A stretch of 64,000 nt of DNA. Origin: Haloarcula rubra. Its GTDB lineage: Archaea; Halobacteriota; Halobacteria; Halobacteriales; Haloarculaceae. This document shows positions 1 through 64,000 of this stretch, one piece after another (position 1 is the first letter of the stretch; each line of letters begins with the position of its first letter). The notes under the pieces were generated by a model. It did not search any database. It worked only from the letters and a program-made list of their open reading frames with translations, and had not been told where the DNA came from. A program made the translations under genes and the position numbers. The stretch is from NCBI RefSeq assembly GCF_019599465.1, contig NZ_RKLR01000001.1:682001-746000 (forward strand), written 5' to 3'.

Positions 1-951
1 GCGTGCGAGCACGACCGGAAGGGCCGCGGCCGCGACCCCGGCGAACAGCAGGTACGTCAGGTGGTGCGTGACGACCATCGTCCCGACGAGGAGGAGGACG
101 AACACCGAGAGGCGGCGGTAGGTCCGTTCGTCGCCGGCGTCGAGTACCCGGCTGTTGACGTAGATGGCGACGAGCAGGAGGACCGACGCCAGCGCCTGCG
201 GGTAGAAGTACAGCGCGTGGTAGCTGAAGAACTCCAGCACGACGACCGAGAGGGCGGCCGTCAGCCCCAGTCGCGTCGACCCGAACACCGACGCGCCGAG
301 GAGGTACGCGAGCGGGACGACCAGCGTGAACAGCAGGACGCCGGTCAGGGCCAGCGCGTCGTACGCGCCGAGGCGGGTGAGGTGCGTGACCGCACCGACG
401 AGGAAGTGAAAGACCGGGTAGAGGTCGTACCCGTGGGGGATGGCCGTCGTGTAGCGGGCCGAGAGTAGCGTGTCGACGGCGGCGACGTGGGCGAAGGTGT
501 CGGTGCCGCCGAAGTAGAACCCGGTCGTGAGGTACTTGCCGAGACGGCCCGCGAGAAAGAGCGCCGAGAGCTGTGTCACGACGGCTGGGACGGACGGTTC
601 GGCCCGTATCTGCAGGGCGACCAGCAGGAGCCCGAGCGGCAGGACGACGGCGAACGGGAGCAGGCGCGACCCGAGGAGCGCCGTGGCGACGACGGCCCCG
701 CCGGCGAGGGCGAGGACGACTTTCGTCACCACGCTGGCCGGGACGTGGCTACTGGCGTCGGGGAACCCGCCACGGGAGGCGAAAAAGAGCGCCAGCGCGA
801 CGACGGCGCCGACGAGCGTGAATCCGGCCCGGAGGAGCGTCGGCCGCCCCAGCAGGTCGAGCGCGTACAGCGACGACAGTCCCGCGGCCGCCAGTAGACA
901 GACGGCGATGGGGACGTACTCGGCGCGGCGGAGGGTCGGAGCGGAGACCAT
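1..951 (-). CDS. Polytopic membrane protein, C-terminus outside window
   Basis: The reading frame is open from an ATG at 951 to the left edge of the window, so at least 317 residues are present and the C-terminus is missing. The translation is a series of hydrophobic helices (Leu/Ala/Val runs) broken by short loops. One loop, around residues 145-175, is rich in aromatic residues and contains GTDTFAHV and YDLYPVFHF. This resembles large haloarchaeal membrane proteins near glycosyltransferases, including GT-C or DUF2206-like proteins, but I cannot assign a family. The epimerase and GT2 genes nearby make a role in envelope glycan assembly plausible. It is divergent from the halocyanin gene with 89 bp between start codons. 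Confidence 0.65.
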   Translation of the reverse strand, partial: MVSAPTLRRAEYVPIAVCLLAAAGLSSLYALDLLGRPTLLRAGFTLVGAVVALALFFASRGGFPDASSHVPASVVTKVVLALAGGAVVATALLGSRLLPFAVVLPLGLLLVALQIRAEPSVPAVVTQLSALFLAGRLGKYLTTGFYFGGTDTFAHVAAVDTLLSARYTTAIPHGYDLYPVFHFLVGAVTHLTRLGAYDALALTGVLLFTLVVPLAYLLGASVFGSTRLGLTAALSVVVLEFFSYHALYFYPQALASVLLLVAIYVNSRVLDAGDERTYRRLSVFVLLLVGTMVVTHHLTYLLFAGVAAAALPVVLAR

Positions 952-1010
952 CGGGGTTCGTTGTGGCCCCTTTCGCTGGTGACGGCAAAAGTGTTGCAGT
1001 CGCGGACTAA

Positions 1011-1018
1011 GCTTAACC
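1011..1018 (+). promoter_or_regulatory. TATA element of the halocyanin gene
   Basis: GCTTAACC lies about 27 bp before the ATG at 1041. This is the normal archaeal TATA-to-start distance, so the halocyanin transcript is probably leaderless. Inferred from position and sequence only. Confidence 0.45.
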
Positions 1019-1040
1019 TACTGGCGAGCGTCTGGTCCGT

Positions 1041-1457
1041 ATGTACAGACGGACGGTACTGCGGTTGGGTGGGGCGGGAGTGGTCGGCGCGCTGGCCGGG
1101 TGTGGCGGGTCGAGCGACGCCGGCGACGACGGACCGAGCGAGACGCGCGTCGCGATGACCGACGACCTCGTGTTCGACCCGAAGGAGGTGACGGTCGCCG
1201 TCGGCGACACCGTAGTCTGGGAGACGACGGGGTCGGTGGCCCACAGCGCCACCGCGTACGAGGCCGACCTGCCCGACGGTGCCGCCTACTTCGCCTCCGG
1301 CGACTTCGACAGCGAGTCGGCCGCCCGGCAGGCCTACCCCGACGGCAGCGTGGGGTCGGGCGAGACGTACCGCCACACGTTCGAGACGGCCGGCGAGTAC
1401 CCCTACTTCTGCATCCCCCACGAGTCGGGGATGCGCGGCACCGTCGTCGTGGAGTGA
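1041..1457 (+). CDS. Halocyanin-like blue copper lipoprotein
   Basis: A 138-residue plastocyanin-fold protein that probably carries electrons at the outer face of the membrane. The N-terminus has a twin arginine (YRRTVLR), a short hydrophobic stretch and a lipobox ending LAGC, so the mature protein should be a Tat-exported lipoprotein anchored at Cys20. The type-1 copper ligands are visible: a His in VAHS, then Cys, His and Met in YFCIPHESGM near the C-terminus. Length and ligand spacing fit the single-domain halocyanin family. The gene stands alone between a divergent membrane protein and a convergent epimerase, so its redox partner cannot be read from context. The ATG at 1041 is supported by the signal peptide and a TATA element 27 bp upstream. 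Confidence 0.92.
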   Translation: MYRRTVLRLGGAGVVGALAGCGGSSDAGDDGPSETRVAMTDDLVFDPKEVTVAVGDTVVWETTGSVAHSATAYEADLPDGAAYFASGDFDSESAARQAYPDGSVGSGETYRHTFETAGEYPYFCIPHESGMRGTVVVE

Positions 1458-1482
1458 GTGGGCGAGAGGGCCCCGTGGCCTC

Positions 1483-2397
1483 TCAGCCCAGATAGTCGGC
1501 GAGGCCGTCCTCCAGCGCCACAGTGGGTTCGTACCCCAGTCGCTCGCGGGCCTTCCCGACGTCGGCGACGCTCTCGCGGATGTCGCCCCGTCGTGGCTCG
1601 ACGCTCGTTATCTCGGCGTCGGGCGCGACCCGGTCCCGAATCGTCTCGGCGACGGTCCAGATGGTCGTGCCCGTCCCGGTGCCGACGTTGAACGCCTCGC
1701 CCGTCGCGTCGGTGGTGGCCGCCAGCAGGTTCGCCTGCACCACGTCCGCGACGTTGACGAAGTCCCGTGTCTGCTGGCCGTCGCCCTGCACGGTGAGGGG
1801 GCCGCCGCTGCGGGCCTGTTCGGTGAACGCGGTGATGGCGCCGGCGTAGTCCCCGCCGGACTGGCGCGGTCCGTAGACGTTGAAGTAGCGGAGCGCGACC
1901 GTCGGCAGGTCGTAGAGGTCGGCGTACAGCCGACAGTAGTGGTCGCCAGAGAGCTTCTCTAGCCCGTACGGTGACGAGGGCTGTTTCGGTGCCGTCTCGG
2001 TGACCGGCATCGACTCGGGTGCGCCGTAGATTGCCGCGCTGGAGGCGAAGACGACCCGGGCGTCCTGCCGGCGGGCGGCCTCCAGCACCGACAGGGTCCC
2101 GTCGACGTTGACCGCGTGGCTCGTCGTCGGGTCCGCGACGGACTGGGCGACGCTGACGACGGCCGCCTCGTGGAAGACGAGGTCGACGCCGTCCATCGCC
2201 CGCCCGAGCGCCGCGTCGTCGCGTACGTCGCCCTCGACGAGCGTCACGTCGTCGGGCACTCTGGAGCGGTCGCCAGTGAGGAAACTATCGAGGACTCGAA
2301 CGTCGTTCGCCGGTCGGAGGGCGTCGACGAGGTGGCTCCCGACGAACCCCGCCCCACCCGTCACGAGCACCGTCCGCCCGTCGACAGTCGCAGTCAT
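1483..2397 (-). CDS. NAD-dependent nucleotide-sugar epimerase/dehydratase
   Basis: A 304-residue extended SDR of the UDP-glucose 4-epimerase type. The N-terminal Rossmann motif TGGAGFVGSHL binds NAD. The catalytic region has Ser-Ser in FASSAAIYG followed by Tyr-x3-Lys in PYGLEKL, and the sugar-nucleotide segment RYFNVYGPRQ is clear. Such enzymes act in the cytoplasm on UDP- or dTDP-sugars for glycan synthesis. The GT2 gene about 2 kb away suggests a supply role for glycosylation of surface proteins or lipids, as with AglM/GalE-like genes in other haloarchaea. The exact substrate (4-epimerase or dehydratase) is not decided by the motifs. The gene ends convergently with halocyanin. Confidence 0.85.
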   Translation of the reverse strand: MTATVDGRTVLVTGGAGFVGSHLVDALRPANDVRVLDSFLTGDRSRVPDDVTLVEGDVRDDAALGRAMDGVDLVFHEAAVVSVAQSVADPTTSHAVNVDGTLSVLEAARRQDARVVFASSAAIYGAPESMPVTETAPKQPSSPYGLEKLSGDHYCRLYADLYDLPTVALRYFNVYGPRQSGGDYAGAITAFTEQARSGGPLTVQGDGQQTRDFVNVADVVQANLLAATTDATGEAFNVGTGTGTTIWTVAETIRDRVAPDAEITSVEPRRGDIRESVADVGKARERLGYEPTVALEDGLADYLG

Positions 2398-2442
2398 AGC
2401 CTACCGTGCGCGAGGCGAGACCAAATAGCCGCGGGTGCGGCG

Positions 2443-2973
2443 TCAGTCGGGACGCGGCGGCCGCCACGTGGGCGCTCGCCAGACGTGTGCGAGGACGACG
2501 AGACCACCGACGGCCGCGAGCGCCAGATGGCCGAGTGCGTTCGGCGACCCCTCGACGGCGCGCAGTAGTTCGCCGAGGCCGATAGCGGTGTCGTACGGGT
2601 ACGCCGGCAGGAACGGCCACAGGAGGAACGTGAACTCCTCGACGCGCCAGTAGTACAGCGCCACGTACGTGTCACCGAGGAGGTGGCTGGCGTACCCCAC
2701 CCAGAACGCCACGCCCACCTCGGGGTGGGCGCGGTGCCACGCCACCGCGAGGACCAGCGCCGAGAGCGGGACGGCGAGGACGAGCGAGTGGGCCAGCGAC
2801 CGGCCCGAGGGGATGGCCCCGACCCACCACGCCAGCGGTTTGTCGACGAGGTCCGGGAGTTGCGTCGCCACCAGCACCGCGGCCAGTTCCGCCCTCGAGA
2901 CGCGGTGGCGGAGCACCAGCGCCAGCCCGACGACGAGAGCGTAACCGAAGGCGGCGTGGGTCCAAGGGTACAT
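2443..2973 (-). CDS. YdjM/DUF457-like membrane-bound metal-dependent hydrolase
   Basis: A 176-residue membrane protein with about four to five predicted helices. It starts MYPWTHAAFGYAL, where the His lies in the first helix, followed by QLPDLVDKP and SGRSLAHSL. These scattered His and Asp residues within helices are typical of the YdjM/DUF457 family, described as LexA-regulated inner-membrane putative metal-dependent hydrolases. The true reaction of the family is poorly known. The protein is integral to the membrane. The gene runs in the same direction as the epimerase, 45 bp upstream of it, so the two could be cotranscribed. The ATG at 2973 is the first in frame and fits family length. Confidence 0.7.
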   Translation of the reverse strand: MYPWTHAAFGYALVVGLALVLRHRVSRAELAAVLVATQLPDLVDKPLAWWVGAIPSGRSLAHSLVLAVPLSALVLAVAWHRAHPEVGVAFWVGYASHLLGDTYVALYYWRVEEFTFLLWPFLPAYPYDTAIGLGELLRAVEGSPNALGHLALAAVGGLVVLAHVWRAPTWRPPRPD

Positions 2974-3074
2974 TCGCGTACCGACGAGACGGGGGCCGAC
3001 GGCTTGAACCCCCCGCTAGGCGACGCTTACCGAACCCTGTGGGGTTATACACCTCGCGGGCGTAGCCACCGGTG

Positions 3075-3347
3075 ATGCCGACCCCCAGACAGCGCCGGTT
3101 CCTGTACGCGCAGGTCGGACTGACGCTGACCGCCACGGCGTTGCTGGCGACTGTCGGGGCGCTCACGCTCGAACACGTCTTCGTCGTCTCCTTCCTCGGG
3201 TTCGCCGTGCTGACCGCGCTGACCGCGCCGCTCCACGCTCGCCCGCGCTGGCGGTCGCGGCTTCGCTGGCCCCTGCTGGTCGGTGCAGTCGTCTTCCTCG
3301 TCCTCGTCGCCCTCCGAACGCTGGAGAAGTTCGTCGGGTCGATCTAG
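3075..3347 (+). CDS. Small two-to-three-helix membrane protein
   Basis: A 90-residue protein of unknown function. It begins with a short basic stretch (PTPRQRRF), then two hydrophobic helices at about residues 10-30 and 35-55, a basic loop (HARPRWRSRLRW) and a third helix near 65-85. Basic residues flanking the helices suggest cytoplasmic loops. A GTG directly precedes the ATG at 3075, but the ATG is the more likely start. The 3' end overlaps the stop of the converging gene by 4 bp. I do not recognise a family; similar short DUFs occur in many haloarchaea. Confidence 0.6.
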   Translation: MPTPRQRRFLYAQVGLTLTATALLATVGALTLEHVFVVSFLGFAVLTALTAPLHARPRWRSRLRWPLLVGAVVFLVLVALRTLEKFVGSI

Positions 3348-4021
3348 TCCCAGCGACAGGTGACGACGAGGCGGTCGTCCTCGACGGTCGGTTCGACCCG
3401 AACCGGACGCCCGACGGCCCGGGCGAGCCCGACGCCGACGACGGAGACAACGGGGTGGTCGAACAGTGCGTCGGTGCCGACGGCCGGCCCGGTGACGGTC
3501 ACCTCGGCACCGTCCGCGGTCGTGTGTCCGGTCGCGCTGTCCGCGAGTTCGAGGTCCGCGACGAGACAGTCGACGAGCGCCGGGAGTCTGTCGGCCGGGT
3601 CGTCGGTCCCCGGGGCGTCGAGCGTCGCTAGCAGGCGCACGCCGACAGGGTCTACGTGTGTGTCGCGCCCGTCGGCGGTCAGTGTGACCGACTCGCCGTC
3701 GGGGACGTATTCGGGCGGGCCGTCGCCGGCGAGTCGGCGTGCGTTCGCGCCCATCGCCACGGCGAGGTCGCTGGCGACCCGTGCCGGCACCGTCCGCTCC
3801 GTCGTGACGAACTGGAGCAACAGTGCCGCGAAGAGGGCGGTGCCGCCCCACGCGAACAGGAGGGTCTGGAAGGGGGCCACCGCGACGCCGGCGGCGACGA
3901 GGCCGACGCCGACGAGGGCGAACACCGGGACCGGGTTCCGGTCACCGAACCGGTCTCGAAGTCGTCCCCCCGCGGACGCGTGGGTGCTATCCACGGGTAC
4001 CCACCGTCCCACAGTTCGCAT
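3344..4021 (-). CDS. Membrane-anchored hypothetical protein
   Basis: A 225-residue protein. Residues about 30-75 form two hydrophobic helices (VFALVGVGLVAAGVAVA, then a second near FAALLLQFV). The remaining 150 residues are soluble and acidic, with alternating beta-like segments such as ESVTLTADGR and DDRLVVTCRW. The layout suggests a helical hairpin anchor with a cytoplasmic or surface domain. No catalytic motif is visible and I do not assign a function. It lies downstream of the GT2 gene on the same strand with a 51 bp gap, so the two could share a transcript. The start at 4021 is the first ATG; an internal start cannot be excluded. Confidence 0.6.
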   Translation of the reverse strand: MRTVGRWVPVDSTHASAGGRLRDRFGDRNPVPVFALVGVGLVAAGVAVAPFQTLLFAWGGTALFAALLLQFVTTERTVPARVASDLAVAMGANARRLAGDGPPEYVPDGESVTLTADGRDTHVDPVGVRLLATLDAPGTDDPADRLPALVDCLVADLELADSATGHTTADGAEVTVTGPAVGTDALFDHPVVSVVGVGLARAVGRPVRVEPTVEDDRLVVTCRWD

Positions 4022-4072
4022 CGACAGCGTACATACCGCTGTCCAGTCCTGCCGCCGGTTTAGCTGTTCCCC

Positions 4073-5854
4073 TCACTGGCCCAGCCGTTTCATCGTCGGG
4101 TGGCCGTTCAGGACGTGCATCATCAGCGCCGTGATACAGAGCAAGGTCCCGCCGATGGCGAACATGATGGCGATGCCGAGTTGGATGGGGTGGAACGTAC
4201 CCGCGTCGACGTACTGGGCGAGCAAGAGGAGCGTGACGCACACGCCCAGCAGCGTCGTGATGGCACCGGGCAGACCGACGATGAGGAGCGGTCGGCCGTA
4301 CTCGACGGTCCAGACGATGTTGCGGACGAGGTCTAGTCCGTGCGAGAGCGAGCCCTGCGTGCTGGCGTTGGCCACGTCGTAGGAGATGGTCGTCCCCACC
4401 TCGGCGACGCTGAGGCGGTTCCGGTGGGCGTGGTACAGGATGTCCGTGCTCGCACCCATGTTGTTGCCGATGGTCTGGTCGCTCGCCAGCGAGCGCACCG
4501 CCCGGCGGCCGTAGGCCCGGTAGCCACTCTGCGTGTCGCGGACCCACCCGCTCGGGCGGAGGTTGCCGAGGCTGACGTTCGTGAGGTCGTTGATGACCGC
4601 CAGTCCGAGCGACCGGACGAACGGTATCTTCGACCGTCGCTCGCCGACGTAGCGACTGCCGATGACGATGTCGGCGTCGTCTCGGGTCTGGGTCTCGACG
4701 AGCGTCGGGATGTCACCGGGGTCGTGTTGTCCGTCGGCGTCGACGACGACGAGGTGGGCGGCGTCGCGGTCGGCCGCCTCCCGGAACAGCGTCTTCAGCG
4801 CCCCGCCGTAGCCCTGATTGCGGTCGTGGACGACGACGGTCGCGCCGGCCTCGCGGGCACGGCCGGCCGTGTCGTCGCGGCTCCCGTCGTCGACGACGAC
4901 GACTTCGTCGGCGTACGGCGCGGCACGGTCGACCACGTCGGCGATGCTGTCGGCGGCGTTGTACGCCGGAATCCCGACGACGACGGTGGGTGTGTCTCGC
5001 GCGCCGCTCCACTGCTCGGGGATGGCGACGACCTCGTAGTCGGCGTGCTGGAAGGCAGCGCTCGTGCGGTCGTAGTCGATGCGCGGGCAGTCGCGGGTCT
5101 GGAGGACGATGCCCGGCAAACCGCGCTCTCTGGCGGTCCGCGAGAGGAGTCGGTTGAGTTCCGCCTGTGACGCCCGTCTCGACGGCGGCGAGAGGACGGT
5201 CGCGCCAAGCGACGCGAGCGTATCCAGTGGCTCGTCGTTCTCGTCCAGGCCGGAGGAGGTCACGAGAACGGGGTGCCCCCGACGACTCGCCCGGAGGACG
5301 GTCCGGATGGCGGCGTCCCCGTTGGTGGGGGTGAGGACGAGGCCGATAGCGACGTCCCGTGCCGCGTCCGTCGCGTCGGCCGTCGTGTCGTCGGGAATCG
5401 ACACGAGCGGGATGGGGCCCTCGGTGCGACCGGGTACCGACGCCGTCGTCACGTCCAGCACCGTCGTGTCGCCGTCGGCGGAGACCCACCTGACAGTCGG
5501 TGTCGCCGGCAACTCGTCGTCGCCAGAGAGCGGCACCACCCCGTCGACGGTCGGGTCGGACACGGCGGACTCGCCGGGGCCCTCGACGAGGTAGCCGACG
5601 GTGGCCGACTCGCCGGGTTCGACGACACCCTCGATGGCGAGACGGCCGCCACTGAACGTCCCGTCACCCGCCCTCCGGTCGCGTCCGGTGAGCGTCTCCG
5701 TCGCCGGGAGCGAGTCCGAGATACTGACGGCGACGGACTCGGAGCCCTGCGTCTCGACGGCGAGCGAGACGAACCGTCGCCCGCCGTCGACGTCGACCAC
5801 CGTCTTGGTCACTGAAACGTCGTCTATCTGTGTATGCGCCGAGTCGTGTTTCAC
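4073..5854 (-). CDS. GT2 family glycosyltransferase with N-terminal extension and C-terminal membrane helices
   Basis: A 593-residue protein that starts with GTG. Residues about 290-520 are a DPM1/AglJ-like GT2 domain: VVGIPAYNAADS at the nucleotide-binding start, VVVVDDGSRDDT, and the metal-binding DxD in VVDADGQHDPGD. Two C-terminal hydrophobic helices (about 525-585) anchor it in the membrane. The family transfers a sugar from a nucleotide donor to dolichol phosphate. The first 285 residues are unusual: a beta-rich domain (1-130), then a Rossmann-like alpha/beta stretch with VAIGLVLTPTNGD. Typical DPM-like enzymes begin at the GT2 domain. A TATA-like GATATATG near 5897-5904 fits a short leader. 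A role in protein or lipid glycosylation is likely; the donor sugar is unknown. Confidence 0.85.
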   Translation of the reverse strand: MKHDSAHTQIDDVSVTKTVVDVDGGRRFVSLAVETQGSESVAVSISDSLPATETLTGRDRRAGDGTFSGGRLAIEGVVEPGESATVGYLVEGPGESAVSDPTVDGVVPLSGDDELPATPTVRWVSADGDTTVLDVTTASVPGRTEGPIPLVSIPDDTTADATDAARDVAIGLVLTPTNGDAAIRTVLRASRRGHPVLVTSSGLDENDEPLDTLASLGATVLSPPSRRASQAELNRLLSRTARERGLPGIVLQTRDCPRIDYDRTSAAFQHADYEVVAIPEQWSGARDTPTVVVGIPAYNAADSIADVVDRAAPYADEVVVVDDGSRDDTAGRAREAGATVVVHDRNQGYGGALKTLFREAADRDAAHLVVVDADGQHDPGDIPTLVETQTRDDADIVIGSRYVGERRSKIPFVRSLGLAVINDLTNVSLGNLRPSGWVRDTQSGYRAYGRRAVRSLASDQTIGNNMGASTDILYHAHRNRLSVAEVGTTISYDVANASTQGSLSHGLDLVRNIVWTVEYGRPLLIVGLPGAITTLLGVCVTLLLLAQYVDAGTFHPIQLGIAIMFAIGGTLLCITALMMHVLNGHPTMKRLGQ

Positions 5855-5933
5855 CGTGAATCCTCCGGTCCACCACTCCCCAGTAGTGTACTACCCTGAT
5901 ATATGCTGATTACCTACATATAGATGCCGACGT

Positions 5934-6875
5934 TTACGCCTCGTCGGAGACGTGCACCCAGACGTGCACCTGTCTGACCGGTGACTGGGCGCCGGAGCGG
6001 TACAGGCGGTAGGTCAGTCGGAGGTCGTCTCCGGCCGTCGTCGGCCGAACCGTGTGTCTGGTGACCGTCGACTCGCCGGCGGCGACCGACACCGGGAACC
6101 GAACCAGTTCCTCGGCGTCGGTGACCGTGACGGTGTCGTTCTCGACCGTGACGCGTTCGAGGCGCCCGACGACGGTGCCCTCGAACCCGTCGGGCCCGCG
6201 GGCGCCGACGCCGATGCCGACGGTCGTCGGGTCGCCGACGGTGAGTTCGGTCGGGTGGTCCCCAGCCCTGAGTTCGCCGGAGTCGTTCTCGCCGAGGAGG
6301 TAGAACTCGGTCACGCCCGCGGTGTCTGTGGCCTCCTGTGCGACGACGCCGACGGCGCCGACGCCGGCGACGAGGACGAGCACTGTCAGGGCGATGCCGA
6401 GGGCCCCCTCGTCGGTGACGGCGGCGACGGTCCAGTCACGGACGCTGCCGAGGTCGGTGCCCGCCCGCACGTCGGCCGGCACTCGCCTGCGACGGGCCCA
6501 CGCCACGGCCGTCGCGCCGAGCGTCACGAGACACAGACCGGCGACGACGGCCGGCCGCTGGAACCCCCAGACGGTGAACTCGAGGACACCGCCGACCACG
6601 GCGACGGCGACGACGCTCCCGCCGACGCTCAGACCGAGGCGGGCCAGCCACGAGGTCCGTGCCGTCGCCCCCGGTGCCGTTTCGCCGGCCCGCGGGAACA
6701 CTGCCGAGACGAGCGCGTACCCCGGCACGAGTAAGACGAATGGAATCCCGACGACGATGGCGAGTGGCGTCCACTCGCCGGCCGGCGAGAAGGCGACGAC
6801 GCCGACGAGCACCACGCTCGCGACGACCAGTAGCAGGTCGGCCTGACGGCTGTCACCCGACCCCGAACGAGTCAT
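5934..6875 (-). CDS. DUF1616 family membrane protein
   Basis: A 313-residue protein with an N-terminal block of four helices (about 10-125), including the segment PLAIVVGIPFVLLVPGYAL that is characteristic of DUF1616. A fifth helix lies near residues 155-180, followed by a beta-sandwich-like C-terminal domain of about 130 residues rich in Thr and Val. DUF1616 proteins occur widely in archaea next to glycosylation genes, but their function is unknown. The C-terminal domain is probably extracytoplasmic. The gene is upstream of the GT2 gene on the same strand with a 79 bp gap containing a TATA-like element, so the GT2 gene may also have its own promoter. Confidence 0.75.
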   Translation of the reverse strand: MTRSGSGDSRQADLLLVVASVVLVGVVAFSPAGEWTPLAIVVGIPFVLLVPGYALVSAVFPRAGETAPGATARTSWLARLGLSVGGSVVAVAVVGGVLEFTVWGFQRPAVVAGLCLVTLGATAVAWARRRRVPADVRAGTDLGSVRDWTVAAVTDEGALGIALTVLVLVAGVGAVGVVAQEATDTAGVTEFYLLGENDSGELRAGDHPTELTVGDPTTVGIGVGARGPDGFEGTVVGRLERVTVENDTVTVTDAEELVRFPVSVAAGESTVTRHTVRPTTAGDDLRLTYRLYRSGAQSPVRQVHVWVHVSDEA

Positions 6876-7221
6876 ACCGGTGTATCTGCGCGGTGGGACT
6901 AAAAGAGCGCGGGCTTCGGTACGGTGGTCCTACCGGTCGCTTCCGAGGGTCTGCGTCCGGCCCCACGGCTCACCATCCGTCACGCGCTCGTTCACAACAG
7001 AACCCCAACTCGCGGGTCGCTTTGCTCCCCGCTCACTTTCGAGGGCCGCTCACTTCGTTCGCGCGTTCGTTCACAACAGAACCCCCAACTCGCGGGTCGC
7101 TTTGTTCCCCGCTCACTTCGTTCGCGCGTTCGTTCACAACAGAACCCCAACTCGCGGGTCGCTTTGCTCCCCGCTCACTTTCGAGGGCCGCTCACTTCGT
7201 TCGCGCCCCTCGCTATCCTCG
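6876..7221. other. 346-bp gap holding a short tandem repeat, no gene seen
   Basis: The gap lies between the start of the DUF1616 gene and the stop of the TFB gene. Its only clear structure is the repeat block at 6989-7206. The reading frames across it are shadows with basic, low-complexity translations. Confidence 0.6.
6989..7206. repeat. Three-copy imperfect direct repeat
   Basis: Copies begin at 6989, 7068 and 7131 with CGTTCACAACAGAACCC and run on through CTCGCGGGTCGCTTTG. The first and third copies also carry a roughly 17-bp segment (TCGAGGGCCGCTCAC) that is missing from the second, which explains the unequal spacing of 79 and 63 bp. Within copies the match is nearly perfect. The block sits just beyond the TFB stop codon, in its 3' untranslated region. 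There are no unique spacers, so this is not a CRISPR array; recent slippage or unequal crossover is the simplest cause. Confidence 0.85.
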
Positions 7222-8235
7222 CTACGCGCTCGCGTTCGACCCGCTCGCGGCACTCGCGTCGACGGGGTCGCGGTCGGCCTCGGCTTCGAGGAGTTCCCGG
7301 TAGCGGTCGCGGATAGTGACGGTGCTGACGTCGGTAGCGTCGCTGACCGTCTCCTGGGTGAGTTCCTCGTTGACCAGCAGGCCGGCCGCGTAGATGGCCG
7401 CCGCGGCCAGTCCGACCGGGCTCTTGCCGCTGTGGACGTTCTCGGCCTTCCCCGTCTCCAGCAGGTCGTGGGCTCGCATCGCCAGTTCGTCGCTGGCGTC
7501 CAGTTCGGAGACGAACTTCGAGAGGTAGTCCGCCGGGTCCGGCGGGCCGATCTCCAGCGAGAGTTCGCGGTTGATGTAGCGGTAGGCGCGGGTGAACTCC
7601 TGTTCGTCGACGCGGCTGACGACCACCATGTCGTCGATGGTCTGCGGGAGGTTCGCCTGCCGGACGGCGGCGTACAGCGACGCCGTGGCGATGCCCTCGA
7701 TGGAACGCCCCGGGAGGAGGCCCTCGTCCAGCGCACGGCGGTAGACGACGCCGGCCGTCTCGCGGGCGCTCTTGGGGACGCCCAGTGCGCTCCCCATCCG
7801 GTCGATTTCGCCCAGCGCCTGCTTGAGGTTGCGCTCGCTGTGGTCGCGGGTGCGGAACCGCTCGTTCCACGTCCGCAGGCGCTGCATCTTCTCGCGCTGG
7901 CGCGAGGACAGGGAGTTGCCGTTGGCGTCCTTGTTCTGCCACCCGATGTTCGTCGAGAGGCCCTCGTCGTGCATCAGTTTCGTCGTCGGCGCGCCGACGC
8001 GGGACTTCTTGTCGCGCTCGGCGGAGTCGAACGCGCGCCACTCGGGGCCGCGGTCGATGGCGTTCTCGTCGACGACCAGCCCACAGTCTGCACAGACCGT
8101 CTCGCCGCGAGACGCGTCGTGGGTGAGGTGGCCGCCACAGTCCGGACAGACCTGCCCCTCACTCGCCTCCGCCGCTGTCTCCTCGTCGACGGTGCTACCC
8201 CGTTCTTTGGCGTCGTGTGTGCTGAGTGTGGTCAT
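7222..8235 (-). CDS. tfb: Transcription initiation factor IIB (TFB)
   Basis: A 337-residue general transcription factor that bridges TBP-bound promoters and RNA polymerase. The N-terminal zinc ribbon uses Cys30, Cys33, Cys48 and Cys51 (CPDCGG and CADCGL). The B-reader/linker follows (GPEWRAF through KSRVGAP), then two cyclin-like repeats, ending with the recognition helix region VSDATDVSTVTIRDRY. Length and layout match other haloarchaeal TFBs. These organisms often carry several TFBs with specialised promoter sets, so this one may not be the housekeeping copy. It follows the HTH-10 gene on the same strand after 110 bp, and its promoter region contains the same palindrome as that gene's promoter, which suggests regulation by the neighbour. 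Confidence 0.96.
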   Translation of the reverse strand: MTTLSTHDAKERGSTVDEETAAEASEGQVCPDCGGHLTHDASRGETVCADCGLVVDENAIDRGPEWRAFDSAERDKKSRVGAPTTKLMHDEGLSTNIGWQNKDANGNSLSSRQREKMQRLRTWNERFRTRDHSERNLKQALGEIDRMGSALGVPKSARETAGVVYRRALDEGLLPGRSIEGIATASLYAAVRQANLPQTIDDMVVVSRVDEQEFTRAYRYINRELSLEIGPPDPADYLSKFVSELDASDELAMRAHDLLETGKAENVHSGKSPVGLAAAAIYAAGLLVNEELTQETVSDATDVSTVTIRDRYRELLEAEADRDPVDASAASGSNASA

Positions 8236-8290
8236 GATAGATGACGAGCGAGCGGTATCGCCACCACCCGCGTGCGTACATCAGTGAAGT

Positions 8291-8311
8291 AGTGCTACCA
8301 GTATCAGCACT
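8291..8311. repeat. Inverted repeat in the TFB promoter region
   Basis: AGTGCT and AGCACT form a 6-bp inverted repeat with a 9-bp spacer, next to the TTCGGC palindrome. The spacer contains a weak TATA-like GATACTGG (minus strand, 8298-8305). It could be a second operator half or a chance repeat. Confidence 0.4.
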
Positions 8312-8312
8312 A

Positions 8313-8330
8313 GTTCGGCGTATGCCGAAC
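8313..8330. promoter_or_regulatory. Candidate operator upstream of tfb
   Basis: GTTCGGCGTATGCCGAAC is a near-perfect palindrome with half-sites GTTCGGC and GCCGAAC around a 4-bp centre. It lies 78 bp before the TFB start codon and 16 bp past the stop of the upstream regulator gene. The same 16-bp core with one base changed occurs in the promoter of that regulator (9174-9189). Two copies in adjacent promoters argue for a real protein-binding site. Confidence 0.65.
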
Positions 8331-8345
8331 GAGAGTGGGGAGCGT

Positions 8346-9131
8346 TCACACACCCGAGCGGCCGACGCGCAGACGGGTCCCCTCCGCGACGGACTCGTCG
8401 GCCTCGACGGGCCCCATCGACCGGGTGACGAACGAGCGGACAATCCACGCCTCGGCCCGCTGCAGCCGGTACTGTAGCGTCGACCGCGAGACGTCGAGCG
8501 TCTCCGCGAGGTCGGTCAGCGAGACGTCCCGCGGCGTGCGGTAGTAGCCGTGTTCGACGGCGGCTTCGACGGCGGCCTGCTGTTCGGGGGGGAGTTCCGC
8601 CAGCGTCACGGACTCGTCGGTCCAGTAGGACGGCTCGCCGAGCTGGCGGAACTCGACGGTCAGGCCGGGCCGGAGTTCGGACTCCAGCGCCCCGAACAGG
8701 TCGTCGACGCCCTCGTCGCTACACAGGAGCAGCCGCCACTCACAGCGGCTCCCCCGGCGTTCCGTCTCACAGAGAACGCCGTGGCCGACGTGTTCGATGG
8801 CCAGTCGCGGGATGGAGTGACAGTCACCGGCCTCGGAGCGATAGCTGTAGACGGTGCGGCGACCCTGTTCGGAGGCGATGACCTCGTAGTGCCACTCCGT
8901 ATCGCAGTCCCGGGTCCCGATACACTCCGTACACTGGACGGGGCCGTCGAACACATCGTCGAGTCTGTCGAGCGCCGCCTCCGTGCCGGCGACCCGTTCC
9001 AGCCGCCACATCCCGTCGTTCGTGACGTTGCAGGCGATGGTCCGGGAGTGCGTCTCCGGGTAGTCGATGAACACGTCCATCAGGGGGTCGACCCCGCGTT
9101 CGTAGTCGATGGTGAAGATGAACTCGCGCAT
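8346..9131 (-). CDS. HTH-10 (Bat-type) transcriptional regulator
   Basis: A 261-residue cytoplasmic regulator. The C-terminal 50 residues carry the HTH-10 DNA-binding domain of the bacterio-opsin activator family: VSLTDLAETLDVSRSTLQYRLQRAEAW is split around the recognition helix. The N-terminal 200 residues are the sensor region, beginning MREFIFTIDYERGVDPLMDVF; residues near the middle include CTECIGTRDCD and further Cys (CETERRGSRCEW, LLLCSD), which could bind metal or sense redox state. The open frame extends upstream to 9200, but the start at 9131 is preferred: a TATA box (9155-9162) and the operator palindrome (9174-9189) lie inside the extension. The palindrome suggests autoregulation and control of the downstream tfb. 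Confidence 0.85.
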   Translation of the reverse strand: MREFIFTIDYERGVDPLMDVFIDYPETHSRTIACNVTNDGMWRLERVAGTEAALDRLDDVFDGPVQCTECIGTRDCDTEWHYEVIASEQGRRTVYSYRSEAGDCHSIPRLAIEHVGHGVLCETERRGSRCEWRLLLCSDEGVDDLFGALESELRPGLTVEFRQLGEPSYWTDESVTLAELPPEQQAAVEAAVEHGYYRTPRDVSLTDLAETLDVSRSTLQYRLQRAEAWIVRSFVTRSMGPVEADESVAEGTRLRVGRSGV

Positions 9132-9154
9132 TGGCGCTCCTACTCCGCGGAGCG

Positions 9155-9162
9155 GCTTATAT
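9155..9162 (-). promoter_or_regulatory. TATA box of the HTH-10 regulator
   Basis: On the minus strand this reads GATATAAG, a strong archaeal TATA element about 25-30 bp before the ATG at 9131. It implies a leaderless or nearly leaderless transcript and decides the start codon. Confidence 0.65.
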
Positions 9163-9172
9163 CCACGGCCGA

Positions 9173-9190
9173 TTTCGGCGTGTGCCGAAC
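9173..9190. promoter_or_regulatory. Candidate operator at the HTH-10 promoter
   Basis: TTTCGGCGTGTGCCGAAC has the core TTCGGC-GTGT-GCCGAA, 11 bp upstream of the regulator TATA box and 36 bp before the divergent ATG at 9226. It matches the site at 8313-8330 except for one central base. A regulator bound here could act on both divergent genes. Confidence 0.65.
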
Positions 9191-9225
9191 GGGCCGTCAT
9201 ACCGGTGAGACCCGTCCACTAGCGT

Positions 9226-9600
9226 ATGTCGTGCGAGTCGTCGAACCCGCCCCGACGGGAGCGCGAACCGCCAGCGAGCGACGCGTCTCGGGGTCGAGTA
9301 CCGACCCACAACTGGCGCCCGACGGTGGTTCACGGGGCCGTCCTGTGGGCGCTCCTCCTCGGTGCGGCGCTGGCCGTTCCTGCGGGCCACCCGCTGGAAC
9401 TCGGTGTCGCCGTCGCCGGCGTCTTCGTCCTCCCTGTCCTGCCCGTCGCACTGTGCTGTGACTACCGACAGGCCAGACGCGCCGGCACCTGTGGCCCCGG
9501 CGTCGCGGCCTACCTCGCTAACCTCGCTCGCGACGTTCGGACGACGCTCACCCGCGGCGACGCACTCGGGAGCGAGCGTCGGGCGTTCGACTCGTGCTGA
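9226..9600 (+). CDS. Small membrane protein divergent from the HTH-10 regulator
   Basis: A 124-residue protein of unknown function. The first 35 residues are polar and basic (PPRREREPP), then two hydrophobic helices follow at about residues 38-55 and 58-80, ending in PVALCCDYRQARRAG with adjacent cysteines. The rest is a soluble tail. It shares the promoter region and candidate operator with the divergent regulator, so it may be a target of it. No family is recognised. The converse possibility, a start at a later codon closer to the helices, remains open because the N-terminal stretch is unusually basic for this genome. Confidence 0.5.
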   Translation: MSCESSNPPRREREPPASDASRGRVPTHNWRPTVVHGAVLWALLLGAALAVPAGHPLELGVAVAGVFVLPVLPVALCCDYRQARRAGTCGPGVAAYLANLARDVRTTLTRGDALGSERRAFDSC

Positions 9601-9607
9601 CCGCCGC

Positions 9608-10570
9608 TCAGAGCCAGTCGGTGTCCGGGTCGATGTAGTTCGGCGGCGTCTCGCCGGCCAGCGCCGCCGCGACGTTCGCGGCGACGGTGGCGTTCAGGTC
9701 CGCGCGGGCCTCCTCGGAGTACCACGCGGCGTGGGGCGTGACGATGCAGTTCTCGAGGTCGGTCAGCGGGTGGTCCGTCTCCGGAGGTTCCTGCCGGAGG
9801 ACGTCCAGCCCGGCGGCCGCGATAGTGTCCTCACGCAGGGCGTCCAGCAGGGCCTCCTCGTCTATCAGGCCACCGCGACCGGTGTTGACGAGGACGGCGT
9901 GGTCCTGCATCGCGTCGAGCGCCGTGGCGTCTATCGTCCCGCGGGTGTCGTCGGTCAGCGGCGCGTGCAGGGAGACGTAGTCCGCTCGCTCGTACAGGTC
10001 GTCCAGCGCGACTTTCTCGACGTCGGCCGCGGCCATGTCCGCCTCGTCGACGTACGGGTCGTAGGCGACCACGTCGACGTCGAACCCGCGCACCTGCTCG
10101 CGGACACGGCGGGCGATGGGGCCGAAAGAGACCAGTCCGAGCGTCCGGCCGCGGACCCGATAGACCGGCCGGGTCCGCTCCCAGCCCCAGTTACCGTCAC
10201 GCACGTCCCGGTCGTAGGCGGCGACGGTCCGGACGCAGTCCAGTAGGAGCGTCACCGTGTGGGTCGCCACCTCGTCGGTGCAGTACTCGGGGACGTTCGT
10301 CACCGCGACGCCGTTCTCGGCCGCCGCGGCGACGTCGACGTTGTCGACGCCCACCCCCGCGCGGGCGACGATTCGCAGGTCGTCGAGTTCGTCGAGCACC
10401 GCCGCCGTCACGGGCGTGTTCACGTCGACGACGAGCGCATCGGCCCCCTCGGCCGCCGCCAATAGCGTCGCTTCGTCGCTCGTCTCGGCGGCGACTACTT
10501 CGGCGTCCAGTTCTTCGCGGAGCGTCGCGACGTCTATCATCGGGTCGTCGCTGGCGACCACTCGTGCCAT
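9608..10570 (-). CDS. D-isomer-specific 2-hydroxyacid dehydrogenase, CtBP-like
   Basis: A 320-residue cytoplasmic NAD(P)-dependent oxidoreductase that interconverts a D-2-hydroxyacid and its 2-oxoacid. The substrate-binding domain carries VARAGVGVDNVDV (catalytic Arg region). The NAD domain has GLVSFGPIARRV, where the usual GxGxxG is slightly degenerate. The catalytic Glu lies in LDVLRQEPPETDHPL and the His in TPHAAWYSEEA; the latter is typical of the C-terminal-binding-protein-like branch. The substrate cannot be told from sequence. Its position at the edge of the sugar island (424 bp away) hints at a role in hydroxyacids from sugar breakdown, such as lactate or glycerate, but it has its own promoter. 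Confidence 0.88.
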   Translation of the reverse strand: MARVVASDDPMIDVATLREELDAEVVAAETSDEATLLAAAEGADALVVDVNTPVTAAVLDELDDLRIVARAGVGVDNVDVAAAAENGVAVTNVPEYCTDEVATHTVTLLLDCVRTVAAYDRDVRDGNWGWERTRPVYRVRGRTLGLVSFGPIARRVREQVRGFDVDVVAYDPYVDEADMAAADVEKVALDDLYERADYVSLHAPLTDDTRGTIDATALDAMQDHAVLVNTGRGGLIDEEALLDALREDTIAAAGLDVLRQEPPETDHPLTDLENCIVTPHAAWYSEEARADLNATVAANVAAALAGETPPNYIDPDTDWL

Positions 10571-10993
10571 GTCCGGAGGGAAGGACGCCCCGTATATAAC
10601 GGGCCGGCGCCGTTTTCAGTCGGCAGGAATCCGGCGCGTCGGCCCAGCCGAGTACCGGAACGCGGTGCTGGACGGTCGTCCGAGAGAGCGGTGACGGACC
10701 CGCAGAGACGACTCGTACTCGGAGGTATACAGAGATAATCGGAACATATACGCGAATTTGCTCCGTCGAAGTCGCATCGCACATCTACACTCGCCGAGCG
10801 GACGCCAGCGTTAGCACTTGTAGCCGCATACGGACCACACGTTTCCAAGTAATCCCTCTATTCGCGATTCTGTTTCCGTATTTTGACGTATTGACATCCA
10901 GATTCTACTTTTCTGTGTTCTTTATCACTGCTTCGGGCCTTTTCTGACGCTTTCAGGCGTCGTAAGCTGTCGAATAGCCGTATCTGTGAGTTT
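10571..10993. other. 423-bp gap with one promoter and an AT-rich segment
   Basis: The right flank of the dehydrogenase contains a TATA element (minus-strand TTATATAC, about 10593-10601), 25-30 bp before its ATG. The stretch 10850-10930 is notably AT-rich. A small hairpin, GACGC-TTTCAG-GCGTC, lies at 10946-10961 just past the stop of the next gene. I see no gene here. Confidence 0.55.
10593..10601 (-). promoter_or_regulatory. TATA box of the 2-hydroxyacid dehydrogenase
   Basis: The minus strand reads GTTATATAC, about 25 bp upstream of the ATG at 10570, consistent with a leaderless transcript. Confidence 0.55.
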
Positions 10994-12025
10994 TCACGGT
11001 TCGAACGTTATCATGCCCTTGACCACAGTCGGATCCATCGCGCGCTGGAAGGCGTCGTCGATGTCGTCCAGCGAGGACTCGAAGTCGACGATGCCCTCGA
11101 CGTCGACGACGCCGTCCGCGAGCAAGTCGACGGCCGCGTCGTAGGTGTTCTTGTAGCGGAACGAGCCGTGGACGTCTATCTCGTTGTCGATGACCTCCAG
11201 GACGTCGAACGGGACGTTCGCTTCGTCGGCCAGTCCCACGAGGACGACGGTGCCGCCGCGCCGGACGGCGTCGAGCGTCGACCTGATGGACGGTTCGGCC
11301 CCGGATGCCTCGACGACGACGTCGGCACCGACACCGTCGGTGTAGTCGTCGACGGCCGTTTCGAGGTCCGTCTCGGCGACATTGACGGCCAAATCCGCCC
11401 CGCGTTCCTCGGCGAACGACAGTTTCTCTTCGACGACGTCCGTCACGACGACGTCCGTCGCGCCGGCGGCACGGGCCGCCTCCATCACCATGAGGCCGAT
11501 GGGACCGGCACCGGTGATCAGTACCGTATCCCCCGTCCCGACGTCGCCGCGACGGCAGGCGTGGATGCCCACCGAGAGCGGTTCACAGAGCGCGCCCGCC
11601 GCGGTGGAGACGGAGTCGGGCAGTTTGTAGGCGAAGTCCGACGGCCACGCGACGTACTCGGTGAACGCGCCGTCGTGCGGCGGCGTGGCCATGAACGTGA
11701 CGTCCTCACAGAGGTGGTAGTCCCCGCGCTTGCAGTGGGCACAGCGGCGGCAGGGGACGCCCGGTTCGAGGGCGACGCGGTCGCCCGGTTCGAGGCCGGT
11801 GACGTTCTCGCCCACCTCGACCACTTCGCCGGCGCTCTCGTGGCCGAGGACGAGTGGGTCCTCGACGACGTAGTCGCCGATGCGGCCGTGTTCGTAGTAG
11901 TGGACGTCCGACCCGCAGATGCCGACGTCTCGGACGGCGACGAGGACGTCGTCGGGGCCGGGGGACGGTTCGGAGCGGTCTTCCAGTTCGAACTCTGTAG
12001 GTTCGACTAACACTGCAGTGCGCAT
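10994..12025 (-). CDS. Zinc-dependent alcohol/polyol dehydrogenase (sorbitol dehydrogenase-like)
   Basis: A 343-residue medium-chain dehydrogenase. The catalytic zinc site is visible as VGICGSDVHYYEHGR and LGHESAGEVVEVG. The structural zinc lobe has four Cys (PCRRCAHCKRGDYHLC). NAD(P) binds at TGAGPIGLMVMEAARA. The YEHGRIGDYVVEDPLVLGHE block is typical of sorbitol, xylitol and related polyol dehydrogenases, which oxidise a secondary alcohol to a ketose. It is the last gene of a minus-strand run: epimerase, dehydratase, dehydrogenase. It could feed ketoses to the epimerase-kinase-aldolase route encoded nearby. The precise substrate is unknown. Confidence 0.88.
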   Translation of the reverse strand: MRTAVLVEPTEFELEDRSEPSPGPDDVLVAVRDVGICGSDVHYYEHGRIGDYVVEDPLVLGHESAGEVVEVGENVTGLEPGDRVALEPGVPCRRCAHCKRGDYHLCEDVTFMATPPHDGAFTEYVAWPSDFAYKLPDSVSTAAGALCEPLSVGIHACRRGDVGTGDTVLITGAGPIGLMVMEAARAAGATDVVVTDVVEEKLSFAEERGADLAVNVAETDLETAVDDYTDGVGADVVVEASGAEPSIRSTLDAVRRGGTVVLVGLADEANVPFDVLEVIDNEIDVHGSFRYKNTYDAAVDLLADGVVDVEGIVDFESSLDDIDDAFQRAMDPTVVKGMITFEP

Positions 12026-12071
12026 GTATGCTGATTCGTCACACGTCCACTAAAAATCGAGGGGTCGCCGC

Positions 12072-13223
12072 TCACCATTCGGCGAGACTGCCGTCTTCGT
12101 GGTGCCACACCGGGTTGTACCAGTTGACCTCCGACTGAGCCTTCTCCCGGACGTAGGCCTCGTCGACGTCGATGCCGAGGCCGGGTCCCGTCGGGCGCTC
12201 GACGTACCCGTTCTCGAACTCGAACGTCTCGGGGTCCTCGAGCAAGGCGAGGCGCTGGCTCGACTCCGGGTCGTCGATGTCGAGGTCCTGTTCCTGCAGG
12301 ACGACCCCCTGCGAACTGAAACCGACCTGGAGGCTCGCGGCGAAGGCGATGGGCCCGAGTGGACAGTGAGGGACCACGGCGACGTCGAAGGCCTCGGCCA
12401 TCGAGACGAGTTTCCGCATCTCGCTGATACCGCCGACGTGGGAGACGTTCGGCTGGATGACAGACACCGCGTCGTCGGCGAGCATCTGTTTGAAGTCGTA
12501 TCTGGAGTAGAAGCGCTCGCCGGTCGATATCGGGACGGTGGTCTGGTTGTTGAGTCGGCGGAGGAACTCCGAGTGTTCGGGCAGCACGGGTTGGTCGACG
12601 AATGCGAGGTTGTACGGTTCGAGTCGGCGGACGAGTTCGAACGCCATCGGTTTCGAGACGCGGCCGTGGAAGTCCACCCCGACCAGGCAGTCGTCACCCA
12701 CGGCGTCCCGAAGGGCCGCCACGCGGTCGACGGTCCGGTCGATGGCGGCAGTCGTCTCCAGCGGGCGGAACTCCCGGGGGTTGTTGAGTTTGAACGCGCG
12801 GTACCCACGCGCGAAGTCCTGTTCGGCGGACTCGGCGATGTCCTCGGCGTCGGACCCGCCAACCCACTGGTAGACGAGCAGCCGGTCGCGAACCGGCCCG
12901 CCCAGCAACTCGTGGACCGGCGCGCCGTAGTGGCGGCCCTTGATGTCCCAGAGCGCCTGGTCGATGCCGGCCAGCGCGCTCATCAGAATCGGGCCGCCGC
13001 GGAAGTACCCGCTCTGGTAGAGCGTTTGCCAGTGGTAGCTGACACGACGCGGGTCACCGCCGAGCAGGTACCCCTCGATGAGTTCGACGACGGCGGCCCG
13101 GACCGTCTCCAGTCGTCCCGGGACGATGGGTTCACCCCAGCCGACGACCCCCTCGTCGGTCTCCAGTTTGAGCAGTAACCACCGCGGGGGCACGGCGAAG
13201 AGTTCGTAGTCCGTGATTTGCAT
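12072..13223 (-). CDS. Galactonate dehydratase-like enolase-superfamily enzyme
   Basis: A 383-residue protein close to E. coli DgoD along its whole length, including the C-terminal NPVWHHEDGSLAEW. Family members dehydrate sugar acids to 2-keto-3-deoxy acids in the cytoplasm. Expected residues are present: Asp184 and His186 (VDFHGRVS), Glu236 (STGERF) and His286 (VPHCPLGPIA). The second metal ligand, usually Glu in a VEEP/IEQP motif, is Asp210 (FVDQPVLPEH). The start at 13223 (MQITDYELF) is set by homology; the open frame upstream belongs to the overlapping shadow of the epimerase. It lies between epimerase and dehydrogenase in one run. A substrate other than D-galactonate, for example another hexonate, is quite possible. 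Confidence 0.88.
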   Translation of the reverse strand: MQITDYELFAVPPRWLLLKLETDEGVVGWGEPIVPGRLETVRAAVVELIEGYLLGGDPRRVSYHWQTLYQSGYFRGGPILMSALAGIDQALWDIKGRHYGAPVHELLGGPVRDRLLVYQWVGGSDAEDIAESAEQDFARGYRAFKLNNPREFRPLETTAAIDRTVDRVAALRDAVGDDCLVGVDFHGRVSKPMAFELVRRLEPYNLAFVDQPVLPEHSEFLRRLNNQTTVPISTGERFYSRYDFKQMLADDAVSVIQPNVSHVGGISEMRKLVSMAEAFDVAVVPHCPLGPIAFAASLQVGFSSQGVVLQEQDLDIDDPESSQRLALLEDPETFEFENGYVERPTGPGLGIDVDEAYVREKAQSEVNWYNPVWHHEDGSLAEW

Positions 13224-13306
13224 GGTCCTACTTACGGGAGGGGGCACTTCAAACGATAGGCCCCCCGAGCGCCGGACAGCAAGGACGGCGGTGGTGATGT
13301 GCGTAC

Positions 13307-14185
13307 TTACCCTTCGAGAGCCGTTTCGAGGAACGCCAGGCTCTCGGTCGCCAGTTCGTCGAGGTCGTCGTCGCCCGCTAAATCCCGCCAGACACCGATG
13401 TCCGGTGCGACGTCGCCGCCGGGAAGCAGGAACGGCTCCATGACGACCGGCCCGCCGTAGTCGGCGGCGTCGAGTGCGTCGCCGATGTCCGCCCACGGCA
13501 TGTTGCCGTCTGCCTTCGGTGGCCGGCGGTTGTTCTCGCCCACGTGAAAGTGGCCGAGCCAGTCGCCGGCGGTGCGGATGGCCTCGGCCATGTCGTCCTC
13601 TTCGATGTTCATGTGGAACGTGTCGAGCATAATCTGGAGGTTCGGGCTGTCGACGGCCTCCACGAACGACCGGGCCTCGGCGGCGGTGTTGAGCATGAAC
13701 TGTTCGAACCGGTTGAGGACCTCGACCGTACAGAGGACGTCGTGTTCCTCCGCGACGTCCGAGAGGTCCCGCCAGACATCGATGGCACGTTCGGTCCGGG
13801 CCGCTTTCTCTTCGAGACCCCCGTCGAAATCGGGGTTCCAGGCGCTGTAGGTGATGCCGCCCAGTCCCACGCCGTCCATCTCGTCGACCAGTTCGATGGC
13901 CTCCGTGAGCTGCTCTCTCCCGCGCTGGCGGACGTCCGGGTCGGCCGACGAGATGTCGGTCTCCTCCGAGAGCGTCGTCACGAACGAGAGGTCGACGTCG
14001 TGCTCGGCGGCGTGCTCCCGAAAGTCCGCCCGTTCGTCGGCGGTCCACGAAGCGAGCGCGTCGCAATGTATCTCGAGCAGGTCGAATCCACACGCCGAGG
14101 CGCGGCGAATCCGCTCGGAGAGTTCGTCCGGGTCTGCGTCCCAGTTCTGTGACCAGTACGCGTAGAACATACCGTAGTCAACCAT
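13307..14185 (-). CDS. D-tagatose/D-psicose 3-epimerase-like TIM-barrel protein
   Basis: A 292-residue xylose-isomerase-like TIM barrel. The metal and catalytic residues of the ketose 3-epimerase family are in place: Glu155 (EVLNRFEQ), Asp188 (LDTFHMNIEE), His214 (GHFHVGENNR) and Glu250 (MEPF). The segment after the last (LLPGGDVAPDIGVWRD) also matches D-psicose/D-tagatose epimerases. These enzymes invert C3 of free ketoses using a divalent metal. It is the first gene of a minus-strand run and divergent from an SDR gene. Combined with the kinase and aldolase, it would adjust ketose configuration before phosphorylation. The family is clear, the substrate is inferred. Confidence 0.87.
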   Translation of the reverse strand: MVDYGMFYAYWSQNWDADPDELSERIRRASACGFDLLEIHCDALASWTADERADFREHAAEHDVDLSFVTTLSEETDISSADPDVRQRGREQLTEAIELVDEMDGVGLGGITYSAWNPDFDGGLEEKAARTERAIDVWRDLSDVAEEHDVLCTVEVLNRFEQFMLNTAAEARSFVEAVDSPNLQIMLDTFHMNIEEDDMAEAIRTAGDWLGHFHVGENNRRPPKADGNMPWADIGDALDAADYGGPVVMEPFLLPGGDVAPDIGVWRDLAGDDDLDELATESLAFLETALEG

Positions 14186-14205
14186 GTCTAAGTCGAGCCT
14201 TCGAT

Positions 14206-14213
14206 ACGGTATA
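14206..14213 (-). promoter_or_regulatory. TATA element of the epimerase run
   Basis: The minus strand reads TTTATACC 20-30 bp before the ATG at 14185, a good archaeal TATA element for the epimerase-dehydratase-dehydrogenase run. Confidence 0.55.
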
Positions 14214-14405
14214 AAACATTCGGGTCACCCGGTATCGGCGGTCGTCTCGGCCGAATACGACGGGGCTCGTCCACTCCGACAGCGCCGAGTGAAACACGTC
14301 CGGCGTGCCTCCACGAACGGGTCGTCAGCAGGGAACAGACAGCGGGTACTCCGAGGGGCTACGCTAGACTTAAGTCCGATGGTTTACCTCATTGAATCGT
14401 AGAAT

Positions 14406-15179
14406 ATGAGCGTACTCGATAATTTCTCCCTCGAAGGAGAAACAGCTATCGTCACCGGTGCAGCACAGGGACTGGGCAAGCAGATGGCAATCGGTCTCGC
14501 GGAGATGGGTGCCGACGTCGCGATCGCGGACATCAACTACGAGGACGCGACCGGGACCGCGGCCGAACTGGACGGCGAGACGGACGTCGTCGCCGTCGAG
14601 GTCGACGTGACCGACGAGGCGTCGGTCGAGGCGATGGTCGACTCCGTGACCGAGCAACTGGGGCCGATAGACGTGCTCGTCAACAACGCCGGCATCGCGG
14701 GCAACGCCCCGGCCGAGGAGATGACCTACGAGATGTGGCGAAACGTCCTTTCGGTGAACCTCGATGGCGTCTTCCTCTGCTCGAAACACGTCGGCCAGCA
14801 GATGCTCGAACGGGGCGGCGGGCAGATCATCAACATCTCGTCGATGTCCGCGATGGACGTCAACGTCCCCCAACCCCAGGCAGGGTACAACGCCTCGAAA
14901 GCCGGCGTCTCGCAGTTGACGAAGTCCATGGCCGTCGAGTGGGCCGACCGCGGCGTCCGGGTCAACGCCATCGCGCCGGGGTACATGCGAACGGACCTCG
15001 TCGACGAGGTGCTCGAAGAGAACCCATCGATGGAGGAGACCTGGCTCGAGAACACGCCGATGGGACGGCTCGGCCGCCCGGAGGAACTCCGGGACCTGGT
15101 CGTGTATCTGGCCTCGGACGCCTCGTCGTTCATGACCGGCTCGGTCGTCGTCATGGACGGCGGGTACACCTCGCGATAG
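14406..15179 (+). CDS. SDR-family oxidoreductase
   Basis: A 257-residue classical short-chain dehydrogenase. The cofactor motif is TGAAQGLGKQMA (residues about 17-28), followed by Asp in VAIADINYED, which favours NAD over NADP. The NNAG motif, the catalytic Ser in INISSMSAMD and the Tyr-x3-Lys in GYNASKAGV are all present. Such enzymes in sugar islands oxidise polyols to ketoses or aldoses to lactones. It is transcribed away from the epimerase run and converges on the kinase gene. A TATA-like CTTAAG near 14372 precedes the ATG by about 30 bp. The substrate is unknown. Confidence 0.87.
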   Translation: MSVLDNFSLEGETAIVTGAAQGLGKQMAIGLAEMGADVAIADINYEDATGTAAELDGETDVVAVEVDVTDEASVEAMVDSVTEQLGPIDVLVNNAGIAGNAPAEEMTYEMWRNVLSVNLDGVFLCSKHVGQQMLERGGGQIINISSMSAMDVNVPQPQAGYNASKAGVSQLTKSMAVEWADRGVRVNAIAPGYMRTDLVDEVLEENPSMEETWLENTPMGRLGRPEELRDLVVYLASDASSFMTGSVVVMDGGYTSR

Positions 15180-15237
15180 CGGGCCGAACGGTCGGGTTTC
15201 GGACGGACAGACGCCACAACCGCGGCGTGCTGGCCCG

Positions 15238-16713
15238 TCAGTCCGCCGCGAGTTCGGACAGTCGTTCTTTTGCCCGACCCCACCCGTCGGTGTCGGCGGG
15301 CTCGTACCGCGTCGTCTCGAACGCCGACTCGACGAGCCGACGGCCGGCCGCGAGGTCGGTAATGGTGTCGACCGCGAGCGCCTGCGTCAGGACGTTTCCG
15401 ACGGCAGTCGCCTCGACCGGCCCGGCGACGACCGGCATCCCGGTCGCGTCGGCGAGGAGTCGACAGAACAGTTCGTTGCGGACGCCACCGCCCCCGAGGG
15501 TGATGCTGGAGGGTGGGTCCTCGACGATCGACGAGAGGGCGTCGAGTTCCAACGCCGTCTTCACCACCAGACTGTCCAGCAGACAGCGGACGACACCACC
15601 CTGTCCGGTTGGCACCGGCTGGTCGGTCCGCCGGCAGTACGAGCGAATTTGTTCCGGCATCGGCTCGTCGATGCCGAACGCGTCGGCGTCCGGGTCGACG
15701 AGTGCGGCCCGCGCCGGGGCGTCTCGGGCAGCCGACAGCAGGTGGTCGTAGTCGACCGGGTCGCCGGCCTCGCGCCACGCCTCGCGGCACTCTTCGAGCA
15801 GGAAGAAGCCGTTGACGTTCGTCAGGAGGCGGACGGTCCCGTCGACGCCGAGTTCGTTCGAGACGCTGTGCTCGAAGGCGTCGTCGGTGCGGACCGGGTC
15901 GTCGCGCTCGACACCGAGGATGAACCACGACCCCGTGTTGAGGAACGCGGCGTCGTCGGCGAGTGGGAGGCCTGCGACGGCCGCCGCCGTGTCGTGACTC
16001 GCCGGCGTGACGAGGTCCGGCGTGACGAGGTCCGGCGTCGACTGGAGCGCCGCGGCCACGTCGTCGGCGACGGGCCCCAGTCGCTGTCCGGGTTCCTCGA
16101 GCGACGGGAGGAGGTCGGTCGGGAGGGACACCTCCTCGAGCAGGTCGGTCGCCCACGCGCGCTCGCTCGGGTCGACCATCTGTGTGGTCGAGGCGACGGT
16201 CACCTCGCCACAGGGTCGGCCGCCGAGCATGGTCGTCAGTAACTGGGGCATCATGAGCAGGCCGTCGGCCCGTTCGAGGAGTTCAGGTTCCTCGTGGGCG
16301 AGCGTGTGGAGTTGCCACAGCGTGTTCGGCGTGTTCCAGTTGGTGATGCCGGTGGCGTCGAACACCCGCCGTCTGTCGACTGTCTCGAACAGCGACTCGC
16401 GGGTCGCCGTCGCGTCCGGGTCCCGGTAGGAGACTGGGTCCCGCAGGACCTCGCCGTCCGAGAGCAGGCCGAAGTCGAGGCCCCAGGTGTCGATGCCGAC
16501 CGTGTCGACGTCGTCGGCCCGGTCGCCCGCGGCTTCGAGGCCGTCGACCATCCGCTCGCGGAGTGCCGCGAGGTCCCAGACGTAGCGGCCGTCCCGCTCG
16601 ACCGGCCGGTTCTCGAACCGGTGGACCTCCCGCACGTCGAAGGTATCGGGCGTCACGGTGCCGAGGTACACCGTACCCCCGCTGGCACCGATGTCGATAG
16701 CGACGTGTTTCAT
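15238..16713 (-). CDS. FGGY carbohydrate kinase, rhamnulokinase-like
   Basis: A 491-residue FGGY kinase whose length and N-terminus (KHVAIDIGASGGTVYLG) match rhamnulokinase RhaB. It would phosphorylate a ketose at C1 with ATP in the cytoplasm. The sugar-binding segment NTPNTLWQLHTL and the ATP-site glycines in TLGGGGVRNELF are visible. The ATG at 16713 is preferred over the longer open frame because the FGGY fold starts there. An oddity is a tandem PDLVT repeat (residues about 231-240) from a perfect 15-bp duplication. It is the last gene of the transporter-aldolase-kinase operon, 10 bp after the aldolase. Substrate preference (L-rhamnulose, L-fuculose or another ketose) is not settled by sequence. 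Confidence 0.87.
   Translation of the reverse strand: MKHVAIDIGASGGTVYLGTVTPDTFDVREVHRFENRPVERDGRYVWDLAALRERMVDGLEAAGDRADDVDTVGIDTWGLDFGLLSDGEVLRDPVSYRDPDATATRESLFETVDRRRVFDATGITNWNTPNTLWQLHTLAHEEPELLERADGLLMMPQLLTTMLGGRPCGEVTVASTTQMVDPSERAWATDLLEEVSLPTDLLPSLEEPGQRLGPVADDVAAALQSTPDLVTPDLVTPASHDTAAAVAGLPLADDAAFLNTGSWFILGVERDDPVRTDDAFEHSVSNELGVDGTVRLLTNVNGFFLLEECREAWREAGDPVDYDHLLSAARDAPARAALVDPDADAFGIDEPMPEQIRSYCRRTDQPVPTGQGGVVRCLLDSLVVKTALELDALSSIVEDPPSSITLGGGGVRNELFCRLLADATGMPVVAGPVEATAVGNVLTQALAVDTITDLAAGRRLVESAFETTRYEPADTDGWGRAKERLSELAAD
16006..16035. repeat. 15-bp tandem duplication inside the kinase gene
   Basis: CGTGACGAGGTCCGG occurs twice in direct tandem (16006-16020 and 16021-16035). 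It keeps the frame and duplicates five residues (PDLVT) just before PASHD of the kinase. Confidence 0.9.
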
Positions 16714-16723
16714 GGGTGGCGAG

Positions 16724-17377
16724 TCACTGCCCGTAGCTGTCGAGTTTCCCCTGGAGGCGCTCGATTTCGGCGTCGGGCAGAATCTCGGGGTCGCCGATGG
16801 CGCGGGCCTGATAGTGGATGCGGGCACAGTACTCGACCATCAGCGCCACCGTGTAGGCGTCCTCCAGCGACTCGTCGGCGGTCAGGACGCCGTGGTTCCG
16901 CAACAGCGTCGCGTGGTAGTCCTCGCCGAGTGCCTCGACGGCCGCGTCGCCGAGGGCCTGTGTCGCGTGGGTCTCGTACTCGGCGACGGGCACCTCCGAC
17001 CCCGTGAACGCCAGCAAGTAGTGGGAGGCCGGAATCGCCTCGCCGAGCGACGCGAACGTGGTCGCGTACGGCGAGTGCGTGTGGACGACCCCGCCGACGT
17101 CGGGGCGCTGGTCGTACACTTCGAGGTGCATCGGCAGTTCGGTGGAGGGGTCGACGTCCCCCTCGACGACGGTCCCGTCGGTGCGGACGACGGGGACGTC
17201 TGCGGGTTCGATGTCCGCGTACGGAATCCCCGAGGGACTGATAGCGACGTGGTCCTCGTCGAGGCGGGCACTGAGGTTGCCGCCCGTCCCGGTCGTCAGG
17301 TCGTCGTCGAGCAGGCTCCGGCCGTACTCGCAGATGGCACTACGCGTCTCGTGATACGGTACGTTCTGTGATGACAT
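16724..17377 (-). CDS. Class II aldolase, L-fuculose-phosphate aldolase-like
   Basis: A 217-residue zinc aldolase that matches FucA in length and motifs. The phosphate-binding TGTGGNLSAR (residues 29-38) and SPSG come first. The catalytic Glu is Glu80 (DPSTELPMH), equivalent to Glu73 of FucA, and the zinc ligands are His99, His101 (VHTHSPYAT) and His162 (RNHGVL). The reaction is retro-aldol cleavage of a ketose 1-phosphate to dihydroxyacetone phosphate and an aldehyde such as L-lactaldehyde or glycolaldehyde. It sits between the transporter ATPase and the kinase in one operon. The actual sugar may be L-fuculose, L-ribulose, D-ribulose or a related ketose 1-phosphate. Confidence 0.9.
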   Translation of the reverse strand: MSSQNVPYHETRSAICEYGRSLLDDDLTTGTGGNLSARLDEDHVAISPSGIPYADIEPADVPVVRTDGTVVEGDVDPSTELPMHLEVYDQRPDVGGVVHTHSPYATTFASLGEAIPASHYLLAFTGSEVPVAEYETHATQALGDAAVEALGEDYHATLLRNHGVLTADESLEDAYTVALMVEYCARIHYQARAIGDPEILPDAEIERLQGKLDSYGQ

Positions 17378-17449
17378 GTGTCGTGTGTGGAATCGCGGGT
17401 ACTCTGTCGGTGATACGTGAAAACGCGGGACCGCTCCCCGGTTCGGGAG

Positions 17450-18622
17450 TCAGTCCGAGGAGCTACTGACGGTCTGCATCCCGTCTTCGAGGGCGATTTC
17501 GGCCTCCGAGTCCAGTTTCCGCTGGTGAATCGTCTCACCGGAGGCGGCGTCGAAGAGGTGGATGTCCTCGTCGGGAATCTCGACGTAGACCCGAGAGCCC
17601 TCGCTGATGGGGCGCTGGCCGTCTATCTCGACGATGAACGTCTGGTCGTGGCTCTGGTTGACCGCCTGCAGGTAGACGTAGGAGATGCTCCCCATCGGTT
17701 CGACGACGTCGACGACGGCCTCGAACTCGTGGTCGGTCACCGGTTCGTCGTGCAGTGAGATGTCCTCGGGACGCGCCCCGAGAACGAGGGCGCCCCGGTC
17801 GCCGGCCGACGTCTGCATCCGTTCGGTCAGGTCGAAGTCGAACCCGTCGGCACGCAGGGTCCCGCCTTCGACCTCTCCCTCGTAGAAGTTCATCGATGGC
17901 GACCCGAGGAACCCGGCGACGAACTGGTTGGCCGGCCGGTAGAAACATTCCAGCGGCGTGCCGACCTGTTGCAGTTCGCCGTAGTTGAGGACGACCAGTC
18001 GGTCACCCATCGTCATCGCCTCCGTCTGGTCGTGCGTGACGTAGAGCGTGGTGACGCCGAGGTCGTTCTGCAACCGATTGATCTCGGTGCGCATCTCCGC
18101 CCGGAGCTTCGCGTCCAGGTTCGACAACGGCTCGTCCATCAGGAAGACGTTCGGGTCACGGACGATAGCGCGCCCGAGGGCGACACGCTGCTGCTGGCCA
18201 CCGGAGAGTTCCCCGGGGCGATTGTCGAGCAGTTTGTCGATGTCCATCATCTCCGCGGCCGAGGTGACCGTCTCCTCTATCTCCTCGTCGGACATGTCCG
18301 TGGACATCTTCAGCCCGAACGACATGTTCTCCTCGACGGTCATGTTCGGGTACAGCGCGTAGTTCTGGAACACCATCGCGATGTCCCGTGCACGCGGGCC
18401 GAGTTGGTTGACCACGGCGTCACCGATTTCGATGTCGCCTTCGCTCTGCGTTTCGAGTCCGGCGACGATTCGCATCAGCGTCGACTTCCCGCTCCCCGAC
18501 GGACCGACGAAGACGACGAACTCACCGTCTTTGATGTCGAGCGAGACGTCGTCGACCGCGACGACCGAATCGTCGCCGTCACCGAACCGCTTCGTTACGT
18601 CGTCGATTGTGATTCTAGCCAT
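17450..18622 (-). CDS. Sugar ABC transporter ATP-binding protein (MalK/UgpC type)
   Basis: A 390-residue ATPase of the CUT1 sugar importer family. Walker A is GPSGSGKST (about residues 39-47), the Q-loop lies in MVFQNYALYPN, the signature is LSGGQQQR, and Walker B is VFLMDEPLSNLDAKLR. The C-terminal 150 residues are the TOBE/MalK regulatory domain (ARPEDISL, GSRVYVEIPDEDIHLFD). It powers import by the two permeases encoded just upstream. There is a 91 bp gap to the permease and 72 bp to the aldolase, all on one strand, so it belongs to the same operon as the catabolic genes. Confidence 0.93.
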   Translation of the reverse strand: MARITIDDVTKRFGDGDDSVVAVDDVSLDIKDGEFVVFVGPSGSGKSTLMRIVAGLETQSEGDIEIGDAVVNQLGPRARDIAMVFQNYALYPNMTVEENMSFGLKMSTDMSDEEIEETVTSAAEMMDIDKLLDNRPGELSGGQQQRVALGRAIVRDPNVFLMDEPLSNLDAKLRAEMRTEINRLQNDLGVTTLYVTHDQTEAMTMGDRLVVLNYGELQQVGTPLECFYRPANQFVAGFLGSPSMNFYEGEVEGGTLRADGFDFDLTERMQTSAGDRGALVLGARPEDISLHDEPVTDHEFEAVVDVVEPMGSISYVYLQAVNQSHDQTFIVEIDGQRPISEGSRVYVEIPDEDIHLFDAASGETIHQRKLDSEAEIALEDGMQTVSSSSD

Positions 18623-18713
18623 TATTGTATCTCCTGTGTGCAGCTACGTGAATGTAACCCCGCTGTGAGGGTGTGGTTCGCGAGCGATGCCTGCCGTCCG
18701 TCTGGAATCGTGC

Positions 18714-19589
18714 TCATTCTTTGATCACCACACCGAAGCTGAGACCGGCAGCGAGGTACTTGTTGACCGCGATGAGGAATATCGCCACGGGGATGATCAT
18801 CGCCGTCGAGGCGGCCGCCAGCATCGACCACTCGATGGAGCGAGAGCCGATGAACGAGTAGACGAACAGCGTCACCGGCACCGCCTCGAAACTCGTCAAC
18901 ACAAGGCCGAACAGCAGTTCGATCCACGCGAAGATGAAGCTGATGATGGCGACCGAGAAGATTCCGGGCTTGGCCGCCGGCAAGATGACCTTGCGGAAGC
19001 CCTGGAACTGGGTCGCGCCGTCGACGCGCGCGGCCTCCTCCAGCGTCTCGGGGATGCCGTCGAAGAACGCCTTCATCACCCACACGACCAGCGAGAGGTT
19101 GATGCTGATGTACATCAGCACCATCCCGATACGGGTGTCGAACAGGTTGAGCTCCCTGAAGATGATGAAGAACGGGAGCACGACGGCGATGGGCGGGAGC
19201 ATCCGTGAGGAGAGAATCCACACGAGCACGTCCCGTTCCATCGGGATGTCGTACCGCGAGAGGACGTACGCCGCCGGCACGCCGATGAGCAGGACGAGGA
19301 CGACCGACGCCCCGACCATGACGAGACTGTTGACGAACGCCCCGACGAAGTCCGATTGCTGGGCGAGCTGGATGTAGTTGTACACCGTCGGCAGGAAGAT
19401 CCAGTCCGGCGGGAGCGAGTTCGCTTGTCCCGGCGGCTTCAGCGACATAGAGGCCAGCCAGTACAGCGGGAACAACACGACGAACGACCACGAGAGGAGG
19501 AAGGCGTGTCGAACGACCGTCACGAGCGTCTCCCGCGTGTCCTTGTCGAGCCGTTGAGCCGACCCCGGCTCGACGTCCTGCGTAGCCAT
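18714..19589 (-). CDS. Carbohydrate ABC transporter permease (MalG-like)
   Basis: A 291-residue inner-membrane permease with six predicted helices. The conserved EAA loop is clear: PETLEEAARVDGATQFQGF, which contacts the ATPase. The ATG at 19589 overlaps the stop of the upstream permease by one base (TGATG), indicating translational coupling. The N-terminal 27 residues are cytoplasmic and polar. Together with the MalF-like permease it forms the channel of a CUT1 importer for an oligosaccharide, monosaccharide or polyol. The open frame continues upstream to 19877 but that extension overlaps the other permease and is discarded. Confidence 0.92.
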   Translation of the reverse strand: MATQDVEPGSAQRLDKDTRETLVTVVRHAFLLSWSFVVLFPLYWLASMSLKPPGQANSLPPDWIFLPTVYNYIQLAQQSDFVGAFVNSLVMVGASVVLVLLIGVPAAYVLSRYDIPMERDVLVWILSSRMLPPIAVVLPFFIIFRELNLFDTRIGMVLMYISINLSLVVWVMKAFFDGIPETLEEAARVDGATQFQGFRKVILPAAKPGIFSVAIISFIFAWIELLFGLVLTSFEAVPVTLFVYSFIGSRSIEWSMLAAASTAMIIPVAIFLIAVNKYLAAGLSFGVVIKE

Positions 19590-20521
19590 CAGTCCCACAC
19601 CCCCTCGAAGCCGACCTTCGCGATGACGATGTTCGCGATGGCGATGACGAAGACGAGGTACACGACTGCGATTGCAGCCGCCACGCCGACCTGGTTGTTG
19701 ATGAACATCTGTTCGTAGATGTTGATACTCACGAGCTGGGTGGCCGTCCCCGGACCGCCCTGGGTCAGCCCGTACACGACACCGAACGTCCGGAACAGGT
19801 CGATCAACCTGATGAGGGCGGCGACGAACACCACCGGCTTCATGTACGGGATGATGACGTGGACGTAGCGCCGCCACAGCGGCGCGCCGTCGACCCGTGA
19901 CGCCTCGACGAGCGTATCAGGCACCGACGAGAGCCCGGCGTAGAAGATGATGAACATGAACGGCGTCCAGTTCCACGTGTCCAGCAAGATTACGGTCAGC
20001 AGTGGCAGGTCCGAGAGGAACGCCGGCGAGGTGAAGGGCGTCGCCGTGTTGATCACGTACGGGATGATTCCGATCTCGGTGTTCAGCATCAGTCGACCGA
20101 TGGTCGCGAGCGAGACGGGTGCGACTGCCATCGGCAGGATGAACAGGACCCGGTAGAACGACTTCATCCGCGTGGACTCGACGCCGGCGACGAAGGCCGC
20201 CAGGAAGAACCCGAGCACGCTCTCGAGGAGCAGGGCGCTCACGACCACGGTGACCGTGATGACGAACGAATGGAACGCGCCACCCCGAGTGAACGCCGTC
20301 CGGTAGTTCTCGAGGCCGACGAACTCGGCCGCGAAGACGTTCAGCGTGGGCTCTGCGATCAGCGAGAGGTACAGGTCGTAGGCACCGGGGAAGAAGGTGA
20401 TACTTACCATCACCAGCACCATCGGTGCCATGAACCAGTACGGGAGGTAGTCGTTCCACAGATCCCGGACTCTGGCGAGGCCTTCTGTGTTGGTCGTTTC
20501 AGTTTGCGTTGGTGTGCTCAT
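19589..20521 (-). CDS. Carbohydrate ABC transporter permease (MalF-like)
   Basis: A 310-residue permease with six helices. The EAA loop is PDTLVEASRVDGAPLWRRY. It begins MSTPTQTETTNTEG, a short polar N-terminus, at the ATG at 20521; upstream extension is in-frame noise. It is 44 bp downstream of the binding-protein gene. With MalG-like and MalK-like partners it makes a complete CUT1 importer. The short length (no large periplasmic P2 loop as in E. coli MalF) is usual for UgpA/MsmF-type systems that import small sugars, glycerol derivatives or polyols. Confidence 0.92.
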   Translation of the reverse strand: MSTPTQTETTNTEGLARVRDLWNDYLPYWFMAPMVLVMVSITFFPGAYDLYLSLIAEPTLNVFAAEFVGLENYRTAFTRGGAFHSFVITVTVVVSALLLESVLGFFLAAFVAGVESTRMKSFYRVLFILPMAVAPVSLATIGRLMLNTEIGIIPYVINTATPFTSPAFLSDLPLLTVILLDTWNWTPFMFIIFYAGLSSVPDTLVEASRVDGAPLWRRYVHVIIPYMKPVVFVAALIRLIDLFRTFGVVYGLTQGGPGTATQLVSINIYEQMFINNQVGVAAAIAVVYLVFVIAIANIVIAKVGFEGVWD

Positions 20522-20565
20522 GATATGTTGGAAAATGTAACCCGTGACGGGTATAGTGCTTGGCC

Positions 20566-22011
20566 TCAGCCGCTGTAGATGTCCTCGGCGGCCGACGCGG
20601 CGTCCCGCATCGCCTTCGCGGCCTCTTTCTGGCCGGCGATGGCCCGCTGGAGCTCCTCGGAGTAGCGCTGACCCCACTCGGGGTACTTGCGGTCGAACGG
20701 GTCGGGCGAAGCGACCTTGAGCGATTCGAGCGAGACCGACGCGTAGTCCTCGCCGACTTTCGAGATGTAGTCGTCGTTCTCCCAGGTCGACTCACGCACC
20801 GAGAACACGCCGCTGCTCTCCGTGTTTATCCAGAGGTCGGTCGGCGGGGACGTCGCCCACAGCATGAACAGGAACGCTTGCTCGGAGTTGCTGGCGTTCG
20901 TGGACGTGGATATCTGCCAGTTGAACGCGTTCGGGTTCAGCTCGCCGCCTTCGGGCTTGGGAACCTTCGCGATCTGGACGGTGTCCTTGACGCTGGACTC
21001 GTCGTTGGTCAGGCCGCCCCAGAACATGTTGGCGTCCGCGACGATGTGGCCGGTACGGCCCTCCTGCATCGTCGCGAGCACGTCCGACCAGGTCTGGGTC
21101 GACGCGCCGTCCGGACCGTAGTCCTGGAGCAGGCTCGTGTAGTACTCTGCTGCCTTGGCGACGCCGTCGGTGTCGAGTCCCGAGTCGTTCGGGAAGTCGG
21201 TCCAGAGCTTGGAGCCAGTCTGGCGGAGGAGCGTGTTCAGGATGTAGATGTTCATCCCGTAGCCCTTCTGACCACGACCGGCCGTGCCGACGATGTCGGA
21301 CTCCTCCTCGTGGATGACCTTCGCGTTCTCGCGGTGCTGTTGCCACGTCTCGGCGACCTCTAGGCCGTGCTTGTCGTAGAGGTCCTGGCGGTAGAACTGG
21401 GTCTGGACCTCGACCGTGATAGGCAGTCCAGTCCACTGGTCGCTGTAGCCACCACCGTGGGCCTGCCAGCGCGACGACTCGAAGAGGTCGTTGGGCTTGT
21501 AGAAGCTCTCGTCGTAGAGGCTCCCGTCGTTGAAGTACGGGTCGAGCGGCTGGAGCCAGCCCTCCTCACGGAACTGGTTGACGACCTGGTCCATGAAGAA
21601 GACGTCGAACTGCCCGGCACCGGTGCTCGCGTCGGTCTGTCGCTTGGTCCGGAACTGGTTCTCCGGCAGGATGTTCCACTGGACGTCGATGCCGGTCAGC
21701 GCCTCGAACGTCGGGATGGCGGGTTTGATAGCCGACACCCACGGGTGCTGGACCGCACCGATGTTTATCGTGTCACCCTCGAACTGTTGCCAGTCGATGT
21801 CGGCGCTGTCGTACTCGCTCAGGGGGATCGGGAGGTCCTCCTCGGAGCTACCGTCGCCCGAACTCCCGTCGCCGCTGGAGCCGTTACCGCCTCCCCCGTC
21901 TCCGCCGCTACCGCCTCGCGTACATCCCGCGAGACCGCCGAGAAGGCCGACACTCGTCGCTTTGAGGAACTTACGCCTTTTCTGCGGGTATCTACTGCTG
22001 TCGTCTGCCAT
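20566..22011 (-). CDS. Extracellular sugar-binding lipoprotein of the ABC importer
   Basis: A 481-residue solute-binding protein. The signal is Tat-type (KRRKFLKATSVGLLGGLAGC) and ends in a lipobox, so the mature protein is a surface lipoprotein anchored at Cys30. A Gly/Ser/Asp-rich linker of about 25 residues (GGDGGGGNGSSGDGS) follows. The rest is a family-1 extracellular binding protein fold that starts EGDTINIGAVQHPWVSAIKP. It captures substrate outside and hands it to the two permeases. It is the first gene of the operon. A TATA-like TTTATTAT on the minus strand near 22050-22057 gives a short leader. Confidence 0.92.
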   Translation of the reverse strand: MADDSSRYPQKRRKFLKATSVGLLGGLAGCTRGGSGGDGGGGNGSSGDGSSGDGSSEEDLPIPLSEYDSADIDWQQFEGDTINIGAVQHPWVSAIKPAIPTFEALTGIDVQWNILPENQFRTKRQTDASTGAGQFDVFFMDQVVNQFREEGWLQPLDPYFNDGSLYDESFYKPNDLFESSRWQAHGGGYSDQWTGLPITVEVQTQFYRQDLYDKHGLEVAETWQQHRENAKVIHEEESDIVGTAGRGQKGYGMNIYILNTLLRQTGSKLWTDFPNDSGLDTDGVAKAAEYYTSLLQDYGPDGASTQTWSDVLATMQEGRTGHIVADANMFWGGLTNDESSVKDTVQIAKVPKPEGGELNPNAFNWQISTSTNASNSEQAFLFMLWATSPPTDLWINTESSGVFSVRESTWENDDYISKVGEDYASVSLESLKVASPDPFDRKYPEWGQRYSEELQRAIAGQKEAAKAMRDAASAAEDIYSG

Positions 22012-22135
22012 TGGTGTATCTCTCCTTCGTCACCAAACCCCCCATCGATAATAAACTTAATCATTTGTCGAGCACGTTATAAGATGGCACACCACCCAAA
22101 CAGATATATAGGATAGGTGAAAAGTCGCTCGATGT
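22012..22135. promoter_or_regulatory. Divergent promoter between importer operon and SDR gene
   Basis: This 124-bp AT-rich region holds TATA-like elements for both directions: TTTATTAT on the minus strand near 22050 and ATATATAG on the plus strand near 22103-22110. It is a natural place for the nearby IclR regulator to act; I see no perfect operator palindrome. Confidence 0.5.
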
Positions 22136-22912
22136 ATGGAATACGATCTCACAGACCGGACTGTCCTCATCACCGGCGGCGGCAGAGGGATGGGGAAGGC
22201 AGCGGCGGAGAAGTTCGCACAGAACGGGGCAGACGTCGTCGTCAACGACATCGACGACGAGGTTGCGGAATCGACCGCCGCCGAGCTTCGAGACGGCGGT
22301 GCGGACGCCGTCGGTATCGGCGCCGACGTGAGTGACGACGCCGAAGTCGCCGCCATGGTCGAGACAGCGACCGAAGAGCTGGGTACTATCGACGTGTTGC
22401 TGAACAACGCCGGCGTCGGCGACGCCGGCCCCTTCCTCGACGACCAGTACGACGACACCTTCCAGTTGAACCTCGACGTCCACCTCCACGGCGCACTGAA
22501 CTGCATCCGAGAAGTAGTCGACGGGATGGTCGACCGGGGGTACGGGAAGATAGTCAACACCACCTCGATCCACACCAAGAACGCCGTCGGCATGTCACCC
22601 GCGTACGACGTCGGCAAGTTCAGTCTGCTCGGTCTGACGAAGAGCCTCGCGCTGGAACTCGGGCGGGAGGGGATTCGAGTCAACGCCGTCGCACCGGGCT
22701 GGGCGGATACGCGGATGACGGACGAGTTCAGCGACGCCGTCACCCAGCAGATACTGGACAACAACCCGCTCGGTCGGTTCGCCGACCCGGAAGACGTCGC
22801 CAACGCGATGGTGTTCCTCGCGTCGCCGGCCAGCGACTACATCAACGGCCACGAACTCCGCGTCGACGGCGGACAGGTCCCCATCGATAGCTGGCGGCTG
22901 GACGACCGGTAG
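22136..22912 (+). CDS. SDR-family oxidoreductase (second copy in the sugar island)
   Basis: A 258-residue classical short-chain dehydrogenase. The cofactor motif is TGGGRGMGKAAA; Asp in VVNDIDDE suggests NAD. NNAG, a Thr/Ser motif (VNTTSIHTK) and AYDVGKFSLLG supply the catalytic Ser, Tyr and Lys. The C-terminal INGHELRVDGG matches the usual family ending. It is divergent from the importer operon and followed by a second zinc dehydrogenase. It differs markedly from the SDR at 14406, so the two probably act on different intermediates. The substrate is unknown, probably a sugar, sugar acid or polyol. Confidence 0.87.
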   Translation: MEYDLTDRTVLITGGGRGMGKAAAEKFAQNGADVVVNDIDDEVAESTAAELRDGGADAVGIGADVSDDAEVAAMVETATEELGTIDVLLNNAGVGDAGPFLDDQYDDTFQLNLDVHLHGALNCIREVVDGMVDRGYGKIVNTTSIHTKNAVGMSPAYDVGKFSLLGLTKSLALELGREGIRVNAVAPGWADTRMTDEFSDAVTQQILDNNPLGRFADPEDVANAMVFLASPASDYINGHELRVDGGQVPIDSWRLDDR

Positions 22913-23190
22913 GCGCGCGGCGAAAGCGGCAAAAACTATTTATTGCGTGACTGGGATAGTCCGACTCGTTGGACGGATAAGACAACTCTCGTCGCTGGCC
23001 AGCCGAGGCGGTGCCGAACGATGTCGGCAAGCCGGCATCGGCGACGAGGAACGAGATGACGGTGTACGAGTCGTTCACGCCACCGTCGAGGCAGAACGAA
23101 CGAGTTCGAGAGACCATCCATGAGACGAGATAGACACAGTTCGAAACGCACCACGCGACCGACCACTCGAAGCAGCCGGAGGTCCAGATA
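22913..23190. other. 278-bp gap with a promoter, no supported gene
   Basis: A TATA-like TATTTATTG at about 22938 lies far upstream of the next ATG. A plus-strand reading frame of about 25 codons from an ATG at 23056 ends at a TAG before 23140; its composition (basic, no motif) does not support a gene. The region may be a long leader of the zinc dehydrogenase gene. Confidence 0.45.
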
Positions 23191-24225
23191 ATGCGTGCCT
23201 CCACGCTGACGGGCGTCGGCAAGATAGAGGTACAGGAACGGGAGCGACCGGAACCGGCGGCCGACGAGGTAGTCGTCGAAGTCGGTGCCTGCAGCGTCTG
23301 CATGACCGACTACCACATGTACCACGGGACGTTCCCCGTCGAGACGCCAGTGGTTCCGGGCCACGAGGCGGCCGGCACCGTCGCGGCTGTCGGGAGCGAC
23401 GTCACTGGCTTCGAAGCGGGCGACCGAGTCGCTATCAATCCGACGGTGCCGTGTAACACCTGTTCGTACTGCAAGCGCGGTGAGACGCACCTCTGTGACA
23501 ACAACACCAGCATCGGCGGCGCTGCCGAGACGGTACTCGACGGCGCGTTCGCCGAGTACGTCCGCGCCCCGGCCATCAGCCTCGAGCACATCGGCGACAT
23601 GCCCTTCGAACGGGCCGCCCTCGCCGAACCGCTGGCCTGCTGTCTGCACGGCGTCCAACAGGTGGACTTCACCCCCGGCGACAGCGTCGCCATCATCGGC
23701 GCCGGTCCCATCGGCCTCCTGCTACTGCAGGCGTTCCGCAACGCCGGTGCCGCCCCCATCGTCGTCTCCGAACTCGATGCGGAACGGCGCGAACACGCCG
23801 CCGAACTCGGCGCGGACGTCGTCGTGGACCCGAACGAGGAAGACCCCGAGGAGGCCATTCCCGAAGCGGCCGGCGGTAAGGTCGACGTCGGTGCGGAGGC
23901 CATCGGTCTCGTCCCGACTATCGGGCAGGCCAACGCAGTGACGGCGAAAGGCGGGTCGACCCTCATCTTCGGTGTCCCCGACCAGGAGGTCACGATGGAG
24001 GTCAGTCCCTTCGACATCTTCTTCGACGAAGTGGGTTACCGCGGGTCGTTCGCGTTGAACACCGAGGACTTCGAGCGGGCAGTGACGCTGCTCCAGCACG
24101 ACCGTATCGACACTGAGACGCTTATCACTGAGCGTATCGGTCTCGAGGACCTCCCGTCAGCGTTCGAGCGGATGGCGAATACGGAGGGCCTCAAGAAAGT
24201 CGTCGTCCCCGGCGACAGGGACTGA
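23191..24225 (+). CDS. Zinc-dependent alcohol dehydrogenase (second copy in the sugar island)
   Basis: A 344-residue medium-chain dehydrogenase. Catalytic zinc ligands are suggested by CSVCMTDYHMYHG and PGHEAAGTVAAVG; the structural zinc lobe has NTCSYCKRGETHLC. NAD(P) binds at IGAGPIGLLLLQAFRNAG. Compared with the dehydrogenase at 10994, the catalytic motif CxxCMTDYHMYHG differs from CGSDVHYYEHG, so the substrate class is probably different (threonine-dehydrogenase-like or sugar 1-dehydrogenase-like). It precedes the IclR gene on the same strand and may be regulated by it. Confidence 0.87.
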   Translation: MRASTLTGVGKIEVQERERPEPAADEVVVEVGACSVCMTDYHMYHGTFPVETPVVPGHEAAGTVAAVGSDVTGFEAGDRVAINPTVPCNTCSYCKRGETHLCDNNTSIGGAAETVLDGAFAEYVRAPAISLEHIGDMPFERAALAEPLACCLHGVQQVDFTPGDSVAIIGAGPIGLLLLQAFRNAGAAPIVVSELDAERREHAAELGADVVVDPNEEDPEEAIPEAAGGKVDVGAEAIGLVPTIGQANAVTAKGGSTLIFGVPDQEVTMEVSPFDIFFDEVGYRGSFALNTEDFERAVTLLQHDRIDTETLITERIGLEDLPSAFERMANTEGLKKVVVPGDRD

Positions 24226-24520
24226 CCGACGGCGACGTTCCCGGAGTGTACGATTCGTCGGCCGCTGTCAGGAACCCGTGTATCAGACCACCGCACAGTA
24301 GCCGTATCGACCCCTCTTCGGCGGAGACGGCCGAACCGACCACGTCCACCACCGAACCGTTCTTCTCTACAGAACGGAAATATTCCGGTCAGAGTTGGCA
24401 GAACTAATCGATTATATCTGATAATTCGTGATGAATTCGTCCGTGGTATTGATTCACAGTGCCAAAGACGTTCTTTTCTAACGAACAGAGTTTTACCCCT
24501 GGCGCCTGTACACGAGAAGC
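24226..24520. promoter_or_regulatory. Intergenic region before the IclR gene
   Basis: The last 130 bp are AT-rich. An inverted repeat AATTC-GTGAT-GAATT lies at 24423-24437, and a TATA-like TTTTACC at about 24491 precedes the ATG at 24521 by about 28 bp. The repeat is a possible IclR autoregulatory site; the evidence is positional only. Confidence 0.4.
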
Positions 24521-25288
24521 ATGGCAGACACACCCGACTACACCATCGACGCGACAGAGACGTCGTTGGACCTGTTGGAGATGCTCGCCGAATCCCCGGA
24601 CCCGTTGGGCGTGACGACCCTCGCCGACCGCCTCGACGTCTCGAAGAGCGTGGTCCACAACCACCTCTCGACGCTGCGTGCCCGCGGATACGTCCTCAAG
24701 CGTGGGAATCGGTACGAACCGTCGCTTCGAAGCCTGAGCCTCGGGTCGCAGACCCGGGCGAAGATACCGGTGTACCAGTCCGCCCGCCAACAACTGGACA
24801 ACCTCGCCGCGGCGTCGGGAGAGACGTCTGTCCTGTTCGTCCTTGAAGAAACCGAGGGCGTGCCGACATACATCGCCGAGGCCGCCGAAGGGTGGTCGCC
24901 GCAGTACCGGGAGGGCGAGCGCCTCCCTCTCCATATAAACGCACCGGGGAAGGCTATCCTGTCGTCACTCCCCGACGACCGCATCGACGACGTCCTCGAC
25001 GCCGCGGACCTCGTCGCACCGACAAGCGCGACGATGACCGAACCTGCGGAACTCAAGGCCGCGCTCCGGAGCGTCCGGGACGACACGGTGGCATTCTGCA
25101 GAGGAGAACAGTACGAGGGTATCGTCGGCGTCGCCACCGCGGTGTCGACCAGCGACACCGACCACGTCGCCGCTATCGGCGTCTGCGGCCCCGTTGACCG
25201 TCTGAACGGTCGATACCTCGAAGAAGACATCGCCGGACAGGTCCTCAGCACCGCGAAATCGATACAGGTCGCCCTGACGAGTCAGTGA
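24521..25288 (+). CDS. IclR-family transcriptional regulator
   Basis: A 255-residue cytoplasmic regulator. The N-terminal winged HTH (residues about 8-70) includes DRLDVSKSVVHNHLSTLRARGYV. The C-terminal effector domain runs from about 85 to 250 and contains LHINAPGKAILSSLPD and a sensing region with FCRGEQYEGIVGVATAV, both typical of IclR. These proteins bind small carbon-source metabolites and control catabolic genes. It closes the sugar island and most likely controls the importer operon and dehydrogenases nearby. An AT-rich promoter with a small inverted repeat lies upstream. Confidence 0.92.
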   Translation: MADTPDYTIDATETSLDLLEMLAESPDPLGVTTLADRLDVSKSVVHNHLSTLRARGYVLKRGNRYEPSLRSLSLGSQTRAKIPVYQSARQQLDNLAAASGETSVLFVLEETEGVPTYIAEAAEGWSPQYREGERLPLHINAPGKAILSSLPDDRIDDVLDAADLVAPTSATMTEPAELKAALRSVRDDTVAFCRGEQYEGIVGVATAVSTSDTDHVAAIGVCGPVDRLNGRYLEEDIAGQVLSTAKSIQVALTSQ

Positions 25289-25487
25289 AGCGTTTTCACG
25301 GCGAGAATAACGCATGTAGTCTTGTTACAGGCACATTCCCTTCTCTTGCCGGGACGACACTGTAGAGGGCACGAACGTCACTGCAACCCCACTGAAATAA
25401 CAAACGTACGTATGATATTTTCTGCACCCCCATCGAATTCGCGTCCTAAGACCGAAATCGACGGATCCGCTCTCGAGCAGGTGTAAG

Positions 25488-25625
25488 ATGGAAACGAAAT
25501 CTCAGCTACTGCACACATATTCGAGACATAGAGGTCAGAAAGCGGGCCTATGGACCGTATTTATCCTCGTTTTGGGCAATTTCGTAGCATTATTTTTGAT
25601 TACGTCTCGTGATTTCGGCCATTAG
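25488..25625 (+). CDS. 45-residue single-helix membrane microprotein
   Basis: An ATG at 25488 opens a frame of 45 codons ending with TAG at 25625. The first 20 residues are polar and basic (METKSQLLHTYSRHRGQKAG). A single hydrophobic helix follows (LWTVFILVLGNFVALFLIT) and a short tail SRDFGH. This positive-inside arrangement is a sound membrane topology (N-in). Codon use is AT-rich and unlike the neighbours. It stands alone, 199 bp after the IclR gene, so the context gives no function. I cannot name a family. The alternative is a chance ORF in AT-rich DNA, but the clean helix with flanking charges makes a real microprotein more likely. Confidence 0.45.
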   Translation: METKSQLLHTYSRHRGQKAGLWTVFILVLGNFVALFLITSRDFGH

Positions 25626-25880
25626 TTCTTGTCTACGGCCAAAATGCCGAATTCTGTCTAGGTAATGTGTCCTCCTTCTAATATCTGAGAGTGTTTCTCG
25701 ATATGATCCACTGTGTCACGTTTCTCTGACGAAGAGAACGGATACATCTCCAACACACTCATCGGATTCGACTCCAGAGAGACCACACGAGTGGCTGTAT
25801 CCGTGCGTTCGATAGTGGCCCTCGCAGTCGTCTCGGTCCGATACGCCGGCCCCTGTGAGTACTATCGTCGGTGTGACCGA

Positions 25881-25916
25881 CCCGCACGCGCGGGACCGGT
25901 CCGAACGGTTTAAGGG
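25881..25916 (+). promoter_or_regulatory. Promoter of rpl15e with palindromes next to the TATA box
   Basis: A strong TATA element GGTTTAAGGG lies at 25907-25916. Directly upstream are a hairpin-forming CCCGC-ACGC-GCGGG (25881-25894) and a perfect 10-bp palindrome GGACCGGTCC (25893-25902). Transcription should start near 25936-25940, leaving a leader of about 100 nt before the ATG at 26039, long for a haloarchaeal gene. Confidence 0.6.
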
Positions 25917-25967
25917 TGCCAACCGAAAACTCCGTGGTAACTCGCTGGACGACGGGCACCAGCGGGC

Positions 25968-26030
25968 ACCTGCGTGTGCAGGTCGGGATGTGAGTCGCGG
26001 ACGCGACTTGAACCACGCAACGCCCGTGGT
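25968..26030 (+). promoter_or_regulatory. Three-hairpin leader of rpl15e
   Basis: Three perfect 6-bp stems follow one another in the predicted 5' leader: ACCTGC-GTGT-GCAGGT (25968-25983), GTCGCG-GA-CGCGAC (25994-26007) and ACCACG-N7-CGTGGT (26012-26030). The last ends 8 bases before the start codon. Most haloarchaeal mRNAs are leaderless, so this looks like a regulatory RNA structure, possibly an autogenous r-protein site. The two-base loop of the second stem means its last pair would open in RNA. Confidence 0.5.
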
Positions 26031-26038
26031 GAACCACA

Positions 26039-26629
26039 ATGGCACGAAGTGCATACTCGTACATCCGAGACGCGTGGCAGAGCCCCAAGGAAGGCAAACT
26101 CGCAGAACTGCAGTGGCAGCGCCAGCAGGAGTGGCGCGACGAAGGCGCCGTCGAGCGCATCGAGCGCCCGACCCGCCTCGACAAGGCCCGCTCGCAGGGC
26201 TACAAGGCCAAACAGGGCGTCGTCGTCGCCCGAGTGTCCGTCCGAAAGGGCGGCGCCCGTAAGCGCCGGCACAAGGCCGGGCGACGCTCGAAGCGACAGG
26301 GCGTCACCCGCATCACCCGCCGGAAGGACATCCAGCGCGTCTCCGAAGAGCGCGCCGCCCGGGTGTTTCCGAACCTCCGCGTCCTCAACAGTTACTCCGT
26401 CGGGCAGGACGGCCGACAGAAGTGGCACGAGGTCATCCTCGTCGACCCCGAGCACCCGGCCATCCAGAACGACGACGACCTCTCGTGGATCTGTGAGGAC
26501 GACCAGACCGACCGCGTCTTCCGCGGTCTGACCGGTGCCGGCCGCCGCAACCGCGGCCTCGGTACGAAGGGTACCGGCGCCGAGAAGACCCGCCCGTCGC
26601 TGCGCAGCAACCGCGGCAAGGGCAAGTAA
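26039..26629 (+). CDS. rpl15e: 50S ribosomal protein L15e
   Basis: A 196-residue ribosomal protein. The family is recognised over its full length: ARSAYSYIRDAWQSP at the N-terminus, RPTRLDKARSQGYKAKQGV, the basic RKGGARKRRHKAGRRSKRQGV and the ending TGAGRRNRGLGTKGTGAEKTRPSLR. It is part of the archaeal and eukaryotic large subunit and has no bacterial homologue. The protein is basic, unlike the acidic bulk of the proteome, as expected for an rRNA-binding protein. It is monocistronic here, with its own strong promoter and an unusual hairpin-rich leader. Confidence 0.97.
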   Translation: MARSAYSYIRDAWQSPKEGKLAELQWQRQQEWRDEGAVERIERPTRLDKARSQGYKAKQGVVVARVSVRKGGARKRRHKAGRRSKRQGVTRITRRKDIQRVSEERAARVFPNLRVLNSYSVGQDGRQKWHEVILVDPEHPAIQNDDDLSWICEDDQTDRVFRGLTGAGRRNRGLGTKGTGAEKTRPSLRSNRGKGK

Positions 26630-26722
26630 CGCGGCGTTTCTCTCCGTTCTCTCACTCTCGGTAGCCGTCGGTGTGCAGTCCGACTACACCCAGACGCCCT
26701 GCGCCTGTGCGGTCTGTCCTGA

Positions 26723-27757
26723 CTACGCCCAGACGCCTTGCTCCCGGTCCATGACGGTCACCACCACGACGTGGGGGAGCGTGACGACGGCGATGAACAC
26801 GAGGTAGAGTGCGACCCACTCGGGCACCGTCGCGGGCGGGTTCGGGACGAGGACGTAGAGGCCCGCGAGCAAGCCCAGCGACGCGACGGTCAGCGGGAGG
26901 GCGTCGCGGGCGAACTGCGTGAACGCGGCCGCCGGGTCCCGGTCTCGGAGCGCCGCCACAGCGTCGTCGTCGACCAGTAGCAGGCGGGCGACGTGGCGCA
27001 GGGAGTGCCACAGGCAGAAGTAGACGCCGATGGCGAGCACCGGCGGGACGACGGCGAAGTAGGCGACCAGTCCGAGCGTCTCGGCGGCGTCGAGGCGCCA
27101 CGCGGTCGGGTCGTCCGCGCGGGCGTACCCGAGTGCCAGCGTCGCGACCACGAGGACGCCGTAGCCGGCGGCCAGTGTGGCCCGCACGTCCGCTCGGAAC
27201 GCCCACTCGATGGCGGCGACGGCACCCGGCGCGAACAGGTCGACGAGGTCCACGGCGACCCGGCGGTACCACCCCGGGAACGCGAGCAGGGGGACGAGCA
27301 TCGGCAGCCCGCCCCGGACGACGACGGTCGCCACCCGCTGGAGGGGCGAGCGGAGGTGGCCGGCGTCGGCGAGCGCCCGCAACGCGTAGAGGTCACCCTG
27401 TCCCCAGTGGAACCACGTGACCGCGACGAACAGGACGAAGGCCGCCGCCGGGGCGAGGAACCAGCCGACGGCGTAGGCCCCGCCGACGAATCCGTAGAGC
27501 GCGAACACCCGTGCGATGGCCCGCCAGTCCGGGCGCTCGCCGCGTGTGCGAGCGACGGCGAGGTGGTCGACGGCGCCGTGTGGCAGGCCAAGGAGGAGGA
27601 CGCTGACGACGAGGGGGACGTACTGGAGCGTCGGCGGGACCGACAGGCCGCCGAGGAACGGGACGACGAGGAGGGCACTGGCGACCCACGAGGGCAGGAA
27701 GACGGTCCGGCGAATCGTCTCGCGGGCCGGGGCCGCGAGGGTGTCGGTCACCCCCAT
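26723..27757 (-). CDS. blh: Brp/Blh family beta-carotene 15,15'-dioxygenase
   Basis: A 344-residue integral membrane protein with about eight helices. The family signature is seen as LGLPHGAVDHLAV, AVTWFHWGQGD, and FCLWHSLRHVARLL, together with TLPHVVVVTVMD near the C-terminus; these His residues bind the catalytic iron. The enzyme cleaves beta-carotene to two molecules of retinal, the chromophore of rhodopsins. It is cotranscribed with the lycopene cyclase, whose stop overlaps its start by 10 bp, and with phytoene synthase upstream. Together these make retinal from geranylgeranyl diphosphate with help from a desaturase encoded elsewhere. Brp and Blh names are both used for such proteins. Confidence 0.9.
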   Translation of the reverse strand: MGVTDTLAAPARETIRRTVFLPSWVASALLVVPFLGGLSVPPTLQYVPLVVSVLLLGLPHGAVDHLAVARTRGERPDWRAIARVFALYGFVGGAYAVGWFLAPAAAFVLFVAVTWFHWGQGDLYALRALADAGHLRSPLQRVATVVVRGGLPMLVPLLAFPGWYRRVAVDLVDLFAPGAVAAIEWAFRADVRATLAAGYGVLVVATLALGYARADDPTAWRLDAAETLGLVAYFAVVPPVLAIGVYFCLWHSLRHVARLLLVDDDAVAALRDRDPAAAFTQFARDALPLTVASLGLLAGLYVLVPNPPATVPEWVALYLVFIAVVTLPHVVVVTVMDREQGVWA

Positions 27758-28473
27758 CTGTCACAGAGCCACGCGTAGAGGACCAGTCCCTGGACGACGA
27801 ACAGCGAGGTCAGCAGGAAGAAGATGGCCTCTTCGATGGGGAGGCCGAGCAGGGGTATCGCCAGTCCGGTCGTGTACTGGTCCGACAGCGTCCACACGCC
27901 CAGTGCCAGCGCGATGCGGTCGGCGACCCAGAGGTACAGCGTCGGCACGAGCGTCCCGACAGCGACGGTGCGCCACTCGGCGACGAGGAACGGCCAGCCG
28001 AACGCCCACTGGATGGCGAGGATGGGGACGCTCCAGACCAGCAGGGACCCGAGGTAGAGGCCGGCGGGGTCGTCGAGCAACGCGACGCCGACGGCTGCGA
28101 CCACCCCGGCGGCGAGCAGTCCGAGCGCCCGCGTCGGGACGGGGATGGCGAGCGGGCGCGTCGTGTCGACGCCGTAGCGGGCCACCCACAGACCGACGCC
28201 GACTGGCTGGAAGACGAAGAAGAGATACTCGCCCAGCGGCGCCGCCCACAGGCGCGTCAGCACCGTGCCCTCGCCGTACCACCAGACACCGCGGAGGACG
28301 AGGTAGTTGTCCCACGGAGTCGTGTAGACGAGCGCCAGCGCCGCCAGCAGGGCCGTCCCCGAGAGGACGACCCGACGGCTGGCGAGCCGGTAGCGCGCAG
28401 TGAGCGCCAGCGCCGCCAGTGCGGGCAGGACCAGCACTGCGTGGAACTGCAGGTAGGTGAGACTCGGAGTCAT
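27748..28473 (-). CDS. crtY: Lycopene beta-cyclase, CrtYc-CrtYd fusion type
   Basis: A 241-residue membrane protein with six to seven helices made of two tandem lycopene-cyclase domains, as in archaeal CrtY and the N-terminal part of fungal CarRP. Motifs are TTPWDNYLVLRGVWWY in the first half and GLPIEEAIFFLLTSLFVVQG in the second; PWD and the E-E pair are typical of the heterodimeric cyclase family. It converts lycopene to beta-carotene in the membrane. Its end overlaps the start of the blh gene by 10 bp, so the two are translationally coupled, and phytoene synthase lies 40 bp upstream. Confidence 0.92.
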   Translation of the reverse strand: MTPSLTYLQFHAVLVLPALAALALTARYRLASRRVVLSGTALLAALALVYTTPWDNYLVLRGVWWYGEGTVLTRLWAAPLGEYLFFVFQPVGVGLWVARYGVDTTRPLAIPVPTRALGLLAAGVVAAVGVALLDDPAGLYLGSLLVWSVPILAIQWAFGWPFLVAEWRTVAVGTLVPTLYLWVADRIALALGVWTLSDQYTTGLAIPLLGLPIEEAIFFLLTSLFVVQGLVLYAWLCDRWG

Positions 28474-28513
28474 CGGTGGGGGTGTGCGGGCCGGGCGCGG
28501 CCGACCGGAGGCC

Positions 28514-29485
28514 TCATCCGCGCCAGGTGGGTTGGCCGTGGTTGTGGACGTCGGTCGGGACTGTGTCCGGGCCGCGCTCGGAGACGGCGCTGACGGCGTA
28601 GAAGGTGGCTTCGGGGTCGCCGTTGCGCCGCCAATGCCACCACGTCCGCGCGAGCAACCAGAGCCGACGGCGGCGGGTGAGTTCCGGCGTCTCCGTCAGC
28701 ACGTCGTAGCCACGGTTCCGGATGAGTCGGTGGTGTTCGGCGTACAGCACCGCCGACAGCAGGACGCCGAACTGGCAGTCGTCGGGGAGGTAGCTGATAC
28801 CTTTGACCCCCTCGCGGTACAGTTCGTCGGTGCGGGCCAGTTCCTCCTGCATCACGGCGCGGAACGCGTCGTCGACCTCCGCGTTCGCGAGTTGTTCCTC
28901 GGTGACGCCGTGGCGTTCGAGCGTCTCCTGTGGGAGGTACACCCGTCCGTACTCGTGGATGTCCTCGCGGACGTCCCGGAGGAAGTTCGACAGCTGGAAC
29001 GCCTCGGCGAGCGCCTCGGCGTGGGGCAGGGCCGTCTCTCTCTGCGGCGGGTCCATCACTATCGTCATCATGTTCCCGACGGCGACGGCCGACCCGCGCA
29101 TGTACCCTCGCAGGTCCTCGAACGTCTCGTAGCGGGCCTGCGCGATGTCCATCTCCATCGCGTCGATGAAGACGTTTATCTCCTCGTCGGGGATGTCGTG
29201 TTCCTCGCGGAGGTCCTGAAACGCCGCCAGCACGGCGCCGTCGTCCGTGTCGTCGGGTTCGCGGTTGCCGAGTGCCGTCTCCCGTATCGTCTCCAGCCGT
29301 TCGTGCTGGACGTTCGGCGGCGGCCCGTCCGGCTGGTCGACCACCTCGTCGGCGACGCGGAAGAAGGCGTACATCACGTAGGTCGGATAGCGAATCCGCT
29401 CCGGGAGAACGCGAGTCGCGAGATGGAACGTCCGGCCGGTCTGCTGTTGAATCGATTTGCTCGTTCGGATGTTGTCAGATTGCAT
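28514..29485 (-). CDS. crtB: Phytoene synthase
   Basis: A 323-residue squalene/phytoene synthase. It joins two geranylgeranyl diphosphates to phytoene, the first committed step of C40 carotenoids such as bacterioruberin and beta-carotene. The aspartate-rich motifs are visible as FRVADEVVDQPD (residues about 46-57) and the second, QLSNFLRDVREDIHEYGRVYLP. YVMYAFFRVADEV and the YMRGSAVAVGNMM segment also match the family. It is the first gene of crtB-crtY-blh. A Bat-like regulator lies upstream on the same strand, and a TATA plus Bat-type motif is visible 190 bp before the start, implying a leader of about 165 nt or a missed proximal promoter. Confidence 0.94.
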   Translation of the reverse strand: MQSDNIRTSKSIQQQTGRTFHLATRVLPERIRYPTYVMYAFFRVADEVVDQPDGPPPNVQHERLETIRETALGNREPDDTDDGAVLAAFQDLREEHDIPDEEINVFIDAMEMDIAQARYETFEDLRGYMRGSAVAVGNMMTIVMDPPQRETALPHAEALAEAFQLSNFLRDVREDIHEYGRVYLPQETLERHGVTEEQLANAEVDDAFRAVMQEELARTDELYREGVKGISYLPDDCQFGVLLSAVLYAEHHRLIRNRGYDVLTETPELTRRRRLWLLARTWWHWRRNGDPEATFYAVSAVSERGPDTVPTDVHNHGQPTWRG

Positions 29486-29673
29486 TGAGTGCTGGCGACA
29501 GGTCGGTCATCGGATGATACGGCGGTACCGCGACATACTCCGGCACCGGGTCCGTCGTCGGTCCGTTCCGGCCGACTGTGACGTGGGCTCGGCCACGACC
29601 GTTCGCATAGATTGCGTGACGCGACCCGGGTCGGAATGACACATCGTCTACAAACGAATAAGTGGAGAGCAAC

Positions 29674-29698
29674 TTTAAACTGTGTACCCAACTACTTT
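29674..29698 (-). promoter_or_regulatory. TATA and candidate Bat upstream activating site before crtB
   Basis: TTTAAA at 29674-29679 is a TATA core; on the minus strand it is preceded by AAAGTAGTTGGGTAC (29684-29698). The GTTGGGTAC part resembles GTTAGGTAC of the Halobacterium bop upstream activating sequence as I recall it. The adjacent Bat-like gene supports a role in carotenoid regulation. The distance to the crtB ATG (about 190 bp) is a weakness of this call. Confidence 0.35.
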
Positions 29699-29746
29699 GG
29701 ACCGGTTCGAGACGGCTGTTCCGTCTGTCGGTTTGTCGAGCGGGGC

Positions 29747-31327
29747 TCACCAGGTCTCGAAAACCTCTTCCAGTAGCTTTCGTTCGCCCGCGCGGAGGTG
29801 CTGGTGGAACGTCGACGGACAGATGTCCATCGAATCGGCCAGTTCCTCGCCGGAGACGTCCCGTGGCCAGTCGAAGAAACCACCGAGGTACCCCTTCCGG
29901 AGGGCCGTCAACTGGCGGTTCGTCAGGCGGTCCTCCAGCGTGGCGAGGAACGCTTGCCGGGAGACCGGTGGCTCGTCGCGCTCACGGACGGACACGAGGT
30001 CCGTGCCGGGGTAGCTGTCGCGGACGTGTTCGACGACGCTGCGCGTCTCGGTCGTCGCCGGGAGCGTCACCGAGAACACGGCGTGGTCGGGCGTCACGGT
30101 GATGTCGCGCGTCTCCGCGCCGCGGTCGGCCAGCAGGGAGACCACCGGCGGGTCCTCGACGGAGAACTCGAACAGCGACGCCGACTCCGACGTCGAGACG
30201 TGCGTCGCGGCGGTGACCTGTGGGTGGTCGGCGGCGGCCGCACACACCGCCGACGGGTCCTCGGTCTCCACGAGGAAGAACATCACCGTCTCGTCGTCGT
30301 CGGCGACGCTCCCGCCGTACTCCATCCGACAGCCGAGGTCCCGGGCCAGCGAGACGAAGAAGATGTCGTCGTCGCGTATCTGGAGTTCCAGTTCCGTCAC
30401 GTTGTCTGTGGTCAGGAGCTTGCTCGTCTCCGTCGCGTCGATGGCCGTCGAGATGGCCTGCCCGACCGCCCCCAGCACTGCCCGCTCGCGCGGGTCGAAC
30501 ACGTCGGCGCTGTCGGCGTACACCGTGAGGACGCCGTACAGCGACTCCCCGGCGACGAGTGGGACGGCCGCGACCGAACCGACGTCGCCGCCCGCCAACT
30601 CGTGGTGGTGGGCCCCGACGTCGCCGGTGGCGACCTGTATCTCCTCGGTCCGAGCCGCGAGCGCGACGGGGTCGTCGTCGGACAGCGAGACGGCGAGGTC
30701 CGAGTCGCGGGCCGTCGAGAGGGCCGCCGGTCGGATGGTCTCGTCCCGCAGGTCGAACTCGCCGATCCACGCGAACCGGTAGGAGTCGACGGCCGCCAGT
30801 CGGTCGACCACGACCTGCTGGATGTCAGACCGCGACCCGGCGGTCATCACGTCGTTCATCACCCCCGTGACGAGGCCGTCGAGTCGGTTCACGAGGTGTT
30901 CGAGGTTCGAGCGCTCGGCGCGTAGCTGTTCGCTCCGGCGCTCGGCCGCCAGTTCCGCGAGTTTCCGCTGGGTGATGTCGATGTGGGCGACCACTGCGCT
31001 CCCGGCCTCTTCCTCCGGGAGCGGCGCGACCCGCATCAGGAACCACTGCTTCTCGTCGGGCGAGTGACAGGGGTACTCCAGCGTGAACAGGTCCCGGTCG
31101 CCGGAGATGACCGACTCGATGCCGGCGACGGCCTCGGCGGCGTACTCGTCGGCGTCGACGTCGGTCGTCCCGAAGTAGTTCACCCCCTGCATCTCGCCCT
31201 CGTCGGCGCTGGCGAACTCCCGCCAGGCGCGGTTGGTGAAGAGGATGGTCCCCTCCTCGTCGAGGACGGCGATGTTGATGGGGAGCGTATCGAGCGTCGA
31301 GTGCGCGAGTGTCTGTGGTGGCTTCAT
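29747..31327 (-). CDS. Bat-like regulator with PAS, GAF and HTH-10 domains
   Basis: A 526-residue cytoplasmic regulator. Residues about 10-125 form a PAS domain (PINIAVLDEEGTILFTNRAWREF) with a PAC-like end. A GAF domain covers about 150-310 (IGEFDLRDETIRPAA through RAVLGAVGQAISTAIDAT). A bacterio-opsin-activator middle domain follows, then the C-terminal HTH-10 domain (about 465-525) with DWPRDVSGEELADSMDICPSTFHQHLR split around the recognition helix. Bat proteins sense light or redox state and activate bop, brp and crtB in Halobacterium. Its place just upstream of crtB-crtY-blh on the same strand fits such a role. No opsin gene is present in the window. Confidence 0.9.
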   Translation of the reverse strand: MKPPQTLAHSTLDTLPINIAVLDEEGTILFTNRAWREFASADEGEMQGVNYFGTTDVDADEYAAEAVAGIESVISGDRDLFTLEYPCHSPDEKQWFLMRVAPLPEEEAGSAVVAHIDITQRKLAELAAERRSEQLRAERSNLEHLVNRLDGLVTGVMNDVMTAGSRSDIQQVVVDRLAAVDSYRFAWIGEFDLRDETIRPAALSTARDSDLAVSLSDDDPVALAARTEEIQVATGDVGAHHHELAGGDVGSVAAVPLVAGESLYGVLTVYADSADVFDPRERAVLGAVGQAISTAIDATETSKLLTTDNVTELELQIRDDDIFFVSLARDLGCRMEYGGSVADDDETVMFFLVETEDPSAVCAAAADHPQVTAATHVSTSESASLFEFSVEDPPVVSLLADRGAETRDITVTPDHAVFSVTLPATTETRSVVEHVRDSYPGTDLVSVRERDEPPVSRQAFLATLEDRLTNRQLTALRKGYLGGFFDWPRDVSGEELADSMDICPSTFHQHLRAGERKLLEEVFETW

Positions 31328-31486
31328 TCGCGATGGCCCCGGCTACGGCGTGCCGATACCCCCACTAGAGGTGGCTCGTGGATAAACGTATGGCCGGACC
31401 CCCCAATTGAATGGGTATCGGGGCAGACCCCACAGCGGGTTGCCCGGGCGGAAAACACTATACTGTGCCAGCGGGTAGCAGTGGGT

Positions 31487-31771
31487 ATGTTCGAGTCCCG
31501 GAGCGACCGGGAGACGGTGACCTGTATCGCCTGCGGTGACCGCCTCGCCCGGTCGGACGCTCGCGAGTACGACAAGCACGGCGACCGGTGGGAGCGCCGG
31601 GACAAAGAGTTCGAGTACCTCTGTAAGGGGTGTTTCGCGGATACGTCCCGGCAGCCACGGGGTGACCTCGAGGCGACGCTCGACGACGCCGGAGCCGGCG
31701 AGACGGACCGCGAGACGTTCCTCCGCCGCTATCGGGAACTGGCCGAGGACCGGAGCGTAGAACGGGAGTGA
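31487..31771 (+). CDS. Small zinc-finger protein
   Basis: A 94-residue acidic protein with a zinc-ribbon-like pair of knuckles: CIACGD at residues about 12-17 and CKGC near 46-49. The rest is polar and probably helical (ETDRETFLRRYRELAEDR). Many haloarchaea encode such one-domain zinc proteins of unknown role; the fold suggests nucleic-acid or protein binding. The ATG at 31487 is chosen because the upstream frame is antisense to the Bat-like gene. It is divergent from that gene by 159 bp and lies 69 bp before the RNase R gene, on the same strand. Confidence 0.7.
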   Translation: MFESRSDRETVTCIACGDRLARSDAREYDKHGDRWERRDKEFEYLCKGCFADTSRQPRGDLEATLDDAGAGETDRETFLRRYRELAEDRSVERE

Positions 31772-31840
31772 GCGTCCCCGAGAGACGCCGCCGAATCTCA
31801 CCCCGACAGTCCTAACTACACCGTGGGCGTAGGCCGGGGC

Positions 31841-33160
31841 ATGACTACCGAGGACGCCCAGTCGGCGGCCGGCACCGCCGAGGGGCAGGGCCCCGTCGAA
31901 ATCGACGAGGAGATGGCCCGCCACATGGAGAACAAGCGTGAGGAGTTGTTCGAGAAGTTCGGCATCCGCGACGAGTTCCCGCCGGAGGTGCTCGAGGAGG
32001 CCGAGGAACGCACGCAGGACGTCCAGCAGGAGATTCAGGACGAGGTCGACGAGCGGCGGGACCTCCGCGACATGACGACGTGGACGACCGACCCCATCGA
32101 CGCGCAGGACTTCGACGACGCCATCTCCGTCGAGGAACGGGACGACGAGTACGTCCTCTGGGTCCACATCGCCGACGTGACCCACTACGTCAACCCCGAC
32201 ACCGCGATGTGGGAGGAAGCCGTCGAACGGGGCAACACGGTGTACCTCCCGGGCTACACCATCCACATGCTCCCGCCGGTCCTCGCCGAGACGGTGTGCT
32301 CGCTGGTCCCCAACGAGGACCGACTGGCCCACACCGTCGAGATGCACCTCGACAAGGAGAACCTCTCCTACGAGACCATCGACATCTACAAGTCCGTCAT
32401 CGAGAGCGACGCGCGCCTCACTTACACGGAAGCCGAGAACCTGCTCGACGACCCAGAGACGGCCGACGACCTGCTCGAAGACACGAGCGTCGACTTGGCG
32501 GAGAAGACCCAACTCATCTGGGACCTGGCCGACCGGATGCACGAACAGCGAAAGGAGGACGGCTCGCTCGTCCTGAACCCCGCCCGGGACCGCGCCCACA
32601 CCATCATCGAGGAGTGCATGCTCAAGGCCAACAAGGCCGTCACGCACGAACTGATGTGGGACCGCGGCGTCGAGGCGATGTACCGCGTCCACCCCCAGCC
32701 CAGTCCCGAAGAGTGGGACGAGGCCCTCGTCGAGATTCAGGACCTCGACGGCGTCTCCATCCCGGGGTCGACGTGGGACGACCCGCGGAAGGCCGTCAAC
32801 GCCACGCTCGAACAGGCTCCCGGGCGCCAACTCGACAAGATTCAGTGGGCCGTGATGAAGGTGATGCCGCGCGCGAAGTACATGAACGACCCCTTCGGCG
32901 GCCACCACGCCCTGAACTTCGAAATCTACGGGCACTTCACCTCGCCCATCCGCCGGCTCTCGGACCTCATCAACCACTGGATAGTGTACACCAACGACGT
33001 CCCCGAGGACCTCGTGGCGCTGTGTGACCGCGCCAGCGACCGGCAGAAGGACGCCGAGCAGTGCGAGCGCGAGTACAAGAAGTTCCTCGAAGAGGTCGGC
33101 CTCGACGCCGCCGCCGTGAACAACCGCGGGCTAGAGATAGTCGACGAGGACGAGGACTGA
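31841..33160 (+). CDS. rnr: RNB-domain exoribonuclease (haloarchaeal RNase R)
   Basis: A 439-residue 3'-5' exoribonuclease that consists of the RNB catalytic domain with a short N-terminal helical part and lacks the cold-shock and S1 domains of bacterial RNase R. The acidic catalytic motif is IDAQDFDDAISVEE (about residues 85-98). HMLPPVLAETVCSLVP, and the RNA-channel segment HFTSPIRRLSDLINHW near the C-terminus, are hallmarks of the family. This minimal RNase R is known and essential in Haloferax, which lacks an exosome. The ATG at 31841 is preferred over the upstream GTG at 31823, which would only add six residues. Confidence 0.93.
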   Translation: MTTEDAQSAAGTAEGQGPVEIDEEMARHMENKREELFEKFGIRDEFPPEVLEEAEERTQDVQQEIQDEVDERRDLRDMTTWTTDPIDAQDFDDAISVEERDDEYVLWVHIADVTHYVNPDTAMWEEAVERGNTVYLPGYTIHMLPPVLAETVCSLVPNEDRLAHTVEMHLDKENLSYETIDIYKSVIESDARLTYTEAENLLDDPETADDLLEDTSVDLAEKTQLIWDLADRMHEQRKEDGSLVLNPARDRAHTIIEECMLKANKAVTHELMWDRGVEAMYRVHPQPSPEEWDEALVEIQDLDGVSIPGSTWDDPRKAVNATLEQAPGRQLDKIQWAVMKVMPRAKYMNDPFGGHHALNFEIYGHFTSPIRRLSDLINHWIVYTNDVPEDLVALCDRASDRQKDAEQCEREYKKFLEEVGLDAAAVNNRGLEIVDEDED

Positions 33161-33161
33161 A

Positions 33162-33518
33162 CTACGTCGGGGGCTGGCCCTCGGCGAGGTGGTCGCGGCT
33201 CCACGACTGGAGCGCGTCGATGATGGGAGCGAGGTCGGCCCCGGCCGTCGTCAGCGAGTACTCGACGCGAACCGGTTTGTCGTCGATGACGTCACGGGTG
33301 ACCAGTCCCGACTCCTGTAGGTCGTCGAGTGCCTCCGAGAGCACCTTGTCGGAGATGCCGTCGACACGGGCCTTCAGGTCGTTGAACCCGAGCGGGCCGG
33401 CCACGAGGAGCGTGTCTATCAGCATCGGATGCCACTTCTTGCCCAGGATGGCCGTGGCGCGGCGGAGTTGGCGTCTCTCACTGGTCTGTCCACCGGTCGC
33501 GTCCCCGTCGGTGCCCAT
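33162..33518 (-). CDS. HxlR-family winged-helix regulator
   Basis: A 118-residue DNA-binding protein. The winged helix covers most of it: RATAILGKKWHPMLIDTLLVAGPLGFNDLKAR is split by the first helices, then VDGISDKVLSEALDDLQESGLV forms the recognition part, and VRVEYSLTTAGADL the wing. HxlR proteins bind as dimers and respond to aldehydes, redox or other stress. It converges with RNase R with a 1-bp gap and has its promoter on the right, before a gene that does not appear to be cotranscribed. The target is unknown. Confidence 0.88.
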   Translation of the reverse strand: MGTDGDATGGQTSERRQLRRATAILGKKWHPMLIDTLLVAGPLGFNDLKARVDGISDKVLSEALDDLQESGLVTRDVIDDKPVRVEYSLTTAGADLAPIIDALQSWSRDHLAEGQPPT

Positions 33519-33692
33519 ACTGACTCCGGGTTCAGACGGACAGATAATATAGATACTGGCAACGGGTCAGTGAACGAAACCGATGCAGCCGTGGACCGGG
33601 GCCGACGATAGCCACTCTCCACCACCAGCGATAGTCGCCGACAGACCCCCCGGCAGAGTCGTCCCGCGTCGCCACCCACCGGAACCCTTGCG

Positions 33693-34295
33693 TCAGCAGA
33701 TTGGTTTCGGGTCCAGCCCCATGCCTGCCAGCGTGTCGGCGTAGTCCGCGTACGCGGCCTCGATGGTCTCGACTGCAGCGTCGCGTGCCGCCTCGCGTCC
33801 CGCGTCGTCCAGCGCCGACAGCGCGTCACGCGCCACGTCCAGGTCGCTCGCGTCGGCCCGCAGGTCGCGGAACGTGTCGGCGCCGGCCTCGTCTGCCTCG
33901 TTGACGAAGAAGCTCACCACCTGCAGATAGAACCGGTCGGCGAGGAGTGGGACGGCGACGAGGCCGGCGCCGACGCGGGCGTCCGTCGCTCCCACCGTCT
34001 GGAGATGTGTAGCGAGCGCGTCCGGGTCACCGGGGTCGGCGTCGATACGGTCGGCGCAGTCGCGGGCGCCCTCCTCGGCGGTCGTAAACGCCGTCGCGAC
34101 GGCACCGTCGGCGTCGTCTGCCCAGCCAGCCATCGCGTCCGCGACGCCGTGTTCGCGGGTCGCCGCGGCCTCGCGGACGGCCACCGGCGTCAGGTCTGCG
34201 CCGGTGACCGCGACCAGTAGTTTGTCCGACCCGAGTCGCTCCAGGTCGGTTCTCGCCTCCTCGCGTACGGCGTCGAGTGTCTCGGCGGCGTCCAT
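33693..34295 (-). CDS. All-helical hypothetical protein
   Basis: A 200-residue acidic, Ala- and Asp-rich protein without membrane segments or signal. It is predicted to be almost all helix, for example ARDALSALDDAGREAARDAAVETIEAAY. A Cys residue ends the protein (DPKPIC) and another lies mid-chain. The general look is of a helical bundle such as a ferritin-like or rubrerythrin-like fold, but the E-x2-H iron motifs are not visible, so I do not assign it. It is divergent from the rhodanese-hydrolase gene with 71 bp between starts. Confidence 0.6.
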   Translation of the reverse strand: MDAAETLDAVREEARTDLERLGSDKLLVAVTGADLTPVAVREAAATREHGVADAMAGWADDADGAVATAFTTAEEGARDCADRIDADPGDPDALATHLQTVGATDARVGAGLVAVPLLADRFYLQVVSFFVNEADEAGADTFRDLRADASDLDVARDALSALDDAGREAARDAAVETIEAAYADYADTLAGMGLDPKPIC

Positions 34296-34366
34296 ACAGG
34301 CGTTCAGGGTCGCTCGATGTTTAGAACCCCCACCCGATTTATCGGCCGTCGGTCCGTAGCGGGGCT

Positions 34367-35548
34367 ATGACCGAGGACTACCCCGACCCGCCGGCCGACC
34401 ATCCCTCGCTGTCGGCGGCCGACCTGAAACGGCGCCTCGACGCCGGGGAGTCGGTTCGCCTGCTCGACGTCCGCGACCGCGACGAGTTCGAGCAGTGGCA
34501 CATCGAGGACCCGTCTGTCACGGCGACACAACTCCCGTTCGCGAAGTTCTTGCAGGCGAAGGTGACCGACGGCGTCGACGACCTCGTGGCCGAGGTGGCC
34601 GGCGACGGCCCCATCACGGTCGTCTGTGGCCACGGCGAGGCCAGCGGCTTCGTCGCCGGCCTCCTCACCGACCACGGCATCGACGCGCGCAACCTCGCCG
34701 ACGGGATGCGTGGGTGGGCCCGCCTCTACGAAGCCCACGAGGTCCCATGCGACGCTGCGACCGTCCTCCAGTACCAGCGTCCCTCGTCTGGCTGTCTCTC
34801 GTACCTCGTGGTCAGCGACGGCGAGGCGGCCGTCGTAGACCCGCTCCGGGCGTTCGCCGACCGCTACGTCGACGACGCCGCCGACCACGGCGCGACGCTC
34901 CGCTACGCCGTCGACACCCATGTCCACGCCGACCACGTGAGCGGCCTCCGGCGACTCGCCGGCGACCACGGCGTCGAACCGATGTTGCCCGCCCGCGCGG
35001 CCGACCGCGGCGTCACCTTCGACGTGACCGAACTCGGCGACGAGGAGGCCGTCACGGTCGGGTCGGCGTCGCTCGACCCGATTCCGCTCCCCGGCCACAC
35101 CACCGGCATGACCGGGTTCCGCGTCGGTGACGTGTTACTGGCCGGCGACAGCATCTTCGTCGAGAGCGTCGCGCGCCCGGACCTGGAGGACGGCGACGAC
35201 GGAGCACCGGCCCTCGCACGGTCGCTCCACGAGACGCTGACCGAACGCCTCGCGCCGCTCCCGGACGAGACGCTCGTCGCGCCGGGTCACTACTCCGACT
35301 CGACCGACCCCGCCGCCGACGGCACCTACACCGCGTGGCTCGGGACCCTCCGCGAGCGACTCCCGGCCTTCCGGTTGGACCGGGCGACGTTCGTCGACCG
35401 AATCTGTGGCGACATCCCCCCACGGCCCGCCAACTTCGAACGCATCGTCGCCGTCAACCTCGGCTCCGACGACGCCGACGACGACACCGCGTTCGAACTC
35501 GAACTCGGCCCGAACAACTGCGCCGCGGCGCCGATGGACGCCGACTAG
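34367..35548 (+). CDS. Rhodanese-MBL fusion hydrolase (persulfide dioxygenase-like)
   Basis: A 393-residue two-domain cytoplasmic protein. Residues about 10-125 are a rhodanese domain with active-site Cys87 in VVCGHGEASG. Residues about 130-390 are a metallo-beta-lactamase-fold domain with the metal motif THVHADHVSG (His185, His187, Asp189, His190), the following PLPGHTTGM (His) and LLAGDSIFV (Asp). The MBL domain resembles ETHE1-type persulfide dioxygenases, which oxidise glutathione or other low-molecular persulfides. In described bacterial fusions the rhodanese usually follows the MBL domain; here it comes first. It may handle sulfane sulfur. No sulfur gene flanks it. Confidence 0.88.
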   Translation: MTEDYPDPPADHPSLSAADLKRRLDAGESVRLLDVRDRDEFEQWHIEDPSVTATQLPFAKFLQAKVTDGVDDLVAEVAGDGPITVVCGHGEASGFVAGLLTDHGIDARNLADGMRGWARLYEAHEVPCDAATVLQYQRPSSGCLSYLVVSDGEAAVVDPLRAFADRYVDDAADHGATLRYAVDTHVHADHVSGLRRLAGDHGVEPMLPARAADRGVTFDVTELGDEEAVTVGSASLDPIPLPGHTTGMTGFRVGDVLLAGDSIFVESVARPDLEDGDDGAPALARSLHETLTERLAPLPDETLVAPGHYSDSTDPAADGTYTAWLGTLRERLPAFRLDRATFVDRICGDIPPRPANFERIVAVNLGSDDADDDTAFELELGPNNCAAAPMDAD

Positions 35549-35838
35549 AACGGAAGTCGTCGGCGGAGCTGTTCGAACAGCGACGGCTCGTCGTCTGTCG
35601 CTTCCGGCCCGACGACGTCCTCGTCCGGGAGGATGACGGTCCGCTCGCCGTCGTCGTCGACCTCGATGAGGTCGTCCTCTTTCAGCGCCGCCAGTGCACC
35701 CTCTATCTGGTCGATGTTCACGTCCGCTTGTGAGCGAATCTCGAACACAGTCATCCCCTCGTTGTGGCGATCCGCGAGCGCGTCGAGTACCGCAACCTCT
35801 GTCTCGTCACGGTCACGATACTCCGGCTTCGCTCTCAT
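35545..35838 (-). CDS. Small winged-helix-like protein (DUF6432-like)
   Basis: A 97-residue acidic protein. MRAKPEYRDRDETEVAVLDALADR is followed by a segment that looks like a winged helix (FEIRSQADVNIDQIEGALAALKEDDLIEV) and a C-terminal tail ending LFEQLRRRLPF. Conserved haloarchaeal proteins starting with this PEYRDRDE pattern exist and I believe they are grouped as DUF6432; the name is from memory. DNA binding is likely by fold. It converges with the rhodanese-hydrolase gene, overlapping by 4 bp at the stop codons. Confidence 0.7.
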   Translation of the reverse strand: MRAKPEYRDRDETEVAVLDALADRHNEGMTVFEIRSQADVNIDQIEGALAALKEDDLIEVDDDGERTVILPDEDVVGPEATDDEPSLFEQLRRRLPF

Positions 35839-36086
35839 ACTGCTCTCTATACCCGCCCGGCTCTTGGCTTTGTCCCTCTTTCGGGGGGTGTCTCCGAAGT
35901 ACGTCGACTGCTGATTGACCCCGCCATCTGAAATACGGGAACGATACTGCTACGCATCGGAAGTCCGCTGCAACCGCCACGAGTGTCTGTCAGCCACCCG
36001 TTCTGCAGCGGGATATCTGAGCGGGTAACTGATACGACGTCGCACAGGCCGCGAAAACGGCGTCGGGAAGTCGAAGACGGAGACCG

Positions 36087-37190
36087 TTATCTGACGCCCA
36101 CTCTGATCTCCTCGCTCTTGTCTCGCCCCTCTATCTCTCCCGTTGCAGTAGAGTGGTTAGCTCCCTCGACGTAACTCTGGTGGGCCGGACCGTGGGTGAG
36201 GGTGGTGAAATAGCGGAACAGATAGGTCCGTAGTTCGATGTTGCCTTCTTCCCACTGTCGCGCCCACTCAGTCGTCGTGTACGTCACGCGGTACAGTTTG
36301 CCATCCGGCGTGACTGCACGGTGATACACTCGGTCTGGCGTCCAGCTTTCATTGAACGTGGCGTTAGCGGGCTCATCACGGTAGGCGTCGTCCATATTCG
36401 AGTGGGCAAGCATGAGGGCGGTGTCGATTCTCGTGCGAGTATCTTGAGAGGCGTTAGGTTGCATCTCGTAGGTCACGACGACGTAGTTCTCATCAGCGTT
36501 GACGAAGGCATAGTCTATGTCGGTCAGGTTAGTGCCAGACTCGAATGTGGACCGGTAGTCGTATGCGAACTCCCCGAGTTGCTCGGTATGATTCCACGTC
36601 GACGGGTCGCCCGCGAACATCACATCTCGCTGTGCGGGCGGGATGAACTGGTCGACGGTGAGGTAGTACGTGAACGCGGTGTCTGGCTCGTTCGACGTGG
36701 CGATGATCGTGTAGTTGCCCGTCTCGGGGAGCGTCACCATCGTCAACTCCGCCGTGTCACCGATGCCGCCGTCGTCGTTTGTGTCGAGGACAGTCCCATT
36801 CGGAGCAAGGAGCCGCACGACCGGGTCGCCGCCGTCCCCACCGAGCGTGATATTGGCCTTCGTCCCCGCTTCTGCGGCGAACTCGACTGGCTCGTAATAT
36901 CTTTTCCCGTCCTTCGGGTCACTACCGTCCAATTCACTCCGCATCGTCCGACCAGCATCCTGTTCGAGCGAGACGCTCCGCAGGTCTGTCCCGTCTTCCG
37001 GGACAGCCGGCGTTGCCGTCGGCGTCGCCGTCAATACAGGGGTCTCGTTCGCGGGCGTGCCATCCGTTTCATGGGGGCCTGTATCACTTTGGCCGACGCC
37101 GAGGCCGTTACAGCCCGACGTAATCAGGAGAGCGATAACTACGACCGTAAGGAGGGCGTCCCGAGGTTGAATGAGAGTGTTTGCTACCAT
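36087..37190 (-). CDS. Secreted lipoprotein with a PPC-like beta domain
   Basis: A 367-residue exported protein. The N-terminal helix DALLTVVVIALLITSGC ends in a lipobox, so it should be lipidated at Cys27 on the cell surface. A Thr/Pro-rich linker follows (VLTATPTATPAVPEDG). Residues about 95-185 look like a bacterial pre-peptidase C-terminal (PPC) beta domain: DPVVRLLAPNGTVLDTNDDGG and LPETGNYTIIATS. The last 170 residues are a distinct alpha/beta domain of unknown function. GC content is lower than in neighbours. No protease motif is seen. It lies downstream of the PKD protein on a shared strand; they may not be cotranscribed. Confidence 0.65.
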   Translation of the reverse strand: MVANTLIQPRDALLTVVVIALLITSGCNGLGVGQSDTGPHETDGTPANETPVLTATPTATPAVPEDGTDLRSVSLEQDAGRTMRSELDGSDPKDGKRYYEPVEFAAEAGTKANITLGGDGGDPVVRLLAPNGTVLDTNDDGGIGDTAELTMVTLPETGNYTIIATSNEPDTAFTYYLTVDQFIPPAQRDVMFAGDPSTWNHTEQLGEFAYDYRSTFESGTNLTDIDYAFVNADENYVVVTYEMQPNASQDTRTRIDTALMLAHSNMDDAYRDEPANATFNESWTPDRVYHRAVTPDGKLYRVTYTTTEWARQWEEGNIELRTYLFRYFTTLTHGPAHQSYVEGANHSTATGEIEGRDKSEEIRVGVR

Positions 37191-37297
37191 TAGTATATAT
37201 TCTGATCAGCCGTAATTAACTCCTTCGTCACAGTACATAAATCCAGAGAAGATCGAGGTCGGAGAACGGATGTCAGAATCAGGACCACAGGTGAGCG

Positions 37298-38719
37298 TTA
37301 TCCGCAGAGGGACGGGTAATCTGGATACTGACAACCGCCACCACTACTGTCACCGCCGGTGTCGCTGGAACCACCGCTCGAACCGTAGTGGTTGGAGGGC
37401 GACCCCCCGTCGTAGCCACCGGAGCTACTGGAGTCGTCTATCTGGTCGTGGTTAGACCCAGACGAGGTTCCGCCAGCGAACAGTCCACTACCGGATGCAT
37501 CAGTGCTGTCCTCGCCGAAGCTAGCGTCGGAACCAGTATCGGTGGTACTGCCACCCGACCCACTCGTGAGAGTGTGGCCGCTATCACTCGTCGTGTCGCT
37601 GTGGTCGATACTGGACCTGCCGGTGTCACTGGACCCGGTTGTGTCCTCGGAGCCGCCGTTGTAGTGGTCGGAAGGTGACCCACCGTTGTACGTGTCGGTA
37701 CTGCCGTCATATCTGTAGTCGTTGGAGTTATCAGGTCCGTCGGATGACTGACCGTCACCGATGTTAGAATCGGAATCCGGATCCATCCCGATGTCCTGTC
37801 GGTTCGCGGCAGGCACCGCGTCGTCCATCACCTTGTCGTAGTCCAGAGTACCGTCTGGATTCCGGTAGTCGCCGAGGTCCGAGCCGAGGAGTTCGTTGAG
37901 GTCGCGCGGTTTGCCTTCGACCCATATCGACGTCCCGGACTCACCGTCGCCTTCTATTATCTTCTTTTCTCCAGTCCTAGGGTTGGTGAGAACTACGTCG
38001 GTCAGACAGTCGTTCTCCCAGAAGTGGCAGTCTGAGTCGCCACTACCACTACTGTCGCTGTTCGAAGCAGGTTGACTAACACCCCCTCCGACCACCACGA
38101 TGCGCTTCGTCGCGGTCCCGCGACGGCCGAGGGCGTCGTAGGCGACGACACGGAGGGACTGCGTGCCGGCGTCGTCGAACACGCGCGTGGTGCGCACGCT
38201 GGCGTTCGCAACAGCGACGGCCGTTCGCTCGGTGACGTTCCCGTCGACGACCCACGCGAGCGTCGAGAGCGTCGGGCCGGTGCTCGCGGCAGCCGCAGTG
38301 AAACTGACGGCGTCGCCACGGGCGACCGTCGACGGCCCGGTGAGAGACACCGTCGGCGTCGTCGGAGCCGAGGCGACGACGTGGAGCGTGTCGGACCGGG
38401 TCGCGCCGTCGTCGTCGGTCACGGAGACGGTGACGTTGTACTGGCCGGCGGCGGTCGGCCGGAACTTGGTCTGTCGACACGTCCGACAGTCGGGCGAGAC
38501 GGTGTCACCCCCCGGCGTCTCGACGGTCCACGAGACGCGCGCGACAGTTCCGTCGGGGTCCCGCGAACCGTTAGCGTCGAGGTACACCGTGGTGTTCGTC
38601 GGCACCGTCTGGTCGAGGCCGGCGTCGGCGAGTGGCGGGGCGTTCTCGGCGGCGACGACAGTGCCGGAGAGGAGCGCCGCTGCGAGGAGCGCGGCCGCGG
38701 CCAGACTGTGCAGACGCAT
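37298..38719 (-). CDS. Secreted PKD-domain protein with Ser/Gly-rich tail
   Basis: A 473-residue exported protein. The start at 38719 gives a clean Sec signal (LHSLAAAALLAAALLSGTVVAA) and fits a TATA box 25-35 bp upstream; a GTG 24 bases earlier would overlap that promoter. Two PKD-like beta domains follow: one at about residues 25-120 (DPDGTVARVSWTVETP, GQYNVTVSVTDDDGAT) and another at about 125-220. Then comes a low-complexity tail of some 250 residues rich in Ser, Gly, Asp and Tyr (SDSSGSGDSD, YNGGSPSDHYNGG), ending with a Cys pair in CQYPDYPSLCG. A surface adhesion or cell-wall-associated role is plausible. Confidence 0.7.
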   Translation of the reverse strand: MRLHSLAAAALLAAALLSGTVVAAENAPPLADAGLDQTVPTNTTVYLDANGSRDPDGTVARVSWTVETPGGDTVSPDCRTCRQTKFRPTAAGQYNVTVSVTDDDGATRSDTLHVVASAPTTPTVSLTGPSTVARGDAVSFTAAAASTGPTLSTLAWVVDGNVTERTAVAVANASVRTTRVFDDAGTQSLRVVAYDALGRRGTATKRIVVVGGGVSQPASNSDSSGSGDSDCHFWENDCLTDVVLTNPRTGEKKIIEGDGESGTSIWVEGKPRDLNELLGSDLGDYRNPDGTLDYDKVMDDAVPAANRQDIGMDPDSDSNIGDGQSSDGPDNSNDYRYDGSTDTYNGGSPSDHYNGGSEDTTGSSDTGRSSIDHSDTTSDSGHTLTSGSGGSTTDTGSDASFGEDSTDASGSGLFAGGTSSGSNHDQIDDSSSSGGYDGGSPSNHYGSSGGSSDTGGDSSGGGCQYPDYPSLCG

Positions 38720-38743
38720 CGCTCGACGCTGGGTCCGCCCCAC

Positions 38744-38754
38744 GGTATAAAATT
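38744..38754 (-). promoter_or_regulatory. TATA box of the PKD-protein gene
   Basis: The minus strand reads ATTTTATACCG, about 27-35 bp before the ATG at 38719. It decides the start codon and implies a leaderless transcript. Confidence 0.6.
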
Positions 38755-38864
38755 ACGCTTTCAATTCGTACAAATAAGTTCGATTCGGGAGAAATGTATC
38801 GTCGTCGGTGTGACGTGAGCGTGACGGGTAGGGTTTAAGTAGGACACGGCGGCAAGAACTGACA

Positions 38865-39725
38865 ATGGGTCTCAAATGTTCCGTCCTCGGGCACACGTAC
38901 GGTGAGGCCACCGTCGAGCGCGAGCGCGAAGAACAAGGGAGCGAAGTCGTCATCACCATCCAGGAACGGGAGACCTGCGAACGGTGTGGAAAGACGCGTA
39001 TCGTCTCCGAGAACAAAGAGGTGACCGCAATCGAGACACCGTCGGACATAGCCGGCGACATGGTCGACGACACGGACGAGTCGTCGACTGCGGTGGACGA
39101 CGGCGCCGACGACGAGTCAGTCGAGGAACCGGGCGACGAACCGACCGACGAGGTGACAGCCGATGCGACGGCAGAGCCAGCGGACGAGGGTGACGACCCC
39201 GTAGCGTCGCCGACAGAGTCGGCGGACGTGGGCGAGTCGGCCGCCGACGTCGTCGACCCGGACGCCGACGACGCGGAGATTCTGGACGATAGCGACGACG
39301 AGGCGGCGCCGGGCGGCGACACCGAACTGGAGAACCCGACGACGGACGTCCACGTCCCCGACGCGGAGGGCGACGACACGGTCACCGACGCCGAGGCAGC
39401 GGACCCCGAGACGGACGACGCCCTCATCATCGACGACGAGGACGAGGCGGCGTCCGAGGCCGACGACCGCGAACCCGGACAGTGGCCCGACGAACCGGGC
39501 GACGACGGCGACGACTGGGCGCCGGAGACGGTGCTCGGGAGTGAGGACGACGCCGACGACGCGCCGGACGCCGAACCGGCCGGGAACACCGCCGTGACCG
39601 TCCCCGAAGGGCAGTTCCAGTGTCCCGAGTGTGGGTTCACGACGGACGTCAAGGCGAGTTCGTTGCGCGCGGGTGACTTCTGTCCGGAGTGTCACAAGGG
39701 GTCGCTGGTCACCGACACCGAGTGA
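38865..39725 (+). CDS. Acidic protein with terminal zinc motifs (DUF7093-like)
   Basis: A 286-residue protein with three parts. Residues 1-60 start MGLKCSVLGHTYGE and contain CERCGKTR. A very acidic, low-complexity middle of about 170 residues (runs of Asp, Glu and Ala) follows. The C-terminal 45 residues are a zinc ribbon, FQCPECGFTTDVKAS and FCPECHKG. The pattern matches haloarchaeal DUF7093 proteins as I recall them, function unknown. The acidic centre probably acts as a flexible linker. It lies 38 bp before a DUF5611 gene on the same strand, so the two may be cotranscribed. Confidence 0.7.
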   Translation: MGLKCSVLGHTYGEATVEREREEQGSEVVITIQERETCERCGKTRIVSENKEVTAIETPSDIAGDMVDDTDESSTAVDDGADDESVEEPGDEPTDEVTADATAEPADEGDDPVASPTESADVGESAADVVDPDADDAEILDDSDDEAAPGGDTELENPTTDVHVPDAEGDDTVTDAEAADPETDDALIIDDEDEAASEADDREPGQWPDEPGDDGDDWAPETVLGSEDDADDAPDAEPAGNTAVTVPEGQFQCPECGFTTDVKASSLRAGDFCPECHKGSLVTDTE

Positions 39726-39763
39726 ACGCAAAGAGTAAGACGGCGCCTCGCAAAACGACGGCC

Positions 39764-40156
39764 ATGCGAGAGTACAAGATGCGACGGGGCGAGCATCTCG
39801 AAGACCGCGTCCCGGACATGGAAACGTTCGTCGAGGAGTACTTCGGTCCGGTCACAGACACGGAAGAACACAACGATAGTGACCTCCTCGTCGTGGACGA
39901 CCCCGACAACCCCGTGTTCGAACGGGTCGTCGCCGGCACCGTCGACTACGGGAGCAAGAAGGACAAACTGGCCCTACACATCGACGAGAAGCCCGCGGAG
40001 CAGGTCATCTCCGAGGGGCACGTCGACGCCGCCGAGGACGCCGTCTCGGTCAAGAACGACTTCTTGGAGGAGGCGACCGGTCGGGACGCGAAGGCCCGCC
40101 GTGACTCGCTGAAGCGGTCCGTCGAGGACGACGCCGACGCGCCGGACAACGTCTGA
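39764..40156 (+). CDS. DUF5611 family protein
   Basis: A 130-residue acidic cytoplasmic protein. It starts MREYKMRRGEHLEDRVPDM and contains ENYF-like FVEEYFGPV and a beta-rich middle (FERVVAGTVDYGSKKDKLALHIDEKP). The C-terminal third is helical and charged (FLEEATGRDAKARRDSLKR). It matches the conserved archaeal DUF5611 family from memory; the function is unknown. The ATG at 39764 is preferred over the longer open frame, which overlaps the upstream gene. It ends 213 bp before the converging ABC-2 permease gene. Confidence 0.75.
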   Translation: MREYKMRRGEHLEDRVPDMETFVEEYFGPVTDTEEHNDSDLLVVDDPDNPVFERVVAGTVDYGSKKDKLALHIDEKPAEQVISEGHVDAAEDAVSVKNDFLEEATGRDAKARRDSLKRSVEDDADAPDNV

Positions 40157-40198
40157 GCGAGCGACACCGTTTTTCGAGACGAGTCAGATCGCCGTCAC

Positions 40199-40352
40199 CC
40201 CTAAATACTCTCGTGTCATACGTTCACACACGCCCCACCGGAGGCGCACAGAATATCCGGGCCGCGGCACCACCGCGTGGTCCGGCCGGAAGCCGGGCAC
40301 CCTGTCATAGTTTGTCCGCCCCGCCGGAGGCGGAGCCAATCCGGCATTCCGG
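40199..40352. other. Hairpin-rich convergent intergenic segment, possible ncRNA
   Basis: Between two converging genes lie five GC-rich hairpins: CGCC/GGCG (40231-40246), ACCAC-CGC-GTGGT (40269-40281), CCGGC-N5-GCCGG (40282-40296), CCGCC-N8-GGCGG (40316-40333) and CCGG-CATT-CCGG (40341-40352). A TATA-like CCTAAATAC lies at 40199-40207, about 25-30 bp before the first. The first and fourth stems share CCGGAGGCG. It does not match SRP, RNase P or tRNA features that I know. It could be an ncRNA or a two-way terminator. Confidence 0.3.
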
Positions 40353-40369
40353 GCACGTCCGTCTCGTCT

Positions 40370-41233
40370 TCAGTCGACCAGTCCGTAGCCGCGCCTGACC
40401 AGTTCGACGTCGAGTGCGACGACGGCGACGGTGAGGCCCGTCAGCACGAGGAGCGACCGGTTCGGTGGGACGGCCACCGCCTCGGGGATGACGCCGTAGC
40501 GGACGCCGTTGACCATGTACACCATCGGGTTCAGGAGGGTGACCTGTCGCCAGATGCCCGACAGCGCCGACAGCGGGTAGAACACCGCGCCGAAGAACAC
40601 CAGCGGGCGGATGATGAACTGGTTCATCACCGTCAGGTAGTCGAAGTCCCGCGCCCAGAGGCCGCCGATGACGCCGAAGGCGGCGAACAGCGTCGGGATG
40701 ACGAGCATGAACGCCGCTAGATAGAACGGGTTCGCGACAGTGACCGGCGTGAACACGAGGCCGACACCCCAGATGATGGCGCCGACGACGATACCCCGGA
40801 GCGACGAGGCGGCGACGTAGGCCAGTACCATCTCCGTGTGCGAGAGCGGCGAGGTGAGTACCTCGTGGATGTACTCGTTCCAGCGGCCGTGGAAGATGGA
40901 GAACGAGGCGTTCTCGAAGGCGTTGGATATCATCCCCAACACGACAAGCCCGGGGAGGATGAACAGGATGTAGCCGGCACCACCGAAGGCGTTCGGGTCG
41001 TTGCCGCTGATTCGCTCGCCGAGGACGACGCCGAAGACGGTGAAGTACAACACGTTCGTAATCATCGGCGGGAGGAACGTGTTGCGCGGGCGGCGGACGT
41101 AGCGGAGAATCTCGCGGTGGAGGAGCGTCCAGAGGCCGACGAGTCGCGCGCGCAGGCCCGTCGGTGCGCCGTCGCGACTGTCGGTGGTCGGCGACCCCTC
41201 GCCGTTCGTCCCGACGTCGGTGTCGTGGCTCAT
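40370..41233 (-). CDS. ABC-2 type transporter permease
   Basis: A 287-residue membrane protein with six helices after a polar N-terminus of about 30 residues. The family is seen from LHREILRYVRRPRNTFLPPMI and the mid-region LTSPLSHTEMVLAYVAASSLRGI, typical of ABC-2 exporters of the DrrB/NodJ kind. It pairs with the ATPase encoded just upstream, whose stop overlaps its start by 4 bp. Substrates of such pairs include drugs, lipids and polysaccharides; nothing nearby fixes which. Confidence 0.88.
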   Translation of the reverse strand: MSHDTDVGTNGEGSPTTDSRDGAPTGLRARLVGLWTLLHREILRYVRRPRNTFLPPMITNVLYFTVFGVVLGERISGNDPNAFGGAGYILFILPGLVVLGMISNAFENASFSIFHGRWNEYIHEVLTSPLSHTEMVLAYVAASSLRGIVVGAIIWGVGLVFTPVTVANPFYLAAFMLVIPTLFAAFGVIGGLWARDFDYLTVMNQFIIRPLVFFGAVFYPLSALSGIWRQVTLLNPMVYMVNGVRYGVIPEAVAVPPNRSLLVLTGLTVAVVALDVELVRRGYGLVD

Positions 41234-42174
41234 GCAGACACCTCCGCGTACTCGCGGTCGTCGCGGGTCAGGTCGACGAACACCTCTTCGAGCGAGGCCC
41301 GGCGGATGTCGAGCGACGTGACGTGGTGGCCCTGCCGTTCGAGTACTCGGACCAGTTCCGGCGCTGTCTGGCTCCCACCGGCCGCGGTGACGCTGAGGCC
41401 GTCGTCGGTGACCGTCACGTCGGTGACGCCGTCGACGTCGAGTCGCGGCGCGGTCCGCGGCGGGTCCGCCAGTCCGAGGTCGATAGTGTCGGTGCCGCGG
41501 GCCATCAGATCGTCGGGCGCGGCCACCTCGACCTTGCTCCCGGAGTCCATGATGGCGACCCGGTCACAGAGGCGTTCGGCCTCCTCGATGTAGTGGGTCG
41601 TCAGCAGGATGGTGGTCCCGGCGTCGTTCATCCGGTTGATGATGTCCCAGAGGTCGTGGCGCAACTGGACGTCGACGCCCGCCGTGGGTTCGTCCAGAAT
41701 CAGCAGGTCCGGGTTCGAGACGAGGGCGCGCGCGAGGACGAACCGGCGTTTCATCCCACCGGAGAGCCAGTCGAAGCGGGTGTCGCGTTTGTCCCAGATG
41801 CCGACGGTCTTGAGTGCGTCTTCGGCGCGTCGGCGAGCCTCTTTGCTTCCGATACCGTGGTAGCCGGCCTTGTGCTCTAAGACTTCGATGATGGGGAAGA
41901 AGCGGTCGACGTTGAACTCCTGTGGGGCCAGACCGATGCGGTCGCGGGCCTCGCGGTAGTCGGCCTCGACGTCGAAGCCGAACACCTCGGCGTCGCCGCC
42001 GTCCTTGTGGACGAGGCCGACCAGCGTGTTGATGAACGTCGTCTTGCCCGCACCGTTGGGCCCGAGCAGACCGAAGAACTCGCCGCGCTCGACGGTCAGG
42101 TCGAGTCCGTCGAGCGCCTGCACGTCACCGTAGTTCTTCCGTAGGTTTCGGGCGCGTATCGCCGGGGCTGTCAT
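41230..42174 (-). CDS. ABC-2 transporter ATP-binding protein (DrrA/CcmA type)
   Basis: A 314-residue ATPase. Walker A is GPNGAGKTT (about residues 39-47), the Q-loop is in GLAPQEFNVDRFF, the signature is LSGGMKRR, and Walker B is PDLLILDEPTAGVD. The C-terminal 80 residues form the DrrA-type extension (IDLGLADPP through EEVFVDLTRDDRE). It energises the ABC-2 permease encoded downstream with a 4-bp overlap (ATGA). The two form an export system of unknown substrate. Confidence 0.92.
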   Translation of the reverse strand: MTAPAIRARNLRKNYGDVQALDGLDLTVERGEFFGLLGPNGAGKTTFINTLVGLVHKDGGDAEVFGFDVEADYREARDRIGLAPQEFNVDRFFPIIEVLEHKAGYHGIGSKEARRRAEDALKTVGIWDKRDTRFDWLSGGMKRRFVLARALVSNPDLLILDEPTAGVDVQLRHDLWDIINRMNDAGTTILLTTHYIEEAERLCDRVAIMDSGSKVEVAAPDDLMARGTDTIDLGLADPPRTAPRLDVDGVTDVTVTDDGLSVTAAGGSQTAPELVRVLERQGHHVTSLDIRRASLEEVFVDLTRDDREYAEVSA

Positions 42175-42242
42175 TACCGGTGCTACCCGGTGGACACCGA
42201 AAAGGACGTTGAACGCGGCGGGTCAGGTGAGAGGACGCGGGC

Positions 42243-42602
42243 CTACCGACCGAGGCGTTCGCGGGCGATGCCGACGCCGGCGGGCGTGATGATGAGTTGG
42301 TCGTCGTCCTTCTGGACGATGTCGCCGCCGACTTCGCTGGCGACCTGTTTGAGTTCGTCGCTGATGTGTTCCATCGTCCGGTCCTGCGTGGAGTGGCGGG
42401 TGATGTCGGCGATGACGATGTCGCCGTCGTAGACGGCGTCCTTGATCTCGACGACGTCCTGCTTGTCGCTGATACGGGCGATGCGGACCTGTCGCTCGGC
42501 CTCGGCACCCGACGCATCGAAGTCGTCCGCGTTCAGTTCGACGTAGTCCTCGGTCTTCCGGGAGTTGCCCGACTCGCCGAGAATCTTGCTCATGAGTCCC
42601 AT
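42243..42602 (-). CDS. sepF: Cell division protein SepF
   Basis: A 119-residue protein. The first ten residues, MGLMSKILGE, form the membrane-targeting amphipathic helix of archaeal SepF. The remaining residues form the SepF core: VRIARISDKQDVVEIKDAVYDGDIVIADI and VGGDIVQKDDDQLIITPAGVGIARERLGR. Archaeal SepF anchors FtsZ2 at the division site. The ATG at 42602 is chosen because it gives the complete targeting helix; a start at 42593 would remove three residues, and the longer frame to 42632 adds a non-conserved stretch. It lies 99 bp after the PUA-protein gene on the same strand. Confidence 0.92.
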   Translation of the reverse strand: MGLMSKILGESGNSRKTEDYVELNADDFDASGAEAERQVRIARISDKQDVVEIKDAVYDGDIVIADITRHSTQDRTMEHISDELKQVASEVGGDIVQKDDDQLIITPAGVGIARERLGR

Positions 42603-42701
42603 GTGCTCCACGGCGGGCGCTACCCGTTTCAACTTTTCGTCAGACGGGGTTTCGCCCGAATCCGACGCCGAGAACCCGACCGGTGACGCCGCGACCGACC
42701 G

Positions 42702-43181
42702 TCACACCGAGAACTCGAACAGGTCGTCGCCCACGTGGTGGACGGACTCGACGACCTTCCCGGACTCGCCGACCATGTCGTCGCCGCCGGTCTTCGCGCG
42801 CCCGATGGCGAGGAACTTCCCGTGTGCCTCCTCGTCGATGGCGACGAGGTCACCCGCGTCGATGTCGGCGTCGGCCTCGGTGATGCCGGGCCGCATGATG
42901 TCCGCGCCGTCGGAGACGAAGGAGATGGCACCGGTGTCGACGGTGACCACGTGCTTCTCGGGCGGGTGTGCGTTCGCGCCCTCGACGGTGAGGAACGGTT
43001 CGCCGTCGACGTACAGCACGAGTGGGTCGCCGTCGACGAGGACGACGTCCCAGTCGCTGTCGTCGAACTCGACCTTCTCGAAGCTGTCGGCGTCGAGTTC
43101 GACGCCGAGGTTGTCGGAAAGCGCCGTCGCGATGGCGTCGACCTCGTCCGAGCGGAGGTGGTGCCGCGATTTGACGTTCAT
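42702..43181 (-). CDS. PUA-domain RNA-binding protein (MCT-1-like)
   Basis: A 159-residue protein. The N-terminal half begins MNVKSRHHLRSDEVDAIATALS, as in the pre-PUA domain of archaeal MCT-1/TMA20 homologues. The C-terminal half is a PUA domain: HVVTVDTGAISFVSDGADIMRPGITEAD, DIDAGDLVAIDEE, and FLAIGRAKTGGDDM. PUA domains bind structured RNA; eukaryotic MCT-1 acts in translation reinitiation with DENR. The archaeal role is not established. It is divergent from the cobalamin-binding protein gene and upstream of sepF. Confidence 0.88.
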   Translation of the reverse strand: MNVKSRHHLRSDEVDAIATALSDNLGVELDADSFEKVEFDDSDWDVVLVDGDPLVLYVDGEPFLTVEGANAHPPEKHVVTVDTGAISFVSDGADIMRPGITEADADIDAGDLVAIDEEAHGKFLAIGRAKTGGDDMVGESGKVVESVHHVGDDLFEFSV

Positions 43182-43246
43182 ACGAGCGTCTGCGGGGTCA
43201 CGGACGGTAAGCGTAACGAAGGATTGGTGGTCGAGTCGCGAGGGGA

Positions 43247-43256
43247 GCCTTTAGTC
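43247..43256 (+). promoter_or_regulatory. TATA element of the cobalamin-binding protein gene
   Basis: GCCTTTAGTC lies about 27 bp before the ATG at 43278, consistent with a leaderless transcript and with the short N-terminus of the protein. Confidence 0.5.
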
Positions 43257-43277
43257 CCGGCGGGCCGTAGCGAGCGT

Positions 43278-44189
43278 ATGCGCGTCGTCACGTTACTGCC
43301 GTCTGCGACGGAAATCGTCTACGCTCTCGGCGTCGAACCGGTCGGCGTCTCACACGAGTGTGACTACCCGCCGGCGGCCCGCGAACAGCCCTCGGTCAAC
43401 CGCTCCCGCGTCGACCCGGAGGCCTCCAGCAGCGAGATAAACGAACAGGTCGCCGAGGCCGAGTCCGGCGACGGCGTCTACGCCGTCGACCGCGAGACGC
43501 TCGCCGCCGTCGACCCCGACGTAATCGTCACGCAGGGCGTCTGTGACGTCTGTGCCGTCGATCACGTGCTGGTCGCCGAGGCCGTCGAGGACCTCGGGCT
43601 GGACGCCGAGGTGCTGACACTCGACGTCCACAGCCTCGACGGCCTGTTCGACTCCATCCACCGCGTCGGCGCGGCAATCGGCCGCGACGAGGCGGCCACC
43701 GACCTCGTGGCGACCCTCCGAGAGCGGGTGGCCGCCGTCGAGACGACCGCCGCACGAGCCACCGAGACGCCCAGCGTCGCCGTCCTCGATTGGCTGGACC
43801 CGGTGATGGTCGCCGGCCACTGGATACCCGAGATGGTCGAGATGGCGGGCGGCGTCTACGGGATGGCCGAGCGCGGTGCTCACTCCCGACCGCGCGAGTG
43901 GGAGGAAGTGCGAGAGTACGACCCCGACGTACTGGTGGCGGCGCCGTGTGGCTTCGACGTCGCCCAGACCCGGGAGAACCTCTCGGACCTGACCGAACGG
44001 CCGGGGTTCGACGACCTCCGTGCGGTCCGCGAGGGCCGAGCGTACGTGGTAGACGGCCACCACTACGTCAACCGCTCGGGACCGCGACTGGTGGACACGC
44101 TGGAGTTCCTCGCGGCGCTCTGTCACCCGGACCTGTTCGACGCGCCGCCGCGAGACGCGGTGCAGGAACTGCCGTCGCTCCGCGTATGA
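43278..44189 (+). CDS. BtuF-like cobalamin/corrinoid-binding protein without signal peptide
   Basis: A 303-residue type-III substrate-binding-protein fold. RVVTLLPSATEIVYALGVEPVGVSHECDYPP and DPDVIVTQGVCDVCAVDH match BtuF-like proteins, and the C-terminal YVVDGHHYVNRSGPRLVDTLEFLA completes the second lobe. BtuF proteins normally sit outside the membrane and deliver vitamin B12 to BtuCD. Here the protein begins directly with the first beta strand; no signal peptide or lipobox is present, and a TATA box 27 bp upstream excludes an earlier start. It may therefore be cytoplasmic. No BtuC or BtuD gene is adjacent. The next gene converges. Confidence 0.85.
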   Translation: MRVVTLLPSATEIVYALGVEPVGVSHECDYPPAAREQPSVNRSRVDPEASSSEINEQVAEAESGDGVYAVDRETLAAVDPDVIVTQGVCDVCAVDHVLVAEAVEDLGLDAEVLTLDVHSLDGLFDSIHRVGAAIGRDEAATDLVATLRERVAAVETTAARATETPSVAVLDWLDPVMVAGHWIPEMVEMAGGVYGMAERGAHSRPREWEEVREYDPDVLVAAPCGFDVAQTRENLSDLTERPGFDDLRAVREGRAYVVDGHHYVNRSGPRLVDTLEFLAALCHPDLFDAPPRDAVQELPSLRV

Positions 44190-44202
44190 GGGACGCGACA
44201 GC

Positions 44203-45024
44203 CTACTCCGCAGTCAGCGAACAGCGCCCCTCGTAGCTCCCCTCGTCGATGCTCCCGATGGCCGGGTCGTCGCCACACACCGGGCAGTCCGGGTTCGGGG
44301 CGACCGGCACCTCGTCGACGGTCATCTCGGCGGCGTCGTAGGCCAGCAGGCGACCGTCGAGCGGTTCGCCGTAGTCCATCGCGAGTTTGACGACCTCCGT
44401 CGCCTGGATACAGCCGATAGTGCCGGGGAGGACGCCGAGGACGCCCGCCGTCGCGCAGTCGGGGACGGTGCCTGCCGGTGGTGCCTCCGGGAACAGACAG
44501 CGGTAACACGGTCCCTCGCCGTCGCCCGTGAACGTCGTCACCTGCCCCTCGAAGCGGAAGATGGCGCCGTGGGAGAAGGGGATGCCAGCGAGAGTGCAGG
44601 CGTCGTTGACCAGAAAGCGCGTCTCGAAGTTGTCCGAGGCGTCGACGACGATGTCGTAGTCGCTCACGAGGTCCCTGACGTTCTCTTTCGAGAGGCGAAC
44701 CTCGTGGGTGTCGACGGTCACGTCGGGGTTCAGGCCGGTGACGAACTCTTTGGCGCTGTCGACTTTCGGTCGGCCGATGTCGTCGTCCCGGTGGACGACC
44801 TGTCGCTGGAGGTTCGAGCGCTCGACGACGTCGTCGTCGACGATGCCCAGTCGTCCGATGCCGGCCGCCGCGAGGTACTGCAGGACCGGCGAACCGAGGC
44901 CGCCCGCACCGACGACGAGTACCGACGAGTCGAGCAGTGCGGCCTGCCCCTCCGGCCCCACGTCGTCCATGATGATGTGCCGGGAGTAGCGGTCGAGTTG
45001 CTCGGGGTCGAGGTCCGGTCGCAT
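44203..45024 (-). CDS. ubaA: E1-like activating enzyme UbaA
   Basis: A 273-residue ThiF/MoeB/UBA-type enzyme. It adenylates the C-terminal glycine of SAMP proteins and of MoaD/Urm1-like sulfur carriers. The ATP-binding motif is GAGGLGSPVLQYLA (residues about 38-51). The conserved Arg and Asp of the adenylation site lie in ERSNLQRQVVH and DASDNFETRFLVND. The catalytic Cys is in VPDCATAGVLG, and zinc is held by CYRC and CPVC. Length and sequence match Haloferax UbaA. It acts in protein sampylation, molybdopterin and tRNA thiolation. Confidence 0.93.
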   Translation of the reverse strand: MRPDLDPEQLDRYSRHIIMDDVGPEGQAALLDSSVLVVGAGGLGSPVLQYLAAAGIGRLGIVDDDVVERSNLQRQVVHRDDDIGRPKVDSAKEFVTGLNPDVTVDTHEVRLSKENVRDLVSDYDIVVDASDNFETRFLVNDACTLAGIPFSHGAIFRFEGQVTTFTGDGEGPCYRCLFPEAPPAGTVPDCATAGVLGVLPGTIGCIQATEVVKLAMDYGEPLDGRLLAYDAAEMTVDEVPVAPNPDCPVCGDDPAIGSIDEGSYEGRCSLTAE

Positions 45025-45097
45025 GGGTCGTGGTTGGCTACCGGGAAAGATAAGCGACCGGGTGCGGAGCGGCAGTCAGACCGCGAACGTCGGTGGT

Positions 45098-46597
45098 TCA
45101 GCAGTCGTAGAGGTCGCGGTACTTCGCGTCGGCGTAGTCGAGGAAGTAGTCGGCGGTAAATGACTCCCCGGTCGCTTCCTGCACGAGGTCGTCGGTCTCG
45201 TAGCGGGCGCCGTGGCGGTGGACGTTCTCGGTGAGCCAGTCGTGGATGGGGTCGAAGTCGCCCTCGCGGACCAGCGAGTCGACGTCGCCGACGTCCGCTC
45301 GGAGGTGGTGGTCCAGTTGAGCGGCCAGCACGGACCCGAGCGTGTAGGTCGGGAAGTAGCCCAGCGCGCCGTTGGTCCAGTGGATGTCCTGCAGACAGCC
45401 CTCGGCGTCGGTGTCCGGACGCACGCCCAGATACTCCTCCATCTTGTCGTTCCAGACTTCGGGGACGTCCTCGACGGCGAGGTCACCGCGAATCAGGTCG
45501 CGCTCTATCTCGAACCGGAGGACGATGTGCATGTGGTAGGTGAGTTCGTCCGCCTCGACCCGGATGAGGTTGTCCTCGTACACCTCGTTGGCGGCCTCGT
45601 AGAACTCGCGCGGCGTCGCGTCGGTGCCCAGACGCTCGTTGGCGGTGTCGGTAAAGAGGTCCCAGAACGCCCGCGTCCGGCCGACGTGGTTCTCCCAGAA
45701 CCGGGACTGTGACTCGTGGACCGAGAGGTCTCGGCTGTCGCCCAGTGGCGTCCCGTAGGCCTCCTGTGGCAGGCCGAGCGTGTAGGTGGCGTGGCCGAAC
45801 TCGTGGATGGTCGAGCCGACGGCGTCCATCGGGTCCTCGGGCTTGAACCGCGTCGTCACGCGAGCGTCGAACTGGGTCCCCGTCGAGAACGGGTGTGGCG
45901 CGGTGTCGAGACGGCCGTGGTCCCAGTCGTACCCGAGCGTGTCGAGCGCGTCCTCGACGAGGGCGTGCTGGTCGTCCTCGTCGTAGGTGCCCTCGAAGGG
46001 GTCCGCGAGACTCACGTCGCTGTCGGCGATGTCGTCGATGAGCGGCACCAGTTCGTCCCGAAGTCGCGTGAGGACCTCCTCGGCGGTGTCGATGCCGAGA
46101 TACGGCTCGTACTCCTCGAAGAGGACCTCGTAGGGGTCACGGTCGGGGTCGATGGCCTCGGCGTACTCCCGGCGGAGTTCGACCATCTCTTCGAGCGTGT
46201 CGGCGTACATCTCGAAGTCGTCCTCGGCTTTGGCCTCCTCCCAGACGGGGAGAGCGTTCGAGGATGCCTCCGAGATGCGTTCGACGAGGTCGGCGGGGAC
46301 CTTCGTCGCTCGCTCGTGGTCCCGGCGGACCTCCCGGACGACCGCCGCCTCCTCTGGGTCGAGGTCGGCGTCTTCCAGTTCGTCCAGCCACTCGCCCAAC
46401 TGGTCGTCGGTCAGCAGGTCGTGGTGCAGCGTCGACAGCGCGGAGGACTGCTTCGCGCGGGCGGGCGTCCCGCCGGAGGGCATCATCACCTGCTGGTCCC
46501 ACTGGAGGACACCGCCGGCGTCGGAGACGTAGTGGAGGCGCTTGACGTGGTCGAGGAACTGCTCGTAGGTCGACTCGGTCTCGCTAGCTGTTGCCAT
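45098..46597 (-). CDS. M32 family metallocarboxypeptidase (thermostable carboxypeptidase 1)
   Basis: A 499-residue cytoplasmic zinc carboxypeptidase. The zinc motif HEFGH is found in STIHEFGHATYTLGLP (about residue 265), and the third ligand lies in VHESQSRFWENHVGR. Other family marks are VSDAGGVLQWDQQVMMP at the N-terminus and HMHIVLRFEIERDLIRGDL near the end. Members remove C-terminal amino acids with broad specificity except Pro. Full length matches the family. It is followed by an M20 peptidase-like gene upstream on the same strand (132 bp gap), so the two peptidases may be expressed together. Confidence 0.94.
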   Translation of the reverse strand: MATASETESTYEQFLDHVKRLHYVSDAGGVLQWDQQVMMPSGGTPARAKQSSALSTLHHDLLTDDQLGEWLDELEDADLDPEEAAVVREVRRDHERATKVPADLVERISEASSNALPVWEEAKAEDDFEMYADTLEEMVELRREYAEAIDPDRDPYEVLFEEYEPYLGIDTAEEVLTRLRDELVPLIDDIADSDVSLADPFEGTYDEDDQHALVEDALDTLGYDWDHGRLDTAPHPFSTGTQFDARVTTRFKPEDPMDAVGSTIHEFGHATYTLGLPQEAYGTPLGDSRDLSVHESQSRFWENHVGRTRAFWDLFTDTANERLGTDATPREFYEAANEVYEDNLIRVEADELTYHMHIVLRFEIERDLIRGDLAVEDVPEVWNDKMEEYLGVRPDTDAEGCLQDIHWTNGALGYFPTYTLGSVLAAQLDHHLRADVGDVDSLVREGDFDPIHDWLTENVHRHGARYETDDLVQEATGESFTADYFLDYADAKYRDLYDC

Positions 46598-46729
46598 GGG
46601 TCGGTGTTGGGCGTAGGGTCCTATATGCTCGGTGCTGGCGGTAAGGAGCGAGGTTCACGGACCGTCGCCTCGGAGAACGACCGGCGAAGCCGAGAGCAGG
46701 CAGACGAGAAGCGCGCTCGAAGACGAGCG

Positions 46730-47815
46730 TCACCGAACCCACGACGCGGCGACGCCCTCGTAGATGCGCTGGCACCGCTCCAGTACGTCGACGGAGACGC
46801 TCTCGTCGGCGGTGTGGGCCTCGCCGGGTTCGGCCGCGCCGACGACCACGCAGTCGGTCCCCTCGGCGGCCAGCCATCCGGCGTCCGTCGCGTGGGGTTT
46901 GACGACGTGTTCGGGTGCGCCGTCCTGTGCGTCGGTGGCCGAGTCGAGGACAGCGTCGGCGAAGTCGGCGTCGCCGCAGGCCATCGGCGGCAGGTCCTGG
47001 TCGACGCGCCACGAGACGCCCTCGGTGTCCTCGACGCGGTCCAGTGGTGCGCGTTCGCCCGGGACGGTCCGCTCGTCGACGGTGGCTTCACACTGTTCGG
47101 GAATGACGTTCCACGCCGACCCGCCGTCGATTTCGGTGACGGCGACGCTCCCCCGGACCTCGTGGCCCAGCACCCCGGTCGACGGGAACTCGAGGCCCCG
47201 AACCACGTCGACGGCCTCGGTCGCGCGGTAGATGGCGTTCGCGCCGGCCTCGGGTTCGCTGGCGTGGGCCGCCGCGCCCTCGGCGACGATGGTCGACCCG
47301 CGCCGACCCTTGTGGGCGACGGCGACGTCGGTGATTCCCGGCGCGGAGTAGCCCGTCGACCCCTCGCCGACCACGGCGTAGTCGACGCTGAAGCCGTCCT
47401 CGATGGCGGCCCGGCAGCCGACACCGCCCTGTTCCTCGCCGGCGAAGGAGACGAAGACGAGTTCGTCCTCGGCGGGCGTGTCGGCCGCCTCGAACGCCAG
47501 CATCGCGGCCGCGACGCTCCCCTTCATGTCCGCGCTTCCCCGGCCGTAGATGCGGCCGTCGCTCCGTTCGACGACGTAGCCGCCGTCGGCGTCGACCTGT
47601 GACTCGTCCGGCGGGACGACGTCGTGGTGGCCGACGAGAGCGAGCGAGTCCCCGTCGCCAGACCCCTTCCGGGCGACGACGTTGCCGTGGGCATCGTGTT
47701 CGACGGTGGCGTCGGTGTGGTCCCGGAGCCACGACGCGACGAACTCGCCGGCGGCCGACTCGTCCTCGTGGCTCGGTATCGCGACCAGTTCCTCCGTGAG
47801 GTCGGCGACGTGCAT
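46730..47815 (-). CDS. M20 family peptidase/deacylase (ArgE/DapE-like)
   Basis: A 361-residue zinc hydrolase. Metal ligands are seen in LALVGHHDVVPPD (His and Asp), GRGSADMKGSVAA (Asp), FAGEEQGGVG (two Glu, one catalytic) and near the C-terminus. A dimerisation domain lies between about residues 170 and 280. Members hydrolyse acetylornithine, succinyl-diaminopimelate, or dipeptides. The ATG at 47815 (MHVADLTEELVAIPSHEDES) is chosen from the family start; the open frame to 47917 adds a non-conserved stretch. The substrate is not determined. It is 144 bp from the urease gene set, which runs in the same direction, but is probably a separate unit. Confidence 0.88.
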   Translation of the reverse strand: MHVADLTEELVAIPSHEDESAAGEFVASWLRDHTDATVEHDAHGNVVARKGSGDGDSLALVGHHDVVPPDESQVDADGGYVVERSDGRIYGRGSADMKGSVAAAMLAFEAADTPAEDELVFVSFAGEEQGGVGCRAAIEDGFSVDYAVVGEGSTGYSAPGITDVAVAHKGRRGSTIVAEGAAAHASEPEAGANAIYRATEAVDVVRGLEFPSTGVLGHEVRGSVAVTEIDGGSAWNVIPEQCEATVDERTVPGERAPLDRVEDTEGVSWRVDQDLPPMACGDADFADAVLDSATDAQDGAPEHVVKPHATDAGWLAAEGTDCVVVGAAEPGEAHTADESVSVDVLERCQRIYEGVAASWVR

Positions 47816-47959
47816 ACCCGAGGGTGGCACGCGGAACGTTTGGCTCTGGTGGACGGGTGCGGCGGCGCGAGAAGAGCGACGCCTACGGCCAGCGCTGTGT
47901 GGTGACTGTGGGCACATACCCGCCTCGCCGAGGATGTCAGCCGCAGATACTGGAACCGC

Positions 47960-48649
47960 TCAGCTCGCGAACAGCCGCCGCTCGGCCCGTTCGTGGTCGG
48001 CGGCGAGGACGTCGACCAGCGGTGCGAACGGCGTCATGTCCTCGATGGAACGGCCCGCGCTGTCGTCGACGGCCGCGGCCATCACCGACCGCAGGTCGTC
48101 GAGAATCCGCTGGGCGTCGGTGTGCCCCAGCGAGAGGAGGCGCTGGGCCGCGCCGAGTAGCCCAGTGACGAAGCCGTGACAGCACAGCAGGCACGCCCGG
48201 CGTGCGCCGATACCGGCCAGTCCGGCCGCGACGCCGAGCACGACGGCGTAGTTCCCCGACGCGTCGCCGGCGGCGACAGCGTCGGCGTACCGCTCCAACA
48301 GGTCGTCCTCGCGCAGGTCCCGCTGGAGCGACAGGAGGCGGTCCCCGGACTGCTGGGCGCTCTCCCGGAACTCGGCGGCCAGCGTCACCGCCGCCAGCCG
48401 TCGGTCGGCGGCGCAGATAGCGTCTATGTCTCCCTCGCGAGCGGCGGCGTGGGCACGCCGGAGGGCGACCAGTTCGGCGGGGCCGACCTGCCGCCGGAGG
48501 TACGTCTCGAGGAGCGCTTCGAGGTCGGTGGCGTCGGTCACTCGGTCGTCGGCGACGAACTGTTCGAGGCCGTAGGAGACGCTGTACGTCCCGACCGGGA
48601 GGAAGGAGTCGGCCAGTCGGAACGCTTCGAGGGTCGCGTCGTCGCTCAT
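47960..48649 (-). CDS. ureF: Urease accessory protein UreF
   Basis: A 229-residue all-helical chaperone. The start MSDDATLEAFRLADSFLPVGTYSVSYGLEQF is the typical UreF beginning, and the C-terminal half has GARRACLLCCHGFVTGLLGAAQRLLSLGHTDAQ split around conserved residues. UreF joins UreD and UreG in the complex that delivers nickel and CO2 to the urease active site. The ATG at 48649 overlaps the ureE stop by 4 bp. It is the last gene of the ureBCAGDEF operon. Confidence 0.95.
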   Translation of the reverse strand: MSDDATLEAFRLADSFLPVGTYSVSYGLEQFVADDRVTDATDLEALLETYLRRQVGPAELVALRRAHAAAREGDIDAICAADRRLAAVTLAAEFRESAQQSGDRLLSLQRDLREDDLLERYADAVAAGDASGNYAVVLGVAAGLAGIGARRACLLCCHGFVTGLLGAAQRLLSLGHTDAQRILDDLRSVMAAAVDDSAGRSIEDMTPFAPLVDVLAADHERAERRLFAS

Positions 48650-49236
48650 CGGTCGTCCCCGTCGATAGTCCGGACGCCGTGGCTGTGGTCGTGGCCGTGG
48701 GAGTGGGTGTGGCCGTCGTCGTGGCCGTGGTCGCCGTGCGAGTGGCCCTCGCCCCCGTGACTGTGTTCCGCGCCGTCGTCGAACGTCGTCGGCGGCACGT
48801 CCTCGAAGCGGGTCGTCACGCCGGGCGGGAGGTCGTCTTCGACGGCGTCCAGCATCCGCTCGCGGGTGTCGGGCACGGGAAACAGCGCCTCGCCGTCCCA
48901 CATGGCGAGGTCCCAGTGGCGGTTGCCCAGCGCGTGGCCCAGTTCCAGCGCCGCCGTCGGCGAGACGTTCGCGTCCGAAAAGTCCAGCACCAGCGCCTCG
49001 ATGGTGGCGAGTTCGACCACGAGGAGGGTGCCGTCGTCGGTCTCGAGGACGTCGCCGTCGGCGAGGTCACGCGCGACGACGATACCCACGTCCTCGCCCT
49101 CCGTCGACTCGGTGCGGACGCGGGAGCGCCGTCGTTCGGTGTCGGAGAGGACCACGCGGACGGGGTCGGCGTCGGCCAGTCGGGCCGAGAGGTCGGCGTC
49201 CTCGCGGTGGCCCAGATACGTCTCGGCGACCAGCAT
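48646..49236 (-). CDS. ureE: Urease nickel chaperone UreE with His-rich tail
   Basis: A 196-residue nickel metallochaperone. The N-terminal peptide-binding domain (residues 1-75, with RRRSRVRTESTEGEDVGIVV) and the metal-binding domain (about 80-150, LGHALGNRHWDLAMWDG) are clear. The tail from about residue 160 is very rich in His, Gly and Asp (HSHGGEGHSHGDHGHDDGH), and can store several nickel ions. UreE passes nickel to UreG. The start at 49236 overlaps the ureD stop by one base, and the stop overlaps ureF by 4 bp. A His tail of this kind is known in Klebsiella UreE. Confidence 0.95.
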   Translation of the reverse strand: MLVAETYLGHREDADLSARLADADPVRVVLSDTERRRSRVRTESTEGEDVGIVVARDLADGDVLETDDGTLLVVELATIEALVLDFSDANVSPTAALELGHALGNRHWDLAMWDGEALFPVPDTRERMLDAVEDDLPPGVTTRFEDVPPTTFDDGAEHSHGGEGHSHGDHGHDDGHTHSHGHDHSHGVRTIDGDDR

Positions 49237-50207
49237 CAGTACTTCCTCCCGGAGGGTGCAGGCGCGTCCAGCAGGTCCCGCCGAGCGTGGTCCCACGCGG
49301 CGTGGAGCGTCGACTGGACCGTCTCGGCACGGTCGGCCAGTGCGCGCACGGCGACGCCGGCCCCGTTCGGGAGTGCGGTCGCGCCAGCCCGTGCGTCCGC
49401 GTCGGCGACCGTCTCGTGCAGGGCGTCCGAGAGCGCCGCGGCGTCGCCGTCGGGCGCGACGACGAACAGGGTCCCGTAGACGGTGAACTCACCGAGGACC
49501 CCGGGTGCCGTCGGGTCGCCCTCGGCCGGCGTGAGGTGAGTCGCGTCCTCGAACAGCAAGCCGTCCGGTCCCTCGGCGCGGACCCGCGAGAGGTATCGCT
49601 CGAACTCGAAGCGCTCACCGCGGGCGAGGCGTCCGGGCACGACGATATCGGCGAGGACGGCCGACGCCCCTGTGTCGAGTTCGAGCGTCAGGTCCTGACA
49701 GTAGCGCGAGTCGGCGTGCAGGATGGTCGGTTCCGGCACGTAGTCAAGGTGGCCGCCGGGACCGACCGAGAGCGTCGCGTCGGCGGCGGCGTAGTTGGCG
49801 TTCATCGACTGGACCTTCGTCGAACTCTGGGTGGAGACGTGGGCGACAGCGTCGGCCGCTACCTCGATGGTCACGTCGTGGCGGTCCCCCTGTGCGATGC
49901 CGCCCGTCGGCGACTGGAGAAACACCGTCTCGGCGTCGGGATGTGGGTCGTGACCCAGCGTCCCCGAGACGTGGAACGGCACCGTCGCGTAGTCGTGGAC
50001 CAGTTTCGTCCCGTCGCTGGTCGGCGCGAAACGGAGTTCCAGCACGCCGTCCTTGCCGGGCGCGCCGACGGCGGCCTGCGGGGGCGACTCGGCGGCGTAG
50101 GCCTCGAAAGACGGGTGTGGTGCGTCGGTGCTGGTCGCGTCGGTGTCCGCATCCGCTGTGCCCTCGCCGTCTCGCTCTGCTCGCGACTCCGGCGCGTCCG
50201 TCGCCAT
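49236..50207 (-). CDS. ureD: Urease accessory protein UreD
   Basis: A 323-residue beta-rich protein that docks on apo-urease and recruits UreF and UreG. Family marks include GKDGVLELRFAPTSDGTKLVHDYATVPFHV, FLQSPTGGIAQGDRHDVTIEV and THVSTQSSTKV (visible as AHVSTQSSTKVQSM). The first 45 residues (rich in Asp, Ala and Thr) are an extra acidic N-terminal stretch. It overlaps ureE and ureG by one base each. No export signal is present; it acts in the cytoplasm. Confidence 0.94.
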   Translation of the reverse strand: MATDAPESRAERDGEGTADADTDATSTDAPHPSFEAYAAESPPQAAVGAPGKDGVLELRFAPTSDGTKLVHDYATVPFHVSGTLGHDPHPDAETVFLQSPTGGIAQGDRHDVTIEVAADAVAHVSTQSSTKVQSMNANYAAADATLSVGPGGHLDYVPEPTILHADSRYCQDLTLELDTGASAVLADIVVPGRLARGERFEFERYLSRVRAEGPDGLLFEDATHLTPAEGDPTAPGVLGEFTVYGTLFVVAPDGDAAALSDALHETVADADARAGATALPNGAGVAVRALADRAETVQSTLHAAWDHARRDLLDAPAPSGRKY

Positions 50208-50830
50208 CAGGCGAACAACACCCCTTCGCGGACGTGTTCGAGCACCTCGTCGACACCCTCCTCGGCCTTGCAGTTGGTGAAGACGAACGGACCGTCACGG
50301 ACCTCGCGGGCGTCCCGTTCCATCAGGTCCAAATCGGCCCCGACGTGGGGCGCGAGGTCCGTCTTGTTCACCACCAGCAAGTCGCAGTCGACGACGCCGG
50401 GACCGCGTTTCCGCGGGATGTCGTCGCCCTCGGCGACCGAGATGACGTACAGCGAGTAGTCCGCGAGTTCGGGGTTGAACGTCGCCGCGAGGTTGTCGCC
50501 GCCGCTCTCGACGAGGACGAGGTCGAGGTCCGGGTGGTCCGCGAGGAACGCGTCTATCTGCTGGAGGTTCATCGACGGGTCCTCGCGGATGCCGGTGTGC
50601 GGGCAGGCACCCGTCTCGACGCCCGCCACGAGGTCCTCGGGGACGACGCCGGCGAACCGTTCGCGGAGTCGGTCGGCGTCCTCCTGGGTGAGGATGTCGT
50701 TGGCGATGACGCCTACGTCCAGCCCTTCTTCGCGGAGGCGCGGGACGAGTTCCGTGAGTAGCGAGGTCTTGCCGGACCCGACCGGACCGCCGATACCGAC
50801 CGTCGCGACGTCGCGGTGGGTGAGGCTCAC
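50207..50830 (-). CDS. ureG: Urease accessory GTPase UreG
   Basis: A 207-residue SIMIBI-class GTPase. The P-loop GPVGSGKT covers residues 15-22. The nickel-binding CxH motif is seen as [34 protein letters not shown], and the base-specificity NKTDLAP also match UreG. GTP hydrolysis drives nickel insertion into urease. It overlaps ureA by 4 bp upstream and ureD by one base downstream. Confidence 0.97.
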
Positions 50831-51168
50831 GACTCCTCCTCACCATCGGCGGTGCCGACGCTGTCCGAGCGGATGGGGTCGTGGACCGTGACCAGTTTCG
50901 TCCCGTCGGGGAACACCGGTTCGACCTGAATCATGTCTATCATCTCCGGGACGCCCTCCATCACGTCCTCGCGGCCCAGCAGTTGGGAGGCACCGGAGCG
51001 AATCTCGGCGACCGAGTCGCCGTCGCGGCCCCGCTCGATGCACCAGTCGCTGATGTAGGCGACGGCCTCGGGGTGGTTCAGCGGGACGCCACGGTCCTTG
51101 CGGCGTCGCGCGACCTCTGCGGCGGTGAAGACGGTGAGTCGTTCCTGCTCTTTGGCTGTGAGTTTCAT
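50827..51168 (-). CDS. ureA: Urease gamma subunit
   Basis: A 113-residue structural subunit. [48 protein letters not shown], and [27 protein letters not shown] are standard gamma-subunit motifs. It forms the outer part of the (alpha-beta-gamma)3 enzyme. In this operon gamma comes after alpha (order beta-alpha-gamma), unlike the common bacterial gamma-beta-alpha. The start overlaps the ureC stop by 4 bp, the stop overlaps ureG by 4 bp. Confidence 0.97.
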
Positions 51169-52871
51169 AGCATGTACCGCTGTGCGAGTGGCAGTTCCGA
51201 AGACGGTTCACAGGTGACGTGCTCGCCGTCGACCTGCACTTCGAACGTCTCGGGGTCGACCGCGATGTCGTCGGGACAGTAGTCGTTGTACACCATGTCG
51301 TCCTTGCCGGGGGTGCGAGTGCCCTCGACGGGGACGACGGGCGTGTCCAGTCCGTACTCCTCGCCGACGCCGCGTTCGGCGGCGGCCGGCGAGACGAACG
51401 AGAGGGAGAGCGCGTGTTTGGCCTTGCCGACGGCCCCGGCGCGTTCCCGCTGGAGGATGGGTTCGCAGGTCATCAGCGACCCGTTGGCCTCGCCCATCTC
51501 CGAGTGGACCGGGAACCCGCCCTTGAACGTCATCGCGGGCTTGACGCCGAAGAAGGCGGGGTCCCACAGTACCACGTCGGCCATCTTGCCCGGTTCGAGC
51601 GTCCCGACGTAGGGTTCGATACCCGCCGAGATAGCGGGGTTGACGGTGTACTTCGCGATATAGCGCTTGATGCGGAAGTTGTCCGCACCCGAGCCCTCGT
51701 CTTCGGGGAGGGGGCCACGTTGGGACTTCATCTTCGAGGCCGTCTGCCACGTCCGCGGGACGAGTTCGGCCATCCGGCCCATCGCCTGTGAGTCGGTGGT
51801 CATCATCGAGATGGCACCCATGTCGTGGAGCACGTCCTCGGCGGCGATGGTCTCCGCACGCACGCGGGACTCGGCGAAGGCCACGTCCTCGGGCACGTCG
51901 GGGTTCAGGTGGTGACACACCATCACCATGTCCAGGTGCTCGTCGAACGTGTTGTCGGTGTAGGGCATCGAGGGGTTCGTCGACGACGGGAGCATGTTCG
52001 GTTGGCCGACCATCTCCATGATGTCCGGCGCGTGGCCACCGCCGGCGCCCTCGATGTGGAACAGGTGCATCGTCCGGCCGTCGACGGCTTCGAAGGTGTT
52101 CTCGACGAATCCGGCCTCGTTGAGCGTGTCCGTGTGCATGCAGACCTGCACGTCCTCGTCTTCGGCCACGTCGAGGGCGGTGTCGATGGCGTCGGGCATC
52201 GACCCCCAGTCCTCGTGGAGTTTGAGCGTGCAGGCGCCGGCGTGGAGCGCCTCCCGGAGCGGCGCGGGGTCGGAGGCGTTGCCCTTCGCGTAGAAGCCGG
52301 TGTTGACCGGCCAGGCCTCGGCGGCCTGGAGGTGCCGTTTGACGTTCTCCGGGCCGGTCGTACACGTCGTGGCGCCGCCGCCGTAGCCGCCGCCGAGCAT
52401 CGTCGTGATGCCGCCCGAGAGAGCGTGTTCGTGGAGTTGTGCCGAGTTCCAGTGGACGTGGATGTCCAGCGCCCCGGCGGTCGCAATCTTCCCCTCGCAG
52501 GGGTAGACGTCCGTCGACGCGCCGACCACGAGGTCGACGCCGTCCATCGTGTCCGGGTTGCCCGCCTTGCCGATACCCGCTATCTCGCCGTTTCGGATGC
52601 CGATGTCGGCCGCGACGATGCCGAGAACCGGGTCGATGATGGTCGCGTTCGTCAGCACCCAGTCCATGGCGCCCTCTTCCTGTGTGACACCGGGGGCCTG
52701 TCCGAGTCCATCCCGCAGGGTCTTCCCGCCGCCGAAGACGGCCTCGTCGCCGTGTGTCCGCAGGTCCTCCTCGACCTCTGCGAACAGTTCAGTGTCGCCC
52801 AGACGGACCTTGTCGCCCTCTGTCGGGCCGTACAGTTCGGCGTAGGCTTCCCTGTCGACGTCGCGGGTCAT
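51165..52871 (-). CDS. ureC: Urease alpha subunit (catalytic)
   Basis: A 568-residue amidohydrolase that hydrolyses urea to ammonia and carbamate. The dinickel site is intact: His138 and His140 (LDIHVHWNS), the carbamylated Lys217 (LKLHEDWG), His246 (CMHTDTLNE), His272 ([13 protein letters not shown]) and Asp359 ([10 protein letters not shown]). The flap His320 is in [19 protein letters not shown]. Length equals that of bacterial UreC. It overlaps ureB upstream and ureA downstream by 4 bp each. Nickel is provided by UreDEFG and, upstream, by the NicO-type permease across the divergent promoter. Confidence 0.98.
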
Positions 52872-53266
52872 TCCTCGGCCTCCGCGTCGACACCTGTGTC
52901 ACGGAACCCGGCCGCCCGCAACCGCTCCAGCGCCTCCGTCGGGTCGGCGTCGACGCTTCCGTTGACCATCCCGTTCATCCCGTGGGCGACGCGTTTACCG
53001 CCGATATCGACGAGTTCGACGGTCTGTTCGTCGCCCGGTTCGAACCTGACCGCGGTGCCGGCGGGGATGTTCAGTCGCATCCCGAAGGCCGTCTCGCGGT
53101 CGAAGGCGAGGGCCGCGTTGGCCTCGAAGAAGTGGAAGTGGGACCCGACCTGTATCGGTCGGTCACCGGTGTTACCGACGGTCACCTCGGCCGTCTCGCG
53201 ACCCTCGTTCAGCGTCACGGTACCGTCGCCGGCGACGACTTCGCCGGGGACGAGGTCCTCAGTCAC
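52868..53266 (-). CDS. ureB: Urease beta subunit
   Basis: A 132-residue structural subunit. [45 protein letters not shown] is the conserved core, cut here by the 20-residue rule at [47 protein letters not shown] follows. The start codon is GTG at 53266. It is the first gene of the urease operon, and a perfect 7-bp inverted repeat lies 34-62 bp upstream, overlapping the likely transcription start. The stop overlaps ureC by 4 bp. Confidence 0.96.
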
Positions 53267-53299
53267 GGCGACCCCCGCCCCTCGCTATTTTCGACTGTT

Positions 53300-53328
53300 T
53301 GTCCAACATATGCGTCCTCGTTTGGACA
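53300..53328. promoter_or_regulatory. Candidate operator of the urease operon
   Basis: TGTCCAA-N15-TTGGACA is a perfect 7-bp inverted repeat 34 bp before the ureB start codon. The half-site centres are 22 bp apart, the same as in the E. coli NikR site GTATGA-N16-TCATAC. With nikR encoded next door, NikR is the natural candidate ligand, but the half-site sequence is different from that of E. coli. Confidence 0.5.
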
Positions 53329-53606
53329 GCCGTGATAAGCAACTTCCTCTCGGCGCAAATAGCGCCATGGATTTCTTTACTTCCGCCGCTTTGTCGTCTC
53401 AGACGGCCTACCACTGGGCATTCGTTCACTCGCCCGTCGCGAGCCGGGACCGAGCTTCGGCAACCGTCGACGGCGCGTCCTCGCGGCCGTCGAAACAGTC
53501 GACGGGAAGGCGACAGCCGGCCGTTCCGTGAGGGTCGACCGACCATCGTGTGGGCCCTGATAAACTCGCGGCGGCGACACAATATTTGCCCGGTCGAGAG
53601 GTGTTT

Positions 53607-53633
53607 TACCGTGATTCGTCCATCGATACGGTA
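53607..53633. promoter_or_regulatory. Inverted repeat upstream of the nickel permease
   Basis: TACCGT-N15-ACGGTA is a perfect 6-bp inverted repeat in the leader or promoter of the permease-nikR pair, about 75 bp before the ATG at 53707. The spacing is like that of the urease site; the half-site sequence is not the same. Confidence 0.4.
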
Positions 53634-53706
53634 TGAAGGTGCCCAATCGACCACCGAGCTCCGGGACCGAAACGGTCATTGACCGGAGTCGCGACGGTGT
53701 GAGTCG

Positions 53707-54426
53707 ATGACTGGACCGCTGTTGCCGGCGCTACTGACCGCGGGCGTGCTGGGCGTCACCCACGCGATGGAACCCGACCACGTCGCCGGCATCTCCTCGT
53801 TGACCAGCGACTACGGCGACTCCCGGCTCTCGGCGCTCGCGGGAGCCTGTTTCAGCGTCGGCCACGTCGTCCTCGTCGTCGCGTGGCTCGCCGTCGCCTA
53901 CGTGTTGCTGGGCCGGACGTCGTTCCCCGCCGTGTACGGACAGGTCGGCACGCTCGGCGTCGGTGTCCTGCTGGGCGTGTTCGGCGCGGCGATGGCCGTC
54001 GGTGGTCTCCGTCGGGTCGTCAGGTCGGACGAGCACGCACACGACGGCGTCACCCACAGCCACCCGCACGTCCGCTTGCCCCTCCCGGGGTTCGACGGGG
54101 CCGACCACGGTCACGACACCGTCTCCTATCTCAAGACCGGACTCGTCGGCGCGCTGTTCACCCTCTCGCCGCCGGTGTCGATGATAGTGTTCGCCTCGAC
54201 GCTACTCCCCGGCTACGGGGCCGACGTCGTCGCCCTCGCCGTGCTGACGTACGGCGTCACCATCACCGCGACGATGAGTCTGCTCGGGGCCGGCGCCGGT
54301 GCGCTGTTCGGGTTGGCGAAGGGCCGGAACAGGACTGTCCACGGGTTCGCACAGACCGTCGCCGGCGTCGCCGTCACGGGACTCGCGGCCACACTGTTGG
54401 TCGATGCGGCCCCGGCGTTGCTGTGA
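53707..54426 (+). CDS. NicO/UreH-type nickel permease
   Basis: A 239-residue membrane protein with six to seven helices. The first helix carries VTHAMEPDHVAGIS, in which His19, Asp24 and His25 form the HX4DH nickel motif of NiCoT and UreH/NicO proteins. A His-rich loop (HAHDGVTHSHPHVRL, with DHGHD after it) lies between helices three and four. FTLSPPVSMIVFAST is another family mark. It imports nickel needed by urease. It is divergent from ureB and followed by nikR after 48 bp, so the pair is probably cotranscribed. A cobalt or general metal specificity cannot be excluded. Confidence 0.88.
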   Translation: MTGPLLPALLTAGVLGVTHAMEPDHVAGISSLTSDYGDSRLSALAGACFSVGHVVLVVAWLAVAYVLLGRTSFPAVYGQVGTLGVGVLLGVFGAAMAVGGLRRVVRSDEHAHDGVTHSHPHVRLPLPGFDGADHGHDTVSYLKTGLVGALFTLSPPVSMIVFASTLLPGYGADVVALAVLTYGVTITATMSLLGAGAGALFGLAKGRNRTVHGFAQTVAGVAVTGLAATLLVDAAPALL

Positions 54427-54474
54427 GTATGCGGGGTGGCCAGCCATATTAGCCCCACCACCCAACGTCGGGGC

Positions 54475-54885
54475 ATGACCGACGACATCGACCGCATCAG
54501 CCTCACGCTCCCGTCGTCGATGGTCGACCGACTCGACGGCATCGTCGACGACTGGGAGTACGACAGCAGGTCGGAGGCGATGCGAGACGCCCTTCGGGAC
54601 TTCTTCGCGAACTACGAGTGGGAGACCGGCGGCGACGAGCGACACCACGGCACCATCGTCGTCGTCCACGACCACCACGTCGACGGCATCGCCGACGAAC
54701 TCCAGACCATCCAGCACGAGATGGCCGAGGCCATCACCTCCGTCCAGCACATCCACCTCTCACACGACACCTGCATGGAGACGCTCGTCGTCGAGGGCGC
54801 GGCGAGCGATATCACCGAACTCGCCAACCGCCTCCGCGCGCTCAGTGGCGTCCAGCAGGTGAAAGTCGTCGTCGTGGGCGAGTAG
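54475..54885 (+). CDS. nikR: Nickel-responsive regulator NikR
   Basis: A 136-residue ribbon-helix-helix/ACT repressor. Residues 1-45 are the DNA-binding part (DRISLTLPSSMVDRLDGIV and SRSEAMRDALRDFF). The nickel ligands keep the exact spacing of E. coli NikR: His81, His92, His94 and Cys100 (QHIHLSHDTC), equivalent to His76, His87, His89 and Cys95. The ATG at 54475 is preferred; a start at 54436 would add non-conserved residues. It most likely represses the nickel permease and perhaps the urease and urt promoters when nickel is abundant. Confidence 0.95.
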   Translation: MTDDIDRISLTLPSSMVDRLDGIVDDWEYDSRSEAMRDALRDFFANYEWETGGDERHHGTIVVVHDHHVDGIADELQTIQHEMAEAITSVQHIHLSHDTCMETLVVEGAASDITELANRLRALSGVQQVKVVVVGE

Positions 54886-55075
54886 CGGCGCTCCTTGCCG
54901 GCTCGTCGTTCGCCGACCCGAAATACTGTATACTTGCAAGATTATCGCCCCGAACCGTTCGTACATCTCGTTTTCTGACCGTTCCTAACACATCCTTATA
55001 CTCTTCGCACCATATGAAGGAGAGTATAAGATTAGATGAGTAAACCTTATTTGCGTACTGCTGAAGGGCAAGAAC
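54886..55075. other. Promoter region of urtA
   Basis: This AT-rich stretch carries the large inverted repeat at 54995-55030. A second possible small ORF (ATG at 55036, 33 codons, ending CRTCRYVQ) starts just after it; its basic composition is unlike this proteome, so I do not annotate it as a gene. Confidence 0.5.
54995..55030. promoter_or_regulatory. 9-bp inverted repeat over the urtA TATA elements
   Basis: CTTATACTC-N18-GAGTATAAG is a perfect inverted repeat whose arms contain TATA-like sequences on both strands (TTATAC and GTATAAG). The right arm lies about 46 bp before the GTG of the small ORF and 156 bp before urtA. The 12-mer TCCTTATACTCT of the left arm recurs at 60559-60570 before the symporter genes. 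A regulator bound here would block TBP access. Confidence 0.55.
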
Positions 55076-55087
55076 GTGAACGAAATC

Positions 55088-55189
55088 ATGGACGAACGTC
55101 CGAGTATCAGTGTAGAACGTGTCGATACGTGCAGTGAAGTCGTGATTAAGGTGAACAGTTCTGTCGGACTCTCGGAGGGAGACGAATGA
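55088..55189 (+). CDS. Small ORF overlapping the urtA start
   Basis: An ATG at 55088 (or a GTG at 55076, in frame) opens 33 or 37 codons whose TGA overlaps the urtA ATG as ATGA. The translation MDERPSISVERVDTCSEVVI, continuing to the acidic end GLSEGDE, is acidic like other proteins of this genome and has one Cys. No membrane segment or known motif is seen. It could be a microprotein, or a leader ORF that couples translation of urtA to a signal. It may also be chance, though the 4-bp overlap is the same arrangement as between genuine genes in this island. Confidence 0.35.
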   Translation: MDERPSISVERVDTCSEVVIKVNSSVGLSEGDE

Positions 55190-56463
55190 CCGACGGTATC
55201 ACGAGTCGCCGTGGCTTCCTCGCCTCGTCGGCGGCGCTGGCCGGGACTGCACTCGCCGGGTGTTCCGGTGGTTCGGCGTCCAGCGACGACACGATTCAGC
55301 TCGGCGTACTGGAGGACCGCTCGGGCAACTTCGCGCTGGTCGGCGACCCCAAACACAAGGCGTCGATGCTTGCCATCGAGGAGATAAACAACGACGGCGG
55401 CATCGACGGCAAGCAGATAGAGACGTTCGACCCGGACCCCCAGTCGGACAACCAGCGCTATCAGGAACTCACCCGGCGGGCCATCAACCAGGAGAACGTC
55501 GACGCGCTGTGGGCCGGCTACTCCTCGGCGACCCGGGAGGCCATCCGTCCCATCATCGACCGCGAGGACCAGTTGTACTTCTACACGACCCAGTACGAGG
55601 GCGGCGTCTGTGACAAGAACGTCTTCGCCGTCGGGCCGACCGCCCGCCAGCAGTTGGGGAGCGTCCTCCCGTATCTGGTCGAGGAGTACGGCCCGAAAAT
55701 CTACACCATCGCCGCCGACTACAACTTCGGCCAGCTGTCGGCCGACTGGGTGAAGGTGCTGGCCGACGAGAACGACGCCGAGGTCATCGGCGAGGAGTTC
55801 ATCCCGCTGTCGAACTCCCAGTTCGGGTCGACTATCAACCGCATCCAGCAGGCCGAACCCGACTTCGTGATGTCGATGCTCGTCGGCGCGAACCACACCT
55901 CCTTCTACGAGCAGAAGGCCTCCGCCGGCCTCGACGTCCCCATCGGTACCTCGACGGCGATGGCACAGGGGTACGAACACCGCCGGCTGGACCCGCCCGC
56001 GATGGCCAACATCTACGCCGGGGTCAACTACATGGAGGAGATTCCGACGGAGCACAACACCAGCGAGGGCGGCTTCGTCGACCGCTACTTCCAGAAGTTC
56101 CCGGACGCCCCCTACCTCAACGAGGAGGCCGAGAACAACTACTTCTCCATCTACATGTACAAGATGGCCGTCGAGCAGGCCGGCACGACCGAACAACCGG
56201 AGGTCAGGGAGGCCCTCGAATCGGGCATCACCTTCGGCGCACCCGAAGCGCCCGGCGAGGAGGAGATAGCGCTCGACGGCGCGACCCACCACGTCGACCA
56301 CCACATGTGGGTCATGCGCGCCGACGACCAGCACAACGTCGAGGCCGTCGACGACCGGGTCATCCCCGAGACGTTCCTCTCGGAGACGGTCGGCTGTGAC
56401 CTCACGCAGGAGGACGAAGAGACGCAGTACACCCCACAGGACTTCTACGAGGAGGCGGGGTGA
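55186..56463 (+). CDS. urtA: Urea ABC transporter substrate-binding lipoprotein
   Basis: A 425-residue extracellular binding protein. The Tat signal SRRGFLASSAALAGTALAGC ends in a lipobox; the mature protein is anchored at Cys26. The rest is a type-I periplasmic binding fold of the UrtA/AmiC group: TIQLGVLEDRSGNFALVGDPKHKAS at the start (cut here as LGVLEDRSGNFALVG), the segment DALWAGYSSATREAIRPI and AMANIYAGVNYMEEIPTEHN. The family delivers urea to UrtBC. It is the first recognised gene of a complete urtABCDE operon and lies 300 bp from nikR. The promoter has a strong inverted repeat. Confidence 0.93.
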   Translation: MTDGITSRRGFLASSAALAGTALAGCSGGSASSDDTIQLGVLEDRSGNFALVGDPKHKASMLAIEEINNDGGIDGKQIETFDPDPQSDNQRYQELTRRAINQENVDALWAGYSSATREAIRPIIDREDQLYFYTTQYEGGVCDKNVFAVGPTARQQLGSVLPYLVEEYGPKIYTIAADYNFGQLSADWVKVLADENDAEVIGEEFIPLSNSQFGSTINRIQQAEPDFVMSMLVGANHTSFYEQKASAGLDVPIGTSTAMAQGYEHRRLDPPAMANIYAGVNYMEEIPTEHNTSEGGFVDRYFQKFPDAPYLNEEAENNYFSIYMYKMAVEQAGTTEQPEVREALESGITFGAPEAPGEEEIALDGATHHVDHHMWVMRADDQHNVEAVDDRVIPETFLSETVGCDLTQEDEETQYTPQDFYEEAG

Positions 56464-56464
56464 G

Positions 56465-57403
56465 ATGGTCAACGGCCTGAACCTGCTGTTCCAGTTCCTC
56501 GATAGCTTCGCCTTTATCGTACTGGCGGCTGCGGGCCTGGCCATCATCTTCGGCATCATGGGCGTCATCAACCTCGCTCACGGCGAGTTCATCATGGTCG
56601 GCGCCTACGCGACGACGCTGGCGAACATCCGTGGGGGTCTCCCACTGCCCGTCGCGATGCTGGTCGGCGTCGCGGTGACGGCCGTCTTCGGCCTCGTGGT
56701 CGAACGGGTCGTCATCTCGGGCACCGTCCCGAACGCCCTCAGTCAGCGGTTCCTCGGCCGCAAGGTCATCGAACCGCTGTACGACCGACTCGCCGACTCG
56801 ATGGTCGCGACGTGGGGCCTCTCGCTCATCATGGTGCAGGGGGTCCGCATCGTGCTCGGCAACTCGCTGGACCAGATAGGCACGCCGCTCGGGAACATCG
56901 CGTACAGCGGGTTCTCGTACTCGACGTACCGCGTGTTGCTCTCGGTCGTCGCGCTGGGCGTGCTGGCGCTGACCTACTACGTCTTCACGCGGACCGAGTA
57001 CGGGATGCGCGCCCGGGCGACGATTCAGGACGAAGACACCGCCCGCGCACTCGGCGTCGACACCGAACGCACGTACATGACGACGTTCGCCATCGGTTCC
57101 GGCCTCGCCGGCCTGACGGGCGCGCTGTACGCCCCGACCATCACGATGGTCCCCGGTCTGGGCAGTTCGTTCCTCGTCGAGGCCTTCGTCGCCGTCGTCG
57201 TCGGCGGCCCCAGCGTGGTGCTGGGGACGACGCTGGCGGGCGGCCTGCTGGGCGCCATCAACGCGGCCGTCACGAACCTCTTCGGGACGTTCTTCGGCCG
57301 CATCGCACTGCTCGTGACCGCCATCGTGATGATTCGGTTCCTGCCGGACGGCATCACTGGCTTCGTCGAGACGGTCCGGGAACGCAGACAGGAGGGTGCG
57401 TAG
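56465..57403 (+). CDS. urtB: Urea ABC transporter permease UrtB
   Basis: A 312-residue LivH-type permease with about eight helices. AAAGLAIIFGIMGVINLAHGEFIMVGAYA is the family signature (GVINLAHGEFIMVGAY). The cytoplasmic coupling segment RATIQDEDTARALGVDTERTY follows. Its ATG is one base after the urtA stop, so the earlier open frame to 56396 is discarded. It makes half of the urea channel together with UrtC. Confidence 0.92.
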   Translation: MVNGLNLLFQFLDSFAFIVLAAAGLAIIFGIMGVINLAHGEFIMVGAYATTLANIRGGLPLPVAMLVGVAVTAVFGLVVERVVISGTVPNALSQRFLGRKVIEPLYDRLADSMVATWGLSLIMVQGVRIVLGNSLDQIGTPLGNIAYSGFSYSTYRVLLSVVALGVLALTYYVFTRTEYGMRARATIQDEDTARALGVDTERTYMTTFAIGSGLAGLTGALYAPTITMVPGLGSSFLVEAFVAVVVGGPSVVLGTTLAGGLLGAINAAVTNLFGTFFGRIALLVTAIVMIRFLPDGITGFVETVRERRQEGA

Positions 57404-58525
57404 ATGGCCACCGAAGCGAGCGGTGCGGGCCCGGCCGACGCTGGCGGGCAGTCGACGCTGGCCAGCCTCCGGCGTCGCTTCGAGGGCCCCAACACTGTCG
57501 GGAACTCCCGCGGGTTCTGGATAGGGTTCCTCGTCGCCGTCGTCGCGCTGGCAGCGTACCCGCTCGTCGTCGGGTCCTATCAGGCCTCGCGGTTCTCGCT
57601 GTTCCTCGTGTACGCCTTCCTCGGCCTCTCGCTGTCGGTCGTGTGGGGGTACGCGGGCGTCCTCTCGTTCGGACAGGTGGTGTTTTTCGGCGTCGCCGGC
57701 TACACCTTCGGCGTCGTCTCGGTGAACTTCGCCACGCCAGCGGGCATCACCGGCGCGTTCCTCGTCGGTGTCGTCGGCGGCGCCGTGATGGCGTTCGTGC
57801 TGGGCTACTTCATGTTCTACGGGGGCGTGCGTGACGTCTACGTCACCATCATCACGCTGGTCTCGACGCTCGTCTTGCACACGTTCATGGCCCAGACGGC
57901 CGGCGACGAGTGGACCATCGGCGAGGCGGCGCTGGGCGGGTTCAACGGGATGCCGACCATCCCGAACCTCGCCTTCGGCGTCGGCGGCGCGTCGATTACG
58001 TTCAGTAGCACGACCTTCTACTACCTCGTGTTGGGACTGCTCGTCGCGACGTACCTCGGCCTGCGGGCGCTCGTCAACTCGGACTACGGCCGCGTGATGG
58101 TCGCGGTCCGAGAGGACGAGGACCGCACCCGGATGTTCGGCTACGACGTCGAGCGCGTGAAACTCGCCGTGTTCACGCTGGGCGGCGCGCTGGCGGGCCT
58201 CTCGGGCGTGCTGTACGCCGCGTGGGGCAACTACATGAGCCCCGGCGTGTTCGAGTTGACGTTCGCCTCCCTGCCGGTCATCTGGGTGAGCGTCGGCGGA
58301 CGGAAGACCCTGCTGGGCGCGGTGACGGCCACCGTCGGCATCGAGTTCCTGCGGAACTCGCTGGGCGGCGAACTGGCGTTCGTCATCGTCGGTGCCCTCT
58401 TGCTGGTGTTCATCCTCGGCCTCCCCGGCGGTATCGTTCCGTGGGTCCACGAGACCTACGTCGAGATGCGCGGCGACGGCACCCAGCCGGAGCCACCGGA
58501 GGCGACGACCGAGGTGAGCGACTGA
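57404..58525 (+). CDS. urtC: Urea ABC transporter permease UrtC
   Basis: A 373-residue LivM-type permease with nine to ten helices. The first 40 residues are polar. GLSLSVVWGYAGVLSFGQVVFFGVAGYTF and AVREDEDRTRMFGYDVERVKLAVF are family marks (both seen as shorter cores, GYAGVLSFGQVVFFGVAGY and EDRTRMFGYDVERVK). The ATG directly follows the urtB stop (TAGATG). It completes the membrane channel with UrtB. Confidence 0.92.
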   Translation: MATEASGAGPADAGGQSTLASLRRRFEGPNTVGNSRGFWIGFLVAVVALAAYPLVVGSYQASRFSLFLVYAFLGLSLSVVWGYAGVLSFGQVVFFGVAGYTFGVVSVNFATPAGITGAFLVGVVGGAVMAFVLGYFMFYGGVRDVYVTIITLVSTLVLHTFMAQTAGDEWTIGEAALGGFNGMPTIPNLAFGVGGASITFSSTTFYYLVLGLLVATYLGLRALVNSDYGRVMVAVREDEDRTRMFGYDVERVKLAVFTLGGALAGLSGVLYAAWGNYMSPGVFELTFASLPVIWVSVGGRKTLLGAVTATVGIEFLRNSLGGELAFVIVGALLLVFILGLPGGIVPWVHETYVEMRGDGTQPEPPEATTEVSD

Positions 58526-59319
58526 TGAGTACGAACAATAGCGCGGCGGGCAGTCCGAACGTCCGCCAGACGGCCGCGGAACTGGCGACGGGCGACCGAA
58601 CGGACACGCTGTTGCAGACCGAGGACCTACGCAAGGAGTTCGGCGGGTTCACCGCCACCGACGACGTGGACTTCTCGGTCGCCGAGGGCGAGTTGCGGTG
58701 TCTCATCGGCCCCAACGGCGCCGGGAAGTCGACCCTGCTGAACCTCGTCACCGGTACCTACGACGCCTCGGGCGGCAGCATCTACTACGACGGCCACGAC
58801 GTCACCGACCTCGACCCTCACGAGCGGGTCCGCAAGGGCATCAGCATGAAGTTCCAGGTGCCGTCGGTGTACGGCGACCTGACGGTGCGCGAGAACGCCC
58901 GCCTCCCCATCCAGCGGTTCGCCGACGGCGAGGAGCGGCGTCGGCGGGTCGACGAGGCCATCGAGGCCGCCGGCCTCGCGGGCTACGAGCACGTCGACGC
59001 GAGCCAACTCTCGCACGGCCAGCAACAGCAACTCGAAATCGGGATGGCCGCCGCGCTCGAACCGGACCTCCTCCTGCTGGACGAACCGGTCGCGGGACTG
59101 GACGTGGCCGAACGCGAGGCCATCGCCGAGCGCGTCACCCGACTCAACGAGGAACGCGGCATCGCCTTCGTCGTCATCGAACACGACACGGACTTCGTGG
59201 CTTCCATCGCCGACGAGGTGACCGTGCTCCACAACGGCGACATCTTCCGCGAGGGCCCCATCGAGGACATCGAGTCCGACCCCGAGGTCCAGCGCATCTA
59301 CCTCGGAGGTGAGCAGTGA
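58525..59319 (+). CDS. urtD: Urea ABC transporter ATPase UrtD
   Basis: A 264-residue LivG-type ATPase. Walker A is GPNGAGKST, the signature is LSHGQQQQ (His for the usual Gly, common in LivG/UrtD), and Walker B is PDLLLLDEPVAGLD. The N-terminal 30 residues are a polar extension. The ATG overlaps the urtC stop by one base (TGATG). It works as a heterodimer with UrtE. Confidence 0.93.
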   Translation: MSTNNSAAGSPNVRQTAAELATGDRTDTLLQTEDLRKEFGGFTATDDVDFSVAEGELRCLIGPNGAGKSTLLNLVTGTYDASGGSIYYDGHDVTDLDPHERVRKGISMKFQVPSVYGDLTVRENARLPIQRFADGEERRRRVDEAIEAAGLAGYEHVDASQLSHGQQQQLEIGMAAALEPDLLLLDEPVAGLDVAEREAIAERVTRLNEERGIAFVVIEHDTDFVASIADEVTVLHNGDIFREGPIEDIESDPEVQRIYLGGEQ

Positions 59320-60017
59320 TGCTGGAACTCGACGGCGTCACCGCGGCCTACGACTCGACGCCCATCCTCCGGGACGTGGACCTCTCGGTGGAGGAGGGGG
59401 AAATCGTCGGCGTGATGGGGAAGAACGGCGTCGGCAAGACGACGCTGATGAAGACCATCATCGGCCTGCTCGAACCGTCGGACGGGACCATCAGCTACGC
59501 CGGCGCGGACGTGACCGACGCCCCCGCCGACGAACGCGCCCGCGCCGGGATGGGCTACATCCCGCAGGGTCGCGACGTGTTCCCGAAACTCACCGTCGAA
59601 CAGAACGTCCGCATGGGCGAGACGGTCAACGCCGACAGCGAGGAGACGCTGTACGACGACATTTACGGCTACTTCCCGGTCCTCGAAGAACGCGCCGACC
59701 AGCAGGCCGGCACGCTCTCGGGCGGCCAGCAGCAGATGCTCGCCATCGCGCGGGCGCTGGTGTCGAACCCGGACCTGCTCCTGCTGGACGAACCCAGCGA
59801 GGGCATCCAGCCCTCCATCGTCGACCAGATCAGCGACGACATGCAGGCCATCAACGAGGACCTCGGCACCACCATCCTGTTCGTCGAGCAGAACCTCGGC
59901 GTCATCCGCGAGATGGCCGACCGCTGTTACGCGATGGAGCGCGGCGAAATCGTCGACGAAGTCGGGCCACAGAAACTGACCGACGAAGAGGCCATCGCAG
60001 ACTTCCTCGCCGTCTGA
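59319..60017 (+). CDS. urtE: Urea ABC transporter ATPase UrtE
   Basis: A 232-residue LivF-type ATPase. Walker A is GKNGVGKTT, with GYIPQGRDVFPKLTVEQN after it, the signature is LSGGQQQM, and Walker B is PDLLLLDEPSEGIQPS. PQGRDVFP and EPSEGIQPSI are typical for UrtE rather than general LivF. The ATG at 59319 overlaps the urtD stop by one base; a GTG three bases earlier is less likely. It ends the urt operon. Confidence 0.93.
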   Translation: MLELDGVTAAYDSTPILRDVDLSVEEGEIVGVMGKNGVGKTTLMKTIIGLLEPSDGTISYAGADVTDAPADERARAGMGYIPQGRDVFPKLTVEQNVRMGETVNADSEETLYDDIYGYFPVLEERADQQAGTLSGGQQQMLAIARALVSNPDLLLLDEPSEGIQPSIVDQISDDMQAINEDLGTTILFVEQNLGVIREMADRCYAMERGEIVDEVGPQKLTDEEAIADFLAV

Positions 60018-60080
60018 GGCCGCACCGCCTCACTGGCGTTCGAAACGTACCTATATCTTCCTCCCGTACCGTCGTCCACT

Positions 60081-60536
60081 GTGTACGCGGTCCGTCGGCC
60101 CAGCGCGCTCGTCGTTCCGGAAGCGGTGCGAGCGGCGGTAGCCGACGACGTGCGGGCGGCCCATCCACGGGAGGCCGGCGGTTTTCTGGGCTGTGAGCGT
60201 CGAGGCGACCGCCTGTACGCGACGACGCACGTCGCACTCGACAACGAGGCCGAAGCGCCACAGCGACGGTTCGTCTCGACAGAGACTGACGCCGTCCCCC
60301 CGTCGCCGCGCGTGTTCTATCACTCCCACACCTCGGCGTCGACGCCCTCCGGACTGACCGGCGTCGACCGACGCAACATCCCGGACTCGCTGGCGCTCGT
60401 GGTGTTCGCGCCCCACGGCGACCCGTACAGCTATCGGCTGTTCCGCCGAGCGCTGTTCAACTGGCAGGAGGTCCCCGTCGAGACGGCCGCGGAGACGGCG
60501 GCCGTCGGTCGCGAGCGCCTCCCGCGACTCGTCTGA
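60081..60536 (+). CDS. JAMM/MPN-like domain protein
   Basis: A 151-residue protein with a GTG start. HPREAGGFLGCERRGDRL supplies the upstream Glu, and VFYHSHTSASTPSGLTGVDRRNI the HxH metal motif, as in JAMM metalloproteases that remove ubiquitin-like modifiers (SAMPs in haloarchaea). The end of the motif is altered: the usual HxH-x7-S-x2-D reads HSH-x6-S-x5-D or HSH-x9-T-x2-D. It may be an active variant or a non-catalytic member. It lies 63 bp downstream of urtE on the same strand but its role in the urea island is unclear. Confidence 0.7.
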   Translation: MYAVRRPSALVVPEAVRAAVADDVRAAHPREAGGFLGCERRGDRLYATTHVALDNEAEAPQRRFVSTETDAVPPSPRVFYHSHTSASTPSGLTGVDRRNIPDSLALVVFAPHGDPYSYRLFRRALFNWQEVPVETAAETAAVGRERLPRLV

Positions 60537-60558
60537 GTGGCGCACGCTGACGGTCACG

Positions 60559-60570
60559 TCCTTATACTCT
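60559..60570 (+). promoter_or_regulatory. 12-mer shared with the urtA promoter
   Basis: TCCTTATACTCT is identical to 54993-55004 in the left arm of the urtA inverted repeat. Here the right arm is only weakly kept (GGTAAG further on). It contains a TATA-like core about 160 bp before the symporter set. Confidence 0.4.
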
Positions 60571-60678
60571 CTAGATACGGTAAGGAGGGAAGTGCGTCTA
60601 CTTGTCGTTCGTACGTCCACTAACTAGTTCGAACTGTGGGTGTACGTTGGTCGTCAACCCCAGACGGTAAACAATGTC

Positions 60679-60694
60679 AGGGTAAGCCCTTTTT
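60679..60694 (+). terminator. Possible attenuator or TATA-like element before the symporter genes
   Basis: AGGG-TAAG-CCCT forms a 4-bp hairpin followed by a T run (CCCTTTTTGTG). It may terminate or attenuate transcripts, or the T-rich part may instead be the TATA element of the microprotein ORF about 33 bp downstream. Confidence 0.3.
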
Positions 60695-60726
60695 GTGATG
60701 ATTGGTTCTCAACTTCTGTCCCAACT

Positions 60727-60825
60727 ATGCGTACGAACGCCGACGAGTTCTGCCTCGGAATAGCCGAATCGGTCACCGACCGCCGATACAACTGGACGTT
60801 CTGTAACGGGGGTGAGCGCCGATGA
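60727..60825 (+). CDS. 32-residue microprotein ORF overlapping the symporter start
   Basis: An ATG at 60727 opens 32 codons; the TGA overlaps the symporter ATG by 4 bp (ATGA). The translation starts MRTNADEFCLGIAESVTDRR and has Cys residues at positions 9 and 26, no membrane segment, and mixed charge. A GGTGAG sequence inside its end is a suitable ribosome binding site for the symporter. It may be a real small subunit or a coupling leader ORF. No family is recognised. Confidence 0.45.
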   Translation: MRTNADEFCLGIAESVTDRRYNWTFCNGGERR

Positions 60826-62378
60826 GCGTCATCCTCTACGGACTGGTCGCGATGATTCTGGTGACGATGGGCGTCGGCCTCTACGTCGCGAAGAAGATAG
60901 AGGGCGACAGCGTCAACTACATCGTCGCCGGTCGGGGGTTGGTACTACCACTGGCGGCGGCGACGCTGATGGCCCAGTCGCTGGACGCGAACGCGACGCT
61001 GGGGAACACGGACCTCACCGCCAGTTTCGGGTTCTGGGCCGGTGCGGCACTCCCCATCGGCCTCGCCGGGTGTCTGTTCCTCACCGGGCTGTTCTTCGCG
61101 AAACCGATGAACCGGATGGACCTGATGACGCTCCCCGACTTCTACCGGCGGAAGTACGGTCGGGTGACCGAAGTCATCGCGTCGCTCATCATGGTGCTGT
61201 CGTTCTCCCTGTTGCTGGGCGGGAACCTCGTCGCCGGCGGGTTCCTCTTCCAGACGTTCATGGGGACGACGTTCGTACAGGGTGTACTCATCATCTCCGC
61301 GGTGGTGTTCCTCTACACTATCGCGGGTGGCCTGTTCGCCGTGGCCTACACCGACGTCATCCAGGCGTTCGTCGCGCTCGCGGGCTCTATCGCACTCATC
61401 GTCTACGTCGCGACGACGTACGGCATCACCATCCCGGAGGGGATGGGGCCGACGGCAGTCGTCCAGATAAACCCCTTCGACAACTCCGCCGGGTCGTGGA
61501 TAAACCTCGCGACCATCTTCGCGCTGGCGCTGGGTGACATCGTCGCCATCGACTTCATGGAGCGTGTGTTCGCCGCCGAGAGCCCGGAGACGGCACAGAA
61601 GGCCTGCTTCGCTGGCTCCGCGGGGACGCTCGTCATCGGCATCCCGTTCTCCATCGTGGCGCTGTCGGCCAACAGCATCCTCTCGTCCATCGGCGTCGAG
61701 GCCGGCAATCAGGCCGTCCTCTACGTCCTCCTGCAGGAGGCGGTGCCGTCGTGGCTGGCCGTCCTCGTACTGGCCGGTATCGTCGCCGCATCGCTGTCGA
61801 CGGGCGACGGCGCTATCCTCGGTACGTCGGCCGCACTGGCGCGGAACGTGCTGGGCATCCGCGACAAGGACTCGCCGGGCGAGGGAGTCGAGGCCGACGG
61901 CTCCGGTTTCCTCAGCGAAGGGTCGGACAAACTGCTTGCGGCGACGCGGGTGATGGCCGTCCCCATCACGATTCTCGGTGCGTTCTTCGCTATCCAGGTG
62001 AGCGCGACCGGGATGTTGCTGGTGTTGGCGTTCGACGTGGCCTTCGCCGGGCTGCTGGTCCCGCTCGTGTTCGGCATCTACAAGCCCGACGTGGCGACGG
62101 CACCCGCCGCACTGGCGGGGATGCTCTCCGGGTCGCTCACGCGGCTGTTCTTCTTCGCCACCATCCCGACGACGTACGCCATCCCGAACAACCTGCTGTA
62201 CTTCGAGAACAGCCTCGTGCCGGCCGGGTGGGACGGACTGGTGACGTTCATCGCGCCGCTGGTCGGCCTGACCGTCTTCCTCACCGTCGCGTTCCTGACG
62301 AAGGACGACTACCCGACCCACACCGTCACGGGACAGCAACAGCGGGCCATCGTCGCCGGCGGCGAAGAGGATGACTGA
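60822..62378 (+). CDS. Sodium:solute symporter (SSS family)
   Basis: A 518-residue transporter with 13 or so helices. The fold is recognised from SVNYIVAGRGLVLPLAAATLMAQ (first part of the core), RMDLMTLPDFYRRKYGRVTEVI and IVAASLSTGDGAILGTSAALARNV, in which the Ser/Thr residues help bind sodium. It imports a small solute with Na+. The SSS family includes PutP, PanF and the eukaryotic urea transporter DUR3. Lying between urt genes and a ureohydrolase it could carry a nitrogen compound such as urea, guanidine or agmatine, but this is inference. It overlaps a small ORF at each end (4 bp before, 8 bp after). Confidence 0.88.
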   Translation: MSVILYGLVAMILVTMGVGLYVAKKIEGDSVNYIVAGRGLVLPLAAATLMAQSLDANATLGNTDLTASFGFWAGAALPIGLAGCLFLTGLFFAKPMNRMDLMTLPDFYRRKYGRVTEVIASLIMVLSFSLLLGGNLVAGGFLFQTFMGTTFVQGVLIISAVVFLYTIAGGLFAVAYTDVIQAFVALAGSIALIVYVATTYGITIPEGMGPTAVVQINPFDNSAGSWINLATIFALALGDIVAIDFMERVFAAESPETAQKACFAGSAGTLVIGIPFSIVALSANSILSSIGVEAGNQAVLYVLLQEAVPSWLAVLVLAGIVAASLSTGDGAILGTSAALARNVLGIRDKDSPGEGVEADGSGFLSEGSDKLLAATRVMAVPITILGAFFAIQVSATGMLLVLAFDVAFAGLLVPLVFGIYKPDVATAPAALAGMLSGSLTRLFFFATIPTTYAIPNNLLYFENSLVPAGWDGLVTFIAPLVGLTVFLTVAFLTKDDYPTHTVTGQQQRAIVAGGEEDD

Positions 62379-62472
62379 CCACTCACCAGCCGACCGGTTC
62401 TTCCTGTTCGGCCTCGGCCTCGTGGTCGTCCTCCTCGGCGTGACCCTCGCCGTCGTCGTCACGATGGGGTAG
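62371..62472 (+). CDS. 33-residue single-helix membrane microprotein after the symporter
   Basis: An ATG at 62371, eight bases before the end of the symporter frame, opens 33 codons ending with TAG at 62472. After MTDHSPADR comes one continuous hydrophobic helix (FFLFGLGLVVVLLGVTLAVV) and the end VTMG. It is a convincing one-helix membrane protein and translationally coupled to the symporter. By analogy with KdpF-type and other small transporter partners it may be a regulatory or stabilising subunit. I do not recognise the family. Confidence 0.65.
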   Translation: MTDHSPADRFFLFGLGLVVVLLGVTLAVVVTMG

Positions 62473-62518
62473 CGAACGTTCGTCCGCAGATTTCGAAGAT
62501 TGTCACGTATTGTGCCTA

Positions 62519-62527
62519 CCATAAATC
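62519..62527 (+). promoter_or_regulatory. TATA box upstream of the AbrB-PhoU gene
   Basis: CCATAAATC should direct a start near 62548-62553. That would place the transcript start 60-80 nt before the likely start codons (62610 or 62631), leaving a short leader that contains a 17-codon ORF (62560-62613). Confidence 0.45.
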
Positions 62528-62630
62528 GGAATAAGTTGCAGTTTCGACAGTGTATACAGATGGAAGTGAACGAGCTCGAAGCTCACGTTCTCGGCGGGTG
62601 TACCGGGCTGTGACTCCCGACGCCGTCCGG

Positions 62631-63653
62631 ATGAAGCGGAAGGTCCAGCAACTCGGCTCCTCGACGTTGGCTGTGACCGTCCCCGCAGAGTGGGCCCGGC
62701 ACCACGACATCGAGAAAGGCGACGAGATAATCGTCCAGCGCGACGAGAACGGTGGCTCGTTGCTGTTGGTCCCCGAAGAGCCCTCCATCGAGGACGTGGA
62801 AGCGACCATCGACGCGGACGCGCTGACCGGCGACGCGCTCGAACGGGCTATCGTCACCCAGTACGTCCTCGGCCGCCAGCTCATCCGTGTCGAGGCGACG
62901 ACGCCGCTCGGCCTCGAACACCGCAACGCCGTGCTCGCGGCCGAACGGCGGCTGATGGGGCTGGGCATCGTCGAACAGGCCGAGACGGCCGTCACCGTCC
63001 GCTGTTCGGTCGCGCCCGGTGACTTCGACCTGCCGACGTTACTCGGCCGACTCAGCCGAACCGAGGCGGCGATACGGAGCGACGCCGTGACCGCGCTACT
63101 GGACGGGGACCCCGAGGCCGCCGAGCAAGTCAGCGCCCGAAAGGGGCAGGTCGAGAAGCTGTTCTACCTGTTCCTGCGACTGGTCTTCGCCACTTACCGG
63201 AATCCGCGACTCAATCAGGCGGTCGGGCTGGAGACCGGGTTCCCCCTCATCGGCTACCGCTCGGTCGCACAGGACGTCGTCCTGATGGCCGACGTGGCCG
63301 TCGAGATAGCGACGCTCGCTGCCGAGGGCGACGGCACGGTGCCGGACGCGACGACGGCCGAGGTGGTGACAGACCTCGCTGAAGCGCTGGACGACGCCGC
63401 AAGCGCGACCAGAGCGGCCGTCACGACGCCGGACTACGGCGAGACCGAGACGGCCCGCGAGGCGTTCGACCGGGTCGACGAGTGCGTCGACGCGGCGAAC
63501 GACCACCTCGCCGTCGAGCGTCCGGAACCACTGCTCGTCCTCCAGCGAGCGGTCACGCTCCTCGAACGGAGTGCGAGACACGCCCGCGACAGTCTCTCGG
63601 TCGCGACCCACCTCGCGTTCCGCGAGGACCCGGACCTCGTCACGAGCGAGTGA
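62631..63653 (+). CDS. AbrB-PhoU domain regulator
   Basis: A 340-residue cytoplasmic protein. Residues 1-45 are an AbrB/SpoVT-like DNA-binding domain (MKRKVQQLGSSTLAVTVPAE, WARHHDIEKGDEIIVQ). The remaining 290 residues form two PhoU-like helical bundles. Archaea use such fusions as regulators, often called phosphate uptake regulators, though their ligands are varied. The conserved region begins at the ATG at 62631. A GTG at 62610 overlaps the stop of a 17-codon leader ORF (GTGA) and is an alternative start. It lies downstream of the symporter and may regulate it. Confidence 0.82.
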   Translation: MKRKVQQLGSSTLAVTVPAEWARHHDIEKGDEIIVQRDENGGSLLLVPEEPSIEDVEATIDADALTGDALERAIVTQYVLGRQLIRVEATTPLGLEHRNAVLAAERRLMGLGIVEQAETAVTVRCSVAPGDFDLPTLLGRLSRTEAAIRSDAVTALLDGDPEAAEQVSARKGQVEKLFYLFLRLVFATYRNPRLNQAVGLETGFPLIGYRSVAQDVVLMADVAVEIATLAAEGDGTVPDATTAEVVTDLAEALDDAASATRAAVTTPDYGETETAREAFDRVDECVDAANDHLAVERPEPLLVLQRAVTLLERSARHARDSLSVATHLAFREDPDLVTSE

Positions 63654-63886
63654 CACGCCCTCGTCTCTCCGCCGCTCGACCGGTCAGCGGTGCCGCCGCC
63701 CGACCACTCGCCCCGCGCAGTCCTAGAACACCTAGAGGAGGCTCGAACCGTACATGCCTACACATGGTCACCGGAGGGGGTATTACACATCCGAAGGAAC
63801 GCTTTTCAGTACGATACGTCCATCCAGTAGTGTCGCAATCATCGGCCGAAGTGTGCCGAAAACGCGGCCGAAACACTACGATCACC
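63654..63886. other. Intergenic promoter region of the ureohydrolase gene
   Basis: It carries a TATA-like CTTTTCAGT near 63801-63809, 25-30 bp upstream of the structured element at 63827-63879. No gene is seen in it. Confidence 0.5.
63827..63879 (+). promoter_or_regulatory. Nested inverted repeats in the ureohydrolase leader
   Basis: GTAGTGT (63827-63833) pairs with ACACTAC (63873-63879). Inside it CGGCCG (63843-63848) pairs with CGGCCG (63865-63870). The two-level stem ends 7 bases before the ATG and begins near the predicted transcription start. It could be an RNA regulatory element or an operator. It does not match a guanidine riboswitch that I can recognise. Confidence 0.4.
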
Positions 63887-64000
63887 ATGTCCGAAGAACG
63901 CAACGGCGAAGACATCTACGGCGACAAGCACAAAGAGGCGAACGAACCCATCTTCAGCGGCATCCCGACGTTCCTCAAACTCCCCGAGGCCGACCGGGAC
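63887..64000 (+). CDS. Ureohydrolase (agmatinase/guanidinase) family protein, N-terminal part
   Basis: Only the first 38 codons lie in the window; the frame is open to the right edge. After a polar start MSEERNGEDIYGDKHKEANE comes IFSGIPTFLKLPEADRD. The pattern aromatic-SGIPTF-x-K-x-P is characteristic of the N-terminal arm of longer agmatinase-family proteins, such as agmatinases, guanidinobutyrases and Ni-dependent guanidine hydrolases. These release urea. The metal-binding part lies outside the window, so the substrate is open. Its position in a urea, urease and nickel island supports the family call. Confidence 0.55.
   Translation, partial: MSEERNGEDIYGDKHKEANEPIFSGIPTFLKLPEADRD

Follow-up and report, generated by a model that had tools for sequence, protein, structure and literature searches.

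An HTH-10 regulator gene and the adjacent tfb gene share a palindromic operator in Haloarcula, suggesting dedicated control of one TFB

A gene encoding an HTH-10 regulator and the tfb gene next to it carry the same palindromic operator in Haloarcula. The operator is conserved, the regulator recurs beside a TFB, the geometry of the sites is fixed, and the operator covaries with one residue of the regulator. Binding, the sign of regulation, the signal, and the TFB regulon are inferred, and we consider it likely that the HTH-10 protein is a one-component, autoregulated regulator dedicated to the adjacent tfb, with activation as the most likely effect. This sensor protein probably decides when this TFB and the genes that it serves are switched on.

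The stretch of DNA that was analyzed (the window, 64,000 nt) belongs to a Haloarcula genome of 4.67 Mb. The features on which the argument draws are listed below; the last two lie elsewhere in the same genome.

7222..8235, minus strand: tfb, transcription initiation factor B, 337 aa, with a Zn ribbon and two cyclin-like repeats
8248..8271, minus strand: possible hairpin in the tfb leader, from single-sequence folds, right before the start codon
8301..8306, minus strand: tfb TATA-like element TGATAC, weaker than the HTH-10 TATA; its spacing is conserved in Haloarcula, and TATA is equally spaced in other families
8314..8329, no strand assigned: operator 2, TTCGGCGTATGCCGAA, 7 bp upstream of TGATAC and 78 nt before the tfb ATG
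8349..9131, minus strand: HTH-10 regulator gene, 261 aa, with HVO_2928_N at 1-170, HTH_10 at 182-231, R216, and C34, C67, C70, C76, and C104
9156..9161, minus strand: HTH-10 TATA box TATAAG, about 28 nt before the ATG, assigned from sequence and column conservation
9174..9189, no strand assigned: operator 1, TTCGGCGTGTGCCGAA, 12 bp upstream of the HTH-10 TATA and conserved in 28 Haloarcula loci
9226..9600, plus strand: divergent small membrane-protein gene, 124 aa, without a Pfam family
C32:208899-209129, minus strand: small DUF7127 (PF23444) gene with a third strict operator copy ahead of it
C32:209171-209186 (= L004:5172-5187), no strand assigned: third operator, upstream of the DUF7127 gene

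The HTH-10 and tfb genes are arranged in tandem on the minus strand, with HTH-10 upstream and 111 nt between them, and the HTH-10 start was placed at 9131 rather than 9200 (minus strand). The tfb product is full length, matching PF08271 and two stretches of PF00382 in Pfam; its score of 368 bits against NCBIfam NF001658, a TFIIB subfamily, falls just below the cut-off of 384, and it is one among 12 TFB matches in its genome. A leader hairpin of the form GCGRG...CTCGC can be folded in most Haloarcula, with weak support, as the alignment consensus consists of three invariant pairs with negligible covariation. Just 3' of tfb, at positions 6986-7210 of the window, lie about three copies of direct repeats (CGTTCACAACAGAACCCCAACTCGCGGGTCGCTTTG...). 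The HTH-10 protein has both domains of an HVO_2928_N + HTH_10 one-component regulator in that order, namely HVO_2928_N (PF24281; residues 3-170, E 1e-68) and HTH_10 (PF04967; residues 182-231, E 3e-14). The architecture of Bat comprises PAS/GAF sensor domains. The preliminary description had called the regulator Bat-type, a label that fits its C-terminal HTH_10 domain (PF04967), which Bat also has, but not its N-terminus, which is HVO_2928_N (PF24281) and gave no PAS or GAF match in Pfam up to E 0.001; unlike that of Bat, its predicted target is a general transcription factor gene.

The preliminary description had also placed a 16-bp palindrome upstream of each of the two genes, with a common flank and with the second copy lying upstream of a TATA box. 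All three statements were borne out: both copies are present at the positions given above and differ at one base in 16, both run on as GCCGAA-CG, and TATAAG lies 12 bp from operator 1. Scanning the window for the palindrome with at most three mismatches gave four matches, all at operators 1 and 2 when either strand is counted, a result that is by itself only weakly significant, since four matches were reached in 8 of 100 shuffles. The significance of the palindrome therefore rests on the whole genome, in which TTCGGC-N4-GCCGAA occurs three times, twice at the HTH-10 and tfb promoters, and the reversed control does not occur. From the distance of about 28 nt between its TATA and ATG, the HTH-10 mRNA is expected to be leaderless; leaderless mRNAs are the rule in Haloferax (PMC4983044).

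Within the genus, the palindrome precedes HTH-10 in 28/28 loci with the gene pair, and a site scoring at least 10/12, mostly with TTYGGC...GCCRAA half-sites, precedes tfb in 27 loci, i.e., in all of those with an extractable gap. The palindrome near orthologous genes, whose absence had been named at the outset as a refutation, is thus kept at both genes across Haloarcula. The operator is indeed common to the pair, as first described, but it is not private to it: in a scan of 32 Haloarcula genomes, symmetric sites were found essentially at the HTH-10, tfb, and DUF7127 promoters. A site scoring at least 10/12 lies at a near-fixed distance from the DUF7127 gene in 26/26 genomes that have this gene; the start codon is in most cases exactly 57 bp away, and a TATA-like element comes about 8 bp after the site. 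Four near-complete Haloarcula genomes lack all three genes (HTH-10, this tfb, and DUF7127), and their best TFB match is at the level of a common paralogue. As these four genomes group together in the tree (80/78), the co-absence was counted as a single event, which it probably is, and it was set aside as a strong statistical argument. Perfect inverted repeats are able to fold into hairpins, and the palindromes could be structural or neutral repeats (a mobile short repeat, a terminator, or a transcript hairpin) that involve no regulator. We consider this highly improbable, as there are nearly no further strict copies per genome, the distance to TATA is fixed, the half-sites are kept while the spacer is free, and the HTH-10 palindrome lies upstream of the expected transcript start.

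Outside Haloarcula, HTH-10 and TFB genes are neighbors at 30 more loci in five families, mostly in divergent orientation, and most of the divergent pairs carry two operators. An operator common to both genes and an arrangement that recurs in five families argue for the regulator-tfb link that had been proposed from the window. Within 200 bp upstream of 18 non-redundant TFB-linked HTH-10 genes, sites scoring at least 10/12 were found in 17 (1.25 expected from dinucleotide shuffles), at least 11/12 in 14 (0.09 expected), and perfect sites in 6 (0.007 expected), whereas 56 unlinked HTH-10 paralogues showed a weaker excess (at least 10/12 in 15 with 3.8 expected, at least 11/12 in 8 with 0.24 expected, and none perfect); all of these excesses are optimistic, as the operator consensus was drawn partly from the scored loci. 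In the TFB tree, the HTH-linked TFBs group together (2 changes versus 15 in shuffles), and in three genomes no HTH-10 of this kind was located within 1.5 kb of any of the other, unlinked TFB loci that were checked. Matches to a relaxed operator pattern in other genera were, besides those at HTH-10/TFB loci, mostly scattered, and control patterns were often equally frequent; no regulon beyond the pair is therefore claimed outside Haloarcula. The divergent membrane-protein gene of the window, which had been described as sharing operator 1 and may do so, had no detected homologue beside 6 of the 28 Haloarcula HTH-10 genes, where the palindrome is nevertheless kept. Relatives of its product adjoin three HTH-10/TFB pairs of other families (L271, E 1e-13; L263, E 3e-7; L258, weak), so it may be an accessory of the module. 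Two further neighborhoods were observed. In pairs L276 and L279, tfb is directly followed by a thioredoxin gene and HTH-10 by a rhodanese gene, and the closest unlinked HTH-10 relatives (L033, L250, and L252; about 58% identical) stand in divergent orientation to a gene for a universal stress protein and are separated from it by a perfect operator.

The operator itself varies with the regulator. Its inner base pair follows HTH-10 residue 216, which opens the recognition helix, with Arg accompanying C:G and Gln or other residues accompanying T:A. With ties dropped and kinship ignored, the counts for Arg or other residues against an inner C or T are 18/1/1/16 (Fisher 6e-8), although the idea arose from part of the data used to score it. 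Residue 216 is the best of all alignment columns (normalized mutual information 0.302; next column, 0.213), and about three independent residue-base changes are well supported, with none discordant in the median pairing, a number too small for significance. Such covariation is what direct reading of the site by HTH-10 would be expected to produce, and it points to the HTH-10 protein as the predicted binder. Alternatively, the palindrome could be bound by a different protein (an HTH-10 paralogue or some unrelated regulator), with HTH-10 and tfb as mere members of its regulon; genomes encode many HTH-10-type paralogues, and related operators stand ahead of some unlinked ones. We judge this improbable, given that the operator follows residue 216 of the HTH-10 encoded nearby, that the sites track the HTH-10/TFB pair across families, and that the remaining TFB loci examined have neither an HTH-10 nor a perfect site. 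With HTH-10 as the binder, its C-terminal helix-turn-helix would read the inverted repeat TTYGGY-N4-RCCRAA as a dimer.

The direction of control is suggested by the position of the operators. On the tfb side, 22 divergent pairs have a CGAA/CGAG-like stretch after the operator and then TATA at +7 to +11, and in most divergent pairs the distance from the operator to the tfb TATA box is 6-8 bp. On the HTH side, a TTA/TATTAC-type element precedes the operator in 19 divergent pairs, and the operator stops 10-13 nt short of the ATG, which, given a leaderless mRNA, would place it at or downstream of TATA. The Haloarcula sites are all upstream of TATA, by 7-9 bp at tfb and DUF7127 and by 12 bp at HTH-10. 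At tfb, and in Haloarcula also at DUF7127, HTH-10 bound directly upstream of BRE/TATA would most likely aid the recruitment of TBP/TFB and so activate a weak promoter. The autoregulated switch of the preliminary description gains support from the presence of the same operator at the regulator's own and target promoters and its conservation in relatives. This autoregulation probably differs by lineage: in most divergent pairs, with the regulator's own operator at or downstream of TATA, feedback would block the promoter, and in Haloarcula, with the operator upstream of TATA, feedback might be positive, the operator-TATA spacing of 12 at HTH-10 compared with 7 at tfb making this sign less certain.

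HTH-10 could instead repress tfb and itself until a signal arrives, with the operator beside BRE blocking the loading of TFB/TBP. We regard repression of tfb as a serious rival, albeit one with the smaller share of the probability by some distance. Autorepression is common among one-component regulators, and the own-gene operators at or downstream of TATA in the 19 divergent pairs resemble repressor sites. However, the tfb-side and DUF7127 operators stand upstream of BRE/TATA with near-constant spacing, the typical position of archaeal activators (PMC4287449), and the TATA-like element of the Haloarcula tfb is weak. In archaea, activator sites tend to lie upstream of the pre-initiation complex and repressor sites downstream of it, an established trend (PMC4287449), and based on this trend and on the operator positions relative to TATA, activation of tfb with lineage-dependent autoregulation is preferred.

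The preliminary description had noted several Cys residues in the regulator, and five of them in the sensor domain (C34, C67, C70, C76, and C104) proved to be conserved, as expected of a thiol or metal sensor, being kept in 25-30/30 linked proteins outside Haloarcula and in 28/28 within it. A model of HTH-10 shows similarity to Ta1207 in its N-terminal part (Z 11.8, 146 residues) and to DNA-bound sigma region 4 in its HTH part (Z 7.3, a value in line with common arrangements). Searching the PDB by sequence gave weak HTH matches only, and a Foldseek search with the model gave nothing under 1e-3. Thioredoxin and rhodanese genes adjoin some TFB-linked pairs, and genes for Usp, ferritin-like, AhpC/TSA, and CMD proteins adjoin some unlinked HTH-10 relatives, all of these neighbors having been picked by reading, without a background rate. 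Based on the conserved Cys residues and the redox-gene neighbors, we hypothesize that the signal is a redox or thiol state. The N-terminal domain would perceive it, plausibly at the Cys cluster, and the signal would set the amount of this TFB and hence the use of the promoters that this TFB prefers; the control of a whole promoter set put forward in the preliminary description may follow from this.

A direct sensor-to-TFB link had been put forward as a notable control mode. It is not unprecedented, as RosR of Halobacterium salinarum directly regulates tfbB via a palindromic site (PMC4287449); there, as predicted here, a sequence-specific regulator with a palindromic site controls a tfb and so part of its own indirect regulon. 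RosR, however, acts globally on many genes, among them 21 for transcription factors (PMC4287449), whereas HTH-10 comes from another family, has the tfb as its neighbor, and has very few genomic sites. Compared by mode of action and not by family, TFB-RF1 of Pyrococcus furiosus, an activator that aids TFB at weak-BRE promoters (PMC5937170), illustrates how the tfb-side operator could act, with the difference that TFB-RF1 recruits TFB to a target promoter and the target gene here is tfb. In bacterial ECF sigma factor systems with dedicated neighboring regulators, a signal likewise sets the amount of one alternative initiation factor, and the HTH part of HTH-10 resembles sigma region 4 by fold, but TFB is no sigma factor, and the regulator here is a DNA-binding protein rather than an anti-sigma factor. 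In titles, abstracts, and passages of papers that mention TFB along with HTH-10, HVO_2928, or bacterio-opsin activator, no description of the HTH-10/TFB module was found. The regulator-to-TFB link itself is known, and what appears to be new is its neighboring, recurrent, operator-tuned form.

A wider proposal, which we put forward tentatively and rate as possible rather than probable, is that HTH-10/TFB pairs form a recurrent, co-evolving haloarchaeal module in which a thiol/redox sensor commands a private TFB, much like a stress-controlled alternative sigma factor, and in which one recognition-helix residue tunes operator specificity so that several modules can coexist per cell. Salt-loving archaea have many TFB copies, several interchangeable general factors whose individual deployment is a long-standing question. 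With a conserved neighboring regulator and a readable operator, this question can be tested directly for one Haloarcula TFB lineage and, in the five families, for further ones, and the residue-base rule would provide a first specificity handle on the large and hardly characterized HTH-10 family.
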